DNA of 64,000 nt, from assembly GCF_004349135.1 (NCBI RefSeq), contig NZ_SMFN01000002.1, positions 124,001 to 188,000 on the forward strand, in the 5' to 3' direction. Positions 1-64,000 of the stretch are shown here, in pieces (the first letter of the stretch is position 1; each line of letters starts with the position of its first letter). Source of the stretch: Flavobacterium sandaracinum. Lineage in GTDB: Bacteria; Bacteroidota; Bacteroidia; Flavobacteriales; Flavobacteriaceae. Both the position numbers and the translations under genes were made by a program. The notes beneath the pieces were generated by a model. That model was not told the origin of the DNA. It saw only the letters and a list, made by a program, of their open reading frames with translations, and ran no database searches.

Positions 1-312
1 CTGAAAAGCAAGTTCTTTATTGGCAATAATTAATTCTGCTGCACGCTTCTCTTTTTCTTGGTTTTGAAAAGCAAGTTCTTTATTGGCAATAATTAATTCG
101 GCTGCACGCTTTTCTTTTTCTTGGTTTTGAAAAGCTAGTTCTTTATTGGCAATAACTAATTCAGCTGCACGCTTTTCTTTTTCTTGGTTTTGAAAAGCAA
201 GTTCTTTGTTAGCGATAATTAATTCAGCAGCACGCTTTTCATTTTCTTGGTTTTGAAAAGCAAGTTGATTATTTTGAATTATTAATTCTTCCTTATTTAC
301 TCTTTTAATCAT
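1..312 (-). CDS. Coiled-coil repeat protein, N-terminal part (probable sensor kinase), partial
   Basis: The reading frame starts at the ATG ending at 312 and runs open off the left edge of the window, so only the first 104 residues are visible. After a short leader (MIKRVNKEE) it consists of a 21-residue unit, AAELIIANKELAFQNQEKEK plus R, repeated about five times. In DNA this is a 63-bp tandem repeat with boundaries at 3, 66, 129, 192 and 255. The charged heptad-like pattern predicts a long cytoplasmic coiled coil. In Bacteroidota and other bacteria this exact type of repeat commonly precedes PAS or histidine-kinase domains (family knowledge), so a sensor kinase is inferred. The catalytic part is outside the window. 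No signal peptide is seen. Confidence 0.75.
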   Translation of the reverse strand, partial: MIKRVNKEELIIQNNQLAFQNQENEKRAAELIIANKELAFQNQEKEKRAAELVIANKELAFQNQEKEKRAAELIIANKELAFQNQEKEKRAAELIIANKELAFQ

Positions 313-452
313 CTTGCTTCAATTTAAAATCTTTACTGAAAATTTTTTTAAAAATAGGTCAAAAAGCTTGTAATTTCCTATCAAAAATAAAAAATTAAAG
401 ATAATAATTAAAAAGATATAGAATTTAATAGTAAAAAAATATTAATCTAAAA

Positions 453-809
453 TTAGACATTTTCTAAGTCGTTGTCTTGTAGTTTTTCGGTCTTTTTAGT
501 AACAATGTTGGTAATTACAAATTGTAAAACTGTTCCCAATATTCTTTTTATTGGATTGTGAGTAGATCCTAATAAAACTTTTTTAGTAATGTATCCTGTA
601 GTCATTCCTAAAACATTGCTCAGGATATTTCCTTTAATTTCTGGGGATGTAGCTATAATGCCAAACGCATTTTTTATAAGATTTATTGGTTTTAAGCTTT
701 CAACGGTATAATGATACTGATCTTTAAGTTGTACTAATTCATCAGCTTGTTTCATTTTCATTAATAAGATAGTTTCCTTAAGAATGTCTGTTTGGTTTAT
801 CTTTTTCAT
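453..809 (-). CDS. Conserved hypothetical protein downstream of holin-like gene
   Basis: A 118-residue protein that I do not recognise. The start is placed at MKKINQTDIL (ATG ending at 809). The longer reading from 836 would overlap the end of the upstream gene, whose stop is at 811-813, and the chosen start leaves a 1-bp gap that suggests translational coupling. The N-terminal half is helical and charged. The C-terminal half holds two moderately hydrophobic stretches (around residues 63-85 and 91-108) that may touch the membrane. It forms the last gene of a holin-like / hypothetical pair behind the YtxH gene, so a role in the same envelope or stress module is inferred. No function is assigned. 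Confidence 0.7.
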   Translation of the reverse strand: MKKINQTDILKETILLMKMKQADELVQLKDQYHYTVESLKPINLIKNAFGIIATSPEIKGNILSNVLGMTTGYITKKVLLGSTHNPIKRILGTVLQFVITNIVTKKTEKLQDNDLENV

Positions 810-810
810 A

Positions 811-1158
811 TTAATTTTTTTTAAGCATTTTAACAATCATGAAATTGCTGATAGGCATTTTAATCCACTCATCTTTAAAAATGTAAAGAATAATTGCGAC
901 AAGTAAATAAAAACTCGATACAATGAAAAAGCCATAATATAGTTTCCCAACTAATTCTCCAATCCATAAGGAAAGGCCAATATTGACCAAAAAGGCAAAC
1001 ATTGCAAAAACAATAGAAACAGCTAATCTAGAAATAAGAGAAGACATAACATCAGCAGTTTTATCCACTGCATGTAACTTCGCCAATTCTACTGTAGTTT
1101 TAGTGTAATTCTCTGCTCTTTCGAAAAGCATTTCTATTGTTGTTGCGTTGTTTTCCAT
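811..1158 (-). CDS. Holin superfamily III (Phage_holin_3_6-like) membrane protein
   Basis: A 115-residue protein with an N-terminal amphipathic helix (FERAENYTKTTVELAKL) followed by two strong membrane segments at about residues 44-66 and 73-94 and a short basic tail (KMLKKN). This layout matches the holin-like 'phage holin family' proteins that are chromosomally encoded throughout Flavobacteriaceae, usually beside YtxH genes and not in prophages. There are no phage genes around it, so a lysis role is unlikely. A membrane-associated stress or envelope role is inferred. It follows the YtxH gene by 53 bp and is nearly fused to the next gene (1-bp gap), consistent with one operon. Confidence 0.8.
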   Translation of the reverse strand: MENNATTIEMLFERAENYTKTTVELAKLHAVDKTADVMSSLISRLAVSIVFAMFAFLVNIGLSLWIGELVGKLYYGFFIVSSFYLLVAIILYIFKDEWIKMPISNFMIVKMLKKN

Positions 1159-1211
1159 GATATAATTTGTAAACGTATTGAATATTGAAATCTTAAAAAT
1201 TGAATATCGAA

Positions 1212-1544
1212 TTAGATATTTGTATTTTTAATTTCGTTTTTTGCATCGTAAAATTTTGATTTTCCTTCAGCAAGTAAAGTTTCACCTTCATTTTTAGCAT
1301 CATAGAATTTTGATTTTCCTTCAGATACTAAAGATTCACCTTCTTTCCAGATTTTCTCGTATTTCTGAGTAATTGTACCTAATAAAGTATCTAACTTGCC
1401 TTTTAATTCATCAGCGTAGTCATTACTTTTGTCCATAATTTTAGTTCTTGTTTTGTCTCCTTTTTCAGGTGCAAACAATACTCCTAATAATGCTCCTACA
1501 GCTACTCCGCCTAAAACTCCTAATATTATTTTATCTGCTTTCAT
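1212..1544 (-). CDS. YtxH domain-containing protein
   Basis: A 110-residue small membrane-anchored protein. Residues 6-26 form a glycine-rich transmembrane helix (LGVLGGVAVGALLGVLFAPE) directly followed by KGDKTRTKI, the hallmark of the YtxH family (G-x-x-x-G helix, then APxxG+xxR). The remaining 80 residues are a charged helical region. Within it a segment is duplicated: GESLVSEGKSKFYDAKNE and GETLLAEGKSKFYDAKNE, about 18 residues each, so the gene has grown by internal duplication. YtxH proteins are associated with general stress in Bacillus; the biochemical role is unknown. It is probably first in an operon with the holin-like gene. Confidence 0.9.
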   Translation of the reverse strand: MKADKIILGVLGGVAVGALLGVLFAPEKGDKTRTKIMDKSNDYADELKGKLDTLLGTITQKYEKIWKEGESLVSEGKSKFYDAKNEGETLLAEGKSKFYDAKNEIKNTNI

Positions 1545-1583
1545 AATTATTTATTTTTATTTTTATTAATTTAAAAAATTGAA

Positions 1584-1736
1584 TTATATACCTCTACCTT
1601 GAATAAGTCTAAAAAGTATTGCTATTACTGCAATAACAAGAAGTACGTGAATAATTGATCCTAAGCTGAATGCAAAAAATCCGATTGCCCAAAAAATTAC
1701 TAGTATTACTGCGATTGTATAAAGAAGATTTCCCAT
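1584..1736 (-). CDS. Lmo0937-family 50-aa membrane protein, copy 1
   Basis: A 50-residue reading frame, MGNLLYTIAVILVIFWAIGF to RLIQGRGI and stop, almost entirely hydrophobic, with two membrane segments separated by a short GS turn around residues 24-28. This is the compact two-helix pattern of the Lmo0937 / DUF5670 family (family knowledge). Members are widespread and lack a known function, but often lie in stress clusters. The start is the only in-frame ATG. It is a tandem paralogue of the gene at 1788-1940: about 42 of 50 residues are identical by eye. Confidence 0.85.
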   Translation of the reverse strand: MGNLLYTIAVILVIFWAIGFFAFSLGSIIHVLLVIAVIAILFRLIQGRGI

Positions 1737-1787
1737 TTTGTTTTTTTTTAATGATTTATAATTTTGATTTTTTTTAGTAGTCTTGAA

Positions 1788-1940
1788 TTAAATTCTTCTA
1801 CCTGATATAAGTCTGAATAAGATTGCAATTACTGCAATAACCAGAAGAATGTGAATAATTGATCCTGCACTATAGGCAAAAAATCCAATTGCCCAAAAGA
1901 TAACTAAGATTACTGCGATGGTGTAAAGAAGGTTGCTCAT
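1788..1940 (-). CDS. Lmo0937-family 50-aa membrane protein, copy 2
   Basis: A second 50-residue, two-helix membrane peptide (MSNLLYTIAVILVIFWAIGF to ISGRRI), 51 bp upstream of its near-identical neighbour at 1584-1736. The repeated gene plus matching spacer points to a tandem duplication. The differences are concentrated in the mid loop (YSAG versus FSLG) and the basic tail (SGRRI versus QGRGI). Family assignment (Lmo0937 / DUF5670) is from the length and the conserved LLYTIAVILVIFW pattern. Function is unknown; the gene sits beside YtxH and outer-membrane protein genes. Confidence 0.85.
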   Translation of the reverse strand: MSNLLYTIAVILVIFWAIGFFAYSAGSIIHILLVIAVIAILFRLISGRRI

Positions 1941-1973
1941 GATTTTTAGTTTTAAATGATTAGTTATTATTTA

Positions 1974-2597
1974 TTAGTTTAATCTCAATCCTACGTAAAC
2001 GTTAAAAACACTGTTTTTTGCGTCAGAAGAAGTAAAGTTATTGTCCTTTCCTATTTTAGTTAAACCATAGTTGTAACGAACACCAAAGTTTACTACATCT
2101 AAATCTACTCCTACACCACCAGAAATACCAGCGTCAAACTTGTTGAAATCATCAGTGTCTAATTCACTTGTAGAAGATCCAAAATTAGTTTCAGTTGATG
2201 TTTTTCCACTAACCATGTAGGCTGCGTATGGACCAACATGTACATTAAAATTATCAGTCAAATTAGCAACTAATAAAACAGGTACTTCAATATAATTGAT
2301 ATTGAATTTTGATGTTCCCTGGAATACTGCGTTATCGTATATTTGCTCAGAACCTTTAGTTGTGTAATTTATTTCTGGCTGAATTGCAATACTATTTGTA
2401 ATTGGGAACTTAGCATATAAACCAGCATTGAAACCTGTTAGTATATTACTGTCATCCACATTATCTGTATAAAAATTAGAAAAATTTAGTCCACCTTTAA
2501 AACCGTAAGAAGGTGTTTTTTCTTGCGCTTGTGCGCTTGTAAAGCTCATGAAACTTAATACTAATGAAGCAAAAATCAGTTTTTTTGAATTTTTCAT
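1974..2597 (-). CDS. PorT-family outer-membrane beta-barrel protein
   Basis: A 207-residue secreted protein. Residues 1-24 are a signal peptide ending SAQAQ. The mature part opens with YGFKGGLNFSNF and goes on with alternating strands (FNAGLYAKFPI, IAIQPEINYTTKG, INYIEVPVLLVANL, NVHVGPYAAYMVSG) and ends in NVYVGLRLN, whose aromatic/hydrophobic end is that of an outer-membrane barrel. The 'GxKxGxN...Q.E..Y...G...YxEVP' order is that of the PorT-like barrel family (OMP_b-brl_2). It is predicted to be an eight-strand barrel in the outer membrane. The substrate is unknown. It is probably monocistronic, with about 200 bp of non-coding DNA upstream. Confidence 0.88.
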   Translation of the reverse strand: MKNSKKLIFASLVLSFMSFTSAQAQEKTPSYGFKGGLNFSNFYTDNVDDSNILTGFNAGLYAKFPITNSIAIQPEINYTTKGSEQIYDNAVFQGTSKFNINYIEVPVLLVANLTDNFNVHVGPYAAYMVSGKTSTETNFGSSTSELDTDDFNKFDAGISGGVGVDLDVVNFGVRYNYGLTKIGKDNNFTSSDAKNSVFNVYVGLRLN

Positions 2598-2757
2598 TTT
2601 GTTTGTTTTTTAATTGAATTATTATATTACAAATATCCGCATCTTACCTTAGGCTATTGTTACATTACTTTTATTTAAAGTTACATTATTCACACTTTAG
2701 AGTATTTTAATAAATAGTTAAATTATTAAAATGCTGATAGTTATATTATTACCAAAA

Positions 2758-2785
2758 AAAAGGCGAGTTCTAAAACTCGCCTTTT
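2758..2785 (-). terminator. Intrinsic terminator of the 2793-3254 lipoprotein gene
   Basis: A perfect 12-bp stem (AAAAGGCGAGTT / AACTCGCCTTTT) with a 4-base CTAA loop lies 8 bp past the stop codon. An A-run on the plus strand (2753-2761) gives a U-tract on the minus-strand transcript. Confidence 0.85.
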
Positions 2786-2792
2786 ACATTTT

Positions 2793-3254
2793 CTATTTAT
2801 TATCTACTGTCAAGTTTTTCATTGCAGCACCTAGTTCATCCATGTCTCGATTGTATTCTTCTTTGAAAGATTGCCAGTCACTATTAGTATCATTTTTATA
2901 CTCTTGCACTTTCAATTTGATGTTTTTATTTTTTAGCTCTAATGCTTCAATTTGTTTAGCATACATTTCATCAATTGATTTACCAGTTTTTTTCATATTG
3001 GTTTTCATTTCTGCAATGCGAATTTCATTTTGCTTAATTGTAGAATCAGTACTTTCTTTGAAATCATTCCATTCTTTCTCGGTAGCTGCTGCTCTTGCAT
3101 CTGACAATTCTTCTTTTGCATCATCAAGATTATCTCTTGCTTCTTCTACGTTATCCTTAGCAGCTTCTTCTTTTTTTGAGGTGTCTTGGCATCCTACTAA
3201 AAGAGTTCCAGCCATAAATGTTGTAATGGCAAGTGTAAAAAATATTTTTTTCAT
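2793..3254 (-). CDS. Coiled-coil lipoprotein, unknown function
   Basis: A 153-residue protein with a lipoprotein signal: MKKIFFTLAITTFMAGTLLVGC, with Cys22 as the predicted lipidated residue after the lipobox LLVGC. The mature chain is very acidic and helical: an alanine/glutamate-rich zipper-like segment (VEEARDNLDDAKEELSDARA, residues 36-55), then further long helices with a W-x(2)F pattern repeated (EWNDFKE, DWQSFKEE). It resembles the small periplasmic coiled-coil lipoproteins common in Flavobacterium stress clusters, but I do not recognise a named family. It is followed by a strong terminator, so it is probably a single-gene unit. Confidence 0.8.
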   Translation of the reverse strand: MKKIFFTLAITTFMAGTLLVGCQDTSKKEEAAKDNVEEARDNLDDAKEELSDARAAATEKEWNDFKESTDSTIKQNEIRIAEMKTNMKKTGKSIDEMYAKQIEALELKNKNIKLKVQEYKNDTNSDWQSFKEEYNRDMDELGAAMKNLTVDNK

Positions 3255-3397
3255 TTTGAATTGTTTTAAGTTATTGATTTAATGTACAGTTTGTTATTGT
3301 GTTTTTGCTAGTATTTTTAAAGATGCTAAAATTATTTTTCGACAAAATTTTAATTTTAAATACAGTAATCTAAGAGGATTTTGAAGGATAGTAGAAC

Positions 3398-3583
3398 CTA
3401 AAGACCTTCAAATATTTGTAGTAATTCTGCTCTGGATATTCCCAGTATTGCTTGATACTTTTTTAGCATTTCTTCTTTTTTCTCTTCAGAAAAAAGTGCT
3501 TTATTATTGGTTAAAGCAGCAAACTTTTCTTTTAGCTCTTTTTTTTGTTCTTCCCAGTTTCCCTCGCGCTCTATCGGATCCAT
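3398..3583 (-). CDS. CsbD-like small stress protein
   Basis: A 61-residue, highly charged soluble protein. The core EGNWEEQKKELKEKFAALTNN followed by FSEEKKEEMLKKYQ and LGISRAELLQIFE fits the CsbD-like plan (GNW..x.K..LKxKFxxLTDxD....GKxxEMxxKxQxxxGxxxEEL) seen in Flavobacterium general-stress proteins. The aspartates that usually follow LT are replaced by asparagine here. CsbD proteins are induced by general stress and their molecular role is unknown. The start codon is the only in-frame ATG. No operon partner lies within 180 bp on either side. Confidence 0.7.
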   Translation of the reverse strand: MDPIEREGNWEEQKKELKEKFAALTNNKALFSEEKKEEMLKKYQAILGISRAELLQIFEGL

Positions 3584-3793
3584 TTATTTATTGTGTATTG
3601 TATGCGAAATAGTTTTCACTTTACAAAGTTCAGGCGTTTACAGGTTTTTGCAGTTATATAACTTTAAAGATTAGTTTCATTATTCACTGATTGAATAAAA
3701 ATTAACACAGATTATGGGAAAATCTAAATAAATAAAAAAGTATTTTTTTACTATTAAGAAATCAATTGAAAACAACAATATTGCGTTTTATGT

Positions 3794-4000
3794 TTATTTA
3801 TGACTTGAAATGTATTTCTCTACTATATTCTTAAGTGATTCATGATAATCAGTCAATACTTTAATAGTCATTTCGGGATTTTCAACGTCAGGAATTGTCA
3901 CTGGCATCTCTAATAAATATTTGATCAATTCAGGATATTCATTACGGATTTTCATAGTAATTTCGAGTATTGCCTGATTGATTTCTTTTTCTGTTTTCAT
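3794..4000 (-). CDS. Small conserved hypothetical protein
   Basis: A 68-residue soluble protein, MKTEKEINQAILEITMKIRN onward, predicted as two or three helices around a hydrophobic YPELIKYLLEMPVTIPD centre. There is no signal peptide, metal motif or membrane helix. It looks like a real gene because codon use and AT content match its neighbours, there are no overlapping genes, and flanking spacers are AT-rich. I do not recognise the family. It sits between the CsbD-like gene and the Mla operon, about 115 bp downstream of the mlaD stop, and could be read through from it. Confidence 0.6.
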   Translation of the reverse strand: MKTEKEINQAILEITMKIRNEYPELIKYLLEMPVTIPDVENPEMTIKVLTDYHESLKNIVEKYISSHK

Positions 4001-4114
4001 GATAAAGTATTTTAATGGATAAAATGGGTTGGTATTTAAAATAAAAAATTTAAAACATCATAATTGTTGCTAACAAGTATGATGTTTTAAATCAGTAAAT
4101 ATTGTGATTTCGGA

Positions 4115-4999
4115 CTATTTTAAAGAATCATTTTCAGCACCAATTTTCAATTCTCTCTTCATTTCTTCCTCTTCTAAATCAGCTGCTGCTTCTTGCTTTT
4201 TTTCTTCCTCTTTTTTCTTTTTATTAAAATAACCTCTCAATAAGAAATTATTTTTTGCAGCTTCAATAACTTCATTCAGTCCTTTAGTTGCTGATTTAAC
4301 ATTAGTTAGTGAAGAATCGATTACTTTTCCCATTCTTTCATCGCTAACCAATTTTGACAAGGCGCCTTTTCCGTTATTCATATTTACTGTAAATCTTTTG
4401 AATTCCGTAGAGCTATTTTCAAGATTACTAACCATGGTTTTTATGCTGTTTCCAAATTCCTCATCAGAAACCAATCTGGATAGTGCACCGTTTCCATTAT
4501 TCATGCTGTAACTGAATTGCGCCAATTGAGCAGTAATAACGCCCGCATTATCAACACTTTTCTTGACACTCACCATTAAATCATCCATTTCGATTGATCT
4601 TTTGGAAGTTATATAGTTGTTGTTTTCAACTATTACAGTAGAATTTTTACCGGATGAAATTGTCAAAACTTTATCACCCATCAAACCATCGGAATTAATA
4701 CTCGCAATAGCATCTTTCTTGATGTATTTACGAACTTCGTCTCTTATGACTAATTTAATCACCACTGAGGTATCATTTAGAAAATCAATTTCTTCAACAG
4801 TACCAATATTAATACCAGACAAGCGAACATTGTTTCCAACTTCAAGTCCGTTAACCGAATTAAATTTAGAGTACAATTCAAACGTAGATCCAAATAAATT
4901 TTTTTGTTTTCCAACGAAATATATGGTTCCAACAAATAGTACCAATCCTATAATTACAAACATTCCCAATTTCCATTGGTATCCAGATTCTTTATTCAT
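4115..4999 (-). CDS. mlaD: MCE-family substrate-binding protein (MlaD-like)
   Basis: A 294-residue component of a phospholipid ABC transporter. Residues 10-29 form an N-terminal membrane anchor (KLGMFVIIGLVLFVGTIYFV). The MCE domain follows at about 38-115, with the diagnostic FNSVNGLEVGNNVRLSGINIG and the LMGDKVLTIS strand. A duplicated motif, NNGNGALSRLVSDEEFGNSI and NNGKGALSKLVSDERMGKVI, marks the helical linker behind it. The C-terminus is a lysine/glutamate-rich coiled tail. In MlaFEDB the MCE hexamer forms the lipid channel in the periplasm (established). It is third in the operon mlaE-mlaF-mlaD, 18 bp after the ATPase gene. No mlaB or mlaC is seen nearby. Confidence 0.9.
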   Translation of the reverse strand: MNKESGYQWKLGMFVIIGLVLFVGTIYFVGKQKNLFGSTFELYSKFNSVNGLEVGNNVRLSGINIGTVEEIDFLNDTSVVIKLVIRDEVRKYIKKDAIASINSDGLMGDKVLTISSGKNSTVIVENNNYITSKRSIEMDDLMVSVKKSVDNAGVITAQLAQFSYSMNNGNGALSRLVSDEEFGNSIKTMVSNLENSSTEFKRFTVNMNNGKGALSKLVSDERMGKVIDSSLTNVKSATKGLNEVIEAAKNNFLLRGYFNKKKKEEEKKQEAAADLEEEEMKRELKIGAENDSLK

Positions 5000-5017
5000 T
5001 TTTTATTTTTTAATTGG

Positions 5018-5794
5018 TTAGATGAAAAAAGAACGAACCCATTCATCGTCGCTTTTTTCTAATTCTTCATACGTTCCTTCAACATGTATGACGCCTTCTT
5101 TCAAAATAACGATACGATCGCTAGTATGTTTCGCACACGGCATATCATGTGTAATTATGATAGAAGATGTTTTATATTTTTTCTGAATTTCAAGCACTAA
5201 TTCACTAATTTCTCTTGAAGTGATCGTGTCGAGTCCTGTTGTAGGCTCATCGTATAATATTATTTCAGGTTTTAAAATAAGTGTCCTTGCCAGACCAATT
5301 CTTTTGCGCATACCACCGGATAATTCTGAGGGCATTTTATCAATAGCTTCGCTCAAACCAACACTTTCTAAAATTTCCTTAATTTGATTTTCAACTTCCT
5401 CTGCAGATAAATCTTTGGCATGTCGCTTTAAAGTAAACCCCAGATTATCACGTACACTCATTGAATCATACAAGGCAGCATTTTGAAATAAAAATCCAAT
5501 TCGGACTCTTATTTTGTTAAGCTCAACACTATCCAACTTAGTGATATCAGACCCAAACACTTTGATTTCTCCTTTGTCAATATCCATTAATCCAACAATA
5601 CACTTGATGGTAATTGATTTTCCAGAACCCGATTTTCCTAAAATAACAAGGTTTTCTCCTTTATTCACCGTAAGATTAACTCCTTTTAAAACCTCATTTT
5701 TTCCAAAGGATTTGTAAAGTTCATTTATTTCTATCACTGAATCATTTACTGTAGTCACAGCGTTAAGTTCCAGATTTGTTTTTTCTTGTGTCAT
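5018..5794 (-). CDS. mlaF: ABC transporter ATP-binding protein (MlaF-like)
   Basis: A 258-residue ATPase of the lipid transporter. It has Walker A GKSGSGKS (about residues 53-60), a Q-loop FLFQNAALYDSM, the ABC signature LSGGMRKRIGLAR, and Walker B IILYDEPTTGLD, with the switch histidine in IITHD. The LSGGM signature and the AALYDSMSVRDNLGF segment are typical of the MlaF/Ttg2A branch. It energises lipid movement between inner and outer membrane. The gene is separated by 1 bp from mlaE and 18 bp from mlaD, so one operon is clear. Confidence 0.93.
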   Translation of the reverse strand: MTQEKTNLELNAVTTVNDSVIEINELYKSFGKNEVLKGVNLTVNKGENLVILGKSGSGKSITIKCIVGLMDIDKGEIKVFGSDITKLDSVELNKIRVRIGFLFQNAALYDSMSVRDNLGFTLKRHAKDLSAEEVENQIKEILESVGLSEAIDKMPSELSGGMRKRIGLARTLILKPEIILYDEPTTGLDTITSREISELVLEIQKKYKTSSIIITHDMPCAKHTSDRIVILKEGVIHVEGTYEELEKSDDEWVRSFFI

Positions 5795-5795
5795 T

Positions 5796-6587
5796 TTAAA
5801 AAAATAAATCGGTTATTTGAACGGCCAACATATCAATAATAAAGATGGTTAATGAAGCAGTCACCACCGCTGAATTAGCCGCTTTACCAACGCTCTCTGT
5901 TCCGTTAGCTGCATTAAATCCTTTATAGCATCCAATCATACCAATGAAAAAACCAAAGAAAAAAGTTTTCATCGTTGCCGGAAAAATATCTAAAAAGGTA
6001 ATTGATTCTAATACTTGAGCTAGATACCGATAAAAATTGACGTCGCTATGAATATTAATTCCAATATAGCCACCAATAATACCTATACCATCTGCATAAA
6101 TTACTAATAGTGGTATCATAAGAGTCGTGGCCAAAATTCGGGTAACAACTAAATATTTATAAGGGTTTATAGCAGAAACTTCCATGGCATCAATTTGTTC
6201 TGTTACTTTCATGGATCCTAATTCGGCACCAATTCCGGAGGAAACTTTACCTGCACAAATCAAGGCAGTTATAACTGGCGCTATTTCCCTAATTAGCGAC
6301 AGTGCCACCATACTTGGCAACCAAGATTCAGCTCCAAACTTGGCTAAAGTTGGTCTTGATTGTAGTGTAAGCACTAATCCCATTATAAAACCGGTGATGG
6401 TCACTAATGGCAATGATTTATAGCCTATCACATAACACTGTTTGATGAATTCCTTCATCTCATAAGGAGGCTTAATTACTTCTTTAAAAAAACGTAGAGC
6501 AAATAATGTCACTTTACCTACATCGTAAAATGTTTCTTTTAAATAGCTAATTATATTTTCCTTTTTTGCGGTTAGTGTAGTACTCAT
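5796..6587 (-). CDS. mlaE: Mla-type ABC transporter permease (MlaE-like)
   Basis: A 263-residue integral membrane protein with about five membrane segments. Diagnostic MlaE motifs are seen: PLVTITGFIMGLVLTLQSRP, LIREIAPVITALICAGKVSSGIGAELGSMKVTEQIDAMEV (the coupling helix region) and the C-terminal GKAANSAVVTASLTIFIIDM. It forms the inner-membrane core of the MCE lipid transporter and is the first gene of the E-F-D operon. The N-terminus extends about 45 residues before the first membrane helix, slightly longer than in Proteobacteria. Upstream is a 392-bp gene-free spacer that should hold the operon promoter. Confidence 0.92.
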   Translation of the reverse strand: MSTTLTAKKENIISYLKETFYDVGKVTLFALRFFKEVIKPPYEMKEFIKQCYVIGYKSLPLVTITGFIMGLVLTLQSRPTLAKFGAESWLPSMVALSLIREIAPVITALICAGKVSSGIGAELGSMKVTEQIDAMEVSAINPYKYLVVTRILATTLMIPLLVIYADGIGIIGGYIGINIHSDVNFYRYLAQVLESITFLDIFPATMKTFFFGFFIGMIGCYKGFNAANGTESVGKAANSAVVTASLTIFIIDMLAVQITDLFF

Positions 6588-6979
6588 TTATAGTTGCTGT
6601 TATTTTTCGGACTCATTGGAACATTATAATTTTATACAGTTTGTGTGATAGGGTAGTAGTGAAGAAAAAATGAACGCTAGTCTAATACTTATTTGTGATT
6701 GTACTATAACATAATTTACGAAAAGTGTAAGCTATTTCACTGTGTGGTTCTAAACCAATAATTTTAAGTTCTCTTTATGAAATAGTGTGGAGTTTTGATA
6801 AAAAACTTTAAAAAAAAGATTTAATTAAAAAAATGACCATTTGAGTTGCCCACTAAAGGCCATAAATTAGTTATAGTTTTAATCTCCCACACATTCAATT
6901 ACACTAAATGAACTAGAAGTTTTACTGGTAATACTTAAAAGAGCAATTGATTTCAGTAAAACGAGTATCTAATGTTCTT
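6588..6979. other. Gene-free spacer upstream of the mla operon
   Basis: 392 bp without a supportable ORF on either strand, very AT-rich, with no long inverted repeat. It must contain the promoter for the mla operon and the 3' end of the DUF2383 gene transcript. No convincing TAnnTTTG element could be placed. Confidence 0.5.
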
Positions 6980-7435
6980 TTAAGACAACATCAAATCACC
7001 TAATTTTTTGACTTTATCATGGTGCTTTGTCAGCATAATTTGTTGTGATTTAAGCCTAATATGCAGTTCTGCGGTAAGATAATCCAGATTATTTGATAAC
7101 GTATCTTTATAGCTTTTTATAGCAACAAACTCATTGTATTCTAAAGTGTTCAAAATATCTTCTCGATCTTTTCCCGCAATAGTTATTTTAAAATTAATCC
7201 AGAATCTTGAAAACAAGCTGTTTTTTTTACTGAGATTCACTGGGATGCCTCCCATCTTTTGTACTTCGTCTACTAGTTCTGATTTGAAAACGGTACTGGT
7301 TTCCTGAAATTCAGCGAATAAATCTTTTAAATCATTTTCCTCCGTTACTTTTTTGGCTGTTTTATAAATCTCAATTCTTTCATTATTGATTTCAATAAGA
7401 TTATTTAAGACAACAATTGATTTTTCTTTATTCAT
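6980..7435 (-). CDS. DUF2383 / PA2169-type four-helix-bundle protein
   Basis: A 151-residue all-helical soluble protein of ferritin-like shape: IVVLNNLIEINNERIEIYKTA, then FAEFQETSTVFKSELVDEVQ, then a Gly-Gly turn, then EYNEFVAIKSYKDTL and ELHIRLKSQQIMLTKHHDKV. The order 'LNxLIExxxDxxxxYxxA ... F.x.s..f..eL...V...GG.P' is that of DUF2383 (family knowledge). Metal-binding residues are less obvious than in true ferritins, so ferroxidase activity should not be assumed. Related proteins are induced in stress or stationary phase. It is preceded by 160 bp of non-coding DNA and is probably monocistronic. Confidence 0.85.
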   Translation of the reverse strand: MNKEKSIVVLNNLIEINNERIEIYKTAKKVTEENDLKDLFAEFQETSTVFKSELVDEVQKMGGIPVNLSKKNSLFSRFWINFKITIAGKDREDILNTLEYNEFVAIKSYKDTLSNNLDYLTAELHIRLKSQQIMLTKHHDKVKKLGDLMLS

Positions 7436-7599
7436 GACCTTAACTATTAATAAATTAAACGAACATAGATAGTATCTTTAATAAGAACCATTGGTAAATA
7501 ATAAAAGAATACTACTCTTTTTATTTTTTTGATTGTATTGCTAGTACGTATTTTATTTAAAAAGAGTAGTAGCCTTAAGCTATAAATCTCTAGAATGTA

Positions 7600-8040
7600 C
7601 TAGAATCTATTTGTAGATAAAATAAGTTGCATTCCAGGATATTGAACATCTTGTTGATCTTCAGCTGTAATAAATATTTTTGAAGGTTCAAAAGAGGTAA
7701 CAGTTTCAAAACTCGCTTTAAGTTTTGAAGACATAAAGCCTGTATCGCTTTTTATTTGTCCAATATTTTTAACAAGAGATTCTTCTGTTTCCATCCAAAC
7801 TACATACACATTTTTTGAAGGTTGTAATCTGGTTACTTCTGCTAAATTTGATATCTTTATTTTAATAGAATAATTTTTATTGCTATCCTTTTTAACGCTT
7901 ACATTCCCTTTTGCTGCAGGAACAATTGACGAATTTTGAAAAGCAACATTTTTTCCGCAGGAAGAAAATGATACAATTAGAAGAATTGCTGCTACACCTA
8001 AGAACAATTTTTTAATACTTAATTTTAATTGAATTGGCAT
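7600..8040 (-). CDS. Hypothetical lipoprotein
   Basis: A 146-residue exported protein. Residues 9-28 form the signal helix (IKKLFLGVAAILLIVSFSSC) and Cys28, after FSS, is the predicted lipidation site. The mature part is a beta-rich domain (NYSIKIKISNLAEV, KNVYVVWMETEE, SSKLKASFETVTSFEPSKIFITAED). This suggests a small immunoglobulin-like or anti-sigma-like beta sandwich. The residues VVWMETEE and the closing PGMQLILSTN recur in a Flavobacterium family of unknown function (weak recollection). It has no operon partner within 120 bp. Confidence 0.7.
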   Translation of the reverse strand: MPIQLKLSIKKLFLGVAAILLIVSFSSCGKNVAFQNSSIVPAAKGNVSVKKDSNKNYSIKIKISNLAEVTRLQPSKNVYVVWMETEESLVKNIGQIKSDTGFMSSKLKASFETVTSFEPSKIFITAEDQQDVQYPGMQLILSTNRF

Positions 8041-8162
8041 GGTAATTTTTTTTGAGTTATTTTATCCTACAAAATTAAAGGAACAAATAATATAATAGCT
8101 TATATAAATATTTTAAAAAGTTATATTATTCACACCTAACCAGGCAATTCAAGCTATTACTT

Positions 8163-8384
8163 TCACACTTTTTTGTTAATTCCAGCTACTAACAAAACGA
8201 CTCCTCCTACGGCGAGTACAATGCCAATTATTGGTGGCCAAGTGATGGGGTGATTTACTTCTTTATTGATCTCTATGGGTCCTATATCTACCACTTTTTC
8301 GGTGGTTGTGAAATTAAAGCTATTGTAAAACAGCATTATTGTCCCTAATATAATTAGGATGATTCCGATACTTTTTGATTTCAT
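8163..8384 (-). CDS. Two-helix small membrane protein
   Basis: A 73-residue protein with two membrane segments, SIGIILIILGTIMLFYNSF (residues 5-23) and PIIGIVLAVGGVVLLVAGI (51-69). Between them is a short polar, probably periplasmic loop (TTEKVVDIGPIEINKEVNH) and the end is a KK tail. The length, the 'G.iLI.lGi..L.y..f..tt.ekvvDiGP.ei' pattern and position in a stress cluster match small DUF-type membrane proteins found across Bacteroidota. Function is unknown. It lies 38 bp after the gene at 8423-8809 and may share its transcript. Confidence 0.8.
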   Translation of the reverse strand: MKSKSIGIILIILGTIMLFYNSFNFTTTEKVVDIGPIEINKEVNHPITWPPIIGIVLAVGGVVLLVAGINKKV

Positions 8385-8422
8385 TTTTACAACTATTTAT
8401 TTTATTTAAAGTAATTTCTGGA

Positions 8423-8809
8423 TTATGCGCCAGAGAAATATTCTTTGACAAAATTGTGCTGCTGATTCACAGTCATCTTATCGGTATGCTTAATTTCAAA
8501 TTTTATTTTTAAAAAGCGCTCATCTTCACTTAAGAGATCGAAGAGTTCAATTTTCGCATCAGTTGGTCCAAAAAGAATGACACGCTTATAATTTTTAACC
8601 GTTTCTCCAATTTTTTTATAATAATCGTAGAGTAGTTTTTTTTCTTTCTCCTTCATTAAATTTGTAGGCTTTGACAAATGCGTATTTTTGTCTTTTAATG
8701 CAAAATCTGATTCAATAGTTTCAATCTCAAAATGCTTAGAGGTAAATTCCATTAGATGAGCAAAGGAATGATCCATCCAAATACCCAATTTTTTTTTAGT
8801 TGTTATCAT
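8423..8809 (-). CDS. Conserved hypothetical protein, possible eRF1-like fold
   Basis: A 128-residue soluble protein. It begins with KKLGIWMDHSFAHLMEF, a strand carrying D13 and H14, and later has KRVILFGPTDAKIELFDLL followed by KIKFEIKHTDKMTVNQQHNFVKEYF. The alternation of a 'GIWxDHxxA' strand, a 'vilFGPt.AK.eL...L' Rossmann-like helix entry and a 'T...aDkMT..Q' end resembles host-attachment / bacterial eRF1-like proteins. That is a fold-level impression, not a firm family call. The gene is 38 bp upstream of the two-helix membrane protein gene, in the same direction, and may form a two-gene unit. Confidence 0.7.
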   Translation of the reverse strand: MITTKKKLGIWMDHSFAHLMEFTSKHFEIETIESDFALKDKNTHLSKPTNLMKEKEKKLLYDYYKKIGETVKNYKRVILFGPTDAKIELFDLLSEDERFLKIKFEIKHTDKMTVNQQHNFVKEYFSGA

Positions 8810-9100
8810 GATTTTTTTCTTGGATTAATCAATGCTACGTGGTTCAGCATTAACGAATAATGGATAATTTATAATAACCTAAATTTCAGTCATTTGCTTA
8901 TTAAAATTGTTATATAAATTTATAATAAAATTGTATAATTCACAGGTTTCTCATAAATTAGAGGTCAATATAATTTAAAATTAAATCGAAGAACAGGATA
9001 ATTTAAACTACGCTTTTATGTGAAAATTTAGTTTTAAACGATGGGAATAACGGGTAAGATGTTTTTTATTTTGCTTTATATCTCAAATGCTCTAAAACAA

Positions 9101-9131
9101 AAAAAGAGGACTGTTGTTTCCAACAGCCCTC
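9101..9131 (-). terminator. Intrinsic terminator of the OmpA-family gene
   Basis: The stem is 9106-9116 / 9121-9131 (GAGGACTGTTG / CAACAGCCCTC). The single mismatch on the plus strand becomes a G-U pair in minus-strand RNA, and the loop there reads GAAA, a stable tetraloop. The minus-strand U-tract comes from the A-run at 9099-9105. It lies 32 bp past the stop at 9164. Confidence 0.88.
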
Positions 9132-9163
9132 AATTAACCAAACCAAAACCCAACCAAATCTTC

Positions 9164-10549
9164 TTATTTTTCGTAAGTCATTTTCAACTCTACTCTTCTG
9201 TTTTTTGCACGTCCAATAGCCGTTGCATTTGTTGCGATAGGTTTACTTTCACCGTATCCAATTGCTGTTACTCTTGCTCCAGAGATTCCTTTTTCCATCA
9301 AATAATTTTTAACGGATTCAGTACGTCTTTGAGATAATTCTAAATTAAAAGCATCACTACCATTGCTGTCAGCATGACCTTCAATAACTAAGTTTGAAGC
9401 ATCGTATTTATTTATTAGACTTACTAATTCATCTAATTGTACTAATGAACCAACTTTTAATTTGTCGCTATTGTTTTCAAAGAATATTTTACTTCCTAAG
9501 TACGTAATTCTTTCAACATCTTGTTTTGTGATTTCTGGACATCCTTTGTTTTCCATAGTTCCTTTAACAGTAGGACAACGGTCATCTATATCAGCTACAC
9601 CATCTCCATCAGTATCCGGGCAACCATTTAAACTTGCAGGACCAGCTACATCAGGACAACGATCTAAGTCATTTTGTATTCCATCTTGGTCATTATCCAT
9701 AGGACAACCTGTAGCGTCAACTTTTGTTCCTGCTTTAGTATCTGGACATTTATCATTTATGTCTGCTACTCCATCATTATCTGAATCAGGACAGCCATTT
9801 AATAATGCAGTTCCTGCAACATCTGGACAAGTGTCTAAATAATCAGCAACTCCATCTTTGTCTCTGTCTAATGGACAACCATTTTCATCAACAACTATAC
9901 CCGCTGGAGTATCAGGACACATATCTTTGTGATCAGCTACACCATCATTGTCAGCATCTTTTTTCTCTCCTAAATTGAAAGTCAATCCCGCCATATGAGA
10001 AAGGTAAGCATCTTTTTTGCCATTATCATTAACACCGTCTCTTCGGTCTTTATTAGAAAAACTGAACGTTTCTTGTAAATTAAGTGTAATGACATCACTC
10101 AATTTGAAATTCAATCCACCACCTGCAGTAGGCAAGGCGTAATCAATTCTGTCTTGATCAAAATTTACGTCATTATCAAATAAAATAGCACCAACTCCTG
10201 CAAAAGCATAAGGTCTAACTATGGATTCTGGACCTGTCATGTTAAATCTTAAATTCAATGCTACAGAATTAAAGTCACTCTTGAAACTTCTTAAAGGTCC
10301 GTCGTTGTATCCAATAGTTCCTTTTGAAGCTAAAAAATTCAAATCAAAATAGCGACCCAAGTAGCGCGAAACTGAAATACCTCCAAAACCATAAAACGCT
10401 TTATCAGTCTTATAAAAATTATTTCCTAAATCACCTTGATATTGTGTCACACCACTATGAAGACCAATGTTCCATTTCTTGTCCTCAGTTTGCGCTTTTG
10501 CGATAAATGTAAATGCTAAGCAAGTACATACTAATAGGATTTTTTTCAT
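9164..10549 (-). CDS. OmpA-family protein with thrombospondin type 3 repeats
   Basis: A 461-residue outer-membrane protein. Residues 1-19 are a signal peptide. An N-terminal beta-barrel of about 170 residues follows (IGLHSGVTQYQGDLGNNFY start, AGLTFNLGEKK end). Then come about five calcium-binding TSP3 repeats (DADNDGVADHKDMCPDTP, DKDGVADYLDTCPD, DSDNDGVADINDKCPD and others, about 198-335). The C-terminal OmpA peptidoglycan-binding domain is at about 345-460, with VIEGHADSNGSDAFNLELSQ and RTESVKNYL. The protein links the outer membrane to the cell wall (established for the family). It is monocistronic, with its own strong terminator. Confidence 0.95.
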   Translation of the reverse strand: MKKILLVCTCLAFTFIAKAQTEDKKWNIGLHSGVTQYQGDLGNNFYKTDKAFYGFGGISVSRYLGRYFDLNFLASKGTIGYNDGPLRSFKSDFNSVALNLRFNMTGPESIVRPYAFAGVGAILFDNDVNFDQDRIDYALPTAGGGLNFKLSDVITLNLQETFSFSNKDRRDGVNDNGKKDAYLSHMAGLTFNLGEKKDADNDGVADHKDMCPDTPAGIVVDENGCPLDRDKDGVADYLDTCPDVAGTALLNGCPDSDNDGVADINDKCPDTKAGTKVDATGCPMDNDQDGIQNDLDRCPDVAGPASLNGCPDTDGDGVADIDDRCPTVKGTMENKGCPEITKQDVERITYLGSKIFFENNSDKLKVGSLVQLDELVSLINKYDASNLVIEGHADSNGSDAFNLELSQRRTESVKNYLMEKGISGARVTAIGYGESKPIATNATAIGRAKNRRVELKMTYEK

Positions 10550-10992
10550 TATTATTTATGTTAAATTATTTCCTGCAAAGGTGATCAGCAGGGTGATTTT
10601 ATTTGTTATAGAACTATTGTAATAAATTATATATTTCCCACATTTATGCTTGTTTACTATCTAATGACCAACTTTTTTGATAAAAAATAGAACCATTTAG
10701 AAACAGTATTCTCATTGAACTGCTCTAGGATACTATACTGAAAGTAGGCTATTAAAAGGATTTTAATTTTTTAAAAAAAACAAGGGGCTTAATTATGAAA
10801 AATAGTTAAAATCAAAATTCAAAACCCATTTTACTGCATATAAATAATGCTGTTGAAAATCGATTTCTGAGATTATTTTAAGTTATGCAACAGTTTTAAG
10901 AAGTAAATGTATTTACACAACGTTAACTTCTTAAAACTAGTTAGCTTCTGGTGCTCCAATCTCCATTTATTCGAACGTATTTAGTAAATAAT
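10550..10992. other. Gene-free spacer between dps and the OmpA gene
   Basis: 443 bp with no supportable gene. It contains the OmpA upstream region and a 13-bp inverted repeat at 10892-10938 (separate entry). The remainder is AT-rich with no clear signal. Confidence 0.5.
10892..10938. repeat. 13-bp perfect inverted repeat downstream of dps
   Basis: AGTTTTAAGAAGT (10892-10904) pairs with ACTTCTTAAAACT (10926-10938) around a 21-base loop, 55 bp past the dps stop. There is no T-tract on either side, so it is not a classical terminator. It could stabilise the dps transcript end or bind a protein. Confidence 0.6.
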
Positions 10993-11466
10993 TTATTCTA
11001 AATACCTTCTCAATGTCCAAGCCATTGTCTCGTGATCTTGCATTAAACCAGTTAGGAAATCTGCAGTTCCTGCATCTTTATTTTCATCTGCACTGAGATC
11101 TACATCTTTTCGCAATTGTACAATTAGTGTTTCATGATCCTCCACTAATTCTTTAAGCATTTCTTTTTGGGCGGGATATTGATTTGGAGATTCTTTGATT
11201 ACAGTTAATTCCGAAAACTCTTTCATTGTACCAATAGTCTTTCCCCCTAATTTGCTAATACGCTCTGCAGCTTCATCAATTGATACTTCCAGCTGCGTAT
11301 ATTGACCTTCAAATAACTTATGAAGTTCCATGAAGCTTTGACCCGATACGTTCCAATGAAATTTTCTTAATTTAATGTATAAGGTCATTTCATTTGCTAA
11401 AATGGAGGATAGGATTTTAATACTGTTTTTTAAATGTGCCTCTGTAATTCCGATTTGAACTTTCAT
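10993..11466 (-). CDS. dps: Dps-family ferroxidase / DNA-protection protein
   Basis: A 157-residue ferritin-like protein. Helix A carries KLRKFHWNVSGQSFMELHK and helix B SIDEAAERI. The ferroxidase ligands H37, H49, D64 and E68 are all present, with the same spacing as H31, H43, D58 and E62 of Listeria Dps (family knowledge). The N-terminal tail is short, so DNA binding by a lysine-rich tail is not evident and iron/peroxide detoxification is the safer role. Dps oligomerises to a 12-mer in the cytoplasm and is induced by oxidative stress and starvation. The gene is isolated, with 967 bp of non-coding DNA upstream. Confidence 0.95.
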   Translation of the reverse strand: MKVQIGITEAHLKNSIKILSSILANEMTLYIKLRKFHWNVSGQSFMELHKLFEGQYTQLEVSIDEAAERISKLGGKTIGTMKEFSELTVIKESPNQYPAQKEMLKELVEDHETLIVQLRKDVDLSADENKDAGTADFLTGLMQDHETMAWTLRRYLE

Positions 11467-12433
11467 ATTTTTTAGATTTTGTTTATTCTACAATGAGTTT
11501 TTAGAAAATAATTAGCTTTTCTTGACGTGAGGGACTTTTTATCAACATTCCTTTTGATAAATAAATCACTACACAAAGGTTATTTTATTCCTTTAATAAA
11601 GTATTACAGAATTACATTATTAATTTACATTTTTTACACTTTGTTAAATGTAAAATACTATTTATTAATGTTTTGTGGAATTTTAATCACTATTTAGATA
11701 CTACTAATAAATTGTAAAATGCATTTTAAACTCCGTTGTTTTCCTTGTTTTAAAAAGAGTTAATTAGAAAGTATTTTGTAAAAAGTTAGGCTATTGAGAC
11801 CTGATTTGTTAAATAGATTTTTTGGGCTACTTATAAGAGTTTAACGTCTTCTAAAAATTGTCTAATCGTTTTTTTTCCATGATTATTCCGAGACTTCCAG
11901 CTTGATAGTTCATGAGGACCGCCTTTATGACTTCAGTGAAAATTTGTTGTATGTTTTATTAACCCCAAGAATTAATCATTTTGATTCTTCTTGAATAACA
12001 ATTGTTTCCTTTTTATAACGGCAGCGGGTGTATGGGAGGATCATTAGTTAATTTAGTAAACATGGTAGAAATTGTTAAGTAAAATTATGATCAGAGGAAA
12101 AATAAATTGGATTGGTAGTAAATGGACTTGCTTATTTATGCTTAATTCCTTGCGGAAAATTAAAATTTATTCAATACCAGAAAGGCAGGAAGGTTATTAG
12201 GTGGTGCTAAACTTCGAATCGGTTGCCCATTTCGATTGCTCTGTCAAAAACCAGGGCTAATGTGAAATGGTTTGGTTGAAAAGAGAGTCTTTCAGAATTA
12301 TTTTTAAATAATTTAAAAAACAATCTTTTCAATCACCTTAAAAGTATATTAAATGAGATCTATTTTTTTCCATTCTTTTGGTCAAAACTCAGCTGCTAGA
12401 AAAAAAACCTTTTTATTTACAATTATTTTAATA
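11467..12433. other. Long gene-free region upstream of dps
   Basis: 967 bp without a supportable gene. Short open stretches, for example a 37-codon frame from about 12087 on the plus strand, lack a ribosome-binding site and resemble no known protein. The stretch around 12018-12085 is richer in GC than its surroundings and may be decayed coding DNA, but no family can be named. The dps promoter should lie near 11470-11560. Confidence 0.45.
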
Positions 12434-13522
12434 TCAAATTTTATAGACTGGATAATCTGTATATCCTTTTGCATCAGCGGTGTAAAACAAATCCATATCA
12501 AGGTCCTGGGATAAAGGCCAATCATTTTGCAATCTTTCTACTAAATCTGGATTATTTATGTAGGGTCTTCCAAAAGCAACGAGATCTGTAAGTCCGCTAT
12601 TCAATGCAGATTCCGCACTTTCTTTATCATAACCACCACAGGTAATCAAGGTATTATTAAAATTATGACGAATCAATTTTTTAATTGCTAATGGTACAGC
12701 TGGAGCACCCATAGCAGAATGATCAACAAGATGAATATAAGCAACATCTAATTTATTTAATTCCTTAGATAAGTAGTCATACGTAGCCTCTATTTCAGGA
12801 TAATGCGGCATATCACTGGCTACACCATAAGGCGATAGGCGAATTCCCGTTTTTTCTTTTCCAATAGCTTTGGCAACCGCTGTTACAACTTCAATCACAA
12901 ATTTGCAACGGTTTTCTATACTTCCTCCATATTCATCAGTTCGGATGTTGCTTATTGGAGATAGAAACTCTTCTAGTAAATACCCATTGGCAGCATGTAA
13001 TTCGACACCATCAAATCCGGCAAATAAAGCATTCTCAGCTGCAGAAATAAATTCTGTTTTTGCATGTATGATATCTTGTAATGTCATTTCATGGGGAACA
13101 ACAAAGTCTTGCAATCCACTCGCATCAGTCCACATTTGCCCCGCAGCTTTGACCTGTGATGGAGCAAGTATTTGAGCATTTTTCGTCATATTAAGCGGAT
13201 GACTTATTCTTCCTGAATGCATTAATTGGACGAATATTCTTCCTCCATTTCTATGAACGGCGCCTGTTGTTGCTTTCCAGCCTTCTACTTGTTCCGCATT
13301 AAAAATACCTGGTATTCTAGCATATCCCAAACCATTTGGCGAAGGTGATGTCCCTTCCGTTATGATTAGTCCTGCAGTGGAGCGTTGCTCGTAATAAGTG
13401 GCTATTAATTCATTGGGAACATTTCCTATCGCTCTGCATCGTGTCATTGGAGCCATTACGATTCTATTTTTTAAATCGATAGAACCCACTTTTTTTGGTT
13501 TAAATAATTCGTAATTTTTCAT
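12434..13522 (-). CDS. Old Yellow Enzyme family alkene reductase
   Basis: A 362-residue FMN-dependent TIM-barrel oxidoreductase of the NemA/OYE family, reducing activated C=C bonds or nitro/maleimide compounds with NADPH. The start VGSIDLKNRIVMAPMTRCRA has the classical OYE N-terminal motif. FMN and substrate residues are visible in VQLMHSGRISHP, in HAANGYLLEEFLSPISNIRTDEYGGSIENR (substrate-binding His/Asn and FMN loop) and in the phosphate-binding end ITCGGYDKESAE...VAFGRPYINNPDLV. Length and order fit the family. It stands alone, 438 bp from the next gene. Confidence 0.94.
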   Translation of the reverse strand: MKNYELFKPKKVGSIDLKNRIVMAPMTRCRAIGNVPNELIATYYEQRSTAGLIITEGTSPSPNGLGYARIPGIFNAEQVEGWKATTGAVHRNGGRIFVQLMHSGRISHPLNMTKNAQILAPSQVKAAGQMWTDASGLQDFVVPHEMTLQDIIHAKTEFISAAENALFAGFDGVELHAANGYLLEEFLSPISNIRTDEYGGSIENRCKFVIEVVTAVAKAIGKEKTGIRLSPYGVASDMPHYPEIEATYDYLSKELNKLDVAYIHLVDHSAMGAPAVPLAIKKLIRHNFNNTLITCGGYDKESAESALNSGLTDLVAFGRPYINNPDLVERLQNDWPLSQDLDMDLFYTADAKGYTDYPVYKI

Positions 13523-13960
13523 GTTTTTTTATTGTTATGTTGCTAATATAAAGGTAATTATATTAAATGATTTGTTTTTTAAAACCAACAAAATTTAATG
13601 TATTGCTGCTCTATAAAGCTCCTTTTCATTTTAATACCTTCAGAAAACTCGTTTCCATATTTACTTGCGATGAAATTTTGCTTAGAAAACCACTGCTCAG
13701 AAAAATATATTTTAAACGAGATTTCTTAAAGTATTAAACTATAGTAATCTAAATTTTTAGTAAACTAACGCCTAATTATTTATTCCTTTTTTTACATCAA
13801 GTTAGATCACATGGGTTAAAATTATGAATACTGGATGTCTAACTCGTGTAGTTAGACCATTGCAAAATCCTTTATATTCTAGATGCCGTTTCGCTATTCA
13901 GAGATATCAGAAATGTGGCTACTGAACAAAATTTAATCATTGTGTTCTTTAAAGTGAACG
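13523..13960. other. Gene-free spacer between aldehyde dehydrogenase and OYE genes
   Basis: 438 bp with no supportable gene or strong inverted repeat. It must hold the OYE promoter near its left end and the aldehyde dehydrogenase transcript end near its right. Confidence 0.45.
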
Positions 13961-15343
13961 CTATAGTGGATCTGAAATTCCGCTAATACGGATGAGTTTT
14001 TTATTAACAAATTCCTGAATTCCTAATTCAGACAATTCTCTTCCATAACCAGAACTTTTTGTGCCTCCAAAAGGTAAATCAGCCTGCGTCCCAGTGGGAT
14101 GATTGATGAATACCATTCCAGTATCAATTTGGTTAGCCATTTTTTCTCCACGTTTGATGTCTTTGGTAAAAATGGAACAACCTAGTCCAAAATCAGAATC
14201 ATTTGCTAAGACAATCGCAGCTTCTTCATTTTTTACTCTGTAAAAAGACGCGACAGGTCCGAATATTTCTTCGTAATAAGCAGGTATTTCCGGTTTTAAA
14301 TCAGTTAAAATAGTCGGTAGTACAAAAGCTCCTGGCAAATCAGCACGTGTTCCTCCTAATAAAATAGTAGCACCTGCATCAACGGATCTTCTTATCTGGT
14401 CAATGATGGTTACTGCCGCTTCCTCGCTGCTCATTGGTCCTAATTCGGTTCTCGGATCCATCGGATCCCCAATAATTAAGTTTGATAACTTTTCTTTGAA
14501 TTTTTCAATAAATTCATCTGCTATAGCTTCTACGGCAATGAATCTTTTAGAAGCCACACAACTTTGACCATTGTTGTTAATTCTACCTACCACTGCCCAT
14601 TCTACTGTTTTGTCAATATCAGCATCTTCCAGAATTATGAAAGCATCACTGCCACCCAATTCCAAAACGGACTTTTTTAAAGCGCTTCCGGCTTCAGCGG
14701 CAATACTGGCTCCAGCTGCTTCACTTCCGGTTAGCGAAACTCCTTTTATTCTTTTATCAGAAACCAAAGCTGATGCTCGTTTTCCAGAAATAAATAAATT
14801 CGTATAAATCCCATTTGGCGCTCCAGCTTCCTTAAATAATTCTTCAATTGCAATTGCGCATTGTGGCACCATGGAAGCGTGTTTTACCACTACTGTGTTT
14901 CCTACCATAAGGTTGGGAGCGGCAAATCTGGCCACTTGATAGAACGGGAAATTCCATGGTTCGACACCAAGAATGACACCTATAGGACTGGATTTTATGT
15001 AAGCGCTACCGTTTTCTGGTTCTAGAGGCTTGTCAGCCAAAAAGGTCTTTGCATTTGTAGCATAATAATCAAAAATAGAAGCACTTAACAAAATTTCACC
15101 TTCGGCCTGAGCAATTAATTTACCCATTTCTAAAGTTATTAATGTAGCTAACTGTTCTTTTTTTTCTCGCATTAAAGAAGCTACTTTGTGAAGTATTTGA
15201 GCACGTTCATCGTAGCACGTTTCTTTCCATGAAGTAAATGCTTTTGCCGATTTAGAAAGTAACAAATCAACAGTTTTTTCAGTCATTTCATCAAAGGCAC
15301 TACCGACTTTATTAGTATAAGGATTAACAGTTTGAATAGCCAT
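13961..15343 (-). CDS. NAD(P)-dependent succinate-semialdehyde dehydrogenase family protein
   Basis: A 460-residue aldehyde dehydrogenase. The catalytic cysteine is C262 in NNNGQSCVASKRF and the general base E228 in VLELGGSDAF; the cofactor motif GVSLTGSEAAG is at about 201-211. The closing 'PFGGTKSSGYGRELSELGIQEFVNKKLI' is characteristic of the shorter GabD/Sad-type semialdehyde dehydrogenases of this group. The likely reaction is succinate semialdehyde to succinate, though other short aldehydes are possible. It starts 24 bp after the truncated YciE-like gene and may be co-transcribed with it. Confidence 0.93.
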   Translation of the reverse strand: MAIQTVNPYTNKVGSAFDEMTEKTVDLLLSKSAKAFTSWKETCYDERAQILHKVASLMREKKEQLATLITLEMGKLIAQAEGEILLSASIFDYYATNAKTFLADKPLEPENGSAYIKSSPIGVILGVEPWNFPFYQVARFAAPNLMVGNTVVVKHASMVPQCAIAIEELFKEAGAPNGIYTNLFISGKRASALVSDKRIKGVSLTGSEAAGASIAAEAGSALKKSVLELGGSDAFIILEDADIDKTVEWAVVGRINNNGQSCVASKRFIAVEAIADEFIEKFKEKLSNLIIGDPMDPRTELGPMSSEEAAVTIIDQIRRSVDAGATILLGGTRADLPGAFVLPTILTDLKPEIPAYYEEIFGPVASFYRVKNEEAAIVLANDSDFGLGCSIFTKDIKRGEKMANQIDTGMVFINHPTGTQADLPFGGTKSSGYGRELSELGIQEFVNKKLIRISGISDPL

Positions 15344-15367
15344 TTTTTATATATTTAGAATTATTAG

Positions 15368-15718
15368 TTATGTTTTTTTTATGTTTTTTGCGTTTGAGGA
15401 TAAGCCGTACATAGCTTCATATTTTAAAACAATATTCGATTCACCTATTGAATTAAAAAAATCTTCAAGACGCTTAATATGATCCATTGTAAATTGTAAG
15501 TGTACTTTGAGTGCATTTGATAATTCTTCAGTAGCTGCGTTTTTTATCAATATGGGAATGGAAATTATTAATGCCTTTTCTGAAAAGTATATTTCTTTTA
15601 ATTCCTCCATAAATATATTTCGACAGCTACTTTTAGTTTCAATAACAGATTCGTTCAAAATCACTTTCTCTTTTTGCAAAATTATTTTTTTATCGACTTT
15701 ATTTGTACTATTTTTCAT
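15368..15718 (-). CDS. YciE/YciF-like (DUF892) ferroxidase-family protein, C-terminally truncated
   Basis: A 116-residue protein. After a 30-residue basic leader, residues 34-105 match the first half of the DUF892 four-helix bundle: FMEELKEIYFSEKALIISIPILIKNAATEELSNALKVHLQFTMDHI, then RLEDFF and KYEAMYGL, where family members have K.ceAM.GL. Full-length relatives are about 160-180 residues and carry two further helices with metal ligands. Here the frame stops after SSNAKNIKKT and the aldehyde dehydrogenase starts 24 bp on, so the second half is missing. It may be a remnant or a reduced form. Normal metal-site function is unlikely. Confidence 0.7.
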   Translation of the reverse strand: MKNSTNKVDKKIILQKEKVILNESVIETKSSCRNIFMEELKEIYFSEKALIISIPILIKNAATEELSNALKVHLQFTMDHIKRLEDFFNSIGESNIVLKYEAMYGLSSNAKNIKKT

Positions 15719-16024
15719 TTGCTAATTGTTTTAGATAGTAGTTATATACTCTATGGTAAAGTTCACTTTTAAAGTCCGAAAATTCATTACACAATATTAT
15801 AAATGAGTTGCAATATTCACTGGTAGTAGTAGAAAATAAAATTTATTATTGGCGTTTTACTGTATTTTCTAATGATAGGTCGTTCTCAAAAAACACTATA
15901 CTTTTATACTAATGCTAGTAATTTGTTTACTATTTCTTTGACAGAAGATTTAAATTTTTGCTGTTGCTAATAAATTAAGCTAAAATATTTTGACTAAAAC
16001 CTAAATTTTATATTTCATTTGGAA

Positions 16025-16213
16025 CTAAGTAGTTGGACTTATTTATTGCCGTACTATAAAGTCATTGAAATACTATTTAACATAAAAAGTCATGTAAGCA
16101 TTAAACCTTAAATGACCTTATTATTGCTTACATTATCAGTCTTACACAAATGAAACTTCAATGACTTATATGGTAAAAAAAAATACGTCATTGTTTTATT
16201 CTTAGTACTTAAT
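16025..16213 (+). repeat. Family-A dispersed element, copy 1 (~190 bp)
   Basis: This stretch recurs at 21546-21731 (reverse strand) and 32463-32575 plus 32886-32930. Shared blocks include AAGTAGTTGGACTTATTTA at the start, TAAGCATTAAACCTTAAATG in the middle and CATTGTTTTATTCTTA at the end. Its ends are weakly inverted (CTAAGTAGTTGG against CTAAGCAATAAG in copy 2). AAGTCATTGAA and TTCAATGACTT form an internal 11-bp inverted pair in this copy. No coding capacity. Confidence 0.8.
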
Positions 16214-16801
16214 AATGTGGTTTTTAGCAAATATTTTGCGTTTATTTCGACCTCAATAAAGTTGTAAAATAAAAAGATGATGTTGAGTTATTGATTGATT
16301 CTAAAGAATGTAGAAATGAAAAACCAGTACAGTTATCAAGAAAAGATCTTGTTCGATTAAGAAGCAGAGCGAATATTTTTATTACCTACTTGGTTAATTG
16401 ACAACTATAATTTCATGTCGAAATAAGTCAATAATAGATGATAAATACAACCTTTCGCTTGACATTTTAAATTCGGAAATAGGAGTAGCTCATTTGTAGG
16501 TTGGTGCTACTGTTTTAAAATTTGGAATTATTTTGACTTTTTTATTTTTTAAAGATTTGTGTCTTTTTTGATTCTGATAATACTTTTAATTCTCAGTAAT
16601 TTTATTACCCTTTAATGATTCATACTTATTCTTTGATTGTTGAGATATACAGTAATTCTACTGTGCCATAAACACCATTATGATAATGTTGAACGGGTTT
16701 TATATATTTGTTAATCTCAATTTATTTGTCAGCAGATTTGCTTTATTATTGGCTAGTAATAAAAACTACTAGGAGAAGGTGTCTTAGACTTTTCGTGCCA
16801 T

Positions 16802-16837
16802 AAAAAAACCCCTAAATAGTGTTTGACTTTTTAGGGG
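16802..16837 (-). terminator. Intrinsic terminator of fumarylacetoacetase gene
   Basis: The stem is CCCCTAAA (16809-16816) / TTTAGGGG (16830-16837) with a 13-base loop. The A-run 16802-16808 gives the U-tract on the minus strand. It lies about 50 bp past the stop codon. Confidence 0.8.
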
Positions 16838-16888
16838 CGTTCCAAAAAGTTTAAATTTTCGGAGTTTAAGTTATCGTTTCTTAGTATT

Positions 16889-18172
16889 TCATTTTCTAAC
16901 GAAAGGAGGCAGCAGTTTACTGGAAACTTCGCCAAAACCAATTCTTACGTGACCGTTTTGACAAAAGCCTTTCATGATAACAGTGTCATTATCATTAATA
17001 AACTTACGTTCTGTTCCATCATTTAATTTAATTGGGTTTTTCCCTCCCCAGGTAAGTTCTAGCATGGAACCAAAACTATCTGCTGTAGGTCCTGATATTG
17101 TGCCTGAGCCCATCATATCACCAGAATTAACACGACAGCCATTAGAAGTATGGTGCGCTAATTGCTGACTCATTGTCCAATACATATATTTAAAATTCGA
17201 ACGTGATATCACGGTCGGTTCTGATTTTTCAGGTTGAATAGCCACTTCTAAATTAATATCAAAAGAATGCTTTCCTTTTTGTTGTAAATAAGGCAGGGGA
17301 GTTGGTTCTTGTTTTGGTCCTTTGGTTCTAAAAGGTTCCAGAGCATCCATTGTTACAATCCAAGGAGAAATGGAGCTAGCAAAACTTTTAGCTAAGAACG
17401 GGCCTAATGGAACATATTCCCATTTTTGAATATCCCGCGCACTCCAATCGTTCAACAATACCATTCCAAAAATATAATCTTCCGCCTCTGTTACGGCAAT
17501 ATTTTCGCCCATTATATTGACATCAGTAGTAATAAAGGCCGTTTCCAATTCAAAATCTACTAAACGGGATGAACCAAAAACAGGTGTAGTTTCTCCGTTT
17601 GGCAATGTTTGTCCCATTGGCCGGTGAACCGGAATCCCAGATGGAACTATAGTAGAACTTCTACCATGGTATCCCACAGGAATATGAAGCCAGTTAGGCA
17701 ACAAAGCGTTTTCTGGGTCACGAAACATTTTCCCTACATTAGTCGCGTGCTCTTTACTGGAATAAAAATCAGTGTAATCGCCTATTAATACTGGTAACTG
17801 CATTTCAACATCTTCTAAATTGAAAATGATAATGTTTTTGTCTTTTACATTGTCTTGTAATTTCGGATTGGTCACATCAAAAAGATCAGCTATTCGGTTC
17901 CGAACCAAACGCCATGTTTTTTGACCATCAGAAATAAAATCATTCAAAGTATCCTGCATGAACATATCATCTGTCAATTCAATACCTTCAAAATAATTTA
18001 ATTGTTGCAAAGCGCCTAAATCAATGGCGAAATCTCCAATTCTAGTTCCTACGGTTACTACGTTTTCTTTTGTAAGAAAAACACCAAAAGGAATATTTTG
18101 AATGGGAAAATCACTGTTTGCATCTACTTCTAGCCATGATTTTCTATTGGTATCGTTAGCTGTTATCGGCAT
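16889..18172 (-). CDS. fahA: Fumarylacetoacetase
   Basis: A 427-residue enzyme of the last step of tyrosine degradation: 4-fumarylacetoacetate to fumarate and acetoacetate. It has the FAH N-terminal SH3-like domain (NIPFGVFLTKENVVTVGTRIGDFAIDL) and then the catalytic FAH fold. Metal and active-site segments are visible: LIGDYTDFYSSKEHATNVG, PVGYHGRSSTIVPSG, DFELETAFI, VLLNDWSARDIQKWEYVPLG and MGSGTISGPTADSFGSMLELTWGG. The length fits the family. It is divergent from glyA, has a near-consensus Bacteroidota promoter at 18206-18236 and its own terminator. The other tyrosine-pathway genes are not in the window. Confidence 0.97.
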   Translation of the reverse strand: MPITANDTNRKSWLEVDANSDFPIQNIPFGVFLTKENVVTVGTRIGDFAIDLGALQQLNYFEGIELTDDMFMQDTLNDFISDGQKTWRLVRNRIADLFDVTNPKLQDNVKDKNIIIFNLEDVEMQLPVLIGDYTDFYSSKEHATNVGKMFRDPENALLPNWLHIPVGYHGRSSTIVPSGIPVHRPMGQTLPNGETTPVFGSSRLVDFELETAFITTDVNIMGENIAVTEAEDYIFGMVLLNDWSARDIQKWEYVPLGPFLAKSFASSISPWIVTMDALEPFRTKGPKQEPTPLPYLQQKGKHSFDINLEVAIQPEKSEPTVISRSNFKYMYWTMSQQLAHHTSNGCRVNSGDMMGSGTISGPTADSFGSMLELTWGGKNPIKLNDGTERKFINDNDTVIMKGFCQNGHVRIGFGEVSSKLLPPFVRK

Positions 18173-18205
18173 ATTTTGTTAATTAATTTATTAAAAATTA
18201 CTTGT

Positions 18206-18236
18206 CAAATATATTATAATCTAACTATTAACCAAA
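18206..18236 (-). promoter_or_regulatory. Promoter of fumarylacetoacetase gene
   Basis: On the minus strand it reads TTTG (18233-18236), 19 bases, TATATTTG (18206-18213). This is an exact match to the Bacteroidota consensus TTTG-N19/20-TAnnTTTG. It predicts a leader of about 30 nt. Confidence 0.75.
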
Positions 18237-18246
18237 CGTTTTTTTG

Positions 18247-18254
18247 TATTTTTG
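18247..18254 (+). promoter_or_regulatory. -7 element upstream of glyA
   Basis: TATTTTTG matches the TAnnTTTG -7 box and lies 26 bp before the glyA ATG. No clear TTTG -33 box is seen at the right distance, so this call is weaker than the divergent promoter. Confidence 0.45.
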
Positions 18255-18279
18255 CATCAAATTAACGAAAATCAAAAAA

Positions 18280-19554
18280 ATGCAACGCGACGAACAAATT
18301 TTTGACCTTATTCTGGAAGAACAAGAAAGACAAATTCACGGATTAGAACTTATCGCCTCAGAAAACTTCGTGAGTGACGAAGTACTGGAAGCTGCTGGTT
18401 CAGTTTTAACGAACAAATATGCTGAAGGATATCCTGGCAAAAGATACTACGGAGGTTGTGAAGTAGTTGATGTTGTTGAACAAATTGCTATTGACAGAGC
18501 CAAAGAATTGTTTGGAGCTGCTTACGCAAATGTGCAGCCACACTCCGGTTCACAAGCTAATACTGCGGTTTACCACGCTTGTATTAAACCCGGTGACAAA
18601 ATTTTAGGTTTTGATTTGTCTCACGGAGGACACTTAACACATGGTTCACCAGTAAATTTTTCAGGTCGTTTGTACACTCCTTCTTTTTATGGTGTAGACA
18701 AGGAAACGGGAAGATTAGATTATGATAAAATTCAAGAAATAGCTACTAAAGAGCAACCAAAATTAATCATTGCAGGAGCTTCGGCTTATTCTCGCGATAT
18801 GGATTTTGAACGTTTTAGAGTAATAGCGGATAGTGTTGGTGCTATTTTATTGGCTGATATTTCTCACCCAGCTGGACTTATTGCCAAAGGGTTGATGAAC
18901 GATCCATTGCCACATTGCCATATTGTAACTACTACAACACATAAAACATTACGTGGTCCTCGTGGAGGATTAATTTTGATGGGTAAAGATTTTGAAAACC
19001 CATTTGGTTTAACTACTCCAAAAGGCGAAATCAGAATGATGTCTTCTTTATTAGACTTGGCTGTTTTTCCTGGAAATCAAGGTGGTCCATTAATGCATAT
19101 TATTGCTGCCAAAGCTGTAGCTTTTGGGGAAGCTTTGAAAGATGAATTTTTTACATATGCTTTACAATTACAAAAAAATGCGAACGCTATGGCTGATGCT
19201 TTTGTAAAAAGAGGATATGAAATCATTTCTGGTGGAACAGATAATCACATGATGTTGATTGATTTAAGAAACAAGAATATTTCTGGAAAAGATGCTGAAA
19301 ATGCATTGGTAAAAGCAGAAATTACCGTAAATAAAAACATGGTTCCCTTTGATGACAAATCACCCTTTGTAACTTCAGGAATTCGTGTAGGAACGGCAGC
19401 TATTACTACTCGTGGTCTTGTAGAAGAAGATATGGAAACTATTGTTGCCTTAATTGACAGAGTTTTGGTAGACCATACTAACGAAGAGGTTATCGAAGCG
19501 GTAGCAAATGAAGTAAACGAAATGATGAGCGAAAGAGCTATTTTCGTATACTAA
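18280..19554 (+). CDS. glyA: Serine hydroxymethyltransferase
   Basis: A 424-residue PLP enzyme: serine plus tetrahydrofolate to glycine plus methylene-tetrahydrofolate, the main source of one-carbon units. The start is set at [10 protein letters not shown], not at the upstream ATG at 18244, because the family begins here and the -7 promoter box overlaps the longer version. The PLP lysine is K222 in [14 protein letters not shown]. Other motifs are [36 protein letters not shown] and PGNQGGP. Full length for the family. An unusual nested inverted repeat follows the gene. Confidence 0.98.
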
Positions 19555-19610
19555 TTTTTTTAGTCTAAAGGTTAAAGGTTAAGGTTTAAAGTTTAAATTT
19601 TTGGAATCAA

Positions 19611-19644
19611 CAGTTATTAAATACTAGTAGGTATTTAATAACTG
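19611..19644. terminator. Perfect 14-bp hairpin between glyA and miaE
   Basis: CAGTTATTAAATAC and GTATTTAATAACTG form a perfect stem around a 6-base loop. The hairpin is set inside a wider imperfect inverted repeat of GGTTTAAA/TTTAAACC-like blocks (about 19566-19600 and 19670-19702). There is no T-tract directly behind the stem, so its role as a terminator or processing site is uncertain. Confidence 0.5.
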
Positions 19645-19720
19645 TAATTGGTCTCTGAATTTTAATTTTAAACCTTTTTCTTTAAACCTTAAACTTTTTT
19701 AAACTTTAAATAAATTTTCA

Positions 19721-20314
19721 ATGTCTGTACTAAGATTAAAATTACCCACGGATCCGAGATGGGTTAATATTGTAGAAAAAAATATTGAGGAAATCTTGAC
19801 GGATCATGCTTGGTGTGAACAAAAAGCAGCTACAAATGCCATTACGATTATTACCAATAATTCAGAACACCAAGATTTAGTGAGGGATTTATTGGCTTTG
19901 GCCAAAGAAGAAATCGATCATTTTGAACAGGTTCACAATATTATTATTAAACGCGGCTTGAAATTGGGGCGAGAACGTAAAGATGAATATGTGAATGAAT
20001 TGTACCTGTATATGAAAAAAAGCAGCGATGGAAGTAGAGTTTCCAGTTTAGTGGAACGGTTATTGTTTTCTGCAATGATCGAAGCTAGAAGTTGTGAGCG
20101 TTTCAAAGTGCTTTCAGAAAACATTCAGGATGAGGAATTAGCCGTGTTCTATAGAGATTTAATGGAAAGTGAAGCAGGACACTACACTACTTTTATCACT
20201 TACGCTCGGAAATATGGCGTTGGAATAGATGTCGAAAAACGCTGGAGAGAGTGGTTGGAGTTTGAGGAAGCCGTTATTGCAAACTATGGTAAAAATGAAA
20301 CGATTCACGGGTAA
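19721..20314 (+). CDS. miaE: tRNA-(ms2io6A37) hydroxylase MiaE
   Basis: A 197-residue non-haem di-iron monooxygenase that hydroxylates the isopentenyl group of ms2i6A at position 37 of tRNAs reading U-initial codons. The ferritin-like fold shows paired ExxH iron-binding motifs: EEIDHFEQVH (around residue 67) and ESEAGHYTTF (around 149). Further signatures are the conserved 'DHAWCEQKAATNA' start and 'RLLFSAMIEARSCERFKVLS'. Length fits the family. It stands 166 bp after glyA. Confidence 0.94.
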   Translation: MSVLRLKLPTDPRWVNIVEKNIEEILTDHAWCEQKAATNAITIITNNSEHQDLVRDLLALAKEEIDHFEQVHNIIIKRGLKLGRERKDEYVNELYLYMKKSSDGSRVSSLVERLLFSAMIEARSCERFKVLSENIQDEELAVFYRDLMESEAGHYTTFITYARKYGVGIDVEKRWREWLEFEEAVIANYGKNETIHG

Positions 20315-20490
20315 TACCAAAAGTTTTTTTTTAAACTATTCAATTGATAATATTATTATTTTAATAGTGGAGTGCAACTTCTTGGCTTCAATTCGACCAT
20401 TTCCTACTAAAATTAATCTAAAGGTAGCTATTCGTTATTTTTCGTCTACATTTATAAGATTTAACAAATGTTCAATAATTTATTTATTTC

Positions 20491-21066
20491 ATGAAGCTCA
20501 ATTATAATTACGATGGAAATATTGCTTGTAAAAGAATATTAGAAGATCATTTAGATAAATTAAATGTTGAATACCAAATTTTAGGATTAGGTCAAATTGA
20601 AATTAATGATGATTTATCGTTAGAAAGTTTTCAAAAACTACAATTGGAATTGGATAAATATGCTATACACATTATTAATAATCCAAAAGCTCAACTGATA
20701 CAAACAATCAAAGACATGATTGTCGAAATTATTTATGAAAAAGATAAGTTTCCAAGTACGACAATCTCACAGTATTTAGCGGAAAAACTTGATTTGCGAT
20801 ACGGATACATTACAACTATTTTTTCTGAGTACACTTTTACTTCAATAGAAAACTTTATTATAATCCAAAAGATTGAAAGAGCCAAAAAATTAATTTTAGC
20901 AGAGAAATTAAGTTTAACGGAAATTTCATATGAATTAAATTATAGTAGTGTTGCCTACTTATCAACACAATTCAAAAAAGTAACGGGGTTAACTCCATCA
21001 ATGTTTAAAAGAATAGTCCATAAAAAAAGACACCTATCAAAGGCGATTATCAAAGACGAAGATTAA
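20491..21066 (+). CDS. AraC-family transcriptional regulator
   Basis: A 191-residue protein. Residues 1-75 are an uncharacterised N-terminal domain (VEYQILGLGQIEINDDLS) that looks like a heavy-metal-associated/ACT-sized ferredoxin fold. The C-terminal half is the AraC double helix-turn-helix with TIEISYELNYSSVAYLSTQF-type second helix (LTEISYELNYSSVAYLSTQ, then FKKVTGLTPSMFKR). The inducer is not predictable. It is followed after 26 bp by a single-domain response regulator in the same direction, so the two are probably one operon and act in one signalling path (inference). Confidence 0.9.
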   Translation: MKLNYNYDGNIACKRILEDHLDKLNVEYQILGLGQIEINDDLSLESFQKLQLELDKYAIHIINNPKAQLIQTIKDMIVEIIYEKDKFPSTTISQYLAEKLDLRYGYITTIFSEYTFTSIENFIIIQKIERAKKLILAEKLSLTEISYELNYSSVAYLSTQFKKVTGLTPSMFKRIVHKKRHLSKAIIKDED

Positions 21067-21092
21067 ATAAAACAATCCATACCCCAAATTTT

Positions 21093-21545
21093 ATGATTAA
21101 TAAAATAGATAGAATCCATATTTTGATTGCAGATGATGACGATGAGGATATTGAACTTTTTAATGAAGCTTTAGCCGAACTTAAAATGGACTCTAAACTA
21201 ACCTCCTTTAAAAATGGTGAAGTTTTAATGAATTATCTGGAAAATATAGAAAATAAGTTGCCTCATATTTTATTCTTAGATTTGAATATGCCTTGTAAAA
21301 CAGGACATGAATGTCTTAAAGAAATAAGAGCCAACTCGCGTTTCATAGATGTTTCAATTGCCATATATTCTACTTCCTCATCAGAAAAAGATATTGAAGA
21401 AACTTTTGTACAAGGCGCTAATATTTATATTAAAAAACCGAATGATTTTTCAAAACTAAAAAAGATAATTAAAGACGTAGTAAACATGGATTGGCAGTAT
21501 CAATCGTCAGGTTTAAACAAAGAAACCTTTTTTTACAGTTTGTAA
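21093..21545 (+). CDS. Single-domain response regulator (Rcp1-like)
   Basis: A 150-residue receiver domain with no output domain. The acidic pocket is DDDDED at about residues 14-19, the phosphorylation site is the Asp of LFLDLNMP (around residue 69), the conserved Thr/Ser is in AIYSTSS and the Lys in YIKKPND. The long 'LNMPCKTGHECLKEIR' form is typical of Rcp1-type regulators partnered with phytochrome or PAS kinases. No kinase is adjacent, so the partner is unknown. Its TAA stop lies at the edge of family-A repeat copy 2. Confidence 0.93.
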   Translation: MINKIDRIHILIADDDDEDIELFNEALAELKMDSKLTSFKNGEVLMNYLENIENKLPHILFLDLNMPCKTGHECLKEIRANSRFIDVSIAIYSTSSSEKDIEETFVQGANIYIKKPNDFSKLKKIIKDVVNMDWQYQSSGLNKETFFYSL

Positions 21546-21731
21546 CTAAGCAATAAGAATAAAACAATGGTGCATTTTTTTACCATATAAGTTATTTAAG
21601 TTTCATTTTTTAGGCTTATAAACCTTAAACAACAAAAAATTCATTTAAGGTTTAATGCTTATAGGACTCCAATGTTAAATATTATTTCAGTCATTTTATA
21701 ATACGACATTAAATGGGTCCAACTACTTAGT
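21546..21731 (-). repeat. Family-A dispersed element, copy 2 (reverse orientation)
   Basis: The reverse complement matches copy 1 at 16025-16213 over its full length with scattered substitutions. Shared blocks include CTAAGTAGTTGGAC, TAAGCATTAAACCTTAAATG, CTTATATGGTAAAAAAA and CATTGTTTTATTCTTA. The left border directly abuts the response-regulator stop codon (TAA 21543-21545). Its central block forms a hairpin here (AAACCTTAAA/TTTAAGGTTT). The ends CTAAGCAATAAG and CTTAGT are inverted. Confidence 0.8.
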
Positions 21732-22464
21732 AAGAAATTAAATTTTAAATCATTTTAAAATTTGCTAGTATTTAAAATTAGGTTAGGATGGAGTTGTATT
21801 CATGGTGCTGGATTGCATTGTACTATAATTTAATTTTTTTAATGGTTCAAATTGATCTGTAAGTTGAATGAATTAAAATTTCAATAGCCGAACTTGAATT
21901 AGAAAATCTTTTCAGCCATTCACCATTTATAAACTAATTGGAATAGTCAGTTGGTTGTTCGATAAATATTTTACGCCAAGACGCAGCATTTTATTTAAAA
22001 TAACCCATTGAGAGTACTTATTCAAAACGTTTGTTCGAGTGTTTTTTGAGGAGTAAAACGGGGCAAAACTTCTCGATACGCTCCACTACTCGAAGTGACG
22101 TGTATCGAGAACCGTTTTTAATGAAATTTATACTGATCTCGATACATTTTTCTATCCAAGACTACTCGAAATGATGAAAAATTATATCAAAAACAAAGTA
22201 CACCCAACGGGGCCAAATAGAATTCTATAAGAAACAGTGGTTGTAAAAGAGGATGTAAAGGTGTTTTTTAGGAGCTTCATTCGTGCTAGTGGAATCCAAT
22301 TACAAATTAGTCAAATTAAGCATCTAGAGCACTGATTTTTTATCGAATTGGTAACCATTAACTTGATTTTATTCAAGCGGAAGGAAAACCAAATGCATTT
22401 TTTTTATTTTTATACCATTAGATAAGGTACTTTTATTACAAATAACTCAAATAACTCAATTTTA
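21732..22464. other. Gene-free region with a MITE-like element
   Basis: 733 bp with no gene after repeat copy 2. It contains MITE-like copy 1 (22004-22212). The rest is AT-rich and shows nothing recognisable except the upstream region of the acetyltransferase gene. Confidence 0.5.
22004..22212 (+). mobile_element. MITE-like family-B element, copy 1
   Basis: It starts with CCCATTGAGAG and ends ACACCCAACGGGG, matching in order the copies at 26126-26345 and 59071-59293. The shared core has GTAAAACG-GGCAAAACTTCTCG and a 10-bp stem TTCTCGATAC/GTATCGAGAA, then ACCGTTTTTAATGAAATTTA. There is no ORF. Terminal repeats have decayed relative to the 59-kb copy, and no target duplication is recognisable. 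Confidence 0.75.
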
Positions 22465-22962
22465 ATGTTGTCAGTACACGAGGCTACTAGTAAAGATTTT
22501 AAAATAATTCAAGAAATTGCGTATAAATCTTGGCCAAATACCTATGGTTCTATTTTATCAAAAGAGCAAATTGATTATATGCTCGATTTGTTTTATTCAG
22601 AGCAAACCTTACTTCAAAATTTAAACGAAAAAGGACATCGCTTCTTATTAGTGTGTGAAGGAGCGCTTTGTCTTGGTTTTGCTTCGTACGAGCACAAGTA
22701 CTTAAACGATAGATGCACTCGACTGCACAAAATCTATTTGCTACCCGAAGCACAAGGAAAAGGAGCGGGGAAATTGCTGATTGATACCATTGAAAACTTA
22801 GCCAAGGAAAATCAATCGGTTGTAATTTCATTAAATGTAAACAAATTTAATAAAGCCATCACATTTTATAAAAAAATAGGATTTGAAGTCATTTTCGAAG
22901 AAGACATTGAATTGGATCATGGCTATAAAATGGAAGACTACAGAATGGAAAAGAAGCTTTAA
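22465..22962 (+). CDS. GNAT-family N-acetyltransferase
   Basis: A 165-residue acyltransferase. The acetyl-CoA binding signature QGKGAGKLLIDTIENLA (RGxGxG-type loop) lies at about residues 96-112, preceded by the beta-4 strand RLHKIYLLPEA and followed by VISLNVNKFNKAITFYKKIGFEV, the classical GNAT 'N..A..fY.k.GF' end. The substrate is unknown; the closing 'GYKMEDYRMEK' resembles the subgroup of small-metabolite or protein N-terminal acetyltransferases. It is apparently monocistronic; the exporter operon begins 130 bp further on. Confidence 0.93.
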   Translation: MLSVHEATSKDFKIIQEIAYKSWPNTYGSILSKEQIDYMLDLFYSEQTLLQNLNEKGHRFLLVCEGALCLGFASYEHKYLNDRCTRLHKIYLLPEAQGKGAGKLLIDTIENLAKENQSVVISLNVNKFNKAITFYKKIGFEVIFEEDIELDHGYKMEDYRMEKKL

Positions 22963-23092
22963 CTTAGATTTTTTTTATTATAAAACACCTTTTTACACCC
23001 AATTTACAAGGACGAATTTAACTTTAACATTTATATTGTCGTATATTTATAGAAAGAATTTACAACAACCTATACGCTAAATAAGAAGTGAA

Positions 23093-24187
23093 ATGAGTTT
23101 GAAATTGCGATCCCTATTCTGTTTAACAGTTCTTAGTTTGCTTTCTTGTTCTAAAAAGGAAATAGAAGAACTTAAACCCACAGTAGGAGAAGTTACGGAA
23201 AGTGTTTATGCATCTGGAGTTATAAAAGCAGATGGACAATACACGGTTTATGCTACTGTAAATGGTACTTTGCAAAAAGTGAATGTTACAGCTGGTCAAT
23301 CTATTTCTAAAGGGCAGTTGTTATTTGAATTGGAAAGTGATAAAGCAGAACTGAATACGGAGAATGCTCGATTAGCGTATCAACTAAGTCTGGAAAGCAG
23401 TCGTTATATTCAGGATAAAATTGCCGAAATGGAAATGAAAGTCCAAGCAAGCAGAGATAAATTGACGTTGGACGAATCCATCTACATCCGAAACAAAAAC
23501 ATCCGAAATCAAGGTGGAATTTCGGAAGTTGATTTTGAAAGAGTCGAATTAGCCTATAAAAGTTCTAAAATCAATTATGAATCGGCTAAAAAACAACTGG
23601 CACAACTCAAAGCCCAATTGAAGAATGATCAAAGCAGAAATGCTGTCAACCTAAAACTCAACCAGAAGTCCCAAAGTGATTTTAACGTTAAAAGTGCCTT
23701 TTCAGGGCAGTTGTTCGATGTTTTGGTAAAAGAAGGAACACTAATTACACCGCAAACTCCTTTGGCAATAATTGGTCAGGCAAACTCCTTTTTGTTAGAA
23801 CTAGAAGTCGACGAAAATGATATGGTTCGTGTGAGCACCGGACAAAAAGTTTTGGTTACCATGGATAGTTATAAAGGACAGGTTTTTGAAGCCGTCATTG
23901 ATGAAATTTACCCGATAATGAACGAACGTTCGCGTACATTTAAAATCGAAGCGCATTTTGTAAAACCACCCGAGAAACTTTATCCAAATCTTACTGCCGA
24001 AGCCAATATTATCATTCAGATAAAGAAGAATACCATTACGATTCCAAAAACGTATTTAATGGAAGGCAAATATGTTTTAGTAAACAAAGACGAAAAGCGC
24101 GAAGTGAAAACTGGTTTAAGCGATTATCAAAAAGTAGAAATACTATCCGGTTTATCCGCCGAAGAAACGATTTATAAACCTAAATAA
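23093..24187 (+). CDS. Periplasmic adaptor lipoprotein of an ABC exporter (MacA-like)
   Basis: A 364-residue membrane-fusion protein. A lipoprotein signal ends in LLSC (Cys19). The lipoyl/barrel-sandwich half-motifs flank a long coiled-coil hairpin: YATVNGTLQKVNVTAGQSIS (about 52-71) and KSAFSGQLFDVLVKEGTLI (about 202-220), with the hairpin between at about 80-190. A beta-barrel domain follows (FLLELEVDENDMVRV). It should bridge the inner-membrane ABC permease and an outer-membrane channel. The stop overlaps the ATG of the permease by 1 base (24187), evidence for coupled translation. There is no TolC-like gene in the window. Confidence 0.9.
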   Translation: MSLKLRSLFCLTVLSLLSCSKKEIEELKPTVGEVTESVYASGVIKADGQYTVYATVNGTLQKVNVTAGQSISKGQLLFELESDKAELNTENARLAYQLSLESSRYIQDKIAEMEMKVQASRDKLTLDESIYIRNKNIRNQGGISEVDFERVELAYKSSKINYESAKKQLAQLKAQLKNDQSRNAVNLKLNQKSQSDFNVKSAFSGQLFDVLVKEGTLITPQTPLAIIGQANSFLLELEVDENDMVRVSTGQKVLVTMDSYKGQVFEAVIDEIYPIMNERSRTFKIEAHFVKPPEKLYPNLTAEANIIIQIKKNTITIPKTYLMEGKYVLVNKDEKREVKTGLSDYQKVEILSGLSAEETIYKPK

Positions 24188-25443
24188 TGAACTTTAAACT
24201 CATTTTAAATATTGCATTGCATTTGCTTCGGGCGCGATTGAAGCAAACGATTGTCGCGGCCATTGGCGTTACGTTTAGTATTGCCATGTTTATTGCTTTG
24301 GTTAGTTTTATGAATGGTTTAAATGATTTGCTGGATGGTTTAATGCTCAATAGAACGCCTCATGTGTTGCTTTATAACGAAATTAAACCGTCAGAAAATC
24401 AACCTGTACTTTTGTCCGAAGAGTTTAAGAAAAATACCAATTTTGTTCGTTCGATTAAACCGAAAGACCGAGGGAAATCCATTTACAACAGTAAAACTAT
24501 TCTAGCAGTTTTAAAACAAGATCCACGCGTGATTGATGTTGCGCCAAAGGTGACTTCACCGGTTTTTTTTAATTCGGGAACGATCGAAATCTCTGGGATA
24601 ATCAATGGAATTGATGTTTTAGCCGAAGATAAATTATTTAAAATCAGTGATTATATTATTGAAGGCAAAGTAGCTGATTTGCTTCAGAATAACAGTATTA
24701 TTATCGGGAAAGGCTTGTCAGATAAAATGCTGCTTGCCAAAGGTGATATCATTAAGATTACGACTTCTAAAGGAAATTTAGCTTCGCTTAAAATTGTGGG
24801 TATTTCCGAAATTGGAATTGCTGAAATTGACAATGTGATGAGTTATACCTCTTTGGCGACAGCCCAGAAAATATTGGGAGAACCTACAAATTACATCACG
24901 GACATTCAGCTCAATTTATACGATATGACTGCAGCGCCTGCTGTTGCAAAAGAGTTTCAAGATACCTTTAATCTGGATACGATTGATTATCAAACCGCCA
25001 ATTCTCAGTTTGAAACTGGAAGCGCAGTGCGAAGTATTATTTCGTATTCCGTTGGAGTAGTGTTGCTGATTGTGGCCGGTTTTGGAATTTATAATATTCT
25101 GAACATGATGATTTATGAAAAAATGGACAGTATTGCCATTTTGAAAGCCACCGGATTTTCAGGGAATGATGTGAAATGGATTTTCATTTCTCTTTCTGTA
25201 ATTATTGGATTGGCTGGCGGATTATTTGGTTTGCTGTTTGGCTACATTTTTTCTTCTATTATTGATGTGATTCCGTTTGAAACGGCTTCTTTGCCCACAG
25301 TGAAAACGTATCCTATTAATTACAATCCGCTATTTTATGGTATCGGGATTACTTTTGCATTGTTCACCACGACCATTGCCGGACTTTTTCCTGCTTTAAA
25401 AGCCAGTAAAGTAGATCCGGTAGAAATCATCAGAGGAAAATAA
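24187..25443 (+). CDS. ABC transporter permease, MacB/FtsX type
   Basis: A 418-residue membrane protein with the four-helix MacB/LolE layout: one N-terminal helix (residues 19-42), a large periplasmic domain of about 230 residues, and three C-terminal helices. The FtsX signature is seen near GFGIYNILNMMIYEKMDSIAILKATGFSGNDVKWIFI and FPALKASKVDPVEIIRGK. It forms a split MacB: the ATPase is a separate gene 2 bp downstream. The likely role is export of a periplasmic or lipid substrate, or mechanotransmission. The substrate cannot be deduced. Confidence 0.92.
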   Translation: MNFKLILNIALHLLRARLKQTIVAAIGVTFSIAMFIALVSFMNGLNDLLDGLMLNRTPHVLLYNEIKPSENQPVLLSEEFKKNTNFVRSIKPKDRGKSIYNSKTILAVLKQDPRVIDVAPKVTSPVFFNSGTIEISGIINGIDVLAEDKLFKISDYIIEGKVADLLQNNSIIIGKGLSDKMLLAKGDIIKITTSKGNLASLKIVGISEIGIAEIDNVMSYTSLATAQKILGEPTNYITDIQLNLYDMTAAPAVAKEFQDTFNLDTIDYQTANSQFETGSAVRSIISYSVGVVLLIVAGFGIYNILNMMIYEKMDSIAILKATGFSGNDVKWIFISLSVIIGLAGGLFGLLFGYIFSSIIDVIPFETASLPTVKTYPINYNPLFYGIGITFALFTTTIAGLFPALKASKVDPVEIIRGK

Positions 25444-25444
25444 A

Positions 25445-26125
25445 ATGGAAAACAATACGGTTCTAGAGACAATTGGATTAAGTAAATATTTTTACGATCC
25501 TGTAAAATTCCAAGTTTTGAAGGAAATTAATATGCGTGTGAATCACGGAGAGTTTGTTTCGATAGTTGGTAAATCTGGCTGTGGTAAATCGACTTTGTTG
25601 TATTTGCTTTCTACGATGGATACGGATTATGACGGTCAGGTAATTATTCATAACGAATTAGTTACGGGGAAAACCGACAAAGAATTAGCATTAATCAGAA
25701 ATGAAAAAATAGGTTTTGTGTTCCAGTTTCATTACTTATTGGCAGAATATAATGTGTTGAAAAATGTAATGCTTCCGGGCATGAAATTGGCTAAATATTC
25801 GGATAAAGAATTAGAGCATCGCGCCATGGAACATTTGAAAACCTTAGATATGCAGGATCAAGCGCTGAAAATGCCCAATCAATTGAGTGGCGGACAAAAA
25901 CAACGCGTGGCAATTGCACGTGCTTTAATAAACGATCCGTTGATTATTATGGGAGATGAGCCTACTGGGAATTTAGACAAGAAAAACAGTGATTTGGTTT
26001 TTGATATTTTCAATAAATTGACTCAAGAAAAAAATCAGACTTTATTAGTGGTTACGCACGACACAGATTTTGCCCAAAAAACCAATAGAATCATTACTAT
26101 GGAAGACGGGAAAATAATTTCTTAA
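25445..26125 (+). CDS. ABC transporter ATP-binding protein (MacB/LolD type)
   Basis: A 226-residue ATPase. Walker A is GKSGCGKST (about residues 41-49), the Q-loop FVFQFHYLL, the signature QLSGGQKQRVAIARA and Walker B LIIMGDEPTGNLD, with the switch His in VTHD. The 'LLAEYNVLKNVMLPGM' stretch is typical of MacB/LolD/FtsE-type ATPases. It is the third gene of the adaptor-permease-ATPase operon. The TAA stop (26123-26125) is the left end of a MITE-like element, so the original C-terminus may have been changed by a few residues; no domain is lost. Confidence 0.94.
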   Translation: MENNTVLETIGLSKYFYDPVKFQVLKEINMRVNHGEFVSIVGKSGCGKSTLLYLLSTMDTDYDGQVIIHNELVTGKTDKELALIRNEKIGFVFQFHYLLAEYNVLKNVMLPGMKLAKYSDKELEHRAMEHLKTLDMQDQALKMPNQLSGGQKQRVAIARALINDPLIIMGDEPTGNLDKKNSDLVFDIFNKLTQEKNQTLLVVTHDTDFAQKTNRIITMEDGKIIS

Positions 26126-26345
26126 CTCCACAGGTGTAAGTATTCAAAACATCACTTTAGTTTATCCCGAACTTATTTTTTTGGAGTAAAAAGGAACAAA
26201 ACTTCTCGATACTTTCTGCTACTGGAAGTGACGTGTATCGAGAACGGTTTTTAAATCAAAATCATCTTGTTTTCAATACCATTTTCTAACGAAAATCACT
26301 CAAACTGACGATGATTAGAATTAAAAACTAAGTACCTCCAACAGG
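26126..26345 (+). mobile_element. MITE-like family-B element, copy 2
   Basis: This copy starts CTCCACAGGTGTAAGTATTC and ends AAGTACCTCCAACAGG, with the shared core GGAACAAAACTTCTCGATAC and GTATCGAGAACGGTTTTTAA in the same order as the other two copies. It fills the whole space between two convergent genes. The TAA at its left border is the stop of the ATPase, and the TTA at its right border is the minus-strand stop of the pentapeptide protein. Confidence 0.72.
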
Positions 26346-26915
26346 TTATTTTACTATAATTTCATGTTTGTAGAGTAATCCTTTTAGTCCTTCCAAAGCA
26401 AAAATGGCTCTCTTCAATTTTGTTGTTTTAGGATCAATCGTATAATTATAGCTGGTTCTAAAATCAGCTTTGTTAGCAATTGCTTTCGCAAATTCAGAAC
26501 GGTATAAATCGCATTTTTCAAAAACGACTTCGGTCAAATCAGTACTCATAAAATCAACTGCAACGATACTACAATTCGTAAATGATGTTCCTTTTAGTTT
26601 TAAGGTGTAAAATTTGGAGAAATCCAAAACACAATCTTTAAAAGCAATTTCGAAAATTAACTTATCGCACATGGCAAAATTTACGTCTTTGATTTCACAC
26701 CGATTGAAAGCTACGGTTCTAAAGGCAACATAATTAATTTTGGCGTTACTAAAAGTGCAATCATTGAAGTTGCAATCAATGAAGGTAACCGCTACAAAAG
26801 TACATGGAGAGAAATTACAATTGGTAAACGTACAGCATTCAAATTCCTTGAAATTGACTTCTTCCTCCTGGTACGTTATGTCTTTGTATTCAATATCTAG
26901 AAAATATTCTGCCAT
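26346..26915 (-). CDS. Pentapeptide-repeat protein
   Basis: A 189-residue protein made of about 24 tandem five-residue units of A(D/N)LXX type, here written C-T-F-x-x/C-N-F-x-x (CTFTNCNFSPCTFVAVTFIDCNFNDCTF...). They should form a right-handed quadrilateral beta helix. The cysteine-rich variant with F at the central position resembles the Qnr/McbG group, which mimic DNA and protect gyrase from inhibitors, but the resemblance is of repeat type only and resistance is not claimed. The C-terminal 25 residues form the usual dimerisation helix (LKRAIFALEGLKGLLYKH). Its stop codon is supplied by the adjacent MITE-like element. Confidence 0.9.
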   Translation of the reverse strand: MAEYFLDIEYKDITYQEEEVNFKEFECCTFTNCNFSPCTFVAVTFIDCNFNDCTFSNAKINYVAFRTVAFNRCEIKDVNFAMCDKLIFEIAFKDCVLDFSKFYTLKLKGTSFTNCSIVAVDFMSTDLTEVVFEKCDLYRSEFAKAIANKADFRTSYNYTIDPKTTKLKRAIFALEGLKGLLYKHEIIVK

Positions 26916-27011
26916 TTATGGGTTTTAAATTCAGTTTGTAGTGCTGTTATAGGAACAAAGAAACAAAAATCTGAATTGTTATATTGGAATAATCAGCGTA
27001 TTATTTGAGAT

Positions 27012-27446
27012 TTAAACTCTTTCGTAGTCGCCTTTCCAGTGTTGAATCGCTTTTTTAATTTCCTTTCCTGAAAGAGATTCACTTAGTGCTCTTTGGGTAA
27101 GTGCTTGCAATTCCTCATCTGGGGCAAACCGCAAGGCAAATAGTTGGTCATCATTTAATTGATGTTCCAATTCCTCCAATCGTTTTCCTGTGATAGAAAA
27201 ATAACGATATCGAAGTTCTAATCGCACGATTCGGTTTTGTAAAGTCAACGCATAATGCTGTCGCAACATGAATGCCAGACAAAAAAGCACTACAAAAACA
27301 GCGCTGATGAATGCCCAAATTAATGGATCTTCAGTGGTGAAACTAAAATAAATACTGAAGGCCAGCAATGTCATGATTATTGGATAATACACAAAATGAT
27401 GCGGCGGATAGTACCGAACGTGATTTTTATAGGATTGAGTTTCCAT
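27012..27446 (-). CDS. DUF6526-type two-helix membrane protein
   Basis: A 144-residue protein. The start is placed at METQSYKNHVRYYPPHHFVY because this 'xxQ.yKNH.ryyppHHF' opening is conserved in the family. The alternative upstream ATG at 27470 would add eight residues. Two membrane segments at about 19-39 and 43-64 are followed by a cytoplasmic helical domain (NRIVRLELRYRYFSITGKR, then LALRFAPDEEL-like FALRFAPDEELQALTQRAL). Function is unknown. It is encoded 60 bp upstream of, and in the same direction as, nothing obvious; the next gene downstream is the pentapeptide gene. Confidence 0.85.
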   Translation of the reverse strand: METQSYKNHVRYYPPHHFVYYPIIMTLLAFSIYFSFTTEDPLIWAFISAVFVVLFCLAFMLRQHYALTLQNRIVRLELRYRYFSITGKRLEELEHQLNDDQLFALRFAPDEELQALTQRALSESLSGKEIKKAIQHWKGDYERV

Positions 27447-27506
27447 TTTATTTTTTTTAAAGATACTCAAAACGACTTGCTTTTTGAAACATTTAATATG
27501 TAGAAA

Positions 27507-29417
27507 CTAAAATTTTTCAGTTTCATTGAGAACTAGTTCATTTGTGGAGGAGTACTTTTTGATAGGAATCAAAAGAGCTGTAACGAAGTACATTTTCATC
27601 ATTCCTTTATTTTTTACTTCAAATTCGCCTCTGTATTGGCAATCGAAATCATTTTTAATAATATTATATGTAAATTCTGATATATTTATTTTTCCTGCTT
27701 CTGAATTAGATTCCATTCGGGAGGCGATGTTTACCGTGTCACCCCAAATGTCATAGGAGAATTTCTTAATTCCAACTACTCCAGCTACCAGCGGCCCGGT
27801 ATTGATTCCGATTCGGATTTCAAAGCGAGTTTGATTTTCTGTTGTTACATTTTTAGAAGCTTCTACAAATTCAGCAATTTCTAACGCTGCAAGTACTATT
27901 TTGTGCGCATGATCTTGTGTAGGGAATGGCAAACCTCCCGCGCACATGTAACAATCACCAACGGTTTTAATCTTTTCAAGATTGTATTTTTCCATGATTG
28001 TATCAAACTTAGAAAAATAAAAATCGATGCTTTCTACTAATTTTTCTGGAGATAATTTCTCTGAATATTTTGTAAATCCTTCAAAATCAGCAAATAAAAC
28101 CGTAACAGAATCAAATTTTTTAGCTTCCACTTTTCCATTTTTCTTTAATTCAACAGCCGTTTCTTCCGGCAAAATGTTCAGTAATAAATTATTAGAACGA
28201 TTTTTTTCTTCTTCGATAATGCTGTTTGTTTTTTTTACAAATTTATAGCGGCGGTAAAACCCGATTGTGATTACTAAAACTAGCAATAGAGATATTCCTG
28301 ATGCATAGATGATGTTTTGTTGTTTTTTGTCTTTTAATTTCTGGATTTCAGCATCCTTTTCCAGTAGATCTACTTCAATTTGTTTCTGGGACACTTCATA
28401 ATTTGTCCTGATGTCAGCCATTTGCTGAACCGCTTTGAGATTAGTGATGCTATCCCGATATGCAATGTGATTTTTATAATATTTAAAAGATTCTTCTGGG
28501 TTATTAGCTTTTTTATAAAGTTCAGAAATTTTCAGATTAGAATTGCTAATTTGTTCTTTTAGTCCATAATCTTGCGCCAGTTTCAGACTGCGTTTGGCAT
28601 AGCGAAGTGCTGCAGGCCAATTATTCTGCGTTAGGTAGATATCGGACATGTATACTAAATAGTCTGAAATGGCATAATAATCTTCCACATCTTCTAAAAT
28701 CTTTATTGCTTTTGTGATATAGGGCTTTGCAAGATCACTTTTACCTGTTTTGGCATAAACCATTCCGATATTTCCGAGAGTGTAAGCTGTGCCGCTCGAG
28801 TAATTGATTTTCTCAAAAATGACACCTGCCTCTTTAAAATAGGATAATGCTAACGCAAATTTTTTGTTCTTGGAATATTCATCTCCCGCGTTCAATAGCG
28901 CACTGGCCAGCGATATAGGGTCATTGGCCTTTCGTAATAATTGTATTGATTTCTCGTAGTAAATTTCGGCATTCGTTGAGTTTCCCATAACCGAGTATAC
29001 ATCTGCAATTGCCATATATGAAGTTCCCTCTCCTTTTATCGACTTCGCTTTGATGGCTGCTTTTCCACCATTAAAAAAATCGTTTAAAGCTTTGTTTAAA
29101 TTTCCTGTTAGCCTATTTTTATTGCCTTTTTGATAATAACCTCGATAGAGATATAAGTTGTTTTTTTCTAATTTTGATAAAGCTATAAGTTCATCTGCAT
29201 ACTGCATTGATAATTGTAAATTAGTCACTTCATTGAACGATAAATTTCTCAGTAATTCTAATTTCTCTGAATTGGTAAGGTTGTTTTGCTGATAGATTTT
29301 AACAAGGCTATCAGCCACTTTTTGATTTTGTGCAAAAATACTTGGTATCTGAAAAAATATAAAAAACACAGTAAACAAGATTTTGACAAAATATTTAAAA
29401 TCTCTTAAAAGTATCAT
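27507..29417 (-). CDS. TPR-containing membrane adenylate cyclase (class III)
   Basis: A 636-residue sensor cyclase. After a signal peptide (residues 1-30) it has about six TPR repeats (about 40-340, e.g. ASALLNAGDEYSKNKKFALA, AYTLGNIGMVYAKTGKSDLA). A coiled segment and a single membrane helix follow at about 367-389, then a class III catalytic domain at about 430-615. Metal-binding Asps are in VLFADFEGFT and VGDCYM. The purine-selecting pair is Lys in KIKTVGD and Asp in YDIWGDTVN, the adenylate and not guanylate type. The ATG overlaps the stop of the small upstream gene by 4 bases (29414-29417). Confidence 0.94.
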   Translation of the reverse strand: MILLRDFKYFVKILFTVFFIFFQIPSIFAQNQKVADSLVKIYQQNNLTNSEKLELLRNLSFNEVTNLQLSMQYADELIALSKLEKNNLYLYRGYYQKGNKNRLTGNLNKALNDFFNGGKAAIKAKSIKGEGTSYMAIADVYSVMGNSTNAEIYYEKSIQLLRKANDPISLASALLNAGDEYSKNKKFALALSYFKEAGVIFEKINYSSGTAYTLGNIGMVYAKTGKSDLAKPYITKAIKILEDVEDYYAISDYLVYMSDIYLTQNNWPAALRYAKRSLKLAQDYGLKEQISNSNLKISELYKKANNPEESFKYYKNHIAYRDSITNLKAVQQMADIRTNYEVSQKQIEVDLLEKDAEIQKLKDKKQQNIIYASGISLLLVLVITIGFYRRYKFVKKTNSIIEEEKNRSNNLLLNILPEETAVELKKNGKVEAKKFDSVTVLFADFEGFTKYSEKLSPEKLVESIDFYFSKFDTIMEKYNLEKIKTVGDCYMCAGGLPFPTQDHAHKIVLAALEIAEFVEASKNVTTENQTRFEIRIGINTGPLVAGVVGIKKFSYDIWGDTVNIASRMESNSEAGKINISEFTYNIIKNDFDCQYRGEFEVKNKGMMKMYFVTALLIPIKKYSSTNELVLNETEKF

Positions 29418-29857
29418 GGGTTTGCGGCTAATTTTGGATCGATGTGAAATGATTTAGAAGAATTTCCATCGGCATAAACACTGAAAGTAATCGTGTATTT
29501 GTCGTGTTTATGGACCAAATTCGAATCATTTTTAACCTTAGCGGTAGCGTTTCCTGACCTTCCTCCAGTACCGTAAATAGTCTCAACGTCAAAGAAATTC
29601 ACATCTCGGGTTTCCGGTTCATTAAAAATACTATCAATAGCTACGGAAAAGCCTCTATCAGTTGATATACCAATCCATTTGACATCTTGGTTGAGGTATA
29701 CGTTAGATAAAAAGTCTTTCAAAGTTCCGTTAGAGGATCTACCTGAATTATCATCAGATAGGGAACAGGCAGTATCAATATCCTGTTGTGATGGATTGCT
29801 CATTGCGTAAAGACTGCTGGCTTGAACAGTCAATGCTATTTCTACTTTTTTGCCCAT
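29414..29857 (-). CDS. Unknown small beta-rich protein, translationally coupled to the cyclase
   Basis: A 147-residue protein without a signal peptide. Its segments are MGKKVEIALTVQASSLYAMS, a GRSSNGTLKDFLSNVYLNQD middle part, VKWIGIS and the terminal YTITFSVYADGNSSKSFHIDPKLAANP. The alternation of strands and the 'f.IDPKL..NP' ending recall AidA/PixA-like or DP-EP-family secreted beta-sandwich proteins, but that is an impression only. The stop codon lies inside the ATGA overlap with the cyclase gene, so both proteins are made from one mRNA. A role as cyclase input or partner is inferred from this coupling alone. Confidence 0.75.
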   Translation of the reverse strand: MGKKVEIALTVQASSLYAMSNPSQQDIDTACSLSDDNSGRSSNGTLKDFLSNVYLNQDVKWIGISTDRGFSVAIDSIFNEPETRDVNFFDVETIYGTGGRSGNATAKVKNDSNLVHKHDKYTITFSVYADGNSSKSFHIDPKLAANP

Positions 29858-30233
29858 GATTATTATATTTAAAAATTATTAAATAATAATGAATTGAGAC
29901 CGTGTTAGAATGAGGCAGTGATAATTAATATATTGATTTTTAGTAGGTATAGGTCTGATTTTAATATCAAATTTAATGATTTTTTCTAAATCAACATCAG
30001 TTTACTATGCACGCATTCCTGTTGTAATTCTCCTTTTTTATAAAATTATGAAATCGAAATCCGACAGGATTAGAATTGTTCCCGAGATTATTTTTGAATT
30101 AGTAAATTATAAAATTAGGAATGCAAGTACAAAAAAATAAATTAAATAAATATGTAAGGTGTTATCAGTCAGTAAATTGAAGTTTATTTATTAAATTAGT
30201 AGCACCAAAGAGTAGTAATTAAAATAGATCCTA
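29858..30233. other. Divergent intergenic region between the cyclase operon and yitT-like gene
   Basis: 376 bp, AT-rich, without a supportable gene. A 30-codon frame from about 30048 (MKSKSDRIRI onward) has no convincing ribosome-binding site or known relative. It should contain two divergent promoters, but no clear TAnnTTTG pair was placed. Confidence 0.45.
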
Positions 30234-31115
30234 ATGATTACTGATCAAAATTCATTTAACTGGAAAAAAATATTTTGTTTTAAAAACATTGTCTTAAATT
30301 TAGTAGGAGTAGCCTTGATAACCCTCGCCTTAAAAGGTTTTATGATACCTAATAAGTTTTTGGATGGTGGAATCATCGGGATCTCCATATTAGTTCATGA
30401 AATTACAAAATGGCCTTTTGGAGTCTTGGTATTAATGTTTAATATTCCATTTTTAGTCATTGGAAACCGAATGCTTGGAAAAACATTTGCGTTACAAAGT
30501 TTGTTGACTTTCTTGTTAATCGCCATCAGTATGACGTTTTTAGAAGTGGATCCCGTGACATCAGATCCGCTTTTGATTGCATTATTTGGAGGTTGCCTTA
30601 TTGGTGTAGGAATGGGCTTGTGCATTCGAAGCGGTTCAACAGCAGACGGAGTAGAGATCCTGGCATTATTGACTACCAAAAAAATTGGTCTTAATGTATC
30701 AGAAGTGATTTTTGCCTTGAATACATTATTGTTTCTTGCAGCTGCATGGTCTTTCGGAATTTCTACGGCTTTATATTCAATCGTTACTTATTTTTCAGCT
30801 GTAAAATCTTTGGATTATATTTCCCATGGATTAGAGCAATATACTTCGCTGCATATTATTTCTTCTAAAAGCGACTTGATTAAAGCATTGATTGTCCAAA
30901 AATTTGGAAAAGGAATCACCATTATTAAAGGAGAAAGAGGCTATTTACCGGATAAATTTGATGTAAAATTAGATTGTGATATTATTGTTACTGTAGTAAC
31001 CCGACTCGAATTACTTCGGATTAAAGAGGAAATCCATAAGCTAGATCCTAAAGCATTTATGTTCATTCAATATATCAAAGAGGCCAGTGGAGGTATCTTG
31101 CGAAGCATGAATTAG
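30234..31115 (+). CDS. YitT-family membrane protein (DUF161 + DUF2179)
   Basis: A 293-residue integral membrane protein with five membrane helices in residues 20-195. YitT hallmarks include FMIPNKFLDGGIIGISIL, LFGGCLIGVGMGLCIRSGSTADGVEIL and FSAVKSLDYISHGLEQY. The soluble C-terminal DUF2179 domain is at about 215-290 (ISSKSDLIKALIVQKFGKGITIIKGERGYL). Transport substrate and role are unsettled for the family. The protein's distinctive GSTADG loop is intact. It is monocistronic by spacing. Confidence 0.93.
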   Translation: MITDQNSFNWKKIFCFKNIVLNLVGVALITLALKGFMIPNKFLDGGIIGISILVHEITKWPFGVLVLMFNIPFLVIGNRMLGKTFALQSLLTFLLIAISMTFLEVDPVTSDPLLIALFGGCLIGVGMGLCIRSGSTADGVEILALLTTKKIGLNVSEVIFALNTLLFLAAAWSFGISTALYSIVTYFSAVKSLDYISHGLEQYTSLHIISSKSDLIKALIVQKFGKGITIIKGERGYLPDKFDVKLDCDIIVTVVTRLELLRIKEEIHKLDPKAFMFIQYIKEASGGILRSMN

Positions 31116-31259
31116 CATCATTAAACTGCTACTTAAAATTAAAAATACAAGCGTGCTCACTCTTTCAACGTAGATGAAAATAGTAACAAGTGGGAATTAT
31201 GCAACAAGTTTAAAGAGCGGACTAGAATAAATTTCATAATTTTATAAAAATTAGAAAAT

Positions 31260-32303
31260 ATGATACCAACGAAAGGATATGCAGTACAGGATGCTAAGAC
31301 GGATTTAGCGCCATGGAATTTTGAAAGAAGAGAATTAGGACCACATGATGTGCAATTTGATATTCAGTTTTGTGGTGTTTGCCATAGTGATCTTCACCAA
31401 ATAAAAGATGATTGGGGCGGAGCAATTTATCCTATGGTTCCTGGACATGAAATTGTAGGGAAGGTAGTCAAAATAGGAAGTCACGTAAAGAAATTTAAGG
31501 TAGGTGATTTAGCAGGAACAGGTTGTTTGGTCGATTCCTGCAGAACCTGTGAAAATTGTAAAGAAGGTTTAGAGCAATTTTGTTTAAAAGGAAGAACAGA
31601 TACGTATAATGCTTTGGGACAAGATGGAGTAACACCTACTTACGGCGGGTATTCCGATACGATTGTTGTTCACGAAGATTTTGTTTTACATATTTCGGAT
31701 AAATTGCCATTAGCTGCAGTAGCGCCTTTGTTGTGTGCTGGAATCACAACGTATTCTCCATTAAGACATTGGAAAGTAGGAAAAGGACACAAATTAGCGG
31801 TTTTAGGGCTTGGCGGTTTAGGTCACATGGCAGTAAAATTTGGAGTTGCTTTTGGTGCTGAAGTTACTGTTTTGAGTACATCGGCAAATAAAGAAGCAGA
31901 TGCCAGAAAATTAGGAGCTCATAATTTTATTGTTACCAAAGATGAAAAGCAACTGGCAAGTGTAGCGGGTTCGTTTGACTTTATTCTGGATACCGTTTCT
32001 GCGCCACATGATTTGAATTTGTATTTGTCTTTATTAAGAGTAAACGGAGTGCATATATGTGTGGGAGTACCTCCAACGCCTTATGAAATCCATGCTTTTA
32101 GTCTTATTGGAGGACGAAGAAGTCTTGCAGGTTCATTAATAGGCGGTTTGCCTGAAACGCAGGAAATGTTAGATTACTGTGCTGAACACGGAATTGTTTC
32201 TGAAATTGAAATGATTGATATCAAAAATGTGCATGAAGCCTATGACCGAATGACAAAAGGCGACGTCCGTTACCGTTTTGTTATCGATATGGCGACATTG
32301 TAA
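31260..32303 (+). CDS. Zinc-dependent NAD(P) alcohol dehydrogenase (CAD/YahK-like)
   Basis: A 347-residue medium-chain dehydrogenase. Catalytic zinc ligands are the Cys of CGVCHSDLHQ and the His of VPGHEIVG. The structural zinc loop has four Cys in LVDSCRTCENCKEGLEQFC. The Rossmann motif is GLGGLGHMAVKFG (about 178-190), with 'STSANKEADARKLGAHNFI' behind it, typical of the NADPH-preferring cinnamyl-alcohol/YahK group that reduces aldehydes. Full length. It starts 144 bp after the YitT gene and is followed by a repeat cluster. Confidence 0.95.
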   Translation: MIPTKGYAVQDAKTDLAPWNFERRELGPHDVQFDIQFCGVCHSDLHQIKDDWGGAIYPMVPGHEIVGKVVKIGSHVKKFKVGDLAGTGCLVDSCRTCENCKEGLEQFCLKGRTDTYNALGQDGVTPTYGGYSDTIVVHEDFVLHISDKLPLAAVAPLLCAGITTYSPLRHWKVGKGHKLAVLGLGGLGHMAVKFGVAFGAEVTVLSTSANKEADARKLGAHNFIVTKDEKQLASVAGSFDFILDTVSAPHDLNLYLSLLRVNGVHICVGVPPTPYEIHAFSLIGGRRSLAGSLIGGLPETQEMLDYCAEHGIVSEIEMIDIKNVHEAYDRMTKGDVRYRFVIDMATL

Positions 32304-32410
32304 CAAACAGCAGTAGTTTATGGTTTACTATTCAAACACTCTAAGACGAGTTATCACGATGATTTTGAATATAAAGCATAAAAAAGACTACAGGAATAAA
32401 GTGTACTTGG

Positions 32411-32441
32411 TTTGTCATTTCGTCATTGGCGGAATGACAAA
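32411..32441. repeat. REP-like palindrome (TTTGTCATT type)
   Basis: TTTGTCATT and AATGACAAA form the outer stem, extended by TCG/CGG (one T-G pair), around the 7-base loop TCATTGG. The TGTCATTTCG edge is the same as that of the longer palindrome at 32803 and 37223, which suggests a related family. Confidence 0.6.
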
Positions 32442-32462
32442 ATAAGTACAAATAATAGTCAA

Positions 32463-32575
32463 GTAGTTGGACTTATTTATTGCCGTACTATAAAAGGAGT
32501 GAAATACTATTTAACATAAAAAATCATATAAGCATTAAACCTTAAATGACCTTATTATTGCTTAATTTATACAGG
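32463..32575 (+). repeat. Family-A dispersed element, copy 3, 5' part
   Basis: It matches copy 1 from AAGTAGTTGGACTTATTTA to TTATTATTGCTTA with very few changes. The homology resumes at 32886-32930 (AAAAAATACGCCATTGTTTT, then ATTCTTATTGCTTA), so about 310 bp of unrelated sequence, including a REP-like palindrome, lies inside this copy. Confidence 0.78.
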
Positions 32576-32802
32576 GCAAACGCATTATATTTTTTACCAC
32601 ATAGCGTCATAGAAAAATGCCAAAATACAGCATTAAATAGGAGTAATTCTTTCATCCCGAAGCTTCGGGACTATGTTTTCTATATGTAATGAAATGTTTT
32701 TTTCTCCAAACAAGCGAAATCTAAGTAATGAGAATTATTTATTGTCCTATTTTGCTTTTAAATCTTATCGGTTTTAAACTTGAAAAATTTATTCCGTTAT
32801 TG

Positions 32803-32872
32803 TGTCATTTCGACGAAGGAGAAATCGCATTAGTTGCTCTCGTTATGTGATTTCTCCTTCGTCGAAATGACA
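32803..32872. repeat. REP-like palindrome, copy 1 (24-bp arms), hsdR side
   Basis: Perfect 24-bp arms, 32803-32826 and 32849-32872 (TGTCATTTCGACGAAGGAG at the start and its complement at the end), around a 22-base loop. The second copy lies at 37223-37293. The loops are recognisable reverse complements of each other (GCATTAGTTGCTCTCGTTATGT against GCAGCCAGTTGCTCACGTTATG), so the copies are inverted. Confidence 0.85.
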
Positions 32873-32951
32873 AAAAAATTAAGTTTAAAAAATACGCCAT
32901 TGTTTTATTCTTATTGCTTATTATCAGACAGTTGTAATGTCTTTTTGCAAA

Positions 32952-35900
32952 TTACCCCATCAATGGCCAGTCCTTATACTGTCCTTCGGCTTGTTCCAAA
33001 ACTTCTTTCAATAAATTATCCAGTTCTGAAAATGGGACTTTGCCTTTTAATTCTTTTTTAACGGCCAATCGTATTGCGGAGCGAGCATCTTCTTTTTTAG
33101 TCCAATCGAGTTGCAAGTTTTTCTTAACCAAGGCTACTACGCGATGCACTAAATCCTGAATGGGTCCTGATTGATTTATGATTTTTTCATTGGCAGATAG
33201 CAAATCATAAAAAGCCAATTCATCTTCGGTTAAACCTAATTCTTTGGTTCGTATGTCGTCATTTTTGAATTCGGTGGCGATGTCCAGCAAGTGTTTGATT
33301 GCCGCTATAGAATCGAGACTGTTCTTGTGGTATTTACTCAATACTTTCTCGAGTTCTTCTTTTAGGCTGGTCATTTTACGAATGTTCTTTACCATCCGCA
33401 CTTTTAATTCATCATTGATGATGCGTCGTAATAATTCGACTTTGATATTCTCGCCGCCTTTTTCTTTAACCATGGCTTGAAAACGATCATCGATAATAGA
33501 AATGTCTATTTTGTCTAAATCGTACATAGCAGCCAGATCCACAATTTTTTGCGATTCGATAGATTTGCTGATTAAATCTTTGATGCGGTCGTTCTTCTTA
33601 CGTTGTGGCCCGGGTGGTGATTTTATCTTTCGAATAACTTCCCGCATTTTCTGAATAATGGCTATTTCTTCCTGAATTTCCCAAATGCGTGGGTCAGAAT
33701 TGGTCATGGCTACCAGCTCAGTCAATTTTCTTTCTTCTAACAAAAAAGCATCTGTAACTGCATCCGATTGTAATAAATCATTGACTGCATTATTCGACCA
33801 TTTCATCTTTTCGCTTTCCTTCATGGTATTGAAAACTGCAATATCAAAATCAGGCATCAGCTCTTTTACCGCCACAAATTGCTCCAAACACAAGTTCACC
33901 GCCACATCCATATCGATGGTTGGTTTTCCTTCGCCACCGCTGCCGGTATATTTTTTGGTCGCTTCTGCTAAAAAGCCTGAGATTCCTATAAAATCCACTA
34001 CTAATCCGTTTGGTTTATCCTCAAAAACTCTGTTTACACGAGCAATAGCTTGCATTAAGTTATGCCCTTTCATGATCTTGTCTACATACATCGTATGCGC
34101 ACAAGGAGCATCAAAACCAGTTAACCACATATCACGAACAATCACCATTTTCAAAGGATCTTCGGGCGTGCGGAAACGCTTTTTGATGGCTTCCATATTG
34201 TCCTTCGTGCGTACGTGTTCATTCCAAGCCACTGGGTCTTTGCCAATATTGCTGGTCATAATCACAGCGATTTCCGGACAACCTTCAAGCGCTGTAATGG
34301 CATCGTACATTTTTACGCAGTTTCTTCGGCTCATGCACACAATCATAGCTTTTCCGTCGAGTGTTTGTATGCGGGCATTATAATGTTCTAGTATATCAGC
34401 CGCTACTGTCTTGACACGGTCTTCTGAACCTGCTGCATCTTCTATCGCTGCCCAAACGGTATGGGTGCTTTCTTCTTCGTCTTCATCTACCTGATCTAAT
34501 TCGGCTGCATATTTAGCATTGATGTTCAGTGGAACCATTTTGGGCTCGTAGTAAATAGGCACCGTGGCGCCATCTTCTACCGCTTGTTTGATGTCGTAAG
34601 TATGTATCGTTTTTCCAAAAACTAATTCCGTATCGGCTCCTTTGCCATCAACGGGTGTTCCTGTAAAACCAATAAACGATGCATTAGGCAAGGCTCTACG
34701 GATGTTTTGCGCAAAACCACCATCATTAAAACCGTATTGCGTGCGGTGTGCCTCATCGGCCATGATGATTAAATTATAGCGTTCTGAAAGTACAGGGTGT
34801 TCTCGTTCTTTTCCGTTTTCTAAATCTTTTAACCTGAATTTCTCTATTGTGGTAAAAATTACGCCGCCGCCATCATTGCTGAGTAATGTTCTTAATTCAT
34901 CGGTAGTGTCAGCGTGTTGTACATCGCCGACCAAGTCTTTACACAATACAAAACTCTCATACAGTTGCTGGTCTAAATCCGAGCGATCGACTTGTATGAC
35001 GATGGTTGGGTTTTTCATTTCGGGCAATTGGCGCAAAATACCCGTTAGTATTGCCATCGAAATGCTTTTTCCTGATCCTTGGGTATGCCAAATTACGCCC
35101 AATCGTCCGTCACCGTTGGGTTTTATATTGGCTACTGCTGAGGTTACCGCTTTATTAATTCCCCAAAACTGGTGGTATTTAGCACCTTTCTTGATGATTT
35201 TGCCGTTGTGGTCTTCGTGAAAGATAAAATTTTGCAGGTAATTGAGTAAAATATCCTTTGGAAACAAGCCATTAATTAGGGTTTCCAGTTGCAGATCGGT
35301 GTTTCGTTCTATGGTGTCGCCGGTTACACTTTTCCATGGAGCAAACCATTTAAGGGACGAATTGTACATGCCGTGCAAGGCTTCGCGACCGTCTGAAATG
35401 ATGGTCAACGCGTTGTAATCGAACAATTGCGGAATGTCTAGCAAACAATGGCCTATTTGGCCGTGGGCATTATCGACACCAACGTCATGGGCAAACATAT
35501 TTTTGAATTCGAAAACAATCACTGGCAATCCATTGATGAAAATCAGTAGATCCATACGGCGGTTGTTTTTGCCTACTATAGAGACTTCATCAGCGCAAAT
35601 AAAACTGTTTTGCTCTGGTACGGCGTAGTTGATGGGATAAATATGCTTGGCGTTTTCTTTGCCTTGCGCATCTTTCCAAGAAACGGAAATTCCTTGTGTC
35701 ATTTTGCGATGAAAGTCGCGGTTGCGGTGATCCGTGTCCATCCCTAAATGCTGGGTAAAAGCGGCCATAGCTTCATTGATGGCGGTTGCAGGAACATCAG
35801 CGTAAGTTTTTTGCAAGAAGGAACGCAACTCTATCTCGAGCACTACTTTTTTGAGGTCACGGTTTAAGGAATTGCCTTCCTTGCGTGTATAACCCAAATC

Positions 35901-35954
35901 CTGCAACCACTCGATTGCCGCTTTTTGAACCGTTATCTCGATCATATCTTTCAT
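32952..35954 (-). CDS. hsdR: Type I restriction enzyme R subunit HsdR
   Basis: A 1000-residue DNA-translocating endonuclease. The N-terminal PD-(D/E)xK nuclease site has D135 (NRRMDLLIF) and E149-F-K151 (VIVFEFKN). The SF2 helicase motor shows Walker A TQGSGKS (291-297), DEAH at 400-403 (IIMADEAHRTQYG) and TGTPVDGKGAD, with the second RecA lobe near MWLTGFDAPCAHTMYVDK and QAIARVNRVF. The C-terminal third is the helical subunit that contacts HsdM/HsdS. All motor and nuclease residues are intact. Its ATG overlaps the hsdS stop by four bases (ATGA), so S and R are translationally coupled. There is no sign of decay. Confidence 0.97.
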   Translation of the reverse strand: MKDMIEITVQKAAIEWLQDLGYTRKEGNSLNRDLKKVVLEIELRSFLQKTYADVPATAINEAMAAFTQHLGMDTDHRNRDFHRKMTQGISVSWKDAQGKENAKHIYPINYAVPEQNSFICADEVSIVGKNNRRMDLLIFINGLPVIVFEFKNMFAHDVGVDNAHGQIGHCLLDIPQLFDYNALTIISDGREALHGMYNSSLKWFAPWKSVTGDTIERNTDLQLETLINGLFPKDILLNYLQNFIFHEDHNGKIIKKGAKYHQFWGINKAVTSAVANIKPNGDGRLGVIWHTQGSGKSISMAILTGILRQLPEMKNPTIVIQVDRSDLDQQLYESFVLCKDLVGDVQHADTTDELRTLLSNDGGGVIFTTIEKFRLKDLENGKEREHPVLSERYNLIIMADEAHRTQYGFNDGGFAQNIRRALPNASFIGFTGTPVDGKGADTELVFGKTIHTYDIKQAVEDGATVPIYYEPKMVPLNINAKYAAELDQVDEDEEESTHTVWAAIEDAAGSEDRVKTVAADILEHYNARIQTLDGKAMIVCMSRRNCVKMYDAITALEGCPEIAVIMTSNIGKDPVAWNEHVRTKDNMEAIKKRFRTPEDPLKMVIVRDMWLTGFDAPCAHTMYVDKIMKGHNLMQAIARVNRVFEDKPNGLVVDFIGISGFLAEATKKYTGSGGEGKPTIDMDVAVNLCLEQFVAVKELMPDFDIAVFNTMKESEKMKWSNNAVNDLLQSDAVTDAFLLEERKLTELVAMTNSDPRIWEIQEEIAIIQKMREVIRKIKSPPGPQRKKNDRIKDLISKSIESQKIVDLAAMYDLDKIDISIIDDRFQAMVKEKGGENIKVELLRRIINDELKVRMVKNIRKMTSLKEELEKVLSKYHKNSLDSIAAIKHLLDIATEFKNDDIRTKELGLTEDELAFYDLLSANEKIINQSGPIQDLVHRVVALVKKNLQLDWTKKEDARSAIRLAVKKELKGKVPFSELDNLLKEVLEQAEGQYKDWPLMG

Positions 35955-37144
35955 AGTATCTCTTGTACTAAATTTTCAACATCTTTTACTCGAACTTCGC
36001 CGCTGATGAGTTTGGGTAATAAGGTGTCGCGGAGAGTTGTGAGGGTTTGGTTTTCCATTGTATTTTTATAGACTATATTATAATAATTTTTAATCTCACT
36101 TATGATTTCTTGAAGCAAACTAAGATTATGTGGCAAAACTATTTTTAAACTATTTATATTATAAATTGGAAGTTTTGGTTGAGTAGATCCCACAGTTTTA
36201 CTTCTTATTTCGTCTTGACCATTAACTGATTTCAATTGTAAATATATTAATTCGGGTGAAAAACCATGATATGTCAGCGTAATCTTGACACAATTCTCAG
36301 TCAAACTACCACGGTTTAGATTCTCACCTACAATTGCTAAACTCCCAACAGTTCCTACGATAGTAAGCACAACATCATTAGTGCTAACGATATAATTTGA
36401 AATCAAACTAAAAACTTCATTAGGAACGTATTCCATTCCTTTATCGCTAAGATATGAATGATTAAAATCTCTTACACGAATATAAGGATGACTATTTGGC
36501 GTAATTTGCAATTGTGCTCCTTTTGGAAGTCTTTTTCCACCTTTAATTTTAGAAATATCCTCTAATCTCTTCACTTCCCAACCTTCAGGAATCATTCCCA
36601 AATCAGAGTCTATGAATTTCCCGTTTTGGAAAGGGCCAAAATCTACAAACCAATGTTTGTACAACGCCATCGCCATTTCTTCGAGGGTTTTGTTCATTTG
36701 TAGGTTCAGCTCTATTTTATCGTCTAAAGCAGAAAGGATGGAGGCAATGGCGATTTGTTCTGGTAATTCAGGTAATCGAATTTCTATTTTTTTTAAAAGT
36801 TCAGTCGTTAAACTGGGAATTGCAGAGCCAACATCCATCGAAGCAAAATCTAAAATCTTTAAATTGTAGAAAAGATATTTAGGAAATGCTACTTCTTCAT
36901 TTATTTTAGACCAAAATATCGTGTCAACCGACCAAAAAGGTTCGTTTAAATAGTAAATATTATTCAAAGAACCTTTTCGAGGAATCAGTATTGTTTCCTT
37001 GTCATAAAGGAATTGATTACCATATCTCATAATACCTCCAGTTCCATAAATAGGTATGTTACCGGCTTCTACTTTTTTATGGTCTTTACCATATTTAATT
37101 TCGAGAGCTTCGGAGAGTTTATATGTTTTCCAGTTTTCGGGCAT
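35951..37144 (-). CDS. hsdS: Type I restriction-modification specificity subunit HsdS
   Basis: A 397-residue protein with two target-recognition domains. TRD1 is about residues 1-130 (NWKTYKLSEALEIKYGKDHK), and the first conserved helix pair runs from LPELPEQIAIASILSALDDKIELNLQMNKTLEEMA to HWFVDFGPF. TRD2 is about 185-370 (GWEVKRLEDISKIKGGKRLPK onward), then the second conserved region (TLTTLRDTLLPKLISGEVRV). Both TRDs are full length, so an intact bipartite target is expected. The target sequence is unreadable from the protein alone. The upstream leader is a 694-bp repeat-rich gap that separates it from the AlbA-type gene. Confidence 0.96.
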   Translation of the reverse strand: MPENWKTYKLSEALEIKYGKDHKKVEAGNIPIYGTGGIMRYGNQFLYDKETILIPRKGSLNNIYYLNEPFWSVDTIFWSKINEEVAFPKYLFYNLKILDFASMDVGSAIPSLTTELLKKIEIRLPELPEQIAIASILSALDDKIELNLQMNKTLEEMAMALYKHWFVDFGPFQNGKFIDSDLGMIPEGWEVKRLEDISKIKGGKRLPKGAQLQITPNSHPYIRVRDFNHSYLSDKGMEYVPNEVFSLISNYIVSTNDVVLTIVGTVGSLAIVGENLNRGSLTENCVKITLTYHGFSPELIYLQLKSVNGQDEIRSKTVGSTQPKLPIYNINSLKIVLPHNLSLLQEIISEIKNYYNIVYKNTMENQTLTTLRDTLLPKLISGEVRVKDVENLVQEIL

Positions 37145-37170
37145 TTATATTTTTATTTTAGTGTGTTTTT

Positions 37171-37379
37171 ATTTTGGATTAAAGATAAGTTAATCCCTTG
37201 TAAACAATTCGATTTTGTGTTTTGTCATTTCGACGAAGGAGAAATCACATAACGTGAGCAACTGGCTGCGATTTCTCCTTCGTCGAAATGACAACACGGT
37301 AGCATTTAATTCTTAACTAAACGACATTGACTTTCGTTTTATTTTTGGATTAAAAATAAGTTAATCCCTTGTAAACAAT
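37171..37379. repeat. Pair of ~38-bp direct repeats upstream of hsdS
   Basis: The units at 37171-37208 and 37342-37379 share ATTTTGGATTAAA, ATAAGTTAATCCC and TTGTAAACAAT with one base inserted and one substitution, 171 bp apart. Each contains the palindrome GGATTAA-N7-TTAATCC (37176-37196 and 37347-37367). The REP-like palindrome at 37223-37293 sits between them. Confidence 0.75.
37223..37293. repeat. REP-like palindrome, copy 2 (24-bp arms), hsdS side
   Basis: The same perfect 24-bp arms as at 32803-32872, here 37223-37246 and 37270-37293, around a 23-base loop that is the reverse complement of the loop in copy 1 with a few changes. It lies 79 bp upstream of the hsdS start, so this pair encloses hsdR and hsdS. 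Confidence 0.85.
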
Positions 37380-37489
37380 GCAATTTTTTTTAGTCAGACA
37401 GTATTTTCTATTTTTGATACTAGATCAATACTAATACAAAATTAGTTGTGCTTTTTTTAGCTTCCAATTGATTCCTCTGCCTAATTTTG

Positions 37490-37602
37490 ATATAAAATTT
37501 GTTTTTGGCACAAGAGTTGTGCATTTGCAAAGTCATTTCCCTAGGGAAAAGGACCTGGTTCGTGAAAACGTACGCTACAGCACCGTAGTCTGTGGCTTTT
37601 TT
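37490..37602 (+). ncRNA. Candidate structured small RNA with intrinsic terminator
   Basis: Three hairpins follow in a row on the plus strand. The first is GCACAA-GAG-TTGTGC (37508-37522). The second is the perfect palindrome TTTCCCTAGGGAAA (37536-37549). The third is GCTACAG / CTGTGGC (37574-37580 / 37590-37596) followed at once by six T residues (37597-37602), a good intrinsic terminator. A TAATTTTG box, matching TAnnTTTG, lies at about 37480-37487, about the right distance upstream. There is no ORF and no + strand gene upstream that would need this terminator. Alternatives are a decayed RNA gene or an antisense leader. The limits are inferred. Confidence 0.45.
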
Positions 37603-37695
37603 ATTTTACCCTCTTATCATATTTGCCTTCATAGTATTTCTGGTTTCTCGTAATGACGGTTGGTGCGTTGGCTTGTGTTGTTCCTCTTATTTATC

Positions 37696-37733
37696 TGTTC
37701 ATGTTACATGAACATTTAAGAAAAATGAACATG
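37696..37733. promoter_or_regulatory. Candidate operator: 19-bp palindrome plus third half site
   Basis: TGTTCATGT-T-ACATGAACA (37696-37714) is a perfect 9-bp-arm palindrome. A further copy of the half, ATGAACATG (37725-37733), lies 10 bp on. It lies between the AlbA-type gene and hsdS, about 550 bp before the hsdS start. A regulator-binding site is inferred; the protein is unknown, with the HTH-bearing AlbA-type protein next door as an obvious candidate. Confidence 0.45.
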
Positions 37734-37838
37734 ATTACAATTTTAGGTATTTATTTAAAATTGTATTGCTTTTTATTTTAGTTCTTTTTGAGTTTAAAAT
37801 AAGCTTATTCATTGTGAATAAAGGGATTATGTTTTTTA

Positions 37839-39509
37839 TTAGTCATTTTTATTTTTCGTTTGTTTTTTTTTGACCAGATTGTATTTTCTGTTTTTTAAAC
37901 CACCAGACGTTATTAAATCTTCTGTTTTTACCAATGCATAAAGACATTTTTGAATGTCTTTTACTTCTACATCTTGTATATGACTCGAAATTTCAGTTTT
38001 AGAGTTCGCACCGTTATATCTAATAAATTCTAAAATTAGGTGCTTCAATTGTTCCTTATCAATAGTTTTTAATGAAGGTGTGATCTTCAATTTAGATTGT
38101 GAAAATAAAGTAGGATTAAGTAAATATTCAGTTCCTTTTTTAACTCCTCGAGTAATTAATATCGATTTTTCTAATAAAGAACCAATCCAATTTCGCATTC
38201 TATCTTCAGTAGAAAGTTGCAATTTTAGACTTAATTGGGGTGCGGTTATTTTCTTTTCAGCAGCAACAATACCAAGTACTGTGTATTCCTTTTGAGACAA
38301 TCTAAAATGTTGACTTACATATTCAATTATTTCTAAAGCTTCTTTGTTTACTATTCCAGAATAAATAGTGACACTAGTTTTATTAAAATTACTTTCGATT
38401 ATAGGTAATGGTTTTATATCTCTTGCTAATTTTTCGTATATTAAATCATAGCCTGAACCTTCTCCTTCCATTAAACCAAGATCGTGAAGTGTATTTATTA
38501 AATGAGGATTTCTTCGATGTCTTTCATGTAGGATATTGTCTTTTGTGATGCCTAGAGGTAATCCTCCTGGATTAGTTATTACCAATCTGTCAGGATATAC
38601 TTCAATGAAAATATCACCAGATATTGTAAAACGCTTATGAGCAATGGCATTAATTAATAACTCTCGAATAACTTCTTTGGGATAATTACGAATTTGTTTT
38701 CTAAATAGTCCATTTGAAATTTCAGTAGTATAGTTTAATTCTGTAGCCTCTTTTTCAATGTCTATTACCAATTGCTTTGGGTTGTGTATATGAAAGTGCC
38801 AATCTTTTTTTCTTATTTTTTCCTCAAAATCATTGTATACAATATATTGAACGGTTATTGGATAACTTAAATTTGCTCTTTGAGTAGTAGTTCCAAACCA
38901 AACTACACCTAAATTTGTTAAATATCCCTCAGAGGTAATCAATTGATAAAATTCTAATATTTCATCATTTGATTTTTCTTTAATAAAATTAGATACTATT
39001 TTTGACTTTTGGATGTCTTCGATAAAACTAGAAACCTCTGCAATATTTGAATTAATCCAACTAATTTTTTTTGTAGAAACTAATTCCCATTGAAAAGCAT
39101 TTTTTTCTGCAGCCAAGTTGGTTAATTCTTCTCCAGAGATAGGAACACTATTGTCAGTTATTCTAATCAATACTTTACCTGAAGAGGTTGTTGCTATCGT
39201 TCTAGATGATGGAAGAATTTTAAATTTAAAATATTGCCCTTCATTTTCATCATCAATAATAATAGGATTTACCAAAGCCACGGAGTCTGTTAAATCTCTT
39301 AGTCTAGAAATAACAAGATTTACTGCTTCAATTTTTATCTTTTGATTAGGATCAGGTTTTGTTGCTGCGTTTTCTATTCCCACTACAATTTCACCTCCTT
39401 GGGCATTGGCAAAAGAAACACAAGTTTCAGCAAGACTTTTTAAATCTGCAGTTTTTCCTATTACTTTTTTTAAACTTTTGTATTCAATATTAGCGTCTTC
39501 GATAGCCAT
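37839..39509 (-). CDS. AlbA/Schlafen-type ATP-binding protein inside the hsd locus
   Basis: A 556-residue protein. Residues about 8-120 match the AlbA_2 (Schlafen-like) domain: ANIEYKSLKKVIGKTADLKSLAETCVSFANAQGGEIVVGIEN. Residues about 280-375 carry a GHKL/HATPase_c_4-type core: ELLINAIAHKRF (N-box), then GLMEGEGSGYDLIYEKLARD (G-box). The C-terminal 180 residues look like two winged-helix units (YTVLGIVAAEKKITAPQLSLKL, and FIRYNGANSKTEISSHIQDVEV). Such proteins are known as regulators or helicase-like accessories, and similar genes often sit within type I loci ('R-linked' ORFs; established as a pattern). Its role here is unknown: regulation of hsd or a separate defence function. Confidence 0.88.
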   Translation of the reverse strand: MAIEDANIEYKSLKKVIGKTADLKSLAETCVSFANAQGGEIVVGIENAATKPDPNQKIKIEAVNLVISRLRDLTDSVALVNPIIIDDENEGQYFKFKILPSSRTIATTSSGKVLIRITDNSVPISGEELTNLAAEKNAFQWELVSTKKISWINSNIAEVSSFIEDIQKSKIVSNFIKEKSNDEILEFYQLITSEGYLTNLGVVWFGTTTQRANLSYPITVQYIVYNDFEEKIRKKDWHFHIHNPKQLVIDIEKEATELNYTTEISNGLFRKQIRNYPKEVIRELLINAIAHKRFTISGDIFIEVYPDRLVITNPGGLPLGITKDNILHERHRRNPHLINTLHDLGLMEGEGSGYDLIYEKLARDIKPLPIIESNFNKTSVTIYSGIVNKEALEIIEYVSQHFRLSQKEYTVLGIVAAEKKITAPQLSLKLQLSTEDRMRNWIGSLLEKSILITRGVKKGTEYLLNPTLFSQSKLKITPSLKTIDKEQLKHLILEFIRYNGANSKTEISSHIQDVEVKDIQKCLYALVKTEDLITSGGLKNRKYNLVKKKQTKNKND

Positions 39510-39586
39510 GCTCTGTCATTTAAAATTAATTTTCTGTTTCACAGATTTTACCTTGGATATAATACATCATGCAGTTTTTAAGAGTT

Positions 39587-39600
39587 CCGATAACTATCGG
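39587..39600. repeat. Short CCGATA-AC-TATCGG palindrome
   Basis: A perfect 6-bp-arm palindrome between the hsdM stop and the AlbA-type gene start. It is the same style as TCCCGAAGCTTCGGGA near 32655. It may be a minor REP class or a weak hairpin between the two cistrons. Confidence 0.4.
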
Positions 39601-39609
39601 GAGCCCAAA

Positions 39610-41268
39610 CTATAATTTTTCAAAATTAGCCACAATTTGTTTTTTCAATAATTCGCTTTTTTCAAACTGCGTCAAAAGGGTTGCTTTCAAACCTTCCATT
39701 TTATCCTCAAACAAAATCCCATCGTCTTCTTCGGCTTCGGTACCTACATAAATTCCGGGCGTTAGTTTGTAATCTTGTTTTTGTACCTCGGCAAGGGTGG
39801 CAGCTTTGCTAAAACCATCAACGTCTTTGTAGGTGTTCTCGACTCCGCTCTGCTTCTCGACTCCGCTCTGCTTCTCGACTCCGCTCTGCTTCTCGACTCC
39901 GCTCGAAGTGACAGAGCGCCAGTTGTGGTAGGTGTCGGCTATTTTGTTCACATCAGCATCGCTAAAAACGCGTAGTTTACGGCTGGTCATGGTTCCCATT
40001 TTGGAGGCATCCAAAAACAAAATTTCGTTGTTGCGCTCGCGGTGTTGGCCATCTTTACCATCTCGGTTTTTACTCAGGATAAACAAACAGGCAGGAATTC
40101 CTGTGGTTAAAAATAACTTATCGGGCATGCGCACAATACAATCGATCATGCTGTTGTCTACCATGTGCTGGCGTACGTTTTTCTCTCCTTTGGTATTTGA
40201 GGTCATGGCGCCGTTTGCCATTACAATACCAGCTGTTCCGGTGTCGCTGAGGTGGTGCCAGAAGGTTTGCATCCACATATAATTAGCAGAGCCATCGGTG
40301 GTAAATTCTTCTTTAGGACCAAACAAACGCGGGTCGCCTTCGGGTAAATCTTCAGGGTGCCAGTTGCTCACATTAAAGGGAGGATTGGCAATAATATAAT
40401 CGGCTTTTAGTTGCGGGAATTTATCATCGAGCAATGAATTACCCATTTTTATATCAAAGGATAAATCACGCAGCAAAAGGTTCATTAAACACAAACGCAG
40501 GGTTTGGGCTGTCATCTCTTGTCCGTAAATCGAGATGTCGTTTTTGTTTCCGCCGTGTTCGTTGATGAATTTTAAACTTTGTACAAACATACCGCCAGAG
40601 CCACAAGCGGGATCAAAGATGCGTCCTTTGTACGGTTCTAGAATTTCGACAAGCAAACGCACAATGCTTCCCGGCGTGAAGAACTGTCCGGCACCAGAAC
40701 CTTCGGCCATGGCAAAACGGCCTATGTAGAACTCATAAATTCGACCTAAAATATCACTTTCGGGATTTTCTTTTTCGGAGAATTTGGTGTGCGAAAGCAA
40801 GTTTATAATTCCAGCTGTTTGTTTTGCTGACAACTCCGAGCGCACAAAAATACGCGGTAATAAATTGTTTAATTGTGGGTTATGGTCGGTCAATAAATCC
40901 TGAATCACATCAAAGGCATCATCAATAATAACTTTGATATCGTCTTGTTCGGCATTGTCTTTCAGGTAGTTCCAAGAGGCTTTCTTAGGGACTACAAAAG
41001 TATTGCGCGAACGGTATTCGTCCCGGTCTTCGAGTACATAGTTGATTTCTTCTTTGTCCGAGGTGTAATAGTCTGATTTTGGGTCTTTTAGTAAGTCGGC
41101 AATTTCATCGTGTACGATGTCATACCGCTCGCTCAGGTGTTTTAAAAACACGAGAGGTAAGATGTAGTTTTTATAGTTGTTCTCGGATACGGCGCCTCTT
41201 AATTCGTTGGCGGCGTCCCAGAGTTCTTTTTCAAAATCGATGTCGGCTTTGGCAATGGTTTTTGACAT
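39610..41268 (-). CDS. hsdM: Type I DNA methyltransferase subunit HsdM
   Basis: A 552-residue N6-adenine methyltransferase. The HsdM N-terminal helical domain comes first (LWDAANELRGAVSENNYKNYILPLVFLKHLSERYD). The AdoMet motif I DPACGSGG is at 219-226 and catalytic NPPF at 295-298, with GQFFTPGSIVRLLVEIL before them. All catalytic motifs are intact. Near the C-terminus (about 455-477) a 6-residue unit SGVEKQ is repeated three times and followed by SGVEN, encoded by an 18-bp tandem repeat (39836-39912). It is the first gene of the locus (order M, AlbA-type, S, R). Confidence 0.96.
   Translation of the reverse strand: MSKTIAKADIDFEKELWDAANELRGAVSENNYKNYILPLVFLKHLSERYDIVHDEIADLLKDPKSDYYTSDKEEINYVLEDRDEYRSRNTFVVPKKASWNYLKDNAEQDDIKVIIDDAFDVIQDLLTDHNPQLNNLLPRIFVRSELSAKQTAGIINLLSHTKFSEKENPESDILGRIYEFYIGRFAMAEGSGAGQFFTPGSIVRLLVEILEPYKGRIFDPACGSGGMFVQSLKFINEHGGNKNDISIYGQEMTAQTLRLCLMNLLLRDLSFDIKMGNSLLDDKFPQLKADYIIANPPFNVSNWHPEDLPEGDPRLFGPKEEFTTDGSANYMWMQTFWHHLSDTGTAGIVMANGAMTSNTKGEKNVRQHMVDNSMIDCIVRMPDKLFLTTGIPACLFILSKNRDGKDGQHRERNNEILFLDASKMGTMTSRKLRVFSDADVNKIADTYHNWRSVTSSGVEKQSGVEKQSGVEKQSGVENTYKDVDGFSKAATLAEVQKQDYKLTPGIYVGTEAEEDDGILFEDKMEGLKATLLTQFEKSELLKKQIVANFEKL
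39836..39912. repeat. In-frame 18-bp tandem repeat inside hsdM
   Basis: TTCTCGACTCCGCTCTGC is present three times in succession (39836, 39854, 39872) and a fourth, diverged unit TTCTCGACTCCGCTCGAAG begins at 39890. It is read through in hsdM as SGVEKQ units. The TTCTCGA...CGAAGTGAC pattern is shared with the core of the MITE-like family-B element. Confidence 0.85.
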
Positions 41269-41859
41269 TATATTTTTTTATGCTTATGGATTAAAATGTA
41301 TGAGTCGTAAAAATAGGATATTTTGCACAATTTTATAGGTAAAATGTACTGCAAATTTAATTAGATCATAACAATTGGCTGGAGCGGAGCGTGATTTATT
41401 TTTTTAAAGGTATGGAATGGGTAAGTTGTTGACGAAAAGAATTGTGGTAGCTACTGCTAACTTGACTGTTATAAAGCGTTTGCGTGTGATTGATGCGTTT
41501 ACTTTTTATATTGGTCACAGCAATAGTTAAAACTATTCGCTGTAGTGCATGTAGCTTTAGCTTCTGCAACTATTTTCTACTACAAATTACACAAATAGCA
41601 CGAATTATTTTGTGAAAATGGGTGTAATTCGTAGTAAAATTTTAACCGTGCAGACTTTCAGTCTGCCAAAGCAAATCTGTGGACTTTCAGTACACAGTTG
41701 ATTATTTTATATTTTGATGCTAAAAACCATCATTAATATCACTTTTAACCAATAACGATGGCATTTACCCACATAAAGCACCAACTATTCGTTAATTATT
41801 AAATTTTGTTTATATTTGTTGGTAAATACCAACAGTAATACAATTTTAAACAGATAATA
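41269..41859. other. Palindrome-rich divergent region between hsdM and hipBA
   Basis: 591 bp with no gene. Inverted repeats occur at 41518-41542 (CAGCAATAGTT/AACTATT-CGCTG), 41578-41636 (TACTACAAATTACAC/GTGTAATTCGTAGTA, one mismatch), 41650-41666 (GCAGACT-TTC-AGTCTGC) and 41677-41697 (CTGTG/CACAG around a second ACT-TTC-AGT). The right end is the hipBA promoter-operator. The hsdM promoter should be near 41280-41350. Confidence 0.65.
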
Positions 41860-41875
41860 ATGGGAAATACCAACA
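41811..41875 (+). promoter_or_regulatory. hipBA promoter with overlapping operator
   Basis: The -7 box TATATTTG (41811-41818) matches TAnnTTTG. A perfect 8-bp-arm palindrome TGTTGGTA-AA-TACCAACA (41817-41834) overlaps its end and the probable transcription start. A third half site TACCAACA lies at 41868-41875, within the first codons of hipB. This is what autoregulation by HipB predicts. No good -33 TTTG is seen, so the promoter may depend on relief of repression or be weak. Confidence 0.65.
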
Positions 41876-42204
41876 CAGACTGGGTTGCCATGAGTGATAC
41901 TGCTATCGTGAGTAAGATGGGCGCATTCATAAAACAAGAGCGATTAAAGGGTAATAAGACTCAAGTGCAATTGGCAGATGCAGCTGGTGTCAATCGTTCG
42001 ACATTAAGCCAAATTGAAAATGGTGAAGCCATCACAATGCTGTCACTTATTCAAATTATGAGAGCTTTAAATATTTTACAGCTCCTTGAAGGGTTTACTA
42101 TGCAACACGAAGTGAGTCCACTGGAATTGGCAAAACAAGATAAACAAATGAGGCAACGCGCTAGAAATAGTGCTAGCGATAACACTAATAAATCCGACTG
42201 GTAA
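41860..42204 (+). CDS. hipB: HipB-type XRE antitoxin
   Basis: A 114-residue DNA-binding antitoxin. The helix-turn-helix is at about residues 37-75: GNKTQVQLADAAGVNRSTLSQIENGEAITMLSLIQIMRAL, a classical XRE motif. The C-terminal tail is acidic/polar and disordered, where HipB antitoxins hold the toxin. Starts are possible at 41860 (MGNTNTDW) or 41890 (MSDTAIVSK). The first keeps the operator half site in coding DNA; the second would place it in the leader. The stop overlaps the hipA ATG by one base, so translation is coupled. It is expected to repress its own promoter through TGTTGGTA/TACCAACA. Confidence 0.9.
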   Translation: MGNTNTDWVAMSDTAIVSKMGAFIKQERLKGNKTQVQLADAAGVNRSTLSQIENGEAITMLSLIQIMRALNILQLLEGFTMQHEVSPLELAKQDKQMRQRARNSASDNTNKSDW

Positions 42205-43496
42205 TGATTACAACTGCTTTTGTAAAAATATGGGGAGAAACGGTAGGAGCTGTTGCGTGGAATGCGGAAAAAGGTTTGGCAAGTTTTGAGTATGATCCCA
42301 AATTTATAAATACTAAAACCGATTTGGCACCTTTAAAAATGCCGATAATCAATAGCATGAAGCGTATTTTTTCGTTTCCAGAATTACGGGACATAAAAAC
42401 ATTTAAAGGGTTACCGGGATTATTAGCGGATGTATTACCAGATGATTATGGAAATCAATTAATCAATAGCTGGCTTGCACAAAATGGGCGTCCAGAAAAT
42501 AGTATGAACCCCGTTGAACTCTTGTGTTTTATAGGAACACGCGGAATGGGTGCTTTAGAATTTGAACCTTCACAGCTTAAAACTACCAAAAGAGCCTTTG
42601 AAATTGAAGTTGATAATTTGATTCACATTTCTCAAAAAATGCTATCCAAAAGAGATCGTTTTGAAACTAACCTGAGTGACGATGAACAACAAGCCATGTT
42701 GGATATTCTTAAAATAGGAACTTCGGCTGGTGGTGCTCGACCAAAAGCTATTATTGCCTATAACGAAAAAACAGGTCAAGTAAAATCGGGACAGACTAGT
42801 GCTCCAAAAGGTTTTGAGCATTGGTTACTAAAGTTAGATACGGTAAGCGATGTGCAATTTGGCGAAAGCACCGGCTTTGGCAGAATTGAAATGGCCTATT
42901 ACCTAATGGCAAAAGATTGTGAAATTGATATGATGGAGTGCAGGCTATTAGAAGAAAAGGGCAGAGCACATTTCATGACGAAGCGTTTTGACCGGGAGGG
43001 TGGCGAACAAAAACACCACGTACAAACGTTGTGTGCCATGCAGCATTATGATTTTAGCCAAATTACCAGTTTTAGCTACGAACAACTTTTTCAAACGATG
43101 CGTTTGCTGCGATTACCCTATCCAGAGGCAGAACAAATGTACAGAAGGATGGTGTTTAATGTAATCGCAAGAAATTGTGATGATCATACCAAAAACTTTG
43201 CTTTCAGACTAAAGAAAGATGGGAATTGGGAATTGGCACCAGCTTATGATATTTGTTTTGCGTACCGCCCAGGTAGCGATTGGGTAAGTCAACACAATCT
43301 AAGCATCAACGGAAAGAGAAAAGACATTACAAGAGCGGATCTTTTGCAAATTGCGAAGAGCATGAATATTAAAAAGTCTGAAGCGATAATTCAAAAAATT
43401 AGTGATACCGTTACCAACTGGCAGGAATATGCAGCAATAGCTAAAGTGGACGCCAAATTGAAAGAAACAATAGGCAACGCTCATTTAATTTTATAA
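42204..43496 (+). CDS. hipA: HipA-type serine/threonine kinase toxin
   Basis: A 430-residue kinase. The N-terminal 'couple_hipA' domain is at about 1-110 (VKIWGETVGAVAWNAEKGLASFEYDP, ELLCFIGTRGMGALEFEP). The ATP/P-loop segment GTSAGGARPKAIIAY is at about 172-186. The catalytic loop NCDDHTKN has D326, D327 and N331, and the Mg-binding Asp is D349 in LAPAYDICF. All key residues are present, so it is predicted active. In E. coli HipA phosphorylates glutamyl-tRNA synthetase, which halts translation and produces persisters (established there). The target here is inferred. It lies immediately beside the type I RM locus. Confidence 0.96.
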   Translation: MITTAFVKIWGETVGAVAWNAEKGLASFEYDPKFINTKTDLAPLKMPIINSMKRIFSFPELRDIKTFKGLPGLLADVLPDDYGNQLINSWLAQNGRPENSMNPVELLCFIGTRGMGALEFEPSQLKTTKRAFEIEVDNLIHISQKMLSKRDRFETNLSDDEQQAMLDILKIGTSAGGARPKAIIAYNEKTGQVKSGQTSAPKGFEHWLLKLDTVSDVQFGESTGFGRIEMAYYLMAKDCEIDMMECRLLEEKGRAHFMTKRFDREGGEQKHHVQTLCAMQHYDFSQITSFSYEQLFQTMRLLRLPYPEAEQMYRRMVFNVIARNCDDHTKNFAFRLKKDGNWELAPAYDICFAYRPGSDWVSQHNLSINGKRKDITRADLLQIAKSMNIKKSEAIIQKISDTVTNWQEYAAIAKVDAKLKETIGNAHLIL

Positions 43497-43652
43497 AAAT
43501 GGTTGGAGTTCAAGTAATGAAAACAGAAACGGTTAGTGCTAAAAAATTATTTTCTGCTTTGATTTTGATGATTCAAAGAAAGAAGGAGCAGGAATAGGAG
43601 TAGTTGTAAGGCAGAATTACTTTAGATTAAAAATGGACAAACAATTAAATAA

Positions 43653-43694
43653 AAAATCCCTAAAATACTGATTTTAAGTACTATTAGGGATTTT
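43653..43694 (-). terminator. Intrinsic terminator after tRNA-Arg
   Basis: The stem is AAAATCCCTAA (43653-43663) / TTAGGGATTTT (43684-43694), with a 20-base loop. On the minus strand the stem is followed by TTTTTTATTT. It terminates the tRNA transcript, six bases past its 3' end, and may also stop hipA from the other side. Confidence 0.8.
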
Positions 43695-43699
43695 AAAAG

Positions 43700-43773
43700 T
43701 GACCTTGACTGGATTCAAACCAGTAACCTCTTGAGCCGTAATCAAGTGCGCTATTCAGTTGCGCCACAAGGCC
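43700..43773 (-). tRNA. tRNA-Arg (anticodon ACG)
   Basis: A 74-nt cloverleaf. The acceptor stem GGCCTTG/CAAGGTC has one G-U pair at position 2-71. The D-arm stem is GCGC/GCGC, the anticodon arm CTTGA-TTACGGC-TCAAG gives anticodon ACG (inosine-modified, Arg CGN), and the T-arm is ACTGG-TTTGAAT-CCAGT. The discriminator base is A and CCA is not encoded. It reads on the minus strand with its own promoter and terminator. Confidence 0.95.
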
Positions 43774-43808
43774 ATTTGCAAACCGTTATAATAACTTCAT
43801 TGCGGGTG

Positions 43809-43838
43809 CAAATATAAGGATAAATGTGTAATTTGCAA
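43809..43838 (-). promoter_or_regulatory. Promoter of tRNA-Arg
   Basis: On the minus strand it reads TTG (43836-43838), 19 bases, TATATTTG (43809-43816). It is an exact match to the Bacteroidota promoter pattern and lies 36 bp upstream of the mature tRNA 5' end. Confidence 0.75.
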
Positions 43839-43866
43839 CTGTAAAATTGTAAAAAAATAAAAAAAG

Positions 43867-44379
43867 ATGCCGTTAGAAAAGTATATCCGTGATATTCAGG
43901 GATTTCCTAAAGAAGGAATTTTGTTTAAAGACATCACTCCGTTGTTAATTGACCCTAAAGCAAGGAAAAAATGCCTTGATATACTGGTTTCTTCACTCGC
44001 CAATAAAAAAATTGACAAGGTAATAGGAGTAGAAAGTCGGGGTTTTTTCTTTGGAATGTTAATCGCGCAAGAATTAAATGTTGGTTTTATTCCAGTTCGT
44101 AAACCGAATAAGTTGCCTTACGAAACCATTTCTGCAACGTATGATTTAGAATATGGAACCGATACTTTAGAAATACATACTGATGCGATTCAAAAAGGGG
44201 ACCGAATTCTGATTCACGATGATGTTTTAGCCACCGGAGGAACGGCAAAAGCAGTTTGTGAATTGGTGGAACGATTGGGTGGCGAAATCGTGCAATGCAA
44301 TTTCCTAATGGAATTGACTTTCTTAAACGGAAGGGCAAAAATTAAAGGGAACGAGATTTTTGCAGCAATAACGTATTAA
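43867..44379 (+). CDS. apt: Adenine phosphoribosyltransferase
   Basis: A 170-residue purine-salvage enzyme, adenine plus PRPP to AMP. The PRPP-binding motif RILIHDDVLATGGTAKA is at about residues 116-132. The adenine loop and hood contain GVESRGFFFGMLIAQELN and the flexible loop PNKLPYETISATYDLEYGTDTLEIH. It begins with 'LEKYIRDIQGFPKEGILFKDITPLL', invariant in Apt. Full length. It is divergent from the tRNA-Arg gene and its stop codon overlaps that of the small convergent gene at 44376-44516. Confidence 0.97.
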   Translation: MPLEKYIRDIQGFPKEGILFKDITPLLIDPKARKKCLDILVSSLANKKIDKVIGVESRGFFFGMLIAQELNVGFIPVRKPNKLPYETISATYDLEYGTDTLEIHTDAIQKGDRILIHDDVLATGGTAKAVCELVERLGGEIVQCNFLMELTFLNGRAKIKGNEIFAAITY

Positions 44380-44516
44380 TTTAACGCACGTGTGGTTACA
44401 TAATACCTGAAACCAATAATGGCCATTTGCCATTTCTTGGCTTTAGCTAAATCCAAACGTTGCTTAGTAAAACTAGGTAATATGACTTTGTTGATTTGTG
44501 CTAGGATTTTGAACAT
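44376..44516 (-). CDS. Small basic protein of the Flavobacterium 'SsrA-binding-like' 46-aa family
   Basis: A 46-residue frame: MFKILAQINKVILPSFTKQR, then LDLAKAKKWQMAIIGFRYYV and TTRALN. The pattern 'LPSfTKqrLDLaKAkkWQ.AliGwR.YVTtRAL' occurs widely in Flavobacteriaceae as an isolated short gene that is often labelled SsrA-binding protein, but it lacks the SmpB beta-barrel, so that label should not be taken as function. A helical, positively charged N-terminus precedes a semi-hydrophobic segment. The gene converges on apt, with the stop codons overlapping (44376-44379). Confidence 0.72.
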   Translation of the reverse strand: MFKILAQINKVILPSFTKQRLDLAKAKKWQMAIIGFRYYVTTRALN

Positions 44517-44541
44517 AAGGTTTATTTTGGACAAAGATATA

Positions 44542-44575
44542 AAAAAAGACGGTCTTGATTGAAACCGTCTTTTTT
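44542..44575 (-). terminator. Bidirectional-looking terminator of M56 peptidase gene
   Basis: The stem is AAAAAAGACGGT (44542-44553) / ACCGTCTTTTTT (44564-44575) with a 10-base loop. The A and T runs on both sides make it usable in both directions. It lies 9 bp after the M56 gene's stop. Confidence 0.85.
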
Positions 44576-44583
44576 AACACTTA

Positions 44584-46614
44584 CTATTTATTTTCTTTTT
44601 GTTTGGCTTGATAGTCCTCCATTTGCTTCTCGTAGACTTTCATTTTCTTTTCGAAGATTTCCATTTTAGCATTAAAAGGCTTCATTTGTTGATCAAATTC
44701 ATCCATTTTATTTTCAAAATCGGCTATTTGAGGAGCCATTGCTTCCATTTTTGCATTAAATTCTTCCATTTTTTTGTCAAACGCTGCCCATGCTTTTTTA
44801 TCACCATTTACCGGAGAACCTTTAGGCGCTACAGGCGCTTTTGGAAAATTAAGTGCTTTGGGAGTTTTAAAGTTAAAAGTTGGAGGTGTTGGTGGAGTAG
44901 GAGGCGTTGGTGGTTGTTGCATATTGCCTTTACTAGCAACATAGTTTTTAGTAAGGATACGGATGGAATTTTTATTTGACACAGCGTCCTTTTGTACATC
45001 AACAGCGGTTATTTGATTTGGATTCATACTTTCAGCTTCGAGAGGGCTTACTTTTTTTCCATCAATATAATAGTCAGCATCTCCCGGAACACCATTTACC
45101 TCTTTAGTCACCTTTGTAACGGTGTACGTGTCTTTTGTTATTTTATGAATAGATATTTTGTTTGGATCAATTTTTTCAGTGCCTAAGTCGCTATATGGAA
45201 TTTTAAAAGTGAATTGAGAAGCATTTTCATCAGTTTTCTCTTTTGTCGTAATTTTGATAATAGATTGATCCTTATTTTTACTTACATCCATTGTTTTAAT
45301 AGCTTTTGGATCTAATTTATCTAACTCGTTTTGAGTTGTTTTTACCCCATTGATAAAAATTTCTTTGGTTGTAGACAAAGGTGCGTTAGGAGAAATTAAA
45401 ACACTTTTTTTATTCAATTGAATATCATCTTCAGCGAAATCTATGGTAAGGATTCCGTTTTCATTTTTAGAAATAATGATTCCAAATGTATTGATAGCTT
45501 CAGTTCCTTTGATTGCCATTTCCTGATTCTTTTCCTCTCCTTTTTGTAAATTAACTTTAATAGCGATTAATTCATTTTTTGAGTTTCTTTTTATCCTAGA
45601 AAAAACGGCCTTTATTCCATAGTTTTTGTTTAAAGCAGTAGTTTTTTCTTTAAGTTCTTCATCTGTAGTATTTTTATTTATTTTGTACACATCCACTGAA
45701 TTTTCAATTGCTGTGGAAGATTCGATTATCATTTTTTCTGAACTTTTTTCCTGTGCAATGGTTTCAATTTGGAATAAAAACATAAAGGCAAATAGGGCAG
45801 GAAGTACAAGTGCATACTTCCAAGAATTCCTTTTGTTTGATTGATTTTTGTTTAACATAACGATTCGTTTTTTGATTAATGATTGATAAAAATGATTAGT
45901 AATGGCAACACAATTTTCGTGTGTTGTTATTTTTAAAAGCGTGAGTTGATAGGCTTTTTTGTCAGATAGCTTTTTTGTGGCTACGCTATCAGCAATGAAT
46001 TCCAAGTTTTGTAAAATGGCCTTTTTGTACAGCCAAATGAATGGGTTGAACCAAAAAATAACGCAAAAAATTCTAGAAATCAACACATCTACAGTATGAT
46101 TTTGTTCGCTATGCACCTTTTCGTGCTCTAAAATATTCTGTAATTCAAAACTGCTGTATAAGGAAGAATTGTAAACGATTGTATTAAAATAGGAGAAAGG
46201 AGCAATATTTTCTGAGGTATCTATAAATTTAAAATCAGCCTGACGTTCTATTGTTTTTCCTTTAAAAATCTTTCGCAGGCTATAAAAATCAAACCCAAAT
46301 TTGGTCAACAAACCTAATGCTATTGTGCAGTAAGTCAAAGCCAATCCCAAATAAATATACTCCTCAGTATGATTTTCCTCAGCGACGGTTCTTATCGGTA
46401 AGGAAGACCAATCATAATTTACAGGTGTAGGTTCTACCCAGATTATTTGGGTGAAAACTACTAACGGCAAAACAGTAGCAGTTAGTAATCCTGCTAAGAG
46501 GAACCAACGATTTGCAGTAAAAAAAGTTTCTTTGCGCAATAGAAAATGATACGCTATAAAAAACAAAAAAAGTAAACCGCAGGATTTGGTTAGGTAGATT
46601 GCTACTGATTCCAT
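44584..46614 (-). CDS. M56-family (BlaR1/MecR1-like) membrane metallopeptidase
   Basis: A 676-residue sensor protease partnered with the BlaI-type repressor upstream. Membrane helices are at about 5-25, 37-58, 88-108 and 266-286. The zinc site is HEKVH (164-168) on a cytosolic loop, with the third ligand in the EFIADSVA segment (about 204-211). The C-terminal half has no penicillin-binding domain. It has two similar blocks (KEIFINGVKTTQNELDKLDP and ADYYIDGKKVSPLEAESMNP, each followed by I-x-x-xDVxKD...I.I.TK), a PPTPPTPPTPP linker and a charged coiled coil to the end. The signal is unknown. Confidence 0.92.
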   Translation of the reverse strand: MESVAIYLTKSCGLLFLFFIAYHFLLRKETFFTANRWFLLAGLLTATVLPLVVFTQIIWVEPTPVNYDWSSLPIRTVAEENHTEEYIYLGLALTYCTIALGLLTKFGFDFYSLRKIFKGKTIERQADFKFIDTSENIAPFSYFNTIVYNSSLYSSFELQNILEHEKVHSEQNHTVDVLISRIFCVIFWFNPFIWLYKKAILQNLEFIADSVATKKLSDKKAYQLTLLKITTHENCVAITNHFYQSLIKKRIVMLNKNQSNKRNSWKYALVLPALFAFMFLFQIETIAQEKSSEKMIIESSTAIENSVDVYKINKNTTDEELKEKTTALNKNYGIKAVFSRIKRNSKNELIAIKVNLQKGEEKNQEMAIKGTEAINTFGIIISKNENGILTIDFAEDDIQLNKKSVLISPNAPLSTTKEIFINGVKTTQNELDKLDPKAIKTMDVSKNKDQSIIKITTKEKTDENASQFTFKIPYSDLGTEKIDPNKISIHKITKDTYTVTKVTKEVNGVPGDADYYIDGKKVSPLEAESMNPNQITAVDVQKDAVSNKNSIRILTKNYVASKGNMQQPPTPPTPPTPPTFNFKTPKALNFPKAPVAPKGSPVNGDKKAWAAFDKKMEEFNAKMEAMAPQIADFENKMDEFDQQMKPFNAKMEIFEKKMKVYEKQMEDYQAKQKENK

Positions 46615-46653
46615 AAATAATTATTTTAGAAAATGGTATTTATAAACATACAA

Positions 46654-47019
46654 CTATTTTGCTTCTTGATTTTCAATCATGGCTAAAATCTCTCGTAATT
46701 CCGCAGCTGAAATCTTCTCTTCTTTGGCAAAATGAGACACCATATTTTTATAGGAACTATTGAAATAATTATCGATTGCCGTGTGCATAAAGCGTTTTCT
46801 ATAGTCCTCTAAACTTACAATAGGATAGTATTGGTGCGTGTTTCCAAAAGCATTATGAGATACAAAACCTTTTTCTTCCAGATTACGTACAATAGTAGAA
46901 AGTGTGTTGTAATGCGGTTGATCCTCTGTGATTTCAGCCAGGACTTCTTTTACAAATGCTTTTTTTAGCTTCCATAAAATGTGCATGATTTCCTCTTCTT
47001 TGTTGGTCAGTTTTTGCAT
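46654..47019 (-). CDS. BlaI/MecI/CopY-family repressor
   Basis: A 121-residue winged-helix repressor that begins MQKLTNKEEEIMHILWKLKK with the conserved 'EExIMxxLW' first helix. The recognition helix region is HYNTLSTIVRNLEEKGFVSH, and the C-terminal dimerisation helices carry FFNSSYKNMVSHFAKEEKI-type spacing (YFNSSYKNMVSHFAKE). The BlaI cleavage motif for the paired protease should lie between the two halves. It is first in an operon with the M56 protease (39-bp gap). Three evenly spaced AACTA-N6-TAGTT palindromes cover its promoter, so it very likely represses itself. Confidence 0.95.
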   Translation of the reverse strand: MQKLTNKEEEIMHILWKLKKAFVKEVLAEITEDQPHYNTLSTIVRNLEEKGFVSHNAFGNTHQYYPIVSLEDYRKRFMHTAIDNYFNSSYKNMVSHFAKEEKISAAELREILAMIENQEAK

Positions 47020-47036
47020 GATTTTTTTATTTAAAT

Positions 47037-47101
47037 CAAACGTACAACTATATTTTTAGTTTGCAAACTATTTTTATAGTTATTTAACTAATTTTTTAGT
47101 T
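47037..47101 (-). promoter_or_regulatory. blaI promoter with three spaced BlaI-type operators
   Basis: On the minus strand TTTG (47064-47067), 19 bases, TACGTTTG (47037-47044) is an exact Bacteroidota promoter. Three 16-bp palindromes AACTA-N6-TAGTT start at 47046, 47066 and 47086 (ends 47061, 47081, 47101). Their centres are exactly 20 bp apart (two helical turns). The first sits in the spacer and the second overlaps the -33 box. This is the layout expected for cooperative repression. Confidence 0.88.
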
Positions 47102-47221
47102 TTTAACAGATGGAGGAACTGAATTGAAGGGTTAAATCACGTTTTTGAAACGCAAAATAACTCCAAAAAATGCTAATGCATTTATCTAAATACGGTAGAG
47201 AAAAATAATTTTAGGAAACTA

Positions 47222-48448
47222 TTAGTCTTGCTCTTTTCGAACTAATTTTTGCAGCCAGATACAACCCGCTACCGAAAGTATTCCCAGTGTTCCCATGACA
47301 AACCAGTTGGCTTGGTATCCAAAAGTGGCAATAATTTCCAGTCCGGTTTTAGAACTCGCAATGTGTGCTAAACTGAAACTCATCGTAAACAAAGCCATAT
47401 AGCGTCCTTCGTGGCCTTTTGGCGCGCGACTTAAAGCAAAAGAGTTGGAGAAAGGAAAGATGAACATTTCGCCAAAAGTGATAAAAAGTATACTCACAAT
47501 TAGTATTCCTGCCCACATATTAATCATTAAAACGTAGAAACTTAGCGACATCAGGAAGGAACCCCAAAGAATAATTTTAAGTGTATCGATGCCTTTTCTT
47601 TGGCTAAAACTAACAATTGGCATTTCCAGAAAGAAAATCAACAGTCCATTTAGGGATAATAAAAGCCCGCTTTGAAACTCTGTTAACCCAAATTTTTCAT
47701 TGTGATACAGCGGTAAAGTGGTGAAAAGTTGAAAGAAAAGCATGGCTGTAATAAAACAAATAAAGAGAAAAATCCAGAATATTTTGTCTTTGAAAACAGA
47801 AGCTGGAATCTCGGTTTCGCTATTGGCGGAGTCTAAATCGGCTGGTTTTTTGCGTTCTTTTACTAATACCGTAAAAATTAATATCGAAATAATACACGAA
47901 CTTCCATCTACCCAAAATAATCCGCTGTACCCTAAATTCATAATGATTAAACCGCCCAAAGCTGGTCCTGCGGTAAAACCTAAATTTACTGCCAGTCGAA
48001 CTAGAGTCAGCGCTCTGGTGCGATTCTCAGGTTTAGCGTACGTCGCCAAGGACACAAACATTGCGGGACGAAACATGTCAGCCACGGTCATTATAACGAA
48101 CATTCCAATGCATAATCCCCAGAAAGTCCGAATGTATTGTACCAAAAACAGTAATATTCCGCTAGTGAATAAACTGAAAACCATGATTTTATAAAAACCT
48201 ATTTTGTCGGATAATTTACCGCCAAGCCACGAACCTAACATGGAACCAAAACCAAAAGCAACCATAATCCAGCCCACTTGTGCATAGGAAAAACTCAAAT
48301 CTTCTTTCAAATACTTGGACAAAAACGGTAAAACCATTGTACCCGCACGATTGATAAAAGTGATGAGTGTCAGAATCCAAATTTCTCTGGTAAAGCCTCT
48401 GAAATTATTTATGTAACGTTGAAAAGCAGTTTTGAGCATAAGGTTCAT
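47222..48448 (-). CDS. Major facilitator superfamily transporter
   Basis: A 408-residue, 12-helix carrier. Between helices 2 and 3 it has GSWLGGKLSDKIGFYK, the MFS 'GxLaDrxGrkr' signature, and in helix 5 the region GFTAGPALGGLIIMNLGYSGLFWVDG (antiporter-like motif C). A long middle loop (KERKKPADLDSANSETEIP) separates the two halves. It looks like a drug:H+ antiporter of the YfcJ/DHA type. The substrate cannot be named. It is divergent from the DUF1684 gene, and a TAAATTTG box at 48459-48466 (minus strand) could be its -7 element. Confidence 0.92.
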   Translation of the reverse strand: MNLMLKTAFQRYINNFRGFTREIWILTLITFINRAGTMVLPFLSKYLKEDLSFSYAQVGWIMVAFGFGSMLGSWLGGKLSDKIGFYKIMVFSLFTSGILLFLVQYIRTFWGLCIGMFVIMTVADMFRPAMFVSLATYAKPENRTRALTLVRLAVNLGFTAGPALGGLIIMNLGYSGLFWVDGSSCIISILIFTVLVKERKKPADLDSANSETEIPASVFKDKIFWIFLFICFITAMLFFQLFTTLPLYHNEKFGLTEFQSGLLLSLNGLLIFFLEMPIVSFSQRKGIDTLKIILWGSFLMSLSFYVLMINMWAGILIVSILFITFGEMFIFPFSNSFALSRAPKGHEGRYMALFTMSFSLAHIASSKTGLEIIATFGYQANWFVMGTLGILSVAGCIWLQKLVRKEQD

Positions 48449-48599
48449 TTCTAAGCCACAAATTTACAATGTTTTTTAGGAGCTTTTTCCAGCTATTCGT
48501 TACAATCTTTTATTTTTTTAAGAAAAAAATAAAAGGATTTTCACTGCTATCTGGGCTAGGAATCCGTCTTATAAACTTATTTATTCCAATATATAAACG

Positions 48600-48630
48600 T
48601 TGCCGCTTTATAACTTTTAAGCTATTTTTG
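48600..48630 (+). promoter_or_regulatory. Promoter of DUF1684-TatD-TcdA cluster
   Basis: TTG (48600-48602), 20 bases, TATTTTTG (48623-48630) is a Bacteroidota-type promoter. The predicted leader is only about 10 nt before the ATG at 48646. Confidence 0.7.
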
Positions 48631-48645
48631 CATAAAATCATACAA

Positions 48646-49248
48646 ATGAAAAATCTGCTGCTTTTTGTGTTTTTAGTTCAATTGAATTTTTGCTTTGGCC
48701 AAAATAAATTTGATGTTTCGGCGGTGGAAAAATTCCAAACAGAATTGAATGCAGAATATGCCGATGCAAAGACAAGTCCGCTGACTGCAGAAGACTTGGC
48801 AGTTTTTAAAACGCTGGATTTTTATCCTGCAAACGAAACTTTTTATGTGGTTGCAAAGTTAATCAGGATGCCAAAAGAGAAGCCGTTTGAAATGAAAACA
48901 TCAACGGACAGAAAACCAGTGTATGTCAAATATGGTGAACTTTTTTTCACAATTGATGGTCGGGATTTTAAACTGAATGTGTATAAAAATATTGAACTTT
49001 CAAAAAAGAAGGAGTACAAAGACTATTTATTTCTGCCGTTTTCTGATTTGACTTCAGGTCACGAAAGTTATATTGGGGGGAAATATATCGATTTAAGAAT
49101 TCCAAAAGGAGATGCCATTGTGCTTGATTTTAATACGTCTTACAATCCGTATTGCGCGTACAATTCGAAATATTCTTGTCCAAAAGTTCCTTTAGAAAAC
49201 GATTTGGATATCGAAATAAAAGCTGGAGTCAAAAAATTTCACGACTAA
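48646..49248 (+). CDS. DUF1684 secreted protein
   Basis: A 200-residue exported protein. The start is set at MKNLLLFVFLVQLNFCFGQN (the signal peptide, residues 1-19), not at the earlier ATG at 48469, because the promoter box lies between them. The DUF1684 core is recognisable: FQTELNAEYADAKTSPLTAEDLAVFKTLDFYP, then the YGELFFTIDGRDFKLNVYKN strand pair and GHESYIGGKYIDLRIPKGDAIVLDFNTSYNPYCAYNSKYSCP, the conserved 'DFN.aYNPyCaYn..ysCP' end. Function is unknown; conserved in Bacteroidota and Actinobacteria. The stop overlaps the TatD start (TAATG). Confidence 0.9.
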   Translation: MKNLLLFVFLVQLNFCFGQNKFDVSAVEKFQTELNAEYADAKTSPLTAEDLAVFKTLDFYPANETFYVVAKLIRMPKEKPFEMKTSTDRKPVYVKYGELFFTIDGRDFKLNVYKNIELSKKKEYKDYLFLPFSDLTSGHESYIGGKYIDLRIPKGDAIVLDFNTSYNPYCAYNSKYSCPKVPLENDLDIEIKAGVKKFHD

Positions 49249-49919
49249 TGGAATACTTTAATCTGCACACTCACAAATTCACCAATCAGTCCAACGTATT
49301 GGAATTAGTAAATCAATATCCACAGGAATTTGATGCAAGAATTCCGTATTATTCCATCGGGATTCATCCCTGGTTTATTGTTGAAGAACGAATAGAAGCT
49401 GATTTGGCGATAATAGAAAGTAAATTACAAGAGGCAAGTTGTCTCGCTGTGGGCGAATGCGGATTGGACAAACGCATCGAAATTCCTATGGAATTACAAG
49501 AAATGGTTTTTGAAAAGCAATTGCTTTTGGCACAACATTACAATAAACCAGTTGTGATACATTGCGTCGCTGCTTTTCAGGAATTGATAACCATAAAGAA
49601 AAAATTGAATATTTCAGTTCCAATCTTGATTCATGGGTTTTCCAAAAATGCACAAATTGCCAAACAATTAGTGGACAATGGATTTTATATTTCGTTTGGA
49701 AAATATTTGTTACTCAATAAGGAATTAGAAGCTGTTTTTATTAGCGTCCCCAATAGTCGATTTTTTCTGGAAACAGATACAGTTGAAGAAGGAATTGAAG
49801 CTGTTTATGAATTGGCAGCAAAATACAAAAGAGTTTCTGTTAATGAAATACAGGAACTTGTGAATAGTAATTTTAATAAAGTTTTTGATTTTAGATTGTT
49901 CAAGAACTTTAAACTTTAA
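49248..49919 (+). CDS. TatD-family metal-dependent hydrolase
   Basis: A 223-residue TIM-barrel hydrolase. The start is MEYFNLHTHKFTNQSN, overlapping the upstream stop by two bases. The HTH metal motif HTHK is at residues 7-10. Other metal or acid residues are seen in AVGECGLDK, VIHCVAAF, ILIHGFSKN and FLETDT. The protein is shorter than E. coli TatD (about 260), because the barrel ends in NFNKVFDFRL and not in the usual longer tail. Relatives are DNases or D-aminoacyl-tRNA deacylases; the substrate is not assigned. Third member of a tightly spaced cluster with DUF1684 and TcdA. Confidence 0.9.
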   Translation: MEYFNLHTHKFTNQSNVLELVNQYPQEFDARIPYYSIGIHPWFIVEERIEADLAIIESKLQEASCLAVGECGLDKRIEIPMELQEMVFEKQLLLAQHYNKPVVIHCVAAFQELITIKKKLNISVPILIHGFSKNAQIAKQLVDNGFYISFGKYLLLNKELEAVFISVPNSRFFLETDTVEEGIEAVYELAAKYKRVSVNEIQELVNSNFNKVFDFRLFKNFKL

Positions 49920-49930
49920 ACAAAAAAACA

Positions 49931-50644
49931 ATGGCAGAGTGGACAGAAAGAGCCGAACTTTTATTCAAAAAAGAAGGTTTAGATAATTTAAAAAATGCAA
50001 ATGTACTGGTTGTAGGATTGGGAGGCGTTGGTTCTTTTGCCGCTGAATTTTTAGCAAGAGCAGGAGTGGGAACGATGACGATTGTTGATGGCGACGTAGT
50101 TGATATTACAAATATTAACCGTCAATTACCCGCGTTACATTCGACTGTGGGGCAACCAAAAATCACCGTTGTTGGAGATCGATTGATGGATATCAATCCC
50201 GAATTAAAATTGACTCGGGTACAAGAATTTCTTTCGCCGGAGCGTGCTTTTGAGATTGTTTCAGAAGAATTTGATTATGTTTTAGACTGCATCGACAGTG
50301 TGACTCCAAAGTTGAATTTGATTATTGCCGCCAAACGAAAAAGAGTCAAAATCATAAGTAGCATGGGCGCAGGCGGGAAAATGGAAGCCTCTAAAGTGAA
50401 AGTGACGGATATTACGAATACCGTAAATTGCTTCTTTGCTAAAACCATTCGCCGCCGATTGAAAGAATTTAAAATTGACAAATTAAAAGTGGTTTTTTCA
50501 TCTGAAATTCAAGATGAAGCAAGTCTTAAAATGACCGATGGTTCCAATTTTAAAAAATCATTTTACGGGACAAACAGTTACATGCCTGGGTTATTTGGTT
50601 TGTACGCTGCCGAAACCGTGATTCGCTATTTGTTAAAAAAATAG
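49931..50644 (+). CDS. tcdA: tRNA threonylcarbamoyladenosine dehydratase
   Basis: A 237-residue E1-like ATPase that converts t6A37 of tRNA into its cyclic form, ct6A. The nucleotide motif VLVVGLGGVGSFAAEFLARAG is at about 24-44. The DxDVVDxTNxNRQL segment (DGDVVDITNINRQLPALHST) and the catalytic region ISSMGAGGKMEASKVKVTDI match TcdA/CsdL. The C-terminal FGLYAAETVIRYLL helix closes the fold. It is slightly shorter than E. coli TcdA because the C-terminal extension is absent. It starts 12 bp after tatD. Confidence 0.94.
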   Translation: MAEWTERAELLFKKEGLDNLKNANVLVVGLGGVGSFAAEFLARAGVGTMTIVDGDVVDITNINRQLPALHSTVGQPKITVVGDRLMDINPELKLTRVQEFLSPERAFEIVSEEFDYVLDCIDSVTPKLNLIIAAKRKRVKIISSMGAGGKMEASKVKVTDITNTVNCFFAKTIRRRLKEFKIDKLKVVFSSEIQDEASLKMTDGSNFKKSFYGTNSYMPGLFGLYAAETVIRYLLKK

Positions 50645-50699
50645 TGTCGGCTTTTCAGTCTCTGTTTTAGAATTTAAAACTCATAATTTATAATTACAA

Positions 50700-51374
50700 A
50701 TGATACAAACCGTAATTTTTGACATGGATGGTGTAATAGTTGATACTGAACCCGTACACCGTTATGCTTATTTTAAACAATTCGGCGAATTGAATATTCC
50801 AGTTACGGAGGAAATGTACACTTCATTTACCGGTTTTTCGACTCGAAATACGTTTCAGAAATTGAAAGAGTTTTTTGTAATTGACCATGAAGTGGAAGAT
50901 TTGATCCAAAGAAAACGTACTATTTTTAACGATGCTTTTGACAGTAAAGCCGATTTGGAATTACTGGAAGGTGTTGAAAATCTAATTAAAGATTTACATC
51001 AAAACGGAGTGCAATTGATTTTGGCGTCTTCGGCTTCCAAAGTGACAATTGAGCGCGTGTTTAGCCGCTTTAAGTTGCATGATTATTTTACGCATGTGGT
51101 AAGCGGGGAAGATTTTCCTAAATCGAAACCACATCCTGCTATTTTTGAACATGCAGCGAGTTTATCAATTGCGCCGAAAGTAAGCTGTATTGTGATTGAA
51201 GACAGTACGAATGGGATAAAAGCGGCCAAAGCTGCCGGAATTTTGTGCGTGGGGTATAACAGTATTCACTCTGAGGCGCAAGATTTATCACAAGCAGATT
51301 TTGTTATTAATCACTTTAACGAATTAGGTTTTGAAACCGTTACGAATATTGATTCTAAATTAAGGAATAATTAA
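50700..51374 (+). CDS. HAD-superfamily hydrolase (beta-phosphoglucomutase-like)
   Basis: A 224-residue phosphatase/phosphomutase. Motif I is D8-M-D10 in VIFDMDGVIVDTEPVH, motif II is LILASSAS, motif III has the Lys of KSKPHPAIFE, and motif IV is VIEDSTNGIKAAKAAG. A four-helix cap (residues about 15-85) marks subclass IA, the beta-phosphoglucomutase / 2-deoxyglucose-6-phosphatase group. The substrate is likely a sugar phosphate. It sits 56 bp after tcdA with no overlap and may belong to the same transcript. Confidence 0.92.
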   Translation: MIQTVIFDMDGVIVDTEPVHRYAYFKQFGELNIPVTEEMYTSFTGFSTRNTFQKLKEFFVIDHEVEDLIQRKRTIFNDAFDSKADLELLEGVENLIKDLHQNGVQLILASSASKVTIERVFSRFKLHDYFTHVVSGEDFPKSKPHPAIFEHAASLSIAPKVSCIVIEDSTNGIKAAKAAGILCVGYNSIHSEAQDLSQADFVINHFNELGFETVTNIDSKLRNN

Positions 51375-51425
51375 CATTTGAAAGCCATTGAATTTGTAAA
51401 TTTGGAGATCATAAAAATTTAAAAC

Positions 51426-52271
51426 ATGAAAAAAATAATCATTGTATTTGCCATTATTATAGCAAATTTCACCATTGAGGCACAGGTAAAAACACCTCAG
51501 TCAAGTCCAAAATCTACTATCATGCAAGCTGTAGGTTTGACAGATGTAGAGATTAATTATTCAAGACCAAGCGCAAGAGGAAGAGCCGTTTTTGGTAATT
51601 TAATCCCTTTTGGAAAAGTATGGAGAACTGGAGCTAATGAAAATACAACAGTATCTTTTAGCGACGATGTTGTTATAGATGGTAAAACGTTGAAAAAAGG
51701 AACTTATTCTTTATTTACAGTTCCAAAAATAGAAAGTTGGGAAATCATTTTCTACAAAACTACTGATAACTGGGGTAATCCAGAAGAATGGAAAGAAGAC
51801 AATGTAGCACTTAGAGCGACTGTTAAACCAGAAACATTGAATAAAAGTGTGGAAACATTTACTATTGGAATTAGTGGTTTAGACAATAATTTTGCTTTTT
51901 TAGAAATATATTGGGAGAACTCGTATGCTGCTGTAAAATTTGAAGTTCCTACGCAGCAAAAAGCAACGGCTAATATTGAGAAAGCTTTATCTGGACCAAC
52001 AAGCGCAGATTATTTTTCTGCTGCTCAATTTTTATTCCAATCTAATGGTGATACTGCTAAAGCGTTAGTTTATGTAAACAAAGCGCTGGATATGACTAAA
52101 GACAAACCTTTTTGGTATAACAGATTAAAATCGTTGATTCAGGCAAAACTTGGAGATAAAAAAGGAGCAATCGAAACGGCTAAAGCATCACTTGCCGCAG
52201 CTGAAATTGCTAAAAATCAAGATTACGTAAAGATGAATAAAGATAGTATTGCAGAGTGGAGTAAAAACTAA
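51426..52271 (+). CDS. DUF2911 exported protein
   Basis: A 281-residue secreted protein with a signal peptide (KKIIIVFAIIIANFTIEAQ, residues 2-20). DUF2911 core: SPKSTIMQAVGLTDVEINYSRPSARGRAVFGNLIPFGKVWRTGANENTTVSFSDDVVIDGKTLKKGTYSLFTVP, with the conserved RPSARGR..fG.l.P.g..WRtGANE. The C-terminal ~100 residues form a TPR-like helical tail (DYFSAAQFLFQSNGDTAKALVY and onward). Function is unknown; widespread in Bacteroidota. Followed by a strong terminator. Confidence 0.94.
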   Translation: MKKIIIVFAIIIANFTIEAQVKTPQSSPKSTIMQAVGLTDVEINYSRPSARGRAVFGNLIPFGKVWRTGANENTTVSFSDDVVIDGKTLKKGTYSLFTVPKIESWEIIFYKTTDNWGNPEEWKEDNVALRATVKPETLNKSVETFTIGISGLDNNFAFLEIYWENSYAAVKFEVPTQQKATANIEKALSGPTSADYFSAAQFLFQSNGDTAKALVYVNKALDMTKDKPFWYNRLKSLIQAKLGDKKGAIETAKASLAAAEIAKNQDYVKMNKDSIAEWSKN

Positions 52272-52290
52272 TTTCTCTCAATTCTAGTGC

Positions 52291-52331
52291 AAAATCCCGT
52301 CTCGGTAATTATCGAGACGGGATTTTTTTTG
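52291..52331 (+). terminator. Strong intrinsic terminator of the DUF2911 gene
   Basis: AAAATCCCGTCTCG (52291-52304) and CGAGACGGGATTTT (52313-52326) form a 14-bp perfect stem with an 8-base loop, followed by more T residues. It begins 20 bp past the stop codon. Confidence 0.9.
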
Positions 52332-52355
52332 CATTTCATTTAGGTTTTTAACTAT

Positions 52356-53069
52356 AGATTCGCAGATTATATTTGGATTATAGTATATGTAAAAGAAGAA
52401 GAAACAACCGCAGATTCGCAGATTAGTTGTTTTCTGTTTTTGTTTCGATGTAGTAAAGAACAGCCACAGATTCGCAGATTCTATTTGGATTATAGTGACA
52501 TGTAAAAGGAGAAGAAACAACCGCAAATTCGCAGATTAGTTGTTTTCTGTTTTTGTTTCGATGTAGTAAAGAACAGCCACAGATTCGCAGATTATATCTG
52601 GATTATAATTACGTATAAAATGAGAAGAAACAACCGCAGATTCGCAGATTTATTATTTCTGTTTTTGTTTCGATGTAGTAAAAAACAGCCACAGATTCGC
52701 GGATTATATCTGGATTATAATTACGTATAAAATGAGAAGAAACAACCGCAGATTCGCAGATTAGTTGTTTTCTGTTTTTGTTTCGATGTAGTAAAAAACA
52801 GCCACAGATTCGAAGATTATATCTGGATTATAGTGACATGTAAAGGAGAAGAAACAATCGCAGATTCGCAGATTTGTTGTTTTCTGTTTTTGTTTCGATG
52901 TAGTAAAAAACAGCCACAGATTCGCAGATTATATTTGGACTACTAAAGAGTGTAAAATGAGAAGAAACAACCGCAATTTAGCAAATTTGTTGTTTGTGTT
53001 TAGTGATTGGATTTACCTAAAAAATAACCGCAAATTCGCGAATATTTATAATCTGCGAATCTGCGGCCA
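52356..53069. repeat. Tandem array of a 112/113-bp unit, about six copies
   Basis: Units begin at 52356, 52468, 52581, 52693, 52806 and 52918 (spacing 112, 113, 112, 113, 112). Each carries AGATTCGCAGATTATAT, GGATTATA, GAGAAGAAACAACCGCAGAT and GTTTTTGTTTCGATGTAGTA. The last unit is degenerate and ends in a hairpin CCGCAAATTCGCGAAT.../...GCGAATCTGCGG (53030-53069). No supportable ORF, and unit-to-unit variation is modest. The sub-motif CGCAGATTCGCAGATTA occurs twice per unit. Confidence 0.92.
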
Positions 53070-53124
53070 ATTAATTTCAACAGCTAAATTTCATTTATTT
53101 ATTTTAAAAATAAACGATTTTACC

Positions 53125-54849
53125 TTAGGCTACAACTACTTTTTGTTTCCTAAAAATCGTCCATTGCAACAACAATGAAATTACTATCGTTAACATCGCT
53201 CCAATGAAATTAAGCCACAAATAACCCAGTTTTTCTTCTCCGCTTGGGAAAATATAAATGGCATAATAGAAGATCATGAAAATAGTAAGCTGACTAATTA
53301 CGGCACTGTAAAATATAGCTTTAGATTGGACTTTATGGATGTAAAAACCAACCAAAAATATGCCCAATACGGTTCCATAAAAAATGGATCCAATGATGTT
53401 TACCAACTGAATTAAATTTTCAAACAGCGTTCCTATACAAGCAAAAAGGATTGCAATAATTCCCCATAATAAAGTGAAAAATTTAGTTGCATACAGATAA
53501 TGACGTTCTGATTTTTCTCCTTTTACATTGCGTTTGTAAATATCAATTGCTGTGGTAGAGGCTAGTGCATTTAACCCTGAAGCCGTAGAGGACATGGCTG
53601 CTGAAATAATTACTGCTAACAATAAACCAATAAGTCCTTTGGGTAAATAATTTAGGATAAAATGAAAAAACACATAATCTTTGTCGTTCGTTTCACTGTT
53701 ACTATCCGCTTTAAGGATTATTTCTTTGGCGCGATCTCTCAAATCTTTTTCTTTATTGGACAAAGCCACTAATTCTTTTCGAAGAATTGGATTGTCATAA
53801 TCCTGATTGAGCTGATCAATATACAAAAGGTTAATTACTTTTTTATCTTCGGATAAATCGTTTAATTTATTCTCCAAAGCATTGTATTCGCCTTTGAAAG
53901 ATGATTTTTCAATCATGGCTTTGTTGTTTGGATTAAAATTTAAAGGAACAGGATTGAATTGAAAAAAAACAAAAACCATAACCCCAGTCAATAAAATGAA
54001 GAACTGCATAGGAACTTTTAAAAGTCCGTTCATAATTAATCCCATTTGACTTTCTCTAACAGATCTTCCCGATAAATAACGTCCTACCTGAGATTGATCG
54101 GTTCCAAAATAAGCTAAAGCCAAGAAGAAACCACCTGTTATTCCACTCCAAAACGTATATTTTTCTTCTGGGTCAAAAGAAAAGTTGACGATATTCATTT
54201 TATCATTTGCACCAGCAATATGTAACGCACTGGTGAAAGTCATATCGTTTGGTAAATAATGCAATATCAGAAAAAACGTGATAAACATTCCCGACATGAT
54301 GACAAACATTTGCTGTTTTTGAGTAACGTTTACCGCTTTGGTTCCACCTGAAAACGTATAGATAATTACCAAAACCCCAATAATAATATTCATGTAAGTA
54401 AGATTCCAACCCAATATTGCCGACAAAATAATCGCTGGCGCATAAATAGTCAATCCAGTTCCTAAACCTCTTTGGAACAAGAAAAGAATGGCTGCAAGGG
54501 AACGCGTTTTTAAATCAAACCTTTTTTCGAGGTATTCATAAGCGGTGTAAACTTTGTATTTATGGTATAAGGGAATAAAAGTGACGCAAATTACCACCAT
54601 CGCAATAGGCAGCCCAAAATAGAATTGTACAAAACCCATTCCGTCGTGATAAGCCTGTCCGGGAGTGGAAAGAAACGTAATGGCACTGGCTTGTGTGGCC
54701 ATTACAGAAAGTCCCACAACATGCCAAGGAGTTTCATTGCTTCCCAGAATAAAGTCTTCTACATTTTTGCTTCCTTTGGTTTTCCAAGCGCCATAAATTA
54801 CAATGAACAGTAAAGTAACTATAAGTATAATCCAATCAAATAATTGCAT
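53125..54849 (-). CDS. Sodium:solute symporter (SSS family)
   Basis: A 574-residue transporter of the SSS fold with about 13 membrane helices. Sodium-site and SSS signature segments are GSNETPWHVVGLSVMATQASAITFLSTPGQAYHDG, YTAYEYLEKRFDLKTRSLAAILFL, FSGGTKAVNVTQKQQMFVIM and ISAAMSSTASGLNALASTTAIDIY. A charged soluble insert of about 75 residues lies between helices 8 and 9 (EGEYNALENKLNDLSEDKK to SNSETNDKDYVF). The substrate may be a sugar, sialate or monocarboxylate and is not predictable. It starts 3 bp after the 35-aa gene, suggesting co-translation. Confidence 0.94.
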   Translation of the reverse strand: MQLFDWIILIVTLLFIVIYGAWKTKGSKNVEDFILGSNETPWHVVGLSVMATQASAITFLSTPGQAYHDGMGFVQFYFGLPIAMVVICVTFIPLYHKYKVYTAYEYLEKRFDLKTRSLAAILFLFQRGLGTGLTIYAPAIILSAILGWNLTYMNIIIGVLVIIYTFSGGTKAVNVTQKQQMFVIMSGMFITFFLILHYLPNDMTFTSALHIAGANDKMNIVNFSFDPEEKYTFWSGITGGFFLALAYFGTDQSQVGRYLSGRSVRESQMGLIMNGLLKVPMQFFILLTGVMVFVFFQFNPVPLNFNPNNKAMIEKSSFKGEYNALENKLNDLSEDKKVINLLYIDQLNQDYDNPILRKELVALSNKEKDLRDRAKEIILKADSNSETNDKDYVFFHFILNYLPKGLIGLLLAVIISAAMSSTASGLNALASTTAIDIYKRNVKGEKSERHYLYATKFFTLLWGIIAILFACIGTLFENLIQLVNIIGSIFYGTVLGIFLVGFYIHKVQSKAIFYSAVISQLTIFMIFYYAIYIFPSGEEKLGYLWLNFIGAMLTIVISLLLQWTIFRKQKVVVA

Positions 54850-54852
54850 AAT

Positions 54853-54960
54853 TTAAGCGTATAATTTCATGATGAGACAAAAGATTAAGATGTATATAGC
54901 GTTAGCTACAAGCACCCACGTATAATTCTTCTTCCAGGTTTTTATTTTTTTTGTTTCCAT
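54853..54960 (-). CDS. 35-aa single-helix membrane protein paired with the symporter
   Basis: A 35-residue frame, METKKIKTWKKNYTWVLVAN, then AIYILIFCLIMKLYA. It has a lysine-rich, cytoplasmic N-terminus and one membrane helix at about 15-32. Its stop is 3 bp before the ATG of the symporter and its own ATG is 10 bp after the end of the PIG-L gene, so it is embedded in an operon. Several SSS and related symporters have a small accessory membrane peptide. The same type of role is inferred here. Confidence 0.7.
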   Translation of the reverse strand: METKKIKTWKKNYTWVLVANAIYILIFCLIMKLYA

Positions 54961-54970
54961 TTTATGTGGT

Positions 54971-57502
54971 TTAAGGCTTGATTTTTTGAGCAGGAATACT
55001 TTCTGATGCTTGTAAAGAGATGATATTTGAAATTAATTTATATGCCCCCGTAACCCCTTCTGGCAACTCTCTAAAAAAACTAAGTCCCGTATAAATATAG
55101 TGTCCTTTTCCGTATGGAGCAATTAATAAAGCACCGTTTTTAGGAGTTTCTCCCTTATCATTTGAAGATAGAATAGGAGTAAAGGCTTTGTCATATTGAC
55201 TAGGATAATACAATCCTTGCTCTTGTTTCCAACCTTGAAAATCTTTTGTAGTAATTTTGTTTGGGAAATTCAAAACGGGATGGTTTGGTGCTAAAAATCG
55301 CACTTCGGCATCTTCTTCGGTAACGCGGTCGCGAGATAGTTTTAATGGATATGGTGCGATATTTTCGGTTACCAGATCGCCCGCAGTATTGTATTGTACG
55401 AGCATTGTTTTTCCGCCTTTTACAAAATCAAAAAGAATTGTTTGCTTATTGGCTAATGCTGCAACGGTATTATAGGCACGAACACCGGTCATCACTACAT
55501 CAAAATTCTCTAATTTTTCAGGTGTTATTTCTTCTGGTTTCAGCAGTGTTACACGGTATCCCAATTGAGTCAAGCTACTTGGAACTTCATCTCCGGCACC
55601 CATAATATAAGCAATTCTCTCCTGATTTGTTTTTAAATCTGTTTTGATGAGTTTAGCTTCTGCTGATTTTAAAACTTGCTGTTTGGTAATGTGATCATAA
55701 TTAATGATGATTTGCTCTTTGTCAAATCGCTTGTTATCAATTATCGCCACACTTTGGGCAACCGCTTCTTCAGCTTTATTTGGCGCAGTTACCTCAAAAT
55801 AAACAATTTGTTCCGTTCCCTTTTTTTGGATGTTAAAAGGAATTGATTTTGGAGATGCTTTCCAATTTGCAGGAAGTTCAAGTTTCAAATCACCTTTTAC
55901 GTTGTCTTTTCCCGCTTTAATTTTTACACCAACATATTTAATTTTTGCATCTTTAAAAAGCAATACTTTGTCAATAATTGATGTAGTCACTTCGGGAACA
56001 ATATCTAGATAGTTATAGACTTCCCCTTTTACGTCGTCATTGTATTTATAAACGACTGTTCGCTCAAATGGGATTTCGATTCCGTTGATTTGAACGTTAA
56101 ATACCACTTTAACTTCCCTAATAATATCAGGGATTCCTATGTTTTGTTGTTCGTTGACGGCATACATTCCAACAGTTCCATTTTCTCTTAACCAATACGG
56201 TTGTGTGTAGTTAATGGATTCCGGTAATTTTAAATCTACGTTTATAGTATTTAAAATATTATTTTTTAATTCGCGATTTTGTGATGTGATTATGCGTTCT
56301 GGTAAAGTGGATACACTGGTTAATTGAATGGAATTGGTACTTCTATTAATGGCTTCTAGTTTCAATTTAATAGTGCTTCCGGGAGTCGCTTCCTGATTTT
56401 GGGCAACGGCTTCAAGATACAAACCAGAACAGGCCGCTATAATTTCTTTTATAGCTTCAGATTTCAGTGGAGCCCAATGATTTTCATCCAAAGCTTTCAT
56501 CATTGCATAGGCTTTCGCCAAATTTGGAATACTTGCTGAAGGATTATTGTGGTCGAAAGCAGCGGCAGTAGCAGTCAATAAATCTCCAATGGCTTTTCCT
56601 CCTTTGACACGGTTCCAAGAAGTATCAATTCCTTCAAAAAGTGATTTTTTATCTTTTAAAGCGTCTCCATTTATAAACTCTAAATATTCCGTTTCTTCAC
56701 CACGTGCACCAGTGCTTCCAAAGCCTTGTGATTGATGGCGACTGCGACTTAAAGCGGCTATTTCTTGGTTTGATTTTCCTAATCCAGCATAATAAACTCC
56801 CGTTTCAAGTGCAATTAAATTCGTTTTATCGGCAGCATTAAATTTTTCGATAGTTCCATAAAACCACCAAGAGGTGTTAAAAAACTGGCGTTTGGTTTGC
56901 CAAGGTTTCACAAATTGTAATTGTTCTGGAAAAACGGTTGGATCATTAGCTAGTTTGAAACTTTCGACACTCAACATTGCGGATGAAGTGTGATGTCCGT
57001 GTGTAGTTCCTGGAGATCGATGATCAAATCGATTAACAATTACATCAGGTTGAAATTTCCGGATGGCCCAAATAACGTCAGCCAATACTTTCTCTTTATC
57101 CCAAATTTCTAAAGTCTCTGTTGGATTTTTAGAAAAACCAAAATCATTGGCGCGGGAAAAAAACTGTTCTCCACCATCAATTTTTCGAGCTTCAATAAGT
57201 TCTTGGGTTCTAATGACTCCTAATAATTCTCGTAATTGTGTACCTATCAAGTTCTGTCCACCATCACCGCGTGTCAATGATAAATATCCGGTTCTTGCTT
57301 TTTGTTCATTGGATAAATAAGAAATTAATCGGGTGTTTTCATCGTCTGGATGTGCTGCTATATAAAGTACTGAGCCTAAAAAATTAAGTTTTTGTATTTG
57401 ATTGTAAATTTCAATAGCATTTGGTTTTTGGGGTTGTTGTGCAAGTATTACTTGGCAACATAAAAGAAATGCTGTGATAGCTAAAAGGTGTTTTTTTTGC
57501 AT
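54971..57502 (-). CDS. PIG-L family deacetylase, large form (LmbE-like with C-terminal accessory domains)
   Basis: An 843-residue exported enzyme. The start is MQKKHLLAITAFLLCCQVIL (signal peptide with possible lipid Cys, residues 1-21), not the upstream ATG. The zinc PIG-L/LmbE domain has the HPDDE motif (YIAAHPDDENTRLISYL, about 47-63) and the second region RKFQPDVIVNRFDHRSPGTTHGHH. The remaining 500 residues form beta-sandwich domains and a final glutamine-amidotransferase-like Rossmann domain (RIAYIMGAGDEVPSSL, then GVRAYN, GGKTMLVQYN), as in the large BT-type PIG-L proteins of Bacteroidota. Predicted to deacetylate sugar or glycolipid substrates in the periplasm. It is the first gene of an operon with the 35-aa gene and the symporter. 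Confidence 0.93.
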   Translation of the reverse strand: MQKKHLLAITAFLLCCQVILAQQPQKPNAIEIYNQIQKLNFLGSVLYIAAHPDDENTRLISYLSNEQKARTGYLSLTRGDGGQNLIGTQLRELLGVIRTQELIEARKIDGGEQFFSRANDFGFSKNPTETLEIWDKEKVLADVIWAIRKFQPDVIVNRFDHRSPGTTHGHHTSSAMLSVESFKLANDPTVFPEQLQFVKPWQTKRQFFNTSWWFYGTIEKFNAADKTNLIALETGVYYAGLGKSNQEIAALSRSRHQSQGFGSTGARGEETEYLEFINGDALKDKKSLFEGIDTSWNRVKGGKAIGDLLTATAAAFDHNNPSASIPNLAKAYAMMKALDENHWAPLKSEAIKEIIAACSGLYLEAVAQNQEATPGSTIKLKLEAINRSTNSIQLTSVSTLPERIITSQNRELKNNILNTINVDLKLPESINYTQPYWLRENGTVGMYAVNEQQNIGIPDIIREVKVVFNVQINGIEIPFERTVVYKYNDDVKGEVYNYLDIVPEVTTSIIDKVLLFKDAKIKYVGVKIKAGKDNVKGDLKLELPANWKASPKSIPFNIQKKGTEQIVYFEVTAPNKAEEAVAQSVAIIDNKRFDKEQIIINYDHITKQQVLKSAEAKLIKTDLKTNQERIAYIMGAGDEVPSSLTQLGYRVTLLKPEEITPEKLENFDVVMTGVRAYNTVAALANKQTILFDFVKGGKTMLVQYNTAGDLVTENIAPYPLKLSRDRVTEEDAEVRFLAPNHPVLNFPNKITTKDFQGWKQEQGLYYPSQYDKAFTPILSSNDKGETPKNGALLIAPYGKGHYIYTGLSFFRELPEGVTGAYKLISNIISLQASESIPAQKIKP

Positions 57503-57686
57503 TTTTTTAAATTTAATTTGCAATAGCTTCAAATGTAGGAATTAAATATTTTTTTCTGAAATGTTTTTAGTTTTCTTTCTACTATTCTGATTTTATTTAA
57601 CCTGAGACATGTAAACAAGTTTCCTGTTTTGACTATAGAAACATGGGATAGACTATTTCTATAGAAATGTCATGATTAAAAAATAA

Positions 57687-57718
57687 AAGAGAGAAAACTA
57701 GTGGTAGTTTTCTCTCTT
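57687..57718 (-). terminator. Intrinsic terminator of the 57750-58295 gene
   Basis: AAGAGAGAAAACTA (57687-57700) and TAGTTTTCTCTCTT (57705-57718) form a perfect 14-bp stem with a GTGG loop, 31 bp after the stop. An A-rich flank (57678-57688) gives the minus-strand U-tract. Confidence 0.85.
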
Positions 57719-57749
57719 ATATTTTTTACTTATCTGTTGTGTATTAGTT

Positions 57750-58295
57750 TTAATCTTTACCATGTCCGCGTCCGCGATCACCTCCGTGACCTTTACCACC
57801 TTTTCCTCTGTTATGACTGTAATTTCTATTGTCTCTGCGGTCGTTATCTCTGTGTTTGTTATAATATCTGCGGTTATCATTTTGTCTTGGACTCACATAT
57901 ACACGACGATTATTATTGTAACCTATATTTCTTTGTTCTCTACCATGATATCCTTTATAATATTTGACTTTATGATTTCTAAAGTTATTGTAAGGTCTTG
58001 AACCACGATAATCATTAAGTACAACTTTGTAACCACCATACAAATCATAGTTTCTATATTGTCCAGGAAGGTATCTCGAGCGAATCCATCTTCCGCTACC
58101 AAAATAAATAAATTGTGTTGCTCTTACATCATAATAGGCTTCGATATCTGGAAGATAATAGTATTCTGCTTGGGCATATCCTACTGGACCCCACGAAGGT
58201 GCTCTACCAATATTTACATTTACTGAAACTTGTGCATAAATTGAACTTGATGCAAAGAGGATAATTCCTATGGCGATTAGTTTTAATGTTTTCAT
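57750..58295 (-). CDS. Basic secreted protein with Gly/Arg/His-rich tail, paralogue 1
   Basis: A 181-residue exported protein with a signal peptide MKTLKLIAIGIILFASSSIYAQ. The mature domain (residues 23-110) runs VSVNVNIGRAPSWGPVGY, YYYLPDIEAYYDVRATQFIYFGSGRWIRSR and YKVVLNDYRG. The last 50 residues are very basic and repetitive (HRDNDRRDNRNY, GKGGKGHGGDRGRGHGKD). The 'RAPSWGPxGY...YYYLPDIEAYYDVrAtQFIYfG.G.Wirs..LP..YRnYdLY.GYKvvLnDYrG' pattern recurs in Flavobacteriaceae as an uncharacterised family. A cell-surface or nucleic-acid-binding tail is inferred from composition only. Confidence 0.85.
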   Translation of the reverse strand: MKTLKLIAIGIILFASSSIYAQVSVNVNIGRAPSWGPVGYAQAEYYYLPDIEAYYDVRATQFIYFGSGRWIRSRYLPGQYRNYDLYGGYKVVLNDYRGSRPYNNFRNHKVKYYKGYHGREQRNIGYNNNRRVYVSPRQNDNRRYYNKHRDNDRRDNRNYSHNRGKGGKGHGGDRGRGHGKD

Positions 58296-58422
58296 CTTTT
58301 TTTAATTTAATTCTAATATAAATTTATGGGACTGTGTTTTAATATATCTTTTTTATATTTTTCAACAACTATGCCATATCAAAAAAATTAACATTTAATT
58401 AAGAGTTATTGTTCTCAAAAAA

Positions 58423-58450
58423 AAGAGAGTTTCTAAACAGAATCTCTCTT
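58423..58450 (-). terminator. Intrinsic terminator of the 58472-58960 gene
   Basis: AAGAGAG (58423-58429) pairs with CTCTCTT (58444-58450), extended by TTC/GAA across one mismatch, around a short AT loop. The A-run at 58417-58424 gives the minus-strand U-tract. It is similar in position and pattern to the terminator of the paralogue. Confidence 0.75.
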
Positions 58451-58471
58451 ATAAAATTAATAGGGTCAATA

Positions 58472-58960
58472 TTAATGTTTTCCATTTCCATGGCCACTTT
58501 TGCCTTTACCCCCTTTACCTCCATTACCAGTACTTTTATTACCAGTACTTTTGTTTACTCTACTACTATTATTAGACCTAGATCCAATTGATTTTTGAGG
58601 TTTTCCTTTATATCCTTTGTAATATTTTACTTTATGATTTTTAAAATTACTATAGGGTCTTGTACCACGGTAATCATTCAACACTACTTTATACCCATTG
58701 TATAAGTTATAGTTTCTGTATTGATTGGGAAGGTTTCTAGAGCGAATCCATTTTCCTCCGCCGAAATAAATAAATTGAGTAGCTCTAATATCATAATACG
58801 CTTGAACGTCTGGTAAATAATAATAATCAACATTTGAATATCCTGCTGGACCCCATGCTGGTGGACTACCAATATTTACATTTACTGCAACTTGCGCTTG
58901 TATAGTATTAGTGCTTACTAAAAAAACTATAGCGACTGCGATTAATTTTAATGTTTTCAT
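58472..58960 (-). CDS. Basic secreted protein with Gly/Lys-rich tail, paralogue 2
   Basis: A 162-residue tandem paralogue of the gene at 57750-58295. It has the same signal peptide start (MKTLKLIAVAIVFLVSTNTI) and the same mature domain (VAVNVNIGSPPAWGPAGYSN, YYYLPDVQAYYDIRATQFIYFG). The tail differs: it has SNNSSRVNKSTGNKSTGNGG followed by KGGKGKSGHGNGKH in place of the arginine-rich tail of paralogue 1. Tandem duplication with tail divergence is clear. Function is unknown. The gene-to-gene gap is 176 bp and contains a terminator, so the two are separately transcribed. Confidence 0.85.
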   Translation of the reverse strand: MKTLKLIAVAIVFLVSTNTIQAQVAVNVNIGSPPAWGPAGYSNVDYYYLPDVQAYYDIRATQFIYFGGGKWIRSRNLPNQYRNYNLYNGYKVVLNDYRGTRPYSNFKNHKVKYYKGYKGKPQKSIGSRSNNSSRVNKSTGNKSTGNGGKGGKGKSGHGNGKH

Positions 58961-59070
58961 GTTTTCTAATGTTTATTTAATAGTCATTTTGTATTTCTTA
59001 TCTTAAATTTTTAATATAGCCAACAACTATGCCAATAGTAAAAAATAGGGGATCCAAGTAATTATAGTAA

Positions 59071-59293
59071 CCCGTTGGGTGTAATTTATTTTTGATGGCA
59101 ATTTTTCGTCAGTTCCAGTATTTTTCTCCCGAAGCTGCGGGAAGAAAAATGTTTCGAGAACAAGAAAAATTTCATTAAAAACGCTTCTCGATTCACGACA
59201 CTTCGAGTTGCGTAGTGTATCGAGACGTTTTGTTCCGTTTTACTTCACAAAAAAACACTCGGACAGACGCTTTGAATAATTGCACCCAACGGG
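59071..59293 (-). mobile_element. MITE-like family-B element, copy 3 (intact, with 9-bp target duplication)
   Basis: Terminal inverted repeats CCCGTTGGGTG (59071-59081) and CACCCAACGGG (59283-59293) are perfect, and extend into AATT next to the left one. The element is flanked by TTATAGTAA on both sides (59062-59070 and 59294-59302), a 9-bp target-site duplication. On the minus strand the core is in the same order as in copies 1 and 2 and has the TCTCGAT.../...ATCGAGA stem. There is no ORF, so mobilisation must be by a transposase elsewhere. Confidence 0.88.
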
Positions 59294-59303
59294 TTATAGT
59301 AAT

Positions 59304-59337
59304 AAAAAAAGGAAACGAATAATCGTTTCCTTTTTTT
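59304..59337 (-). terminator. Intrinsic terminator of the 59357-59674 gene
   Basis: GGAAACGA (59311-59318) and TCGTTTCC (59323-59330) form the core stem, extended by A-run/T-run pairs to AAAAAAA/TTTTTTT, with a 4-base ATAA loop, 20 bp past the stop codon. Confidence 0.85.
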
Positions 59338-59356
59338 ATTCTTATTTTTGATTTGA

Positions 59357-59674
59357 TTATAGTAAAAGAATCAACAATAGGATAACAATAATGATAGCAC
59401 CTACAGATAAATAAACTCCATTTCCTGTAGATCTTAATTCCGTTTTGATAGCACGAACTTCTTTACGCAATTCTTTTTTCTCTGATGAATTCAAAGAAGA
59501 CTTGTCCATTTCTTTTATTTCGTCAAGACGATTCAGCAATACCTTAACTTCTGCAGGCACTTCTTTTGGAGTGTTCGTAATTGCTGTTGGATTTTTTTCA
59601 GCTGCTAACATTTGAGTAGGAACAACACTTAATGACAATACCATCATCATTAAATAAAAGGTAACTTTTTTCAT
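59357..59674 (-). CDS. Small exported/tail-anchored hypothetical protein
   Basis: A 105-residue protein. A signal peptide ends at about residue 25 (VVPTQMLAAEK). The middle is a charged helical segment (VKVLLNRLDEIKEMDKSSLNSSEKKELRKEVRAIKTELRS). The C-terminus is one membrane helix, GVYLSVGAIIIVILLLILLL (86-105), to the last residue. This N-signal/C-anchor form is common among small Flavobacterium stress proteins whose function is unknown. It has its own terminator, and a MITE-like element lies 64 bp downstream of its stop codon. Confidence 0.75.
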   Translation of the reverse strand: MKKVTFYLMMMVLSLSVVPTQMLAAEKNPTAITNTPKEVPAEVKVLLNRLDEIKEMDKSSLNSSEKKELRKEVRAIKTELRSTGNGVYLSVGAIIIVILLLILLL

Positions 59675-59867
59675 TTCTTTTGGTTTTAGTTATGAATTTC
59701 TATGAGTATAAAAGTAAACAATAGTATGATATAAAATCTTATACAATTATAGTATTAAATTATATAATTTACGCTTTTGTGTTCTGATTATTGTATTTAT
59801 TGTTTTGTAAGTTAATGATTTATGTATTTCTATATGATTTAAAGTGTTAAGTGGATGTGTGCGGTGG

Positions 59868-61688
59868 TCATCTATAAATTACAGTCCGAGGCTTTGCCAG
59901 TTCAAAATCTTGAAAACCAAAATCAGTTGTCTCAAATGAATTTGTTTTGAAAATGTTTTCTCCATTTCCAGGAATGGAAGGATAATAGGAAAGTGAAATT
60001 TGAAAGGCGCTGAATACTAAAAAATCATTATTAATAATTAAACCAATTCCAATTTTTGAATACGCTTTGCTTTCCGCTATTCCATTCTTAGCATTTCCAA
60101 GTATTGCAACTGAATAATTTAGATAGGGATTCAATCGAAAACCCCATAAATCCCAGGGTGCATAAGCTTGAGTTTGCAGAGTCAGTAGTGCTTTTTCGGT
60201 ACCATATTGTGCGATCGTAAATCCATTAAGTCCATAACTCTCGTTGATTGAAAGTTGGTCTCCAATTGCATTCATGCGGTTTGCACCAATGACTAATTGG
60301 GGTTTTACGAACTGACGCAATTTCCATCTTCCAATGCTTAGCAGATTAGTAAAATAATTGGCCTGAAAAGAAAATGCTGTTTGTTTTGTTGTTGCTTTTT
60401 CAAAAAAAGTTCCTATTTCAAAATTAGCGCTTAGAAACCCCCATTTATAGAAATTTCCAAAAGCAGCACGACCACCCAAATAGTACCGACCGGCATTGTT
60501 TTTATATTGATAACCGGTTGTTATACCGTAAATTCTGCCAATGGGTACATCCTCAATAATTCCGTTTCTGAATATAAAGCGGTCTCTAATAAATTTACGG
60601 GAAGAAATACCAATACCAACCAAAGCGAGTTTTTCATTGGAATAAAAATCATCGGGATCATATTCAAAAACAGGACTTTCTTGGTATTTAAGATGTAAGA
60701 ATCGGCCTGTTGTAACTAGATTTGTCGTTCTTTCACTTTCGGTATTACCCTTAAAAATTCTAAAAGCTCGTCCAAGCCAAAAATCGTGTGTATTATATTT
60801 AAAATTCTGATAGGCAAAAATTAAATTAGAGTCGGGGACGGTGTCTTTTCTAAATTGCTGATCTATATAAATTCCACCTGCCCATTTTGTCAGCGGGGAA
60901 TAAAAAGGGCGATCAATTGCTATACTTTTACCATAATATTCTTCTAAATCAATTTGATAACTGGCTCTAGTGTTTATAAAGGTATTTTTTATGTTTGGAA
61001 TACTATAAGCAACTGAATAAGCGCTTTTGCCATCACTGAATCTATTTCTTATTTTGTTTTCAAATTGATGACCTGATCCTAAAAAATTACGGTCGTTCAG
61101 ACCAAAACTGACTCGGGAACTTGAAAGGGAGCCTGTAGGAATCAAACTCCATGAATCTAAAACACGAATAGCAATATCAACGGAATCAGGGCTGCTCGGG
61201 ATTAATTTGGGAGCAATATCCACTCGGTTTATAAAGCGTTGTGTACGGATCAAACGTTCTGATTCTTTAACAAGTAGCGAATCAAAAGGTTTGTTTCTTT
61301 TGATCAGTAATAAATTTAATATTGCAAGTCGGTTGGTTTTGATATGGATTTTATTTCCATTCTTTTCCGCCCAATTTTTAGGTTTTTTTAAAGTGTCGGT
61401 TTCAGAGTAACCAAAAGGGTCGAGTGTTAGAATGGTAATATTCCTTATTATTTTGCCTTCAAAAGTGCTGTATTCTTTTTGGACTTCTTTTGTTATTTCG
61501 TTTTTTATAACTGGCGTTCTAAAAACTATTTTATGCATCAAACGTGTAAACTTGTTCTTCTTGGAATAATTTTTAATATTTGTATATACGTCAGATGAAT
61601 CTTTCTTTGCCGTTTTTTCCTGAGCGATAGAAGTCTGAAAACAACTAAATAGTACAAGTAGAAAAATTAGATTTATTTTTTTATACAT
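59868..61688 (-). CDS. Omp85/BamA-like outer-membrane barrel protein
   Basis: A 606-residue outer-membrane protein. The start is MYKKINLIFLLVLFSCFQTS (signal peptide, residues 1-22), not the earlier ATG at 61721. At about 85-170 there is one POTRA-like unit (FEGKIIRNITILTLDPFGYSE, then RLIRTQRFINRVDIAPKLI and VDIAIRVLDSWSLIP). The remaining two thirds are an antiparallel barrel of long strands that starts at FGLNDRNFLGSGHQFENKIR, with the Omp85 'f.l.D.NflG.G....' opening. The usual VRGF motif was not found. The end ELAKPRTVIYR lacks the classical terminal aromatic. It is related to the surface-antigen/TamA group, but partner and substrate are unknown. Confidence 0.75.
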   Translation of the reverse strand: MYKKINLIFLLVLFSCFQTSIAQEKTAKKDSSDVYTNIKNYSKKNKFTRLMHKIVFRTPVIKNEITKEVQKEYSTFEGKIIRNITILTLDPFGYSETDTLKKPKNWAEKNGNKIHIKTNRLAILNLLLIKRNKPFDSLLVKESERLIRTQRFINRVDIAPKLIPSSPDSVDIAIRVLDSWSLIPTGSLSSSRVSFGLNDRNFLGSGHQFENKIRNRFSDGKSAYSVAYSIPNIKNTFINTRASYQIDLEEYYGKSIAIDRPFYSPLTKWAGGIYIDQQFRKDTVPDSNLIFAYQNFKYNTHDFWLGRAFRIFKGNTESERTTNLVTTGRFLHLKYQESPVFEYDPDDFYSNEKLALVGIGISSRKFIRDRFIFRNGIIEDVPIGRIYGITTGYQYKNNAGRYYLGGRAAFGNFYKWGFLSANFEIGTFFEKATTKQTAFSFQANYFTNLLSIGRWKLRQFVKPQLVIGANRMNAIGDQLSINESYGLNGFTIAQYGTEKALLTLQTQAYAPWDLWGFRLNPYLNYSVAILGNAKNGIAESKAYSKIGIGLIINNDFLVFSAFQISLSYYPSIPGNGENIFKTNSFETTDFGFQDFELAKPRTVIYR

Positions 61689-61784
61689 TGTCTGGATATC
61701 AACTGTAAAATTAAAAAGCAATCTTAATAAATTTTTTTATCAACTACATTAGAATTTTAAAAAAATAGATTTGATTTTTTTAAA

Positions 61785-62984
61785 TTATCCATCCTTTCGA
61801 TTACTCGTATTTTCAGTTGTTGTTTCTGTAAACACGGGTAAAGGAAGATCCGTCTTTATTGTGTTTTTTTCAGGTGGTACTTCTGAATCAAAAAGAGGTA
61901 ATTTAATTTTTCTCCAAGTATAAGTCTTAGGTAGATGATCCCCCATCAAATAACCCCAGGGCTCTAAAGATTCAATTCTGTCAAAAATTACTTTTAAAAC
62001 GGCCAGTATCGGAAGTGCTAAAAACATACCGGAAACTCCTGCAATTGCTCCACCAATAATGATTCCAACAATGGATATAAACGCATTTATTTCAACTTTT
62101 GAACTTACAATCATTGGTACAACAATATTATTATCAATGATTTGTACTACAATCGTAACTGCTATAACACCCACTATGATCGATAAATCAGGAGAACCCG
62201 TCAACGATGCAATAATACTTAATAAACCAGCAAGAAGGATTCCAATGTATGGGATTAAATTGAGAATCCCAGTTATTATTCCTAATAGAATAGCGTATTT
62301 TACACCAATTAACATAAACCCAAGCGTAGTCATAGTTGCAATTAAAATCATTTGGATTATTAAGCCAACAATATAACTATTGATTGCTACTCTTATATTC
62401 GTTAATATATCTTTTAGTTGTTCATGCTTTTCTTTGTTTACTAATTTAGCTAAGAACAGTAAAAAATGAGTTCGGTATAAAAGAATTAAAAAAGTATATA
62501 TAGGAATTAAAGTTAAATTAACTACAATATCCGTAAGAGACAGCAGCGTTGTACCTAGTATTTCTTTTCCTTTTTCCATCGAATCTTTTGTGGCGGAATC
62601 GATGTACTCTTTTTGTTCTCTAGAGCTTAAATGAAAATTATCTCTGATAAAACCCTGAATGTTTCTAATATGAATCGAAATGTTTCTTTCAATTTTATCA
62701 AAATCGGCTGCGAAATCGCTAATTTGAAAAGATAAAAAAACGAATAATCCAATAAAAATCAGCACAAATAAAATTACGGAAATCATAACCGCTAGGACAT
62801 GCGGTAAACGAATTCTAACTTTAAAAAACTGGACAACAGGATATAACAATATGGCAAATAAAAATGAGATCATCACCGGTACTAAGATATCTTGACCAAT
62901 ATAAAAAATAAAGAAAATGGATATCAATCCTAGCAAAGTGAGTGCTAGTTTAGCGTAAAAGGGCAATTTAAGAATGTCATTCAT
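61785..62984 (-). CDS. AI-2E family transporter
   Basis: A 399-residue membrane protein with eight predicted helices. Motifs of the AI-2E (PerM/TqsA/YdiK) family are LVPVMISFLFAILLYPVVQF, LIGVKYAILLGIITGILNLIPYIGILLAGLLSI and IGGAIAGVSGMFLALPILAVLKVIFDR, the last with the family's 'G...G..G..ia.P..A..k' end. The family is probably a general anion/solute exporter; its link to AI-2 is weak (established caveat). The C-terminus has a hydrophilic tail rich in Pro/Thr. It follows the MscS-like gene at a distance of 164 bp and is probably separately transcribed. Confidence 0.93.
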   Translation of the reverse strand: MNDILKLPFYAKLALTLLGLISIFFIFYIGQDILVPVMISFLFAILLYPVVQFFKVRIRLPHVLAVMISVILFVLIFIGLFVFLSFQISDFAADFDKIERNISIHIRNIQGFIRDNFHLSSREQKEYIDSATKDSMEKGKEILGTTLLSLTDIVVNLTLIPIYTFLILLYRTHFLLFLAKLVNKEKHEQLKDILTNIRVAINSYIVGLIIQMILIATMTTLGFMLIGVKYAILLGIITGILNLIPYIGILLAGLLSIIASLTGSPDLSIIVGVIAVTIVVQIIDNNIVVPMIVSSKVEINAFISIVGIIIGGAIAGVSGMFLALPILAVLKVIFDRIESLEPWGYLMGDHLPKTYTWRKIKLPLFDSEVPPEKNTIKTDLPLPVFTETTTENTSNRKDG

Positions 62985-63148
62985 TTCTTTTTGGGTATTT
63001 CTTTATAAAAAGTAATTATTCTACTCGCAAATATGCGTAATTATAAAAAGTAAAGTATTACATATTTTTTAGCAATTGTTGCATAATTATCACTTCTTAA
63101 TTAAGTACTTACTAATAAAAAATAAATTAGCATTCATAAAGTTATGAA

Positions 63149-63685
63149 TTAATCTACATATTCTTTGTCATTGAATTGTTTTTCTAATATCGAGATTCCT
63201 TTCTGTAAAAGAAGATTGTTGGGATAGATGATTGTTTCTCCATCACTTGTTTTTAAGAAAACATGAAAAGCACCAATGTCCTCAATTTCAGCCATAAAAG
63301 GAAAATCTTTATCATGTATTTTTATAACATCACCAATTTTAAATGGAAACGAAAAGAACAAAATGATACCCGCTGTAATATTGCTTAGAATGGACCATTG
63401 CGCAAACAAAGCTACACCTACAACGGTTGTAAAAGAAGAAAGTGCAATAATGATGTCTTTAGTTTGCACTCCCCATATAATTATTAGAGCTATTATCACT
63501 AAAATATTAATGAACAAATGCATGTATTTAATCACTAAATTCGTTCTGCGCTCTAAAGTTTGGTTTGTCTTTGCATACCGCCGCACCAGTTTTGTAGCAA
63601 CAATTCTTAAAAAAATAAGCAAAGTTCCTAGAATTCCACTAGCAATTAGTTCCCGTGAATATTCGTGTAGTATTGACATTTCCAT
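63149..63685 (-). CDS. Small-conductance mechanosensitive-channel-like protein (MscS family)
   Basis: A 178-residue short channel protein. Residues about 14-31 and 58-77 are the outer membrane helices. The pore-lining helix and the MscS beta domain follow: LSSFTTVVGVALFAQWSILSNITAGIILFFSFPFKIGDVIKIHDKDFPFMAEIEDIGAFHVFLKTSDGETIIYPNNLLLQ. The typical G-A-G pattern of the MscS pore is represented by 'TTVVGVALFAQWSILSNITAGI'. It lacks the C-terminal alpha/beta cage of E. coli MscS, so this is the short, often ion-leak-regulating type. It lies 7 bp downstream of the Maf gene, so they are probably one operon. Confidence 0.9.
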   Translation of the reverse strand: MEMSILHEYSRELIASGILGTLLIFLRIVATKLVRRYAKTNQTLERRTNLVIKYMHLFINILVIIALIIIWGVQTKDIIIALSSFTTVVGVALFAQWSILSNITAGIILFFSFPFKIGDVIKIHDKDFPFMAEIEDIGAFHVFLKTSDGETIIYPNNLLLQKGISILEKQFNDKEYVD

Positions 63686-63692
63686 ACCGTAT

Positions 63693-64000
63693 TTAAGCTA
63701 GTTTTTTTAAATATTCATATACTTTATCCGTTGGCATTCCCATCACATTTGCATAGGAACCTTCAATTTTTGAAACGCCAATAAAACCAATCCACTCCTG
63801 AATTCCGTATGAACCGGCTTTATCATAGGGCTTGTAATTCTCTAAATAATAACGAATCGATTCATCGCTTAATTCATTGAAAGTGACTTTTGTTATTTCA
63901 TACAATACATCTACTTTTTCATTGGTTTTAAAGCAAACCGAAGTGATGACTTCATGAGTAGCATTCGACAAGGATTTCAAGATTTCAAATGCATCTTGTT
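63693..64000 (-). CDS. maf: Maf-family nucleotide pyrophosphatase, partial
   Basis: The last 102 residues of a Maf/YhdE/YceF-type house-cleaning pyrophosphatase that hydrolyses non-canonical dTTP/UTP or m7GTP. The frame is open to the window edge (minus strand), so the N-terminal active-site loop (SxSPxR) is missing. Visible Maf features are VITSVCFKTNEKVDVLYEIT, LSDESIRYYLENYKPYDKAGSYGIQEW with the conserved 'pxDKAGaYgIQ' and the closing SYANVMGMPTDKVYEYLKKLA, the conserved 'GsY.nVMGLP...v...L'. The TAA stop at 63693 is 7 bp before the MscS-like gene. Confidence 0.93.
   Translation of the reverse strand, partial: QDAFEILKSLSNATHEVITSVCFKTNEKVDVLYEITKVTFNELSDESIRYYLENYKPYDKAGSYGIQEWIGFIGVSKIEGSYANVMGMPTDKVYEYLKKLA

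Follow-up and report, generated by a model that had tools for sequence, protein, structure and literature searches.

The window, the whole stretch of 64,000 nucleotides analysed here (G000:C12:124001-188000), comes from the 4.03-Mb genome of Flavobacterium sandaracinum, a draft of 65 contigs. Near 59 kb it carries a short MITE copy between direct repeats, and two older copies of the same family lie at 22 and 26 kb. The features are as follows:

59070–59294, minus strand (minus being the consensus orientation): MITE copy of 225 bp whose terminal inverted repeats are perfect over 12 bp
59070–59081, no strand: terminal inverted repeat ACCCGTTGGGTG
59283–59294, no strand: terminal inverted repeat CACCCAACGGGT
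59063–59069, no strand: target duplication TATAGTA, left copy (within the 9-bp TTATAGTAA of the preliminary description, 59062–59070)
59295–59301, no strand: target duplication TATAGTA, right copy (within the other 9-bp copy, 59294–59302)
59107–59120, no strand: subterminal stem, one side, mutated in this copy (placed by eye)
59256–59269, no strand: subterminal stem, opposite side, mutated in this copy (placed by eye)
59120–59150, no strand: hairpin arm with an enlarged CCCGAAGCTGCGGG apex
22004–22211, plus strand: older family copy with a decayed left end and no clear duplication
26126–26345, plus strand: older family copy with both ends decayed

A preliminary description had reported a MITE-like element at 59 kb with 11-bp terminal repeats, a perfect 9-bp target duplication and no ORF inside. 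Element and flanking repeats lie where it placed them, and the ORF list of the window holds no ORF of 80 or more amino acids within the element. The 11-mers CCCGTTGGGTG and CACCCAACGGG occupy positions 59071–59081 and 59283–59293, and exact copies of CACCCAACGGG occur three times in the window when both strands are counted (two at this element, one at the 22 kb copy). The terminal repeats are real but longer than first described, being perfect over 12 bp here and 18 bp long in intact copies. The 9-mer TTATAGTAA, present on both sides of the element, is better parsed as the 7-bp duplication TATAGTA plus the end bases of the element, A59070 and T59294, although both parses fit the window copy taken by itself. 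The element has the characters of a MITE: it is non-coding and shorter than about 300 bp, has terminal inverted repeats and a target duplication, exists in several dispersed copies and has ends in common with an autonomous element.

We found the 59 kb neighbourhood without the element in eight relatives (G007, G010, G029, G070, G045, G019, G294 and G200). In the closer relatives, G294 and G200, identity is 91% and 89% in the right flank and 85% and 79% in the left, and the target is present once, diverged, and runs straight into the hairpin that adjoins the insertion. The insertion is most simply explained as younger than the split from these relatives; loss of the element in eight lines is less likely. 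The adjoining hairpin (59303–59340) has A and T runs, is largely conserved in the relatives as judged by eye and looks like a bidirectional terminator.

The copies at 22 and 26 kb, described earlier as older members of the same family, do align with the 59 kb element across the interior, in the opposite orientation and with decayed ends. Neither has a clear duplication, the 26 kb copy being judged by eye. The latter fills the entire gap between the stop codons of two convergent ORFs, for an ABC-transporter ATPase and a pentapeptide-repeat protein. Across the own genome, at least 15 matches to the consensus (E ≤0.001, among the best 40 of 79 candidates scored) mark about 14 places, two of the matches being pieces of one place on contig C64. 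Ten of these places are near full length and the others are partial copies or fragments. We also observed at one copy (L004, G000:C2:21226-21437) a direct repeat of about 24 bp flush with both ends (22 positions matching, by eye), which is longer than the 2–10 bp reported for IS982.

IS982-family elements with the same ends

The DDE transposase that the preliminary description had expected to be encoded elsewhere has a likely candidate in the IS982 family, found in an element on contig C65. This 996-bp stretch (998 bp with the outer base on each side) has the ends TCCGTTGGGTG and CACCCAACGGG, which differ from those of the MITE by one mismatch, in the left end. It contains two ORFs in the same frame (140 and 112 amino acids) that match NF033520 (IS982); treated as a single frame, the transposase scores 222.8 bits against a cut-off of 130 and is interrupted by one in-frame TAA. 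This is the only match to NF033520 above the curated cut-off in the own genome, a census based on a 65-contig draft from which further IS982 copies could be missing; one other match, on contig C1, is weak (31 bits). Because the only partner found there has an in-frame stop, the MITE may now be immobile in its own genome, unless the enzyme comes from another source.

Among 299 genomes of the genus, IS982 matches of any score occur in 85 and matches above the cut-off in 37. Thirty IS982 loci were checked, counting the own one: these ends are present, 947–1035 bp apart, in 13, and 17 are without paired ends. Nine of the 13 elements have no stop inside the match. Their lengths, with the outer A and T included, range from 949 to 1037 bp and are 998–999 bp in nine. 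Most contain the 18-bp repeat ACCCGTTGGGTGHAATTA, some differ from it at single positions, and intact MITE copies have these 18 bp as well. All but one of their 26 ends start with AC, the exception being the left end of the own copy, which starts with AT.

These properties agree with those of the IS982 family, which is described as about 1 kb long, with AC ends in most members and duplications of 2–10 bp where present (Fayad et al., 2020, PMC7335449, available part). The partner elements encode an IS982-type DDE transposase, are about 1 kb long and have duplications of 7–9 bp in 6 of the 13 cases. The most conserved positions of the family's repeats are summarized from 69 elements as AC(N)6T(N)5TT in the available part of the same survey (PMC7335449). 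Compared by eye with this motif, which is not a strict criterion, ACCCGTTGGGTGTAATTA agrees in the AC only and has its T at position 11 and its TT at positions 16–17. The survey also includes ISFba2, from a 'Flavobacteria bacterium', whose length of 998 bp and 18/18 repeat equal the sizes of most partners here, a likeness of size (PMC7335449, available part). The MITE differs from these IS982 elements in having no transposase. Flavobacterium psychrophilum has IS982 transposases too, with 7–8 per genome in three isolates and target duplications marked at one insertion, and the term MITE is absent from the main text of that report as far as it was accessible (PMC10309648).

The distribution of the two kinds of element is also related. 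A MITE match occurs in 25 of the 37 genomes with an above-cut-off IS982 and in 88 of the 262 without (Fisher p = 1e-4, uncorrected for kinship). We count the latter 88 genomes, which match the MITE without a detected above-cut-off IS982, against the link.

Boundaries, duplications and target sites

Boundaries were compared across 49 MITE rows, which remained of 51 candidates after the removal of two with unrelated interiors (L014 and L075:1722). Alignment A2 contains 41 of them. The rows represent 47 independent cases, since L007 mis-parses the place of L177, and L063 and L064 come from one site shared by two genomes; no duplication is present in any of these four rows. The sample favours intact copies, as it was limited to candidates with at most 4 mismatches over the two 11-bp ends, which left out L004, for example. 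With the boundary at ACCC/GGGT, exact flush duplications of at least 7 bp occur in 25 of the 49 MITE rows and 6 of the 13 IS rows, leaving 24 and 7 rows without one. The counts are 8 and 0 with the CCC/GGG boundary of the preliminary description, and 8 and 2 with AACCC/GGGTT. A 5-bp threshold applied to 37 rows gave 21 for AACCC/GGGTT and 18 for ACCC/GGGT. We prefer the 7-bp threshold on 49 rows to the 5-bp threshold on 37, and the element ends are read better as ACCC...GGGT.

The duplications exceed what chance pairing of flanks gives. In 2000 trials with permuted right flanks, the MITE rows yielded on average 0.55 and at most 4 duplications (25 observed), and the IS rows 0.50 and at most 3 (6 observed). 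Together with the empty sites in relatives, this upholds the earlier attribution of the element to transposition; the matched flanks of further copies had been proposed as its check. The perfect 9-bp duplication was correct in that the flanks match, whereas a fixed length of 9 bp does not hold for the family: the duplications are mostly 7–9 bp, with 7 bp in 7 MITE rows, 8 bp in 10, 9 bp in 6, and 10 and 11 bp in one each, and 7–9 bp in the IS rows. The 31 duplications of MITE and IS combined start with TA in 23 cases and end with TA in 26. The same ends, duplication range and target pattern are thus common to the MITE and the IS elements.

These shared features suggest, at the level of sequence, that an IS982-family DDE transposase in all likelihood moves the MITE in trans through the common ends, with a duplication of 7–9 bp. 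Action of this enzyme on the MITE is very probable given the ends, duplications and target pattern that the two have in common. The transposase would recognize ACCCGTTGGGTG, followed in intact copies by a further AATTA, and insert the element at A+T-rich sites, mostly between genes, that have T-A at both edges. Each insertion would leave a duplication of 7–9 bp, rarely 10–11 bp, and the window copy would have been static since the local partner gained its stop codon. The pathway of IS982 transposition is itself termed unknown in the available part of the family survey (Fayad et al., 2020, PMC7335449). If the MITE is a substrate of this pathway, it gives IS982 a short natural one whose boundaries are supported and for which a target pattern and empty sites are available, so that recognition of the ends can be tested directly.

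The insertions examined lie mostly in intergenic DNA. A reading frame of at least 100 codons runs across the joined site in 2 of 48 cases, compared with 187 of 237 random flank points, a control unmatched for base composition. The genes around the 49 rows are convergent in 10, divergent in 15 and tandem in 24, with no evident preference. Two pairs of copies, L190/L191 (in G000 and G294) and L063/L064 (in G200 and G294), apparently occupy the same site in two genomes when their flanks are compared; these insertions appear to predate the splits between those genomes.

Distribution and origin of the interior

The preliminary description rightly took the element for a member of a dispersed non-autonomous family, which it described for this genome; the family extends through the genus. 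MITE matches (E ≤1e-5) are present in 113 of the 299 genus genomes, own included, a rough figure in that two candidates were scored per genome and some matches are short (33–60 bp). A family-wide draw gave matches at 1e-10 in 7 of 397 genomes and 5 of 237 genera, again with the own genome included. Among named genomes, a 28-base stretch of the element was found as 12 stretches, all in Flavobacterium records, the carriers being F. segetis, F. rhamnosiphilum, F. gawalongense and F. sp. RSP15. The family probably accounts for some of the unannotated intergenic repeats in Flavobacterium.

The MITE family is new, and its kind, an IS982-derived MITE, is already known from Cardinium. We did not find the family in the searched literature, which most subscription journals lay outside; for Flavobacterium, MITEs and IS982 taken together it yielded one paper, the Cardinium one. 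The terms IS982, Flavobac, Bacteroid and IS family are absent from a MITE review (PMC10969869). As described in the accessible part of the Cardinium paper, MITECca01 and MITECca02 resemble the Flavobacterium element in their length of about 240 bp, the lack of a transposase gene, ends belonging to the IS982-family ISCca4, a mostly intergenic location, many copies and a Bacteroidota host (PMC9769881). They differ in being present in no other sequenced Cardinium strain, whereas the Flavobacterium MITE is spread through the genus, and the part of the paper available reports no cloverleaf or exchangeable arms (PMC9769881). The likeness is one of description.

MITECca01 is also a precedent for one account of how the MITE arose, having been proposed to derive from an IS982 element by internal deletion (PMC9769881, accessible part). 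Such an origin for the Flavobacterium MITE, as opposed to the capture of a foreign hairpin between IS982 ends, would explain the 18-bp ends that it has in common with the IS elements and is compatible with movement in trans by the IS982 enzyme, as it concerns origin and not mobility. Against it, the best local scores between the MITE interior and the 13 IS elements are no better than those of shuffled controls, so that at the sensitivity of this comparison descent of the interior from IS982 is unsupported. Furthermore, a second MITE type has the same ends and an unrelated interior. We regard internal deletion as a reasonable possibility that falls somewhat short of an even chance.

The second type is represented in the own genome at G000:C7:36564-36777 (L014/L190), where its ends differ by one mismatch and its duplication is 8–9 bp long. 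Matches to it, many of which are short and doubtful, occur in 104 of the 299 genus genomes. Eight loci were fetched, two of which are missing paired ends; of the six with both ends, own copy included, five have duplications of 8–11 bp. The same ends therefore carry at least two interiors, which fits mobilization in trans of any DNA that they enclose.

Folding of the interior and its hairpin arms

The window copy folds with z scores of −6.4 and −5.3 on its two strands, and its RNA folds are not a clean cloverleaf; it belongs to a longer subfamily with an additional segment, and its stem is mutated. Single folds of three intact copies (L073, L189 and L078, the last two picked for their unusual arms) reach z of about −10 to −15. 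In the cloverleaf the terminal repeats are followed by a loop and a 14-bp stem (CGTCAGTTCGAGTG/CACTCGAACTGACG in the family consensus), and three hairpins share a single junction. This fold is optimal for L073 DNA and for L189 and L078 RNA; in L073 RNA the optimal fold is another one, with the arms paired otherwise.

Several copies carry a different palindrome in place of an entire arm. L189, for example, has ATTCCGATTTATCGGAAT and GATGCTGC-TAT-GCAGCATC, and a replaced arm GATCCCGC...GCGGGATT occurs in L101, L098 and L071. We scanned the arms of every locus collected up to that stage, including some without terminal repeats and some from other genera. Of the 71 distinct arms, 68 have at least 6 of their 7 basal positions paired, compared with a mean of 35.7 and a maximum of 46 after permutation. 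The well-paired arms are not independent of one another: 28 are built on a TTTTT core and 22 on a TTTTC core, and the remaining 18 form 13 small groups, some being one-step variants. Independent replacements are far fewer than 71, by our estimate eight to ten.

The constant parts of the fold behave differently. RNAalifold run on 41 copies returned 25 pairs, of which two show any compensatory change, and its covariation term was 0.35, which is no support. Tested by columns, the subterminal stem and central hairpin had no pairing excess over shuffles, and the terminal repeats were marginal (0.916, shuffle mean 0.907, maximum 0.917). Only arm 1 (0.911 versus 0.887) and arm 3 (0.907 versus 0.817) lay above all 200 shuffles. 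The claim of structure is therefore carried by the arms, mainly the 71-arm scan, as the frame is without clear covariation. We tentatively propose a modular cloverleaf as the interior, in which terminal repeats, the 14-bp subterminal stem and a central hairpin form a constant frame for exchangeable arms; the arms would keep their pairing while their sequence is replaced, the structure being selected as extruded DNA or as RNA as the element multiplies. We give this rather less than even credence. The arm pairing could stem from selection on structure or from a mutational process based on hairpins, and the balance of G-T and A-C mispairs, which bears on RNA versus DNA selection, is mixed between stems. 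If the proposal holds, a cruciform or RNA structure would serve the MITE life cycle or its tolerance by the host, beyond what IS982 itself needs. The exchangeable arms pose a testable question, whether secondary structure is under selection in bacterial MITEs.

Such strong folding, and base pairing specific to each arm, would also be expected of a structured RNA gene or fixed regulatory element whose repeats arose by chance and whose copies were spread by recombination. This is very improbable in view of the flanking duplications and the empty sites at 59 kb in eight relatives, which are the mark of transposition, and a permissive Rfam search (E up to 1) of nine loci (seven of the MITE family, one IS and one second-type MITE) gave four matches, none of them on an element. 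We rejected an RNA gene, having neither an Rfam match on the elements nor covariation support from RNAalifold. We separately noted Flavo-1 RNA (RF01705; gathering score 42) at L006 2591–2690 (minus strand, 67.2 bits) and, just under the gathering score, at L008 1946–2013 (plus strand, 39.1 bits). HUH enzymes are not known to produce target duplications. A REP-associated (Y1/HUH) transposase acting on REP- or BIME-like palindromes is the least probable reading, a most unlikely one even though the elements are palindromic and intergenic and the available part of a 2025 REP survey has two Flavobacterium genomes in its table (PMC12306157), because target duplications are present here and the ends match those of IS982 elements.

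Arms of the IS982-associated MITE also occur in tandem arrays. In one genome (L178 379–1541, G260:C1, about 3822078–3823240) a 77-bp unit containing one MITE arm is repeated 15 times with 95% matches, and at its end the array runs into a MITE remnant, with a full copy about 0.5 kb away. Its link to a tandem repeat resembles, by description, that of a Porphyromonas gingivalis MITE with a minisatellite (PMC4596501, available part). Smaller tandem arrays are present in L180 (3.3 x 100 bp) and L179 (2.2 x 74 bp).
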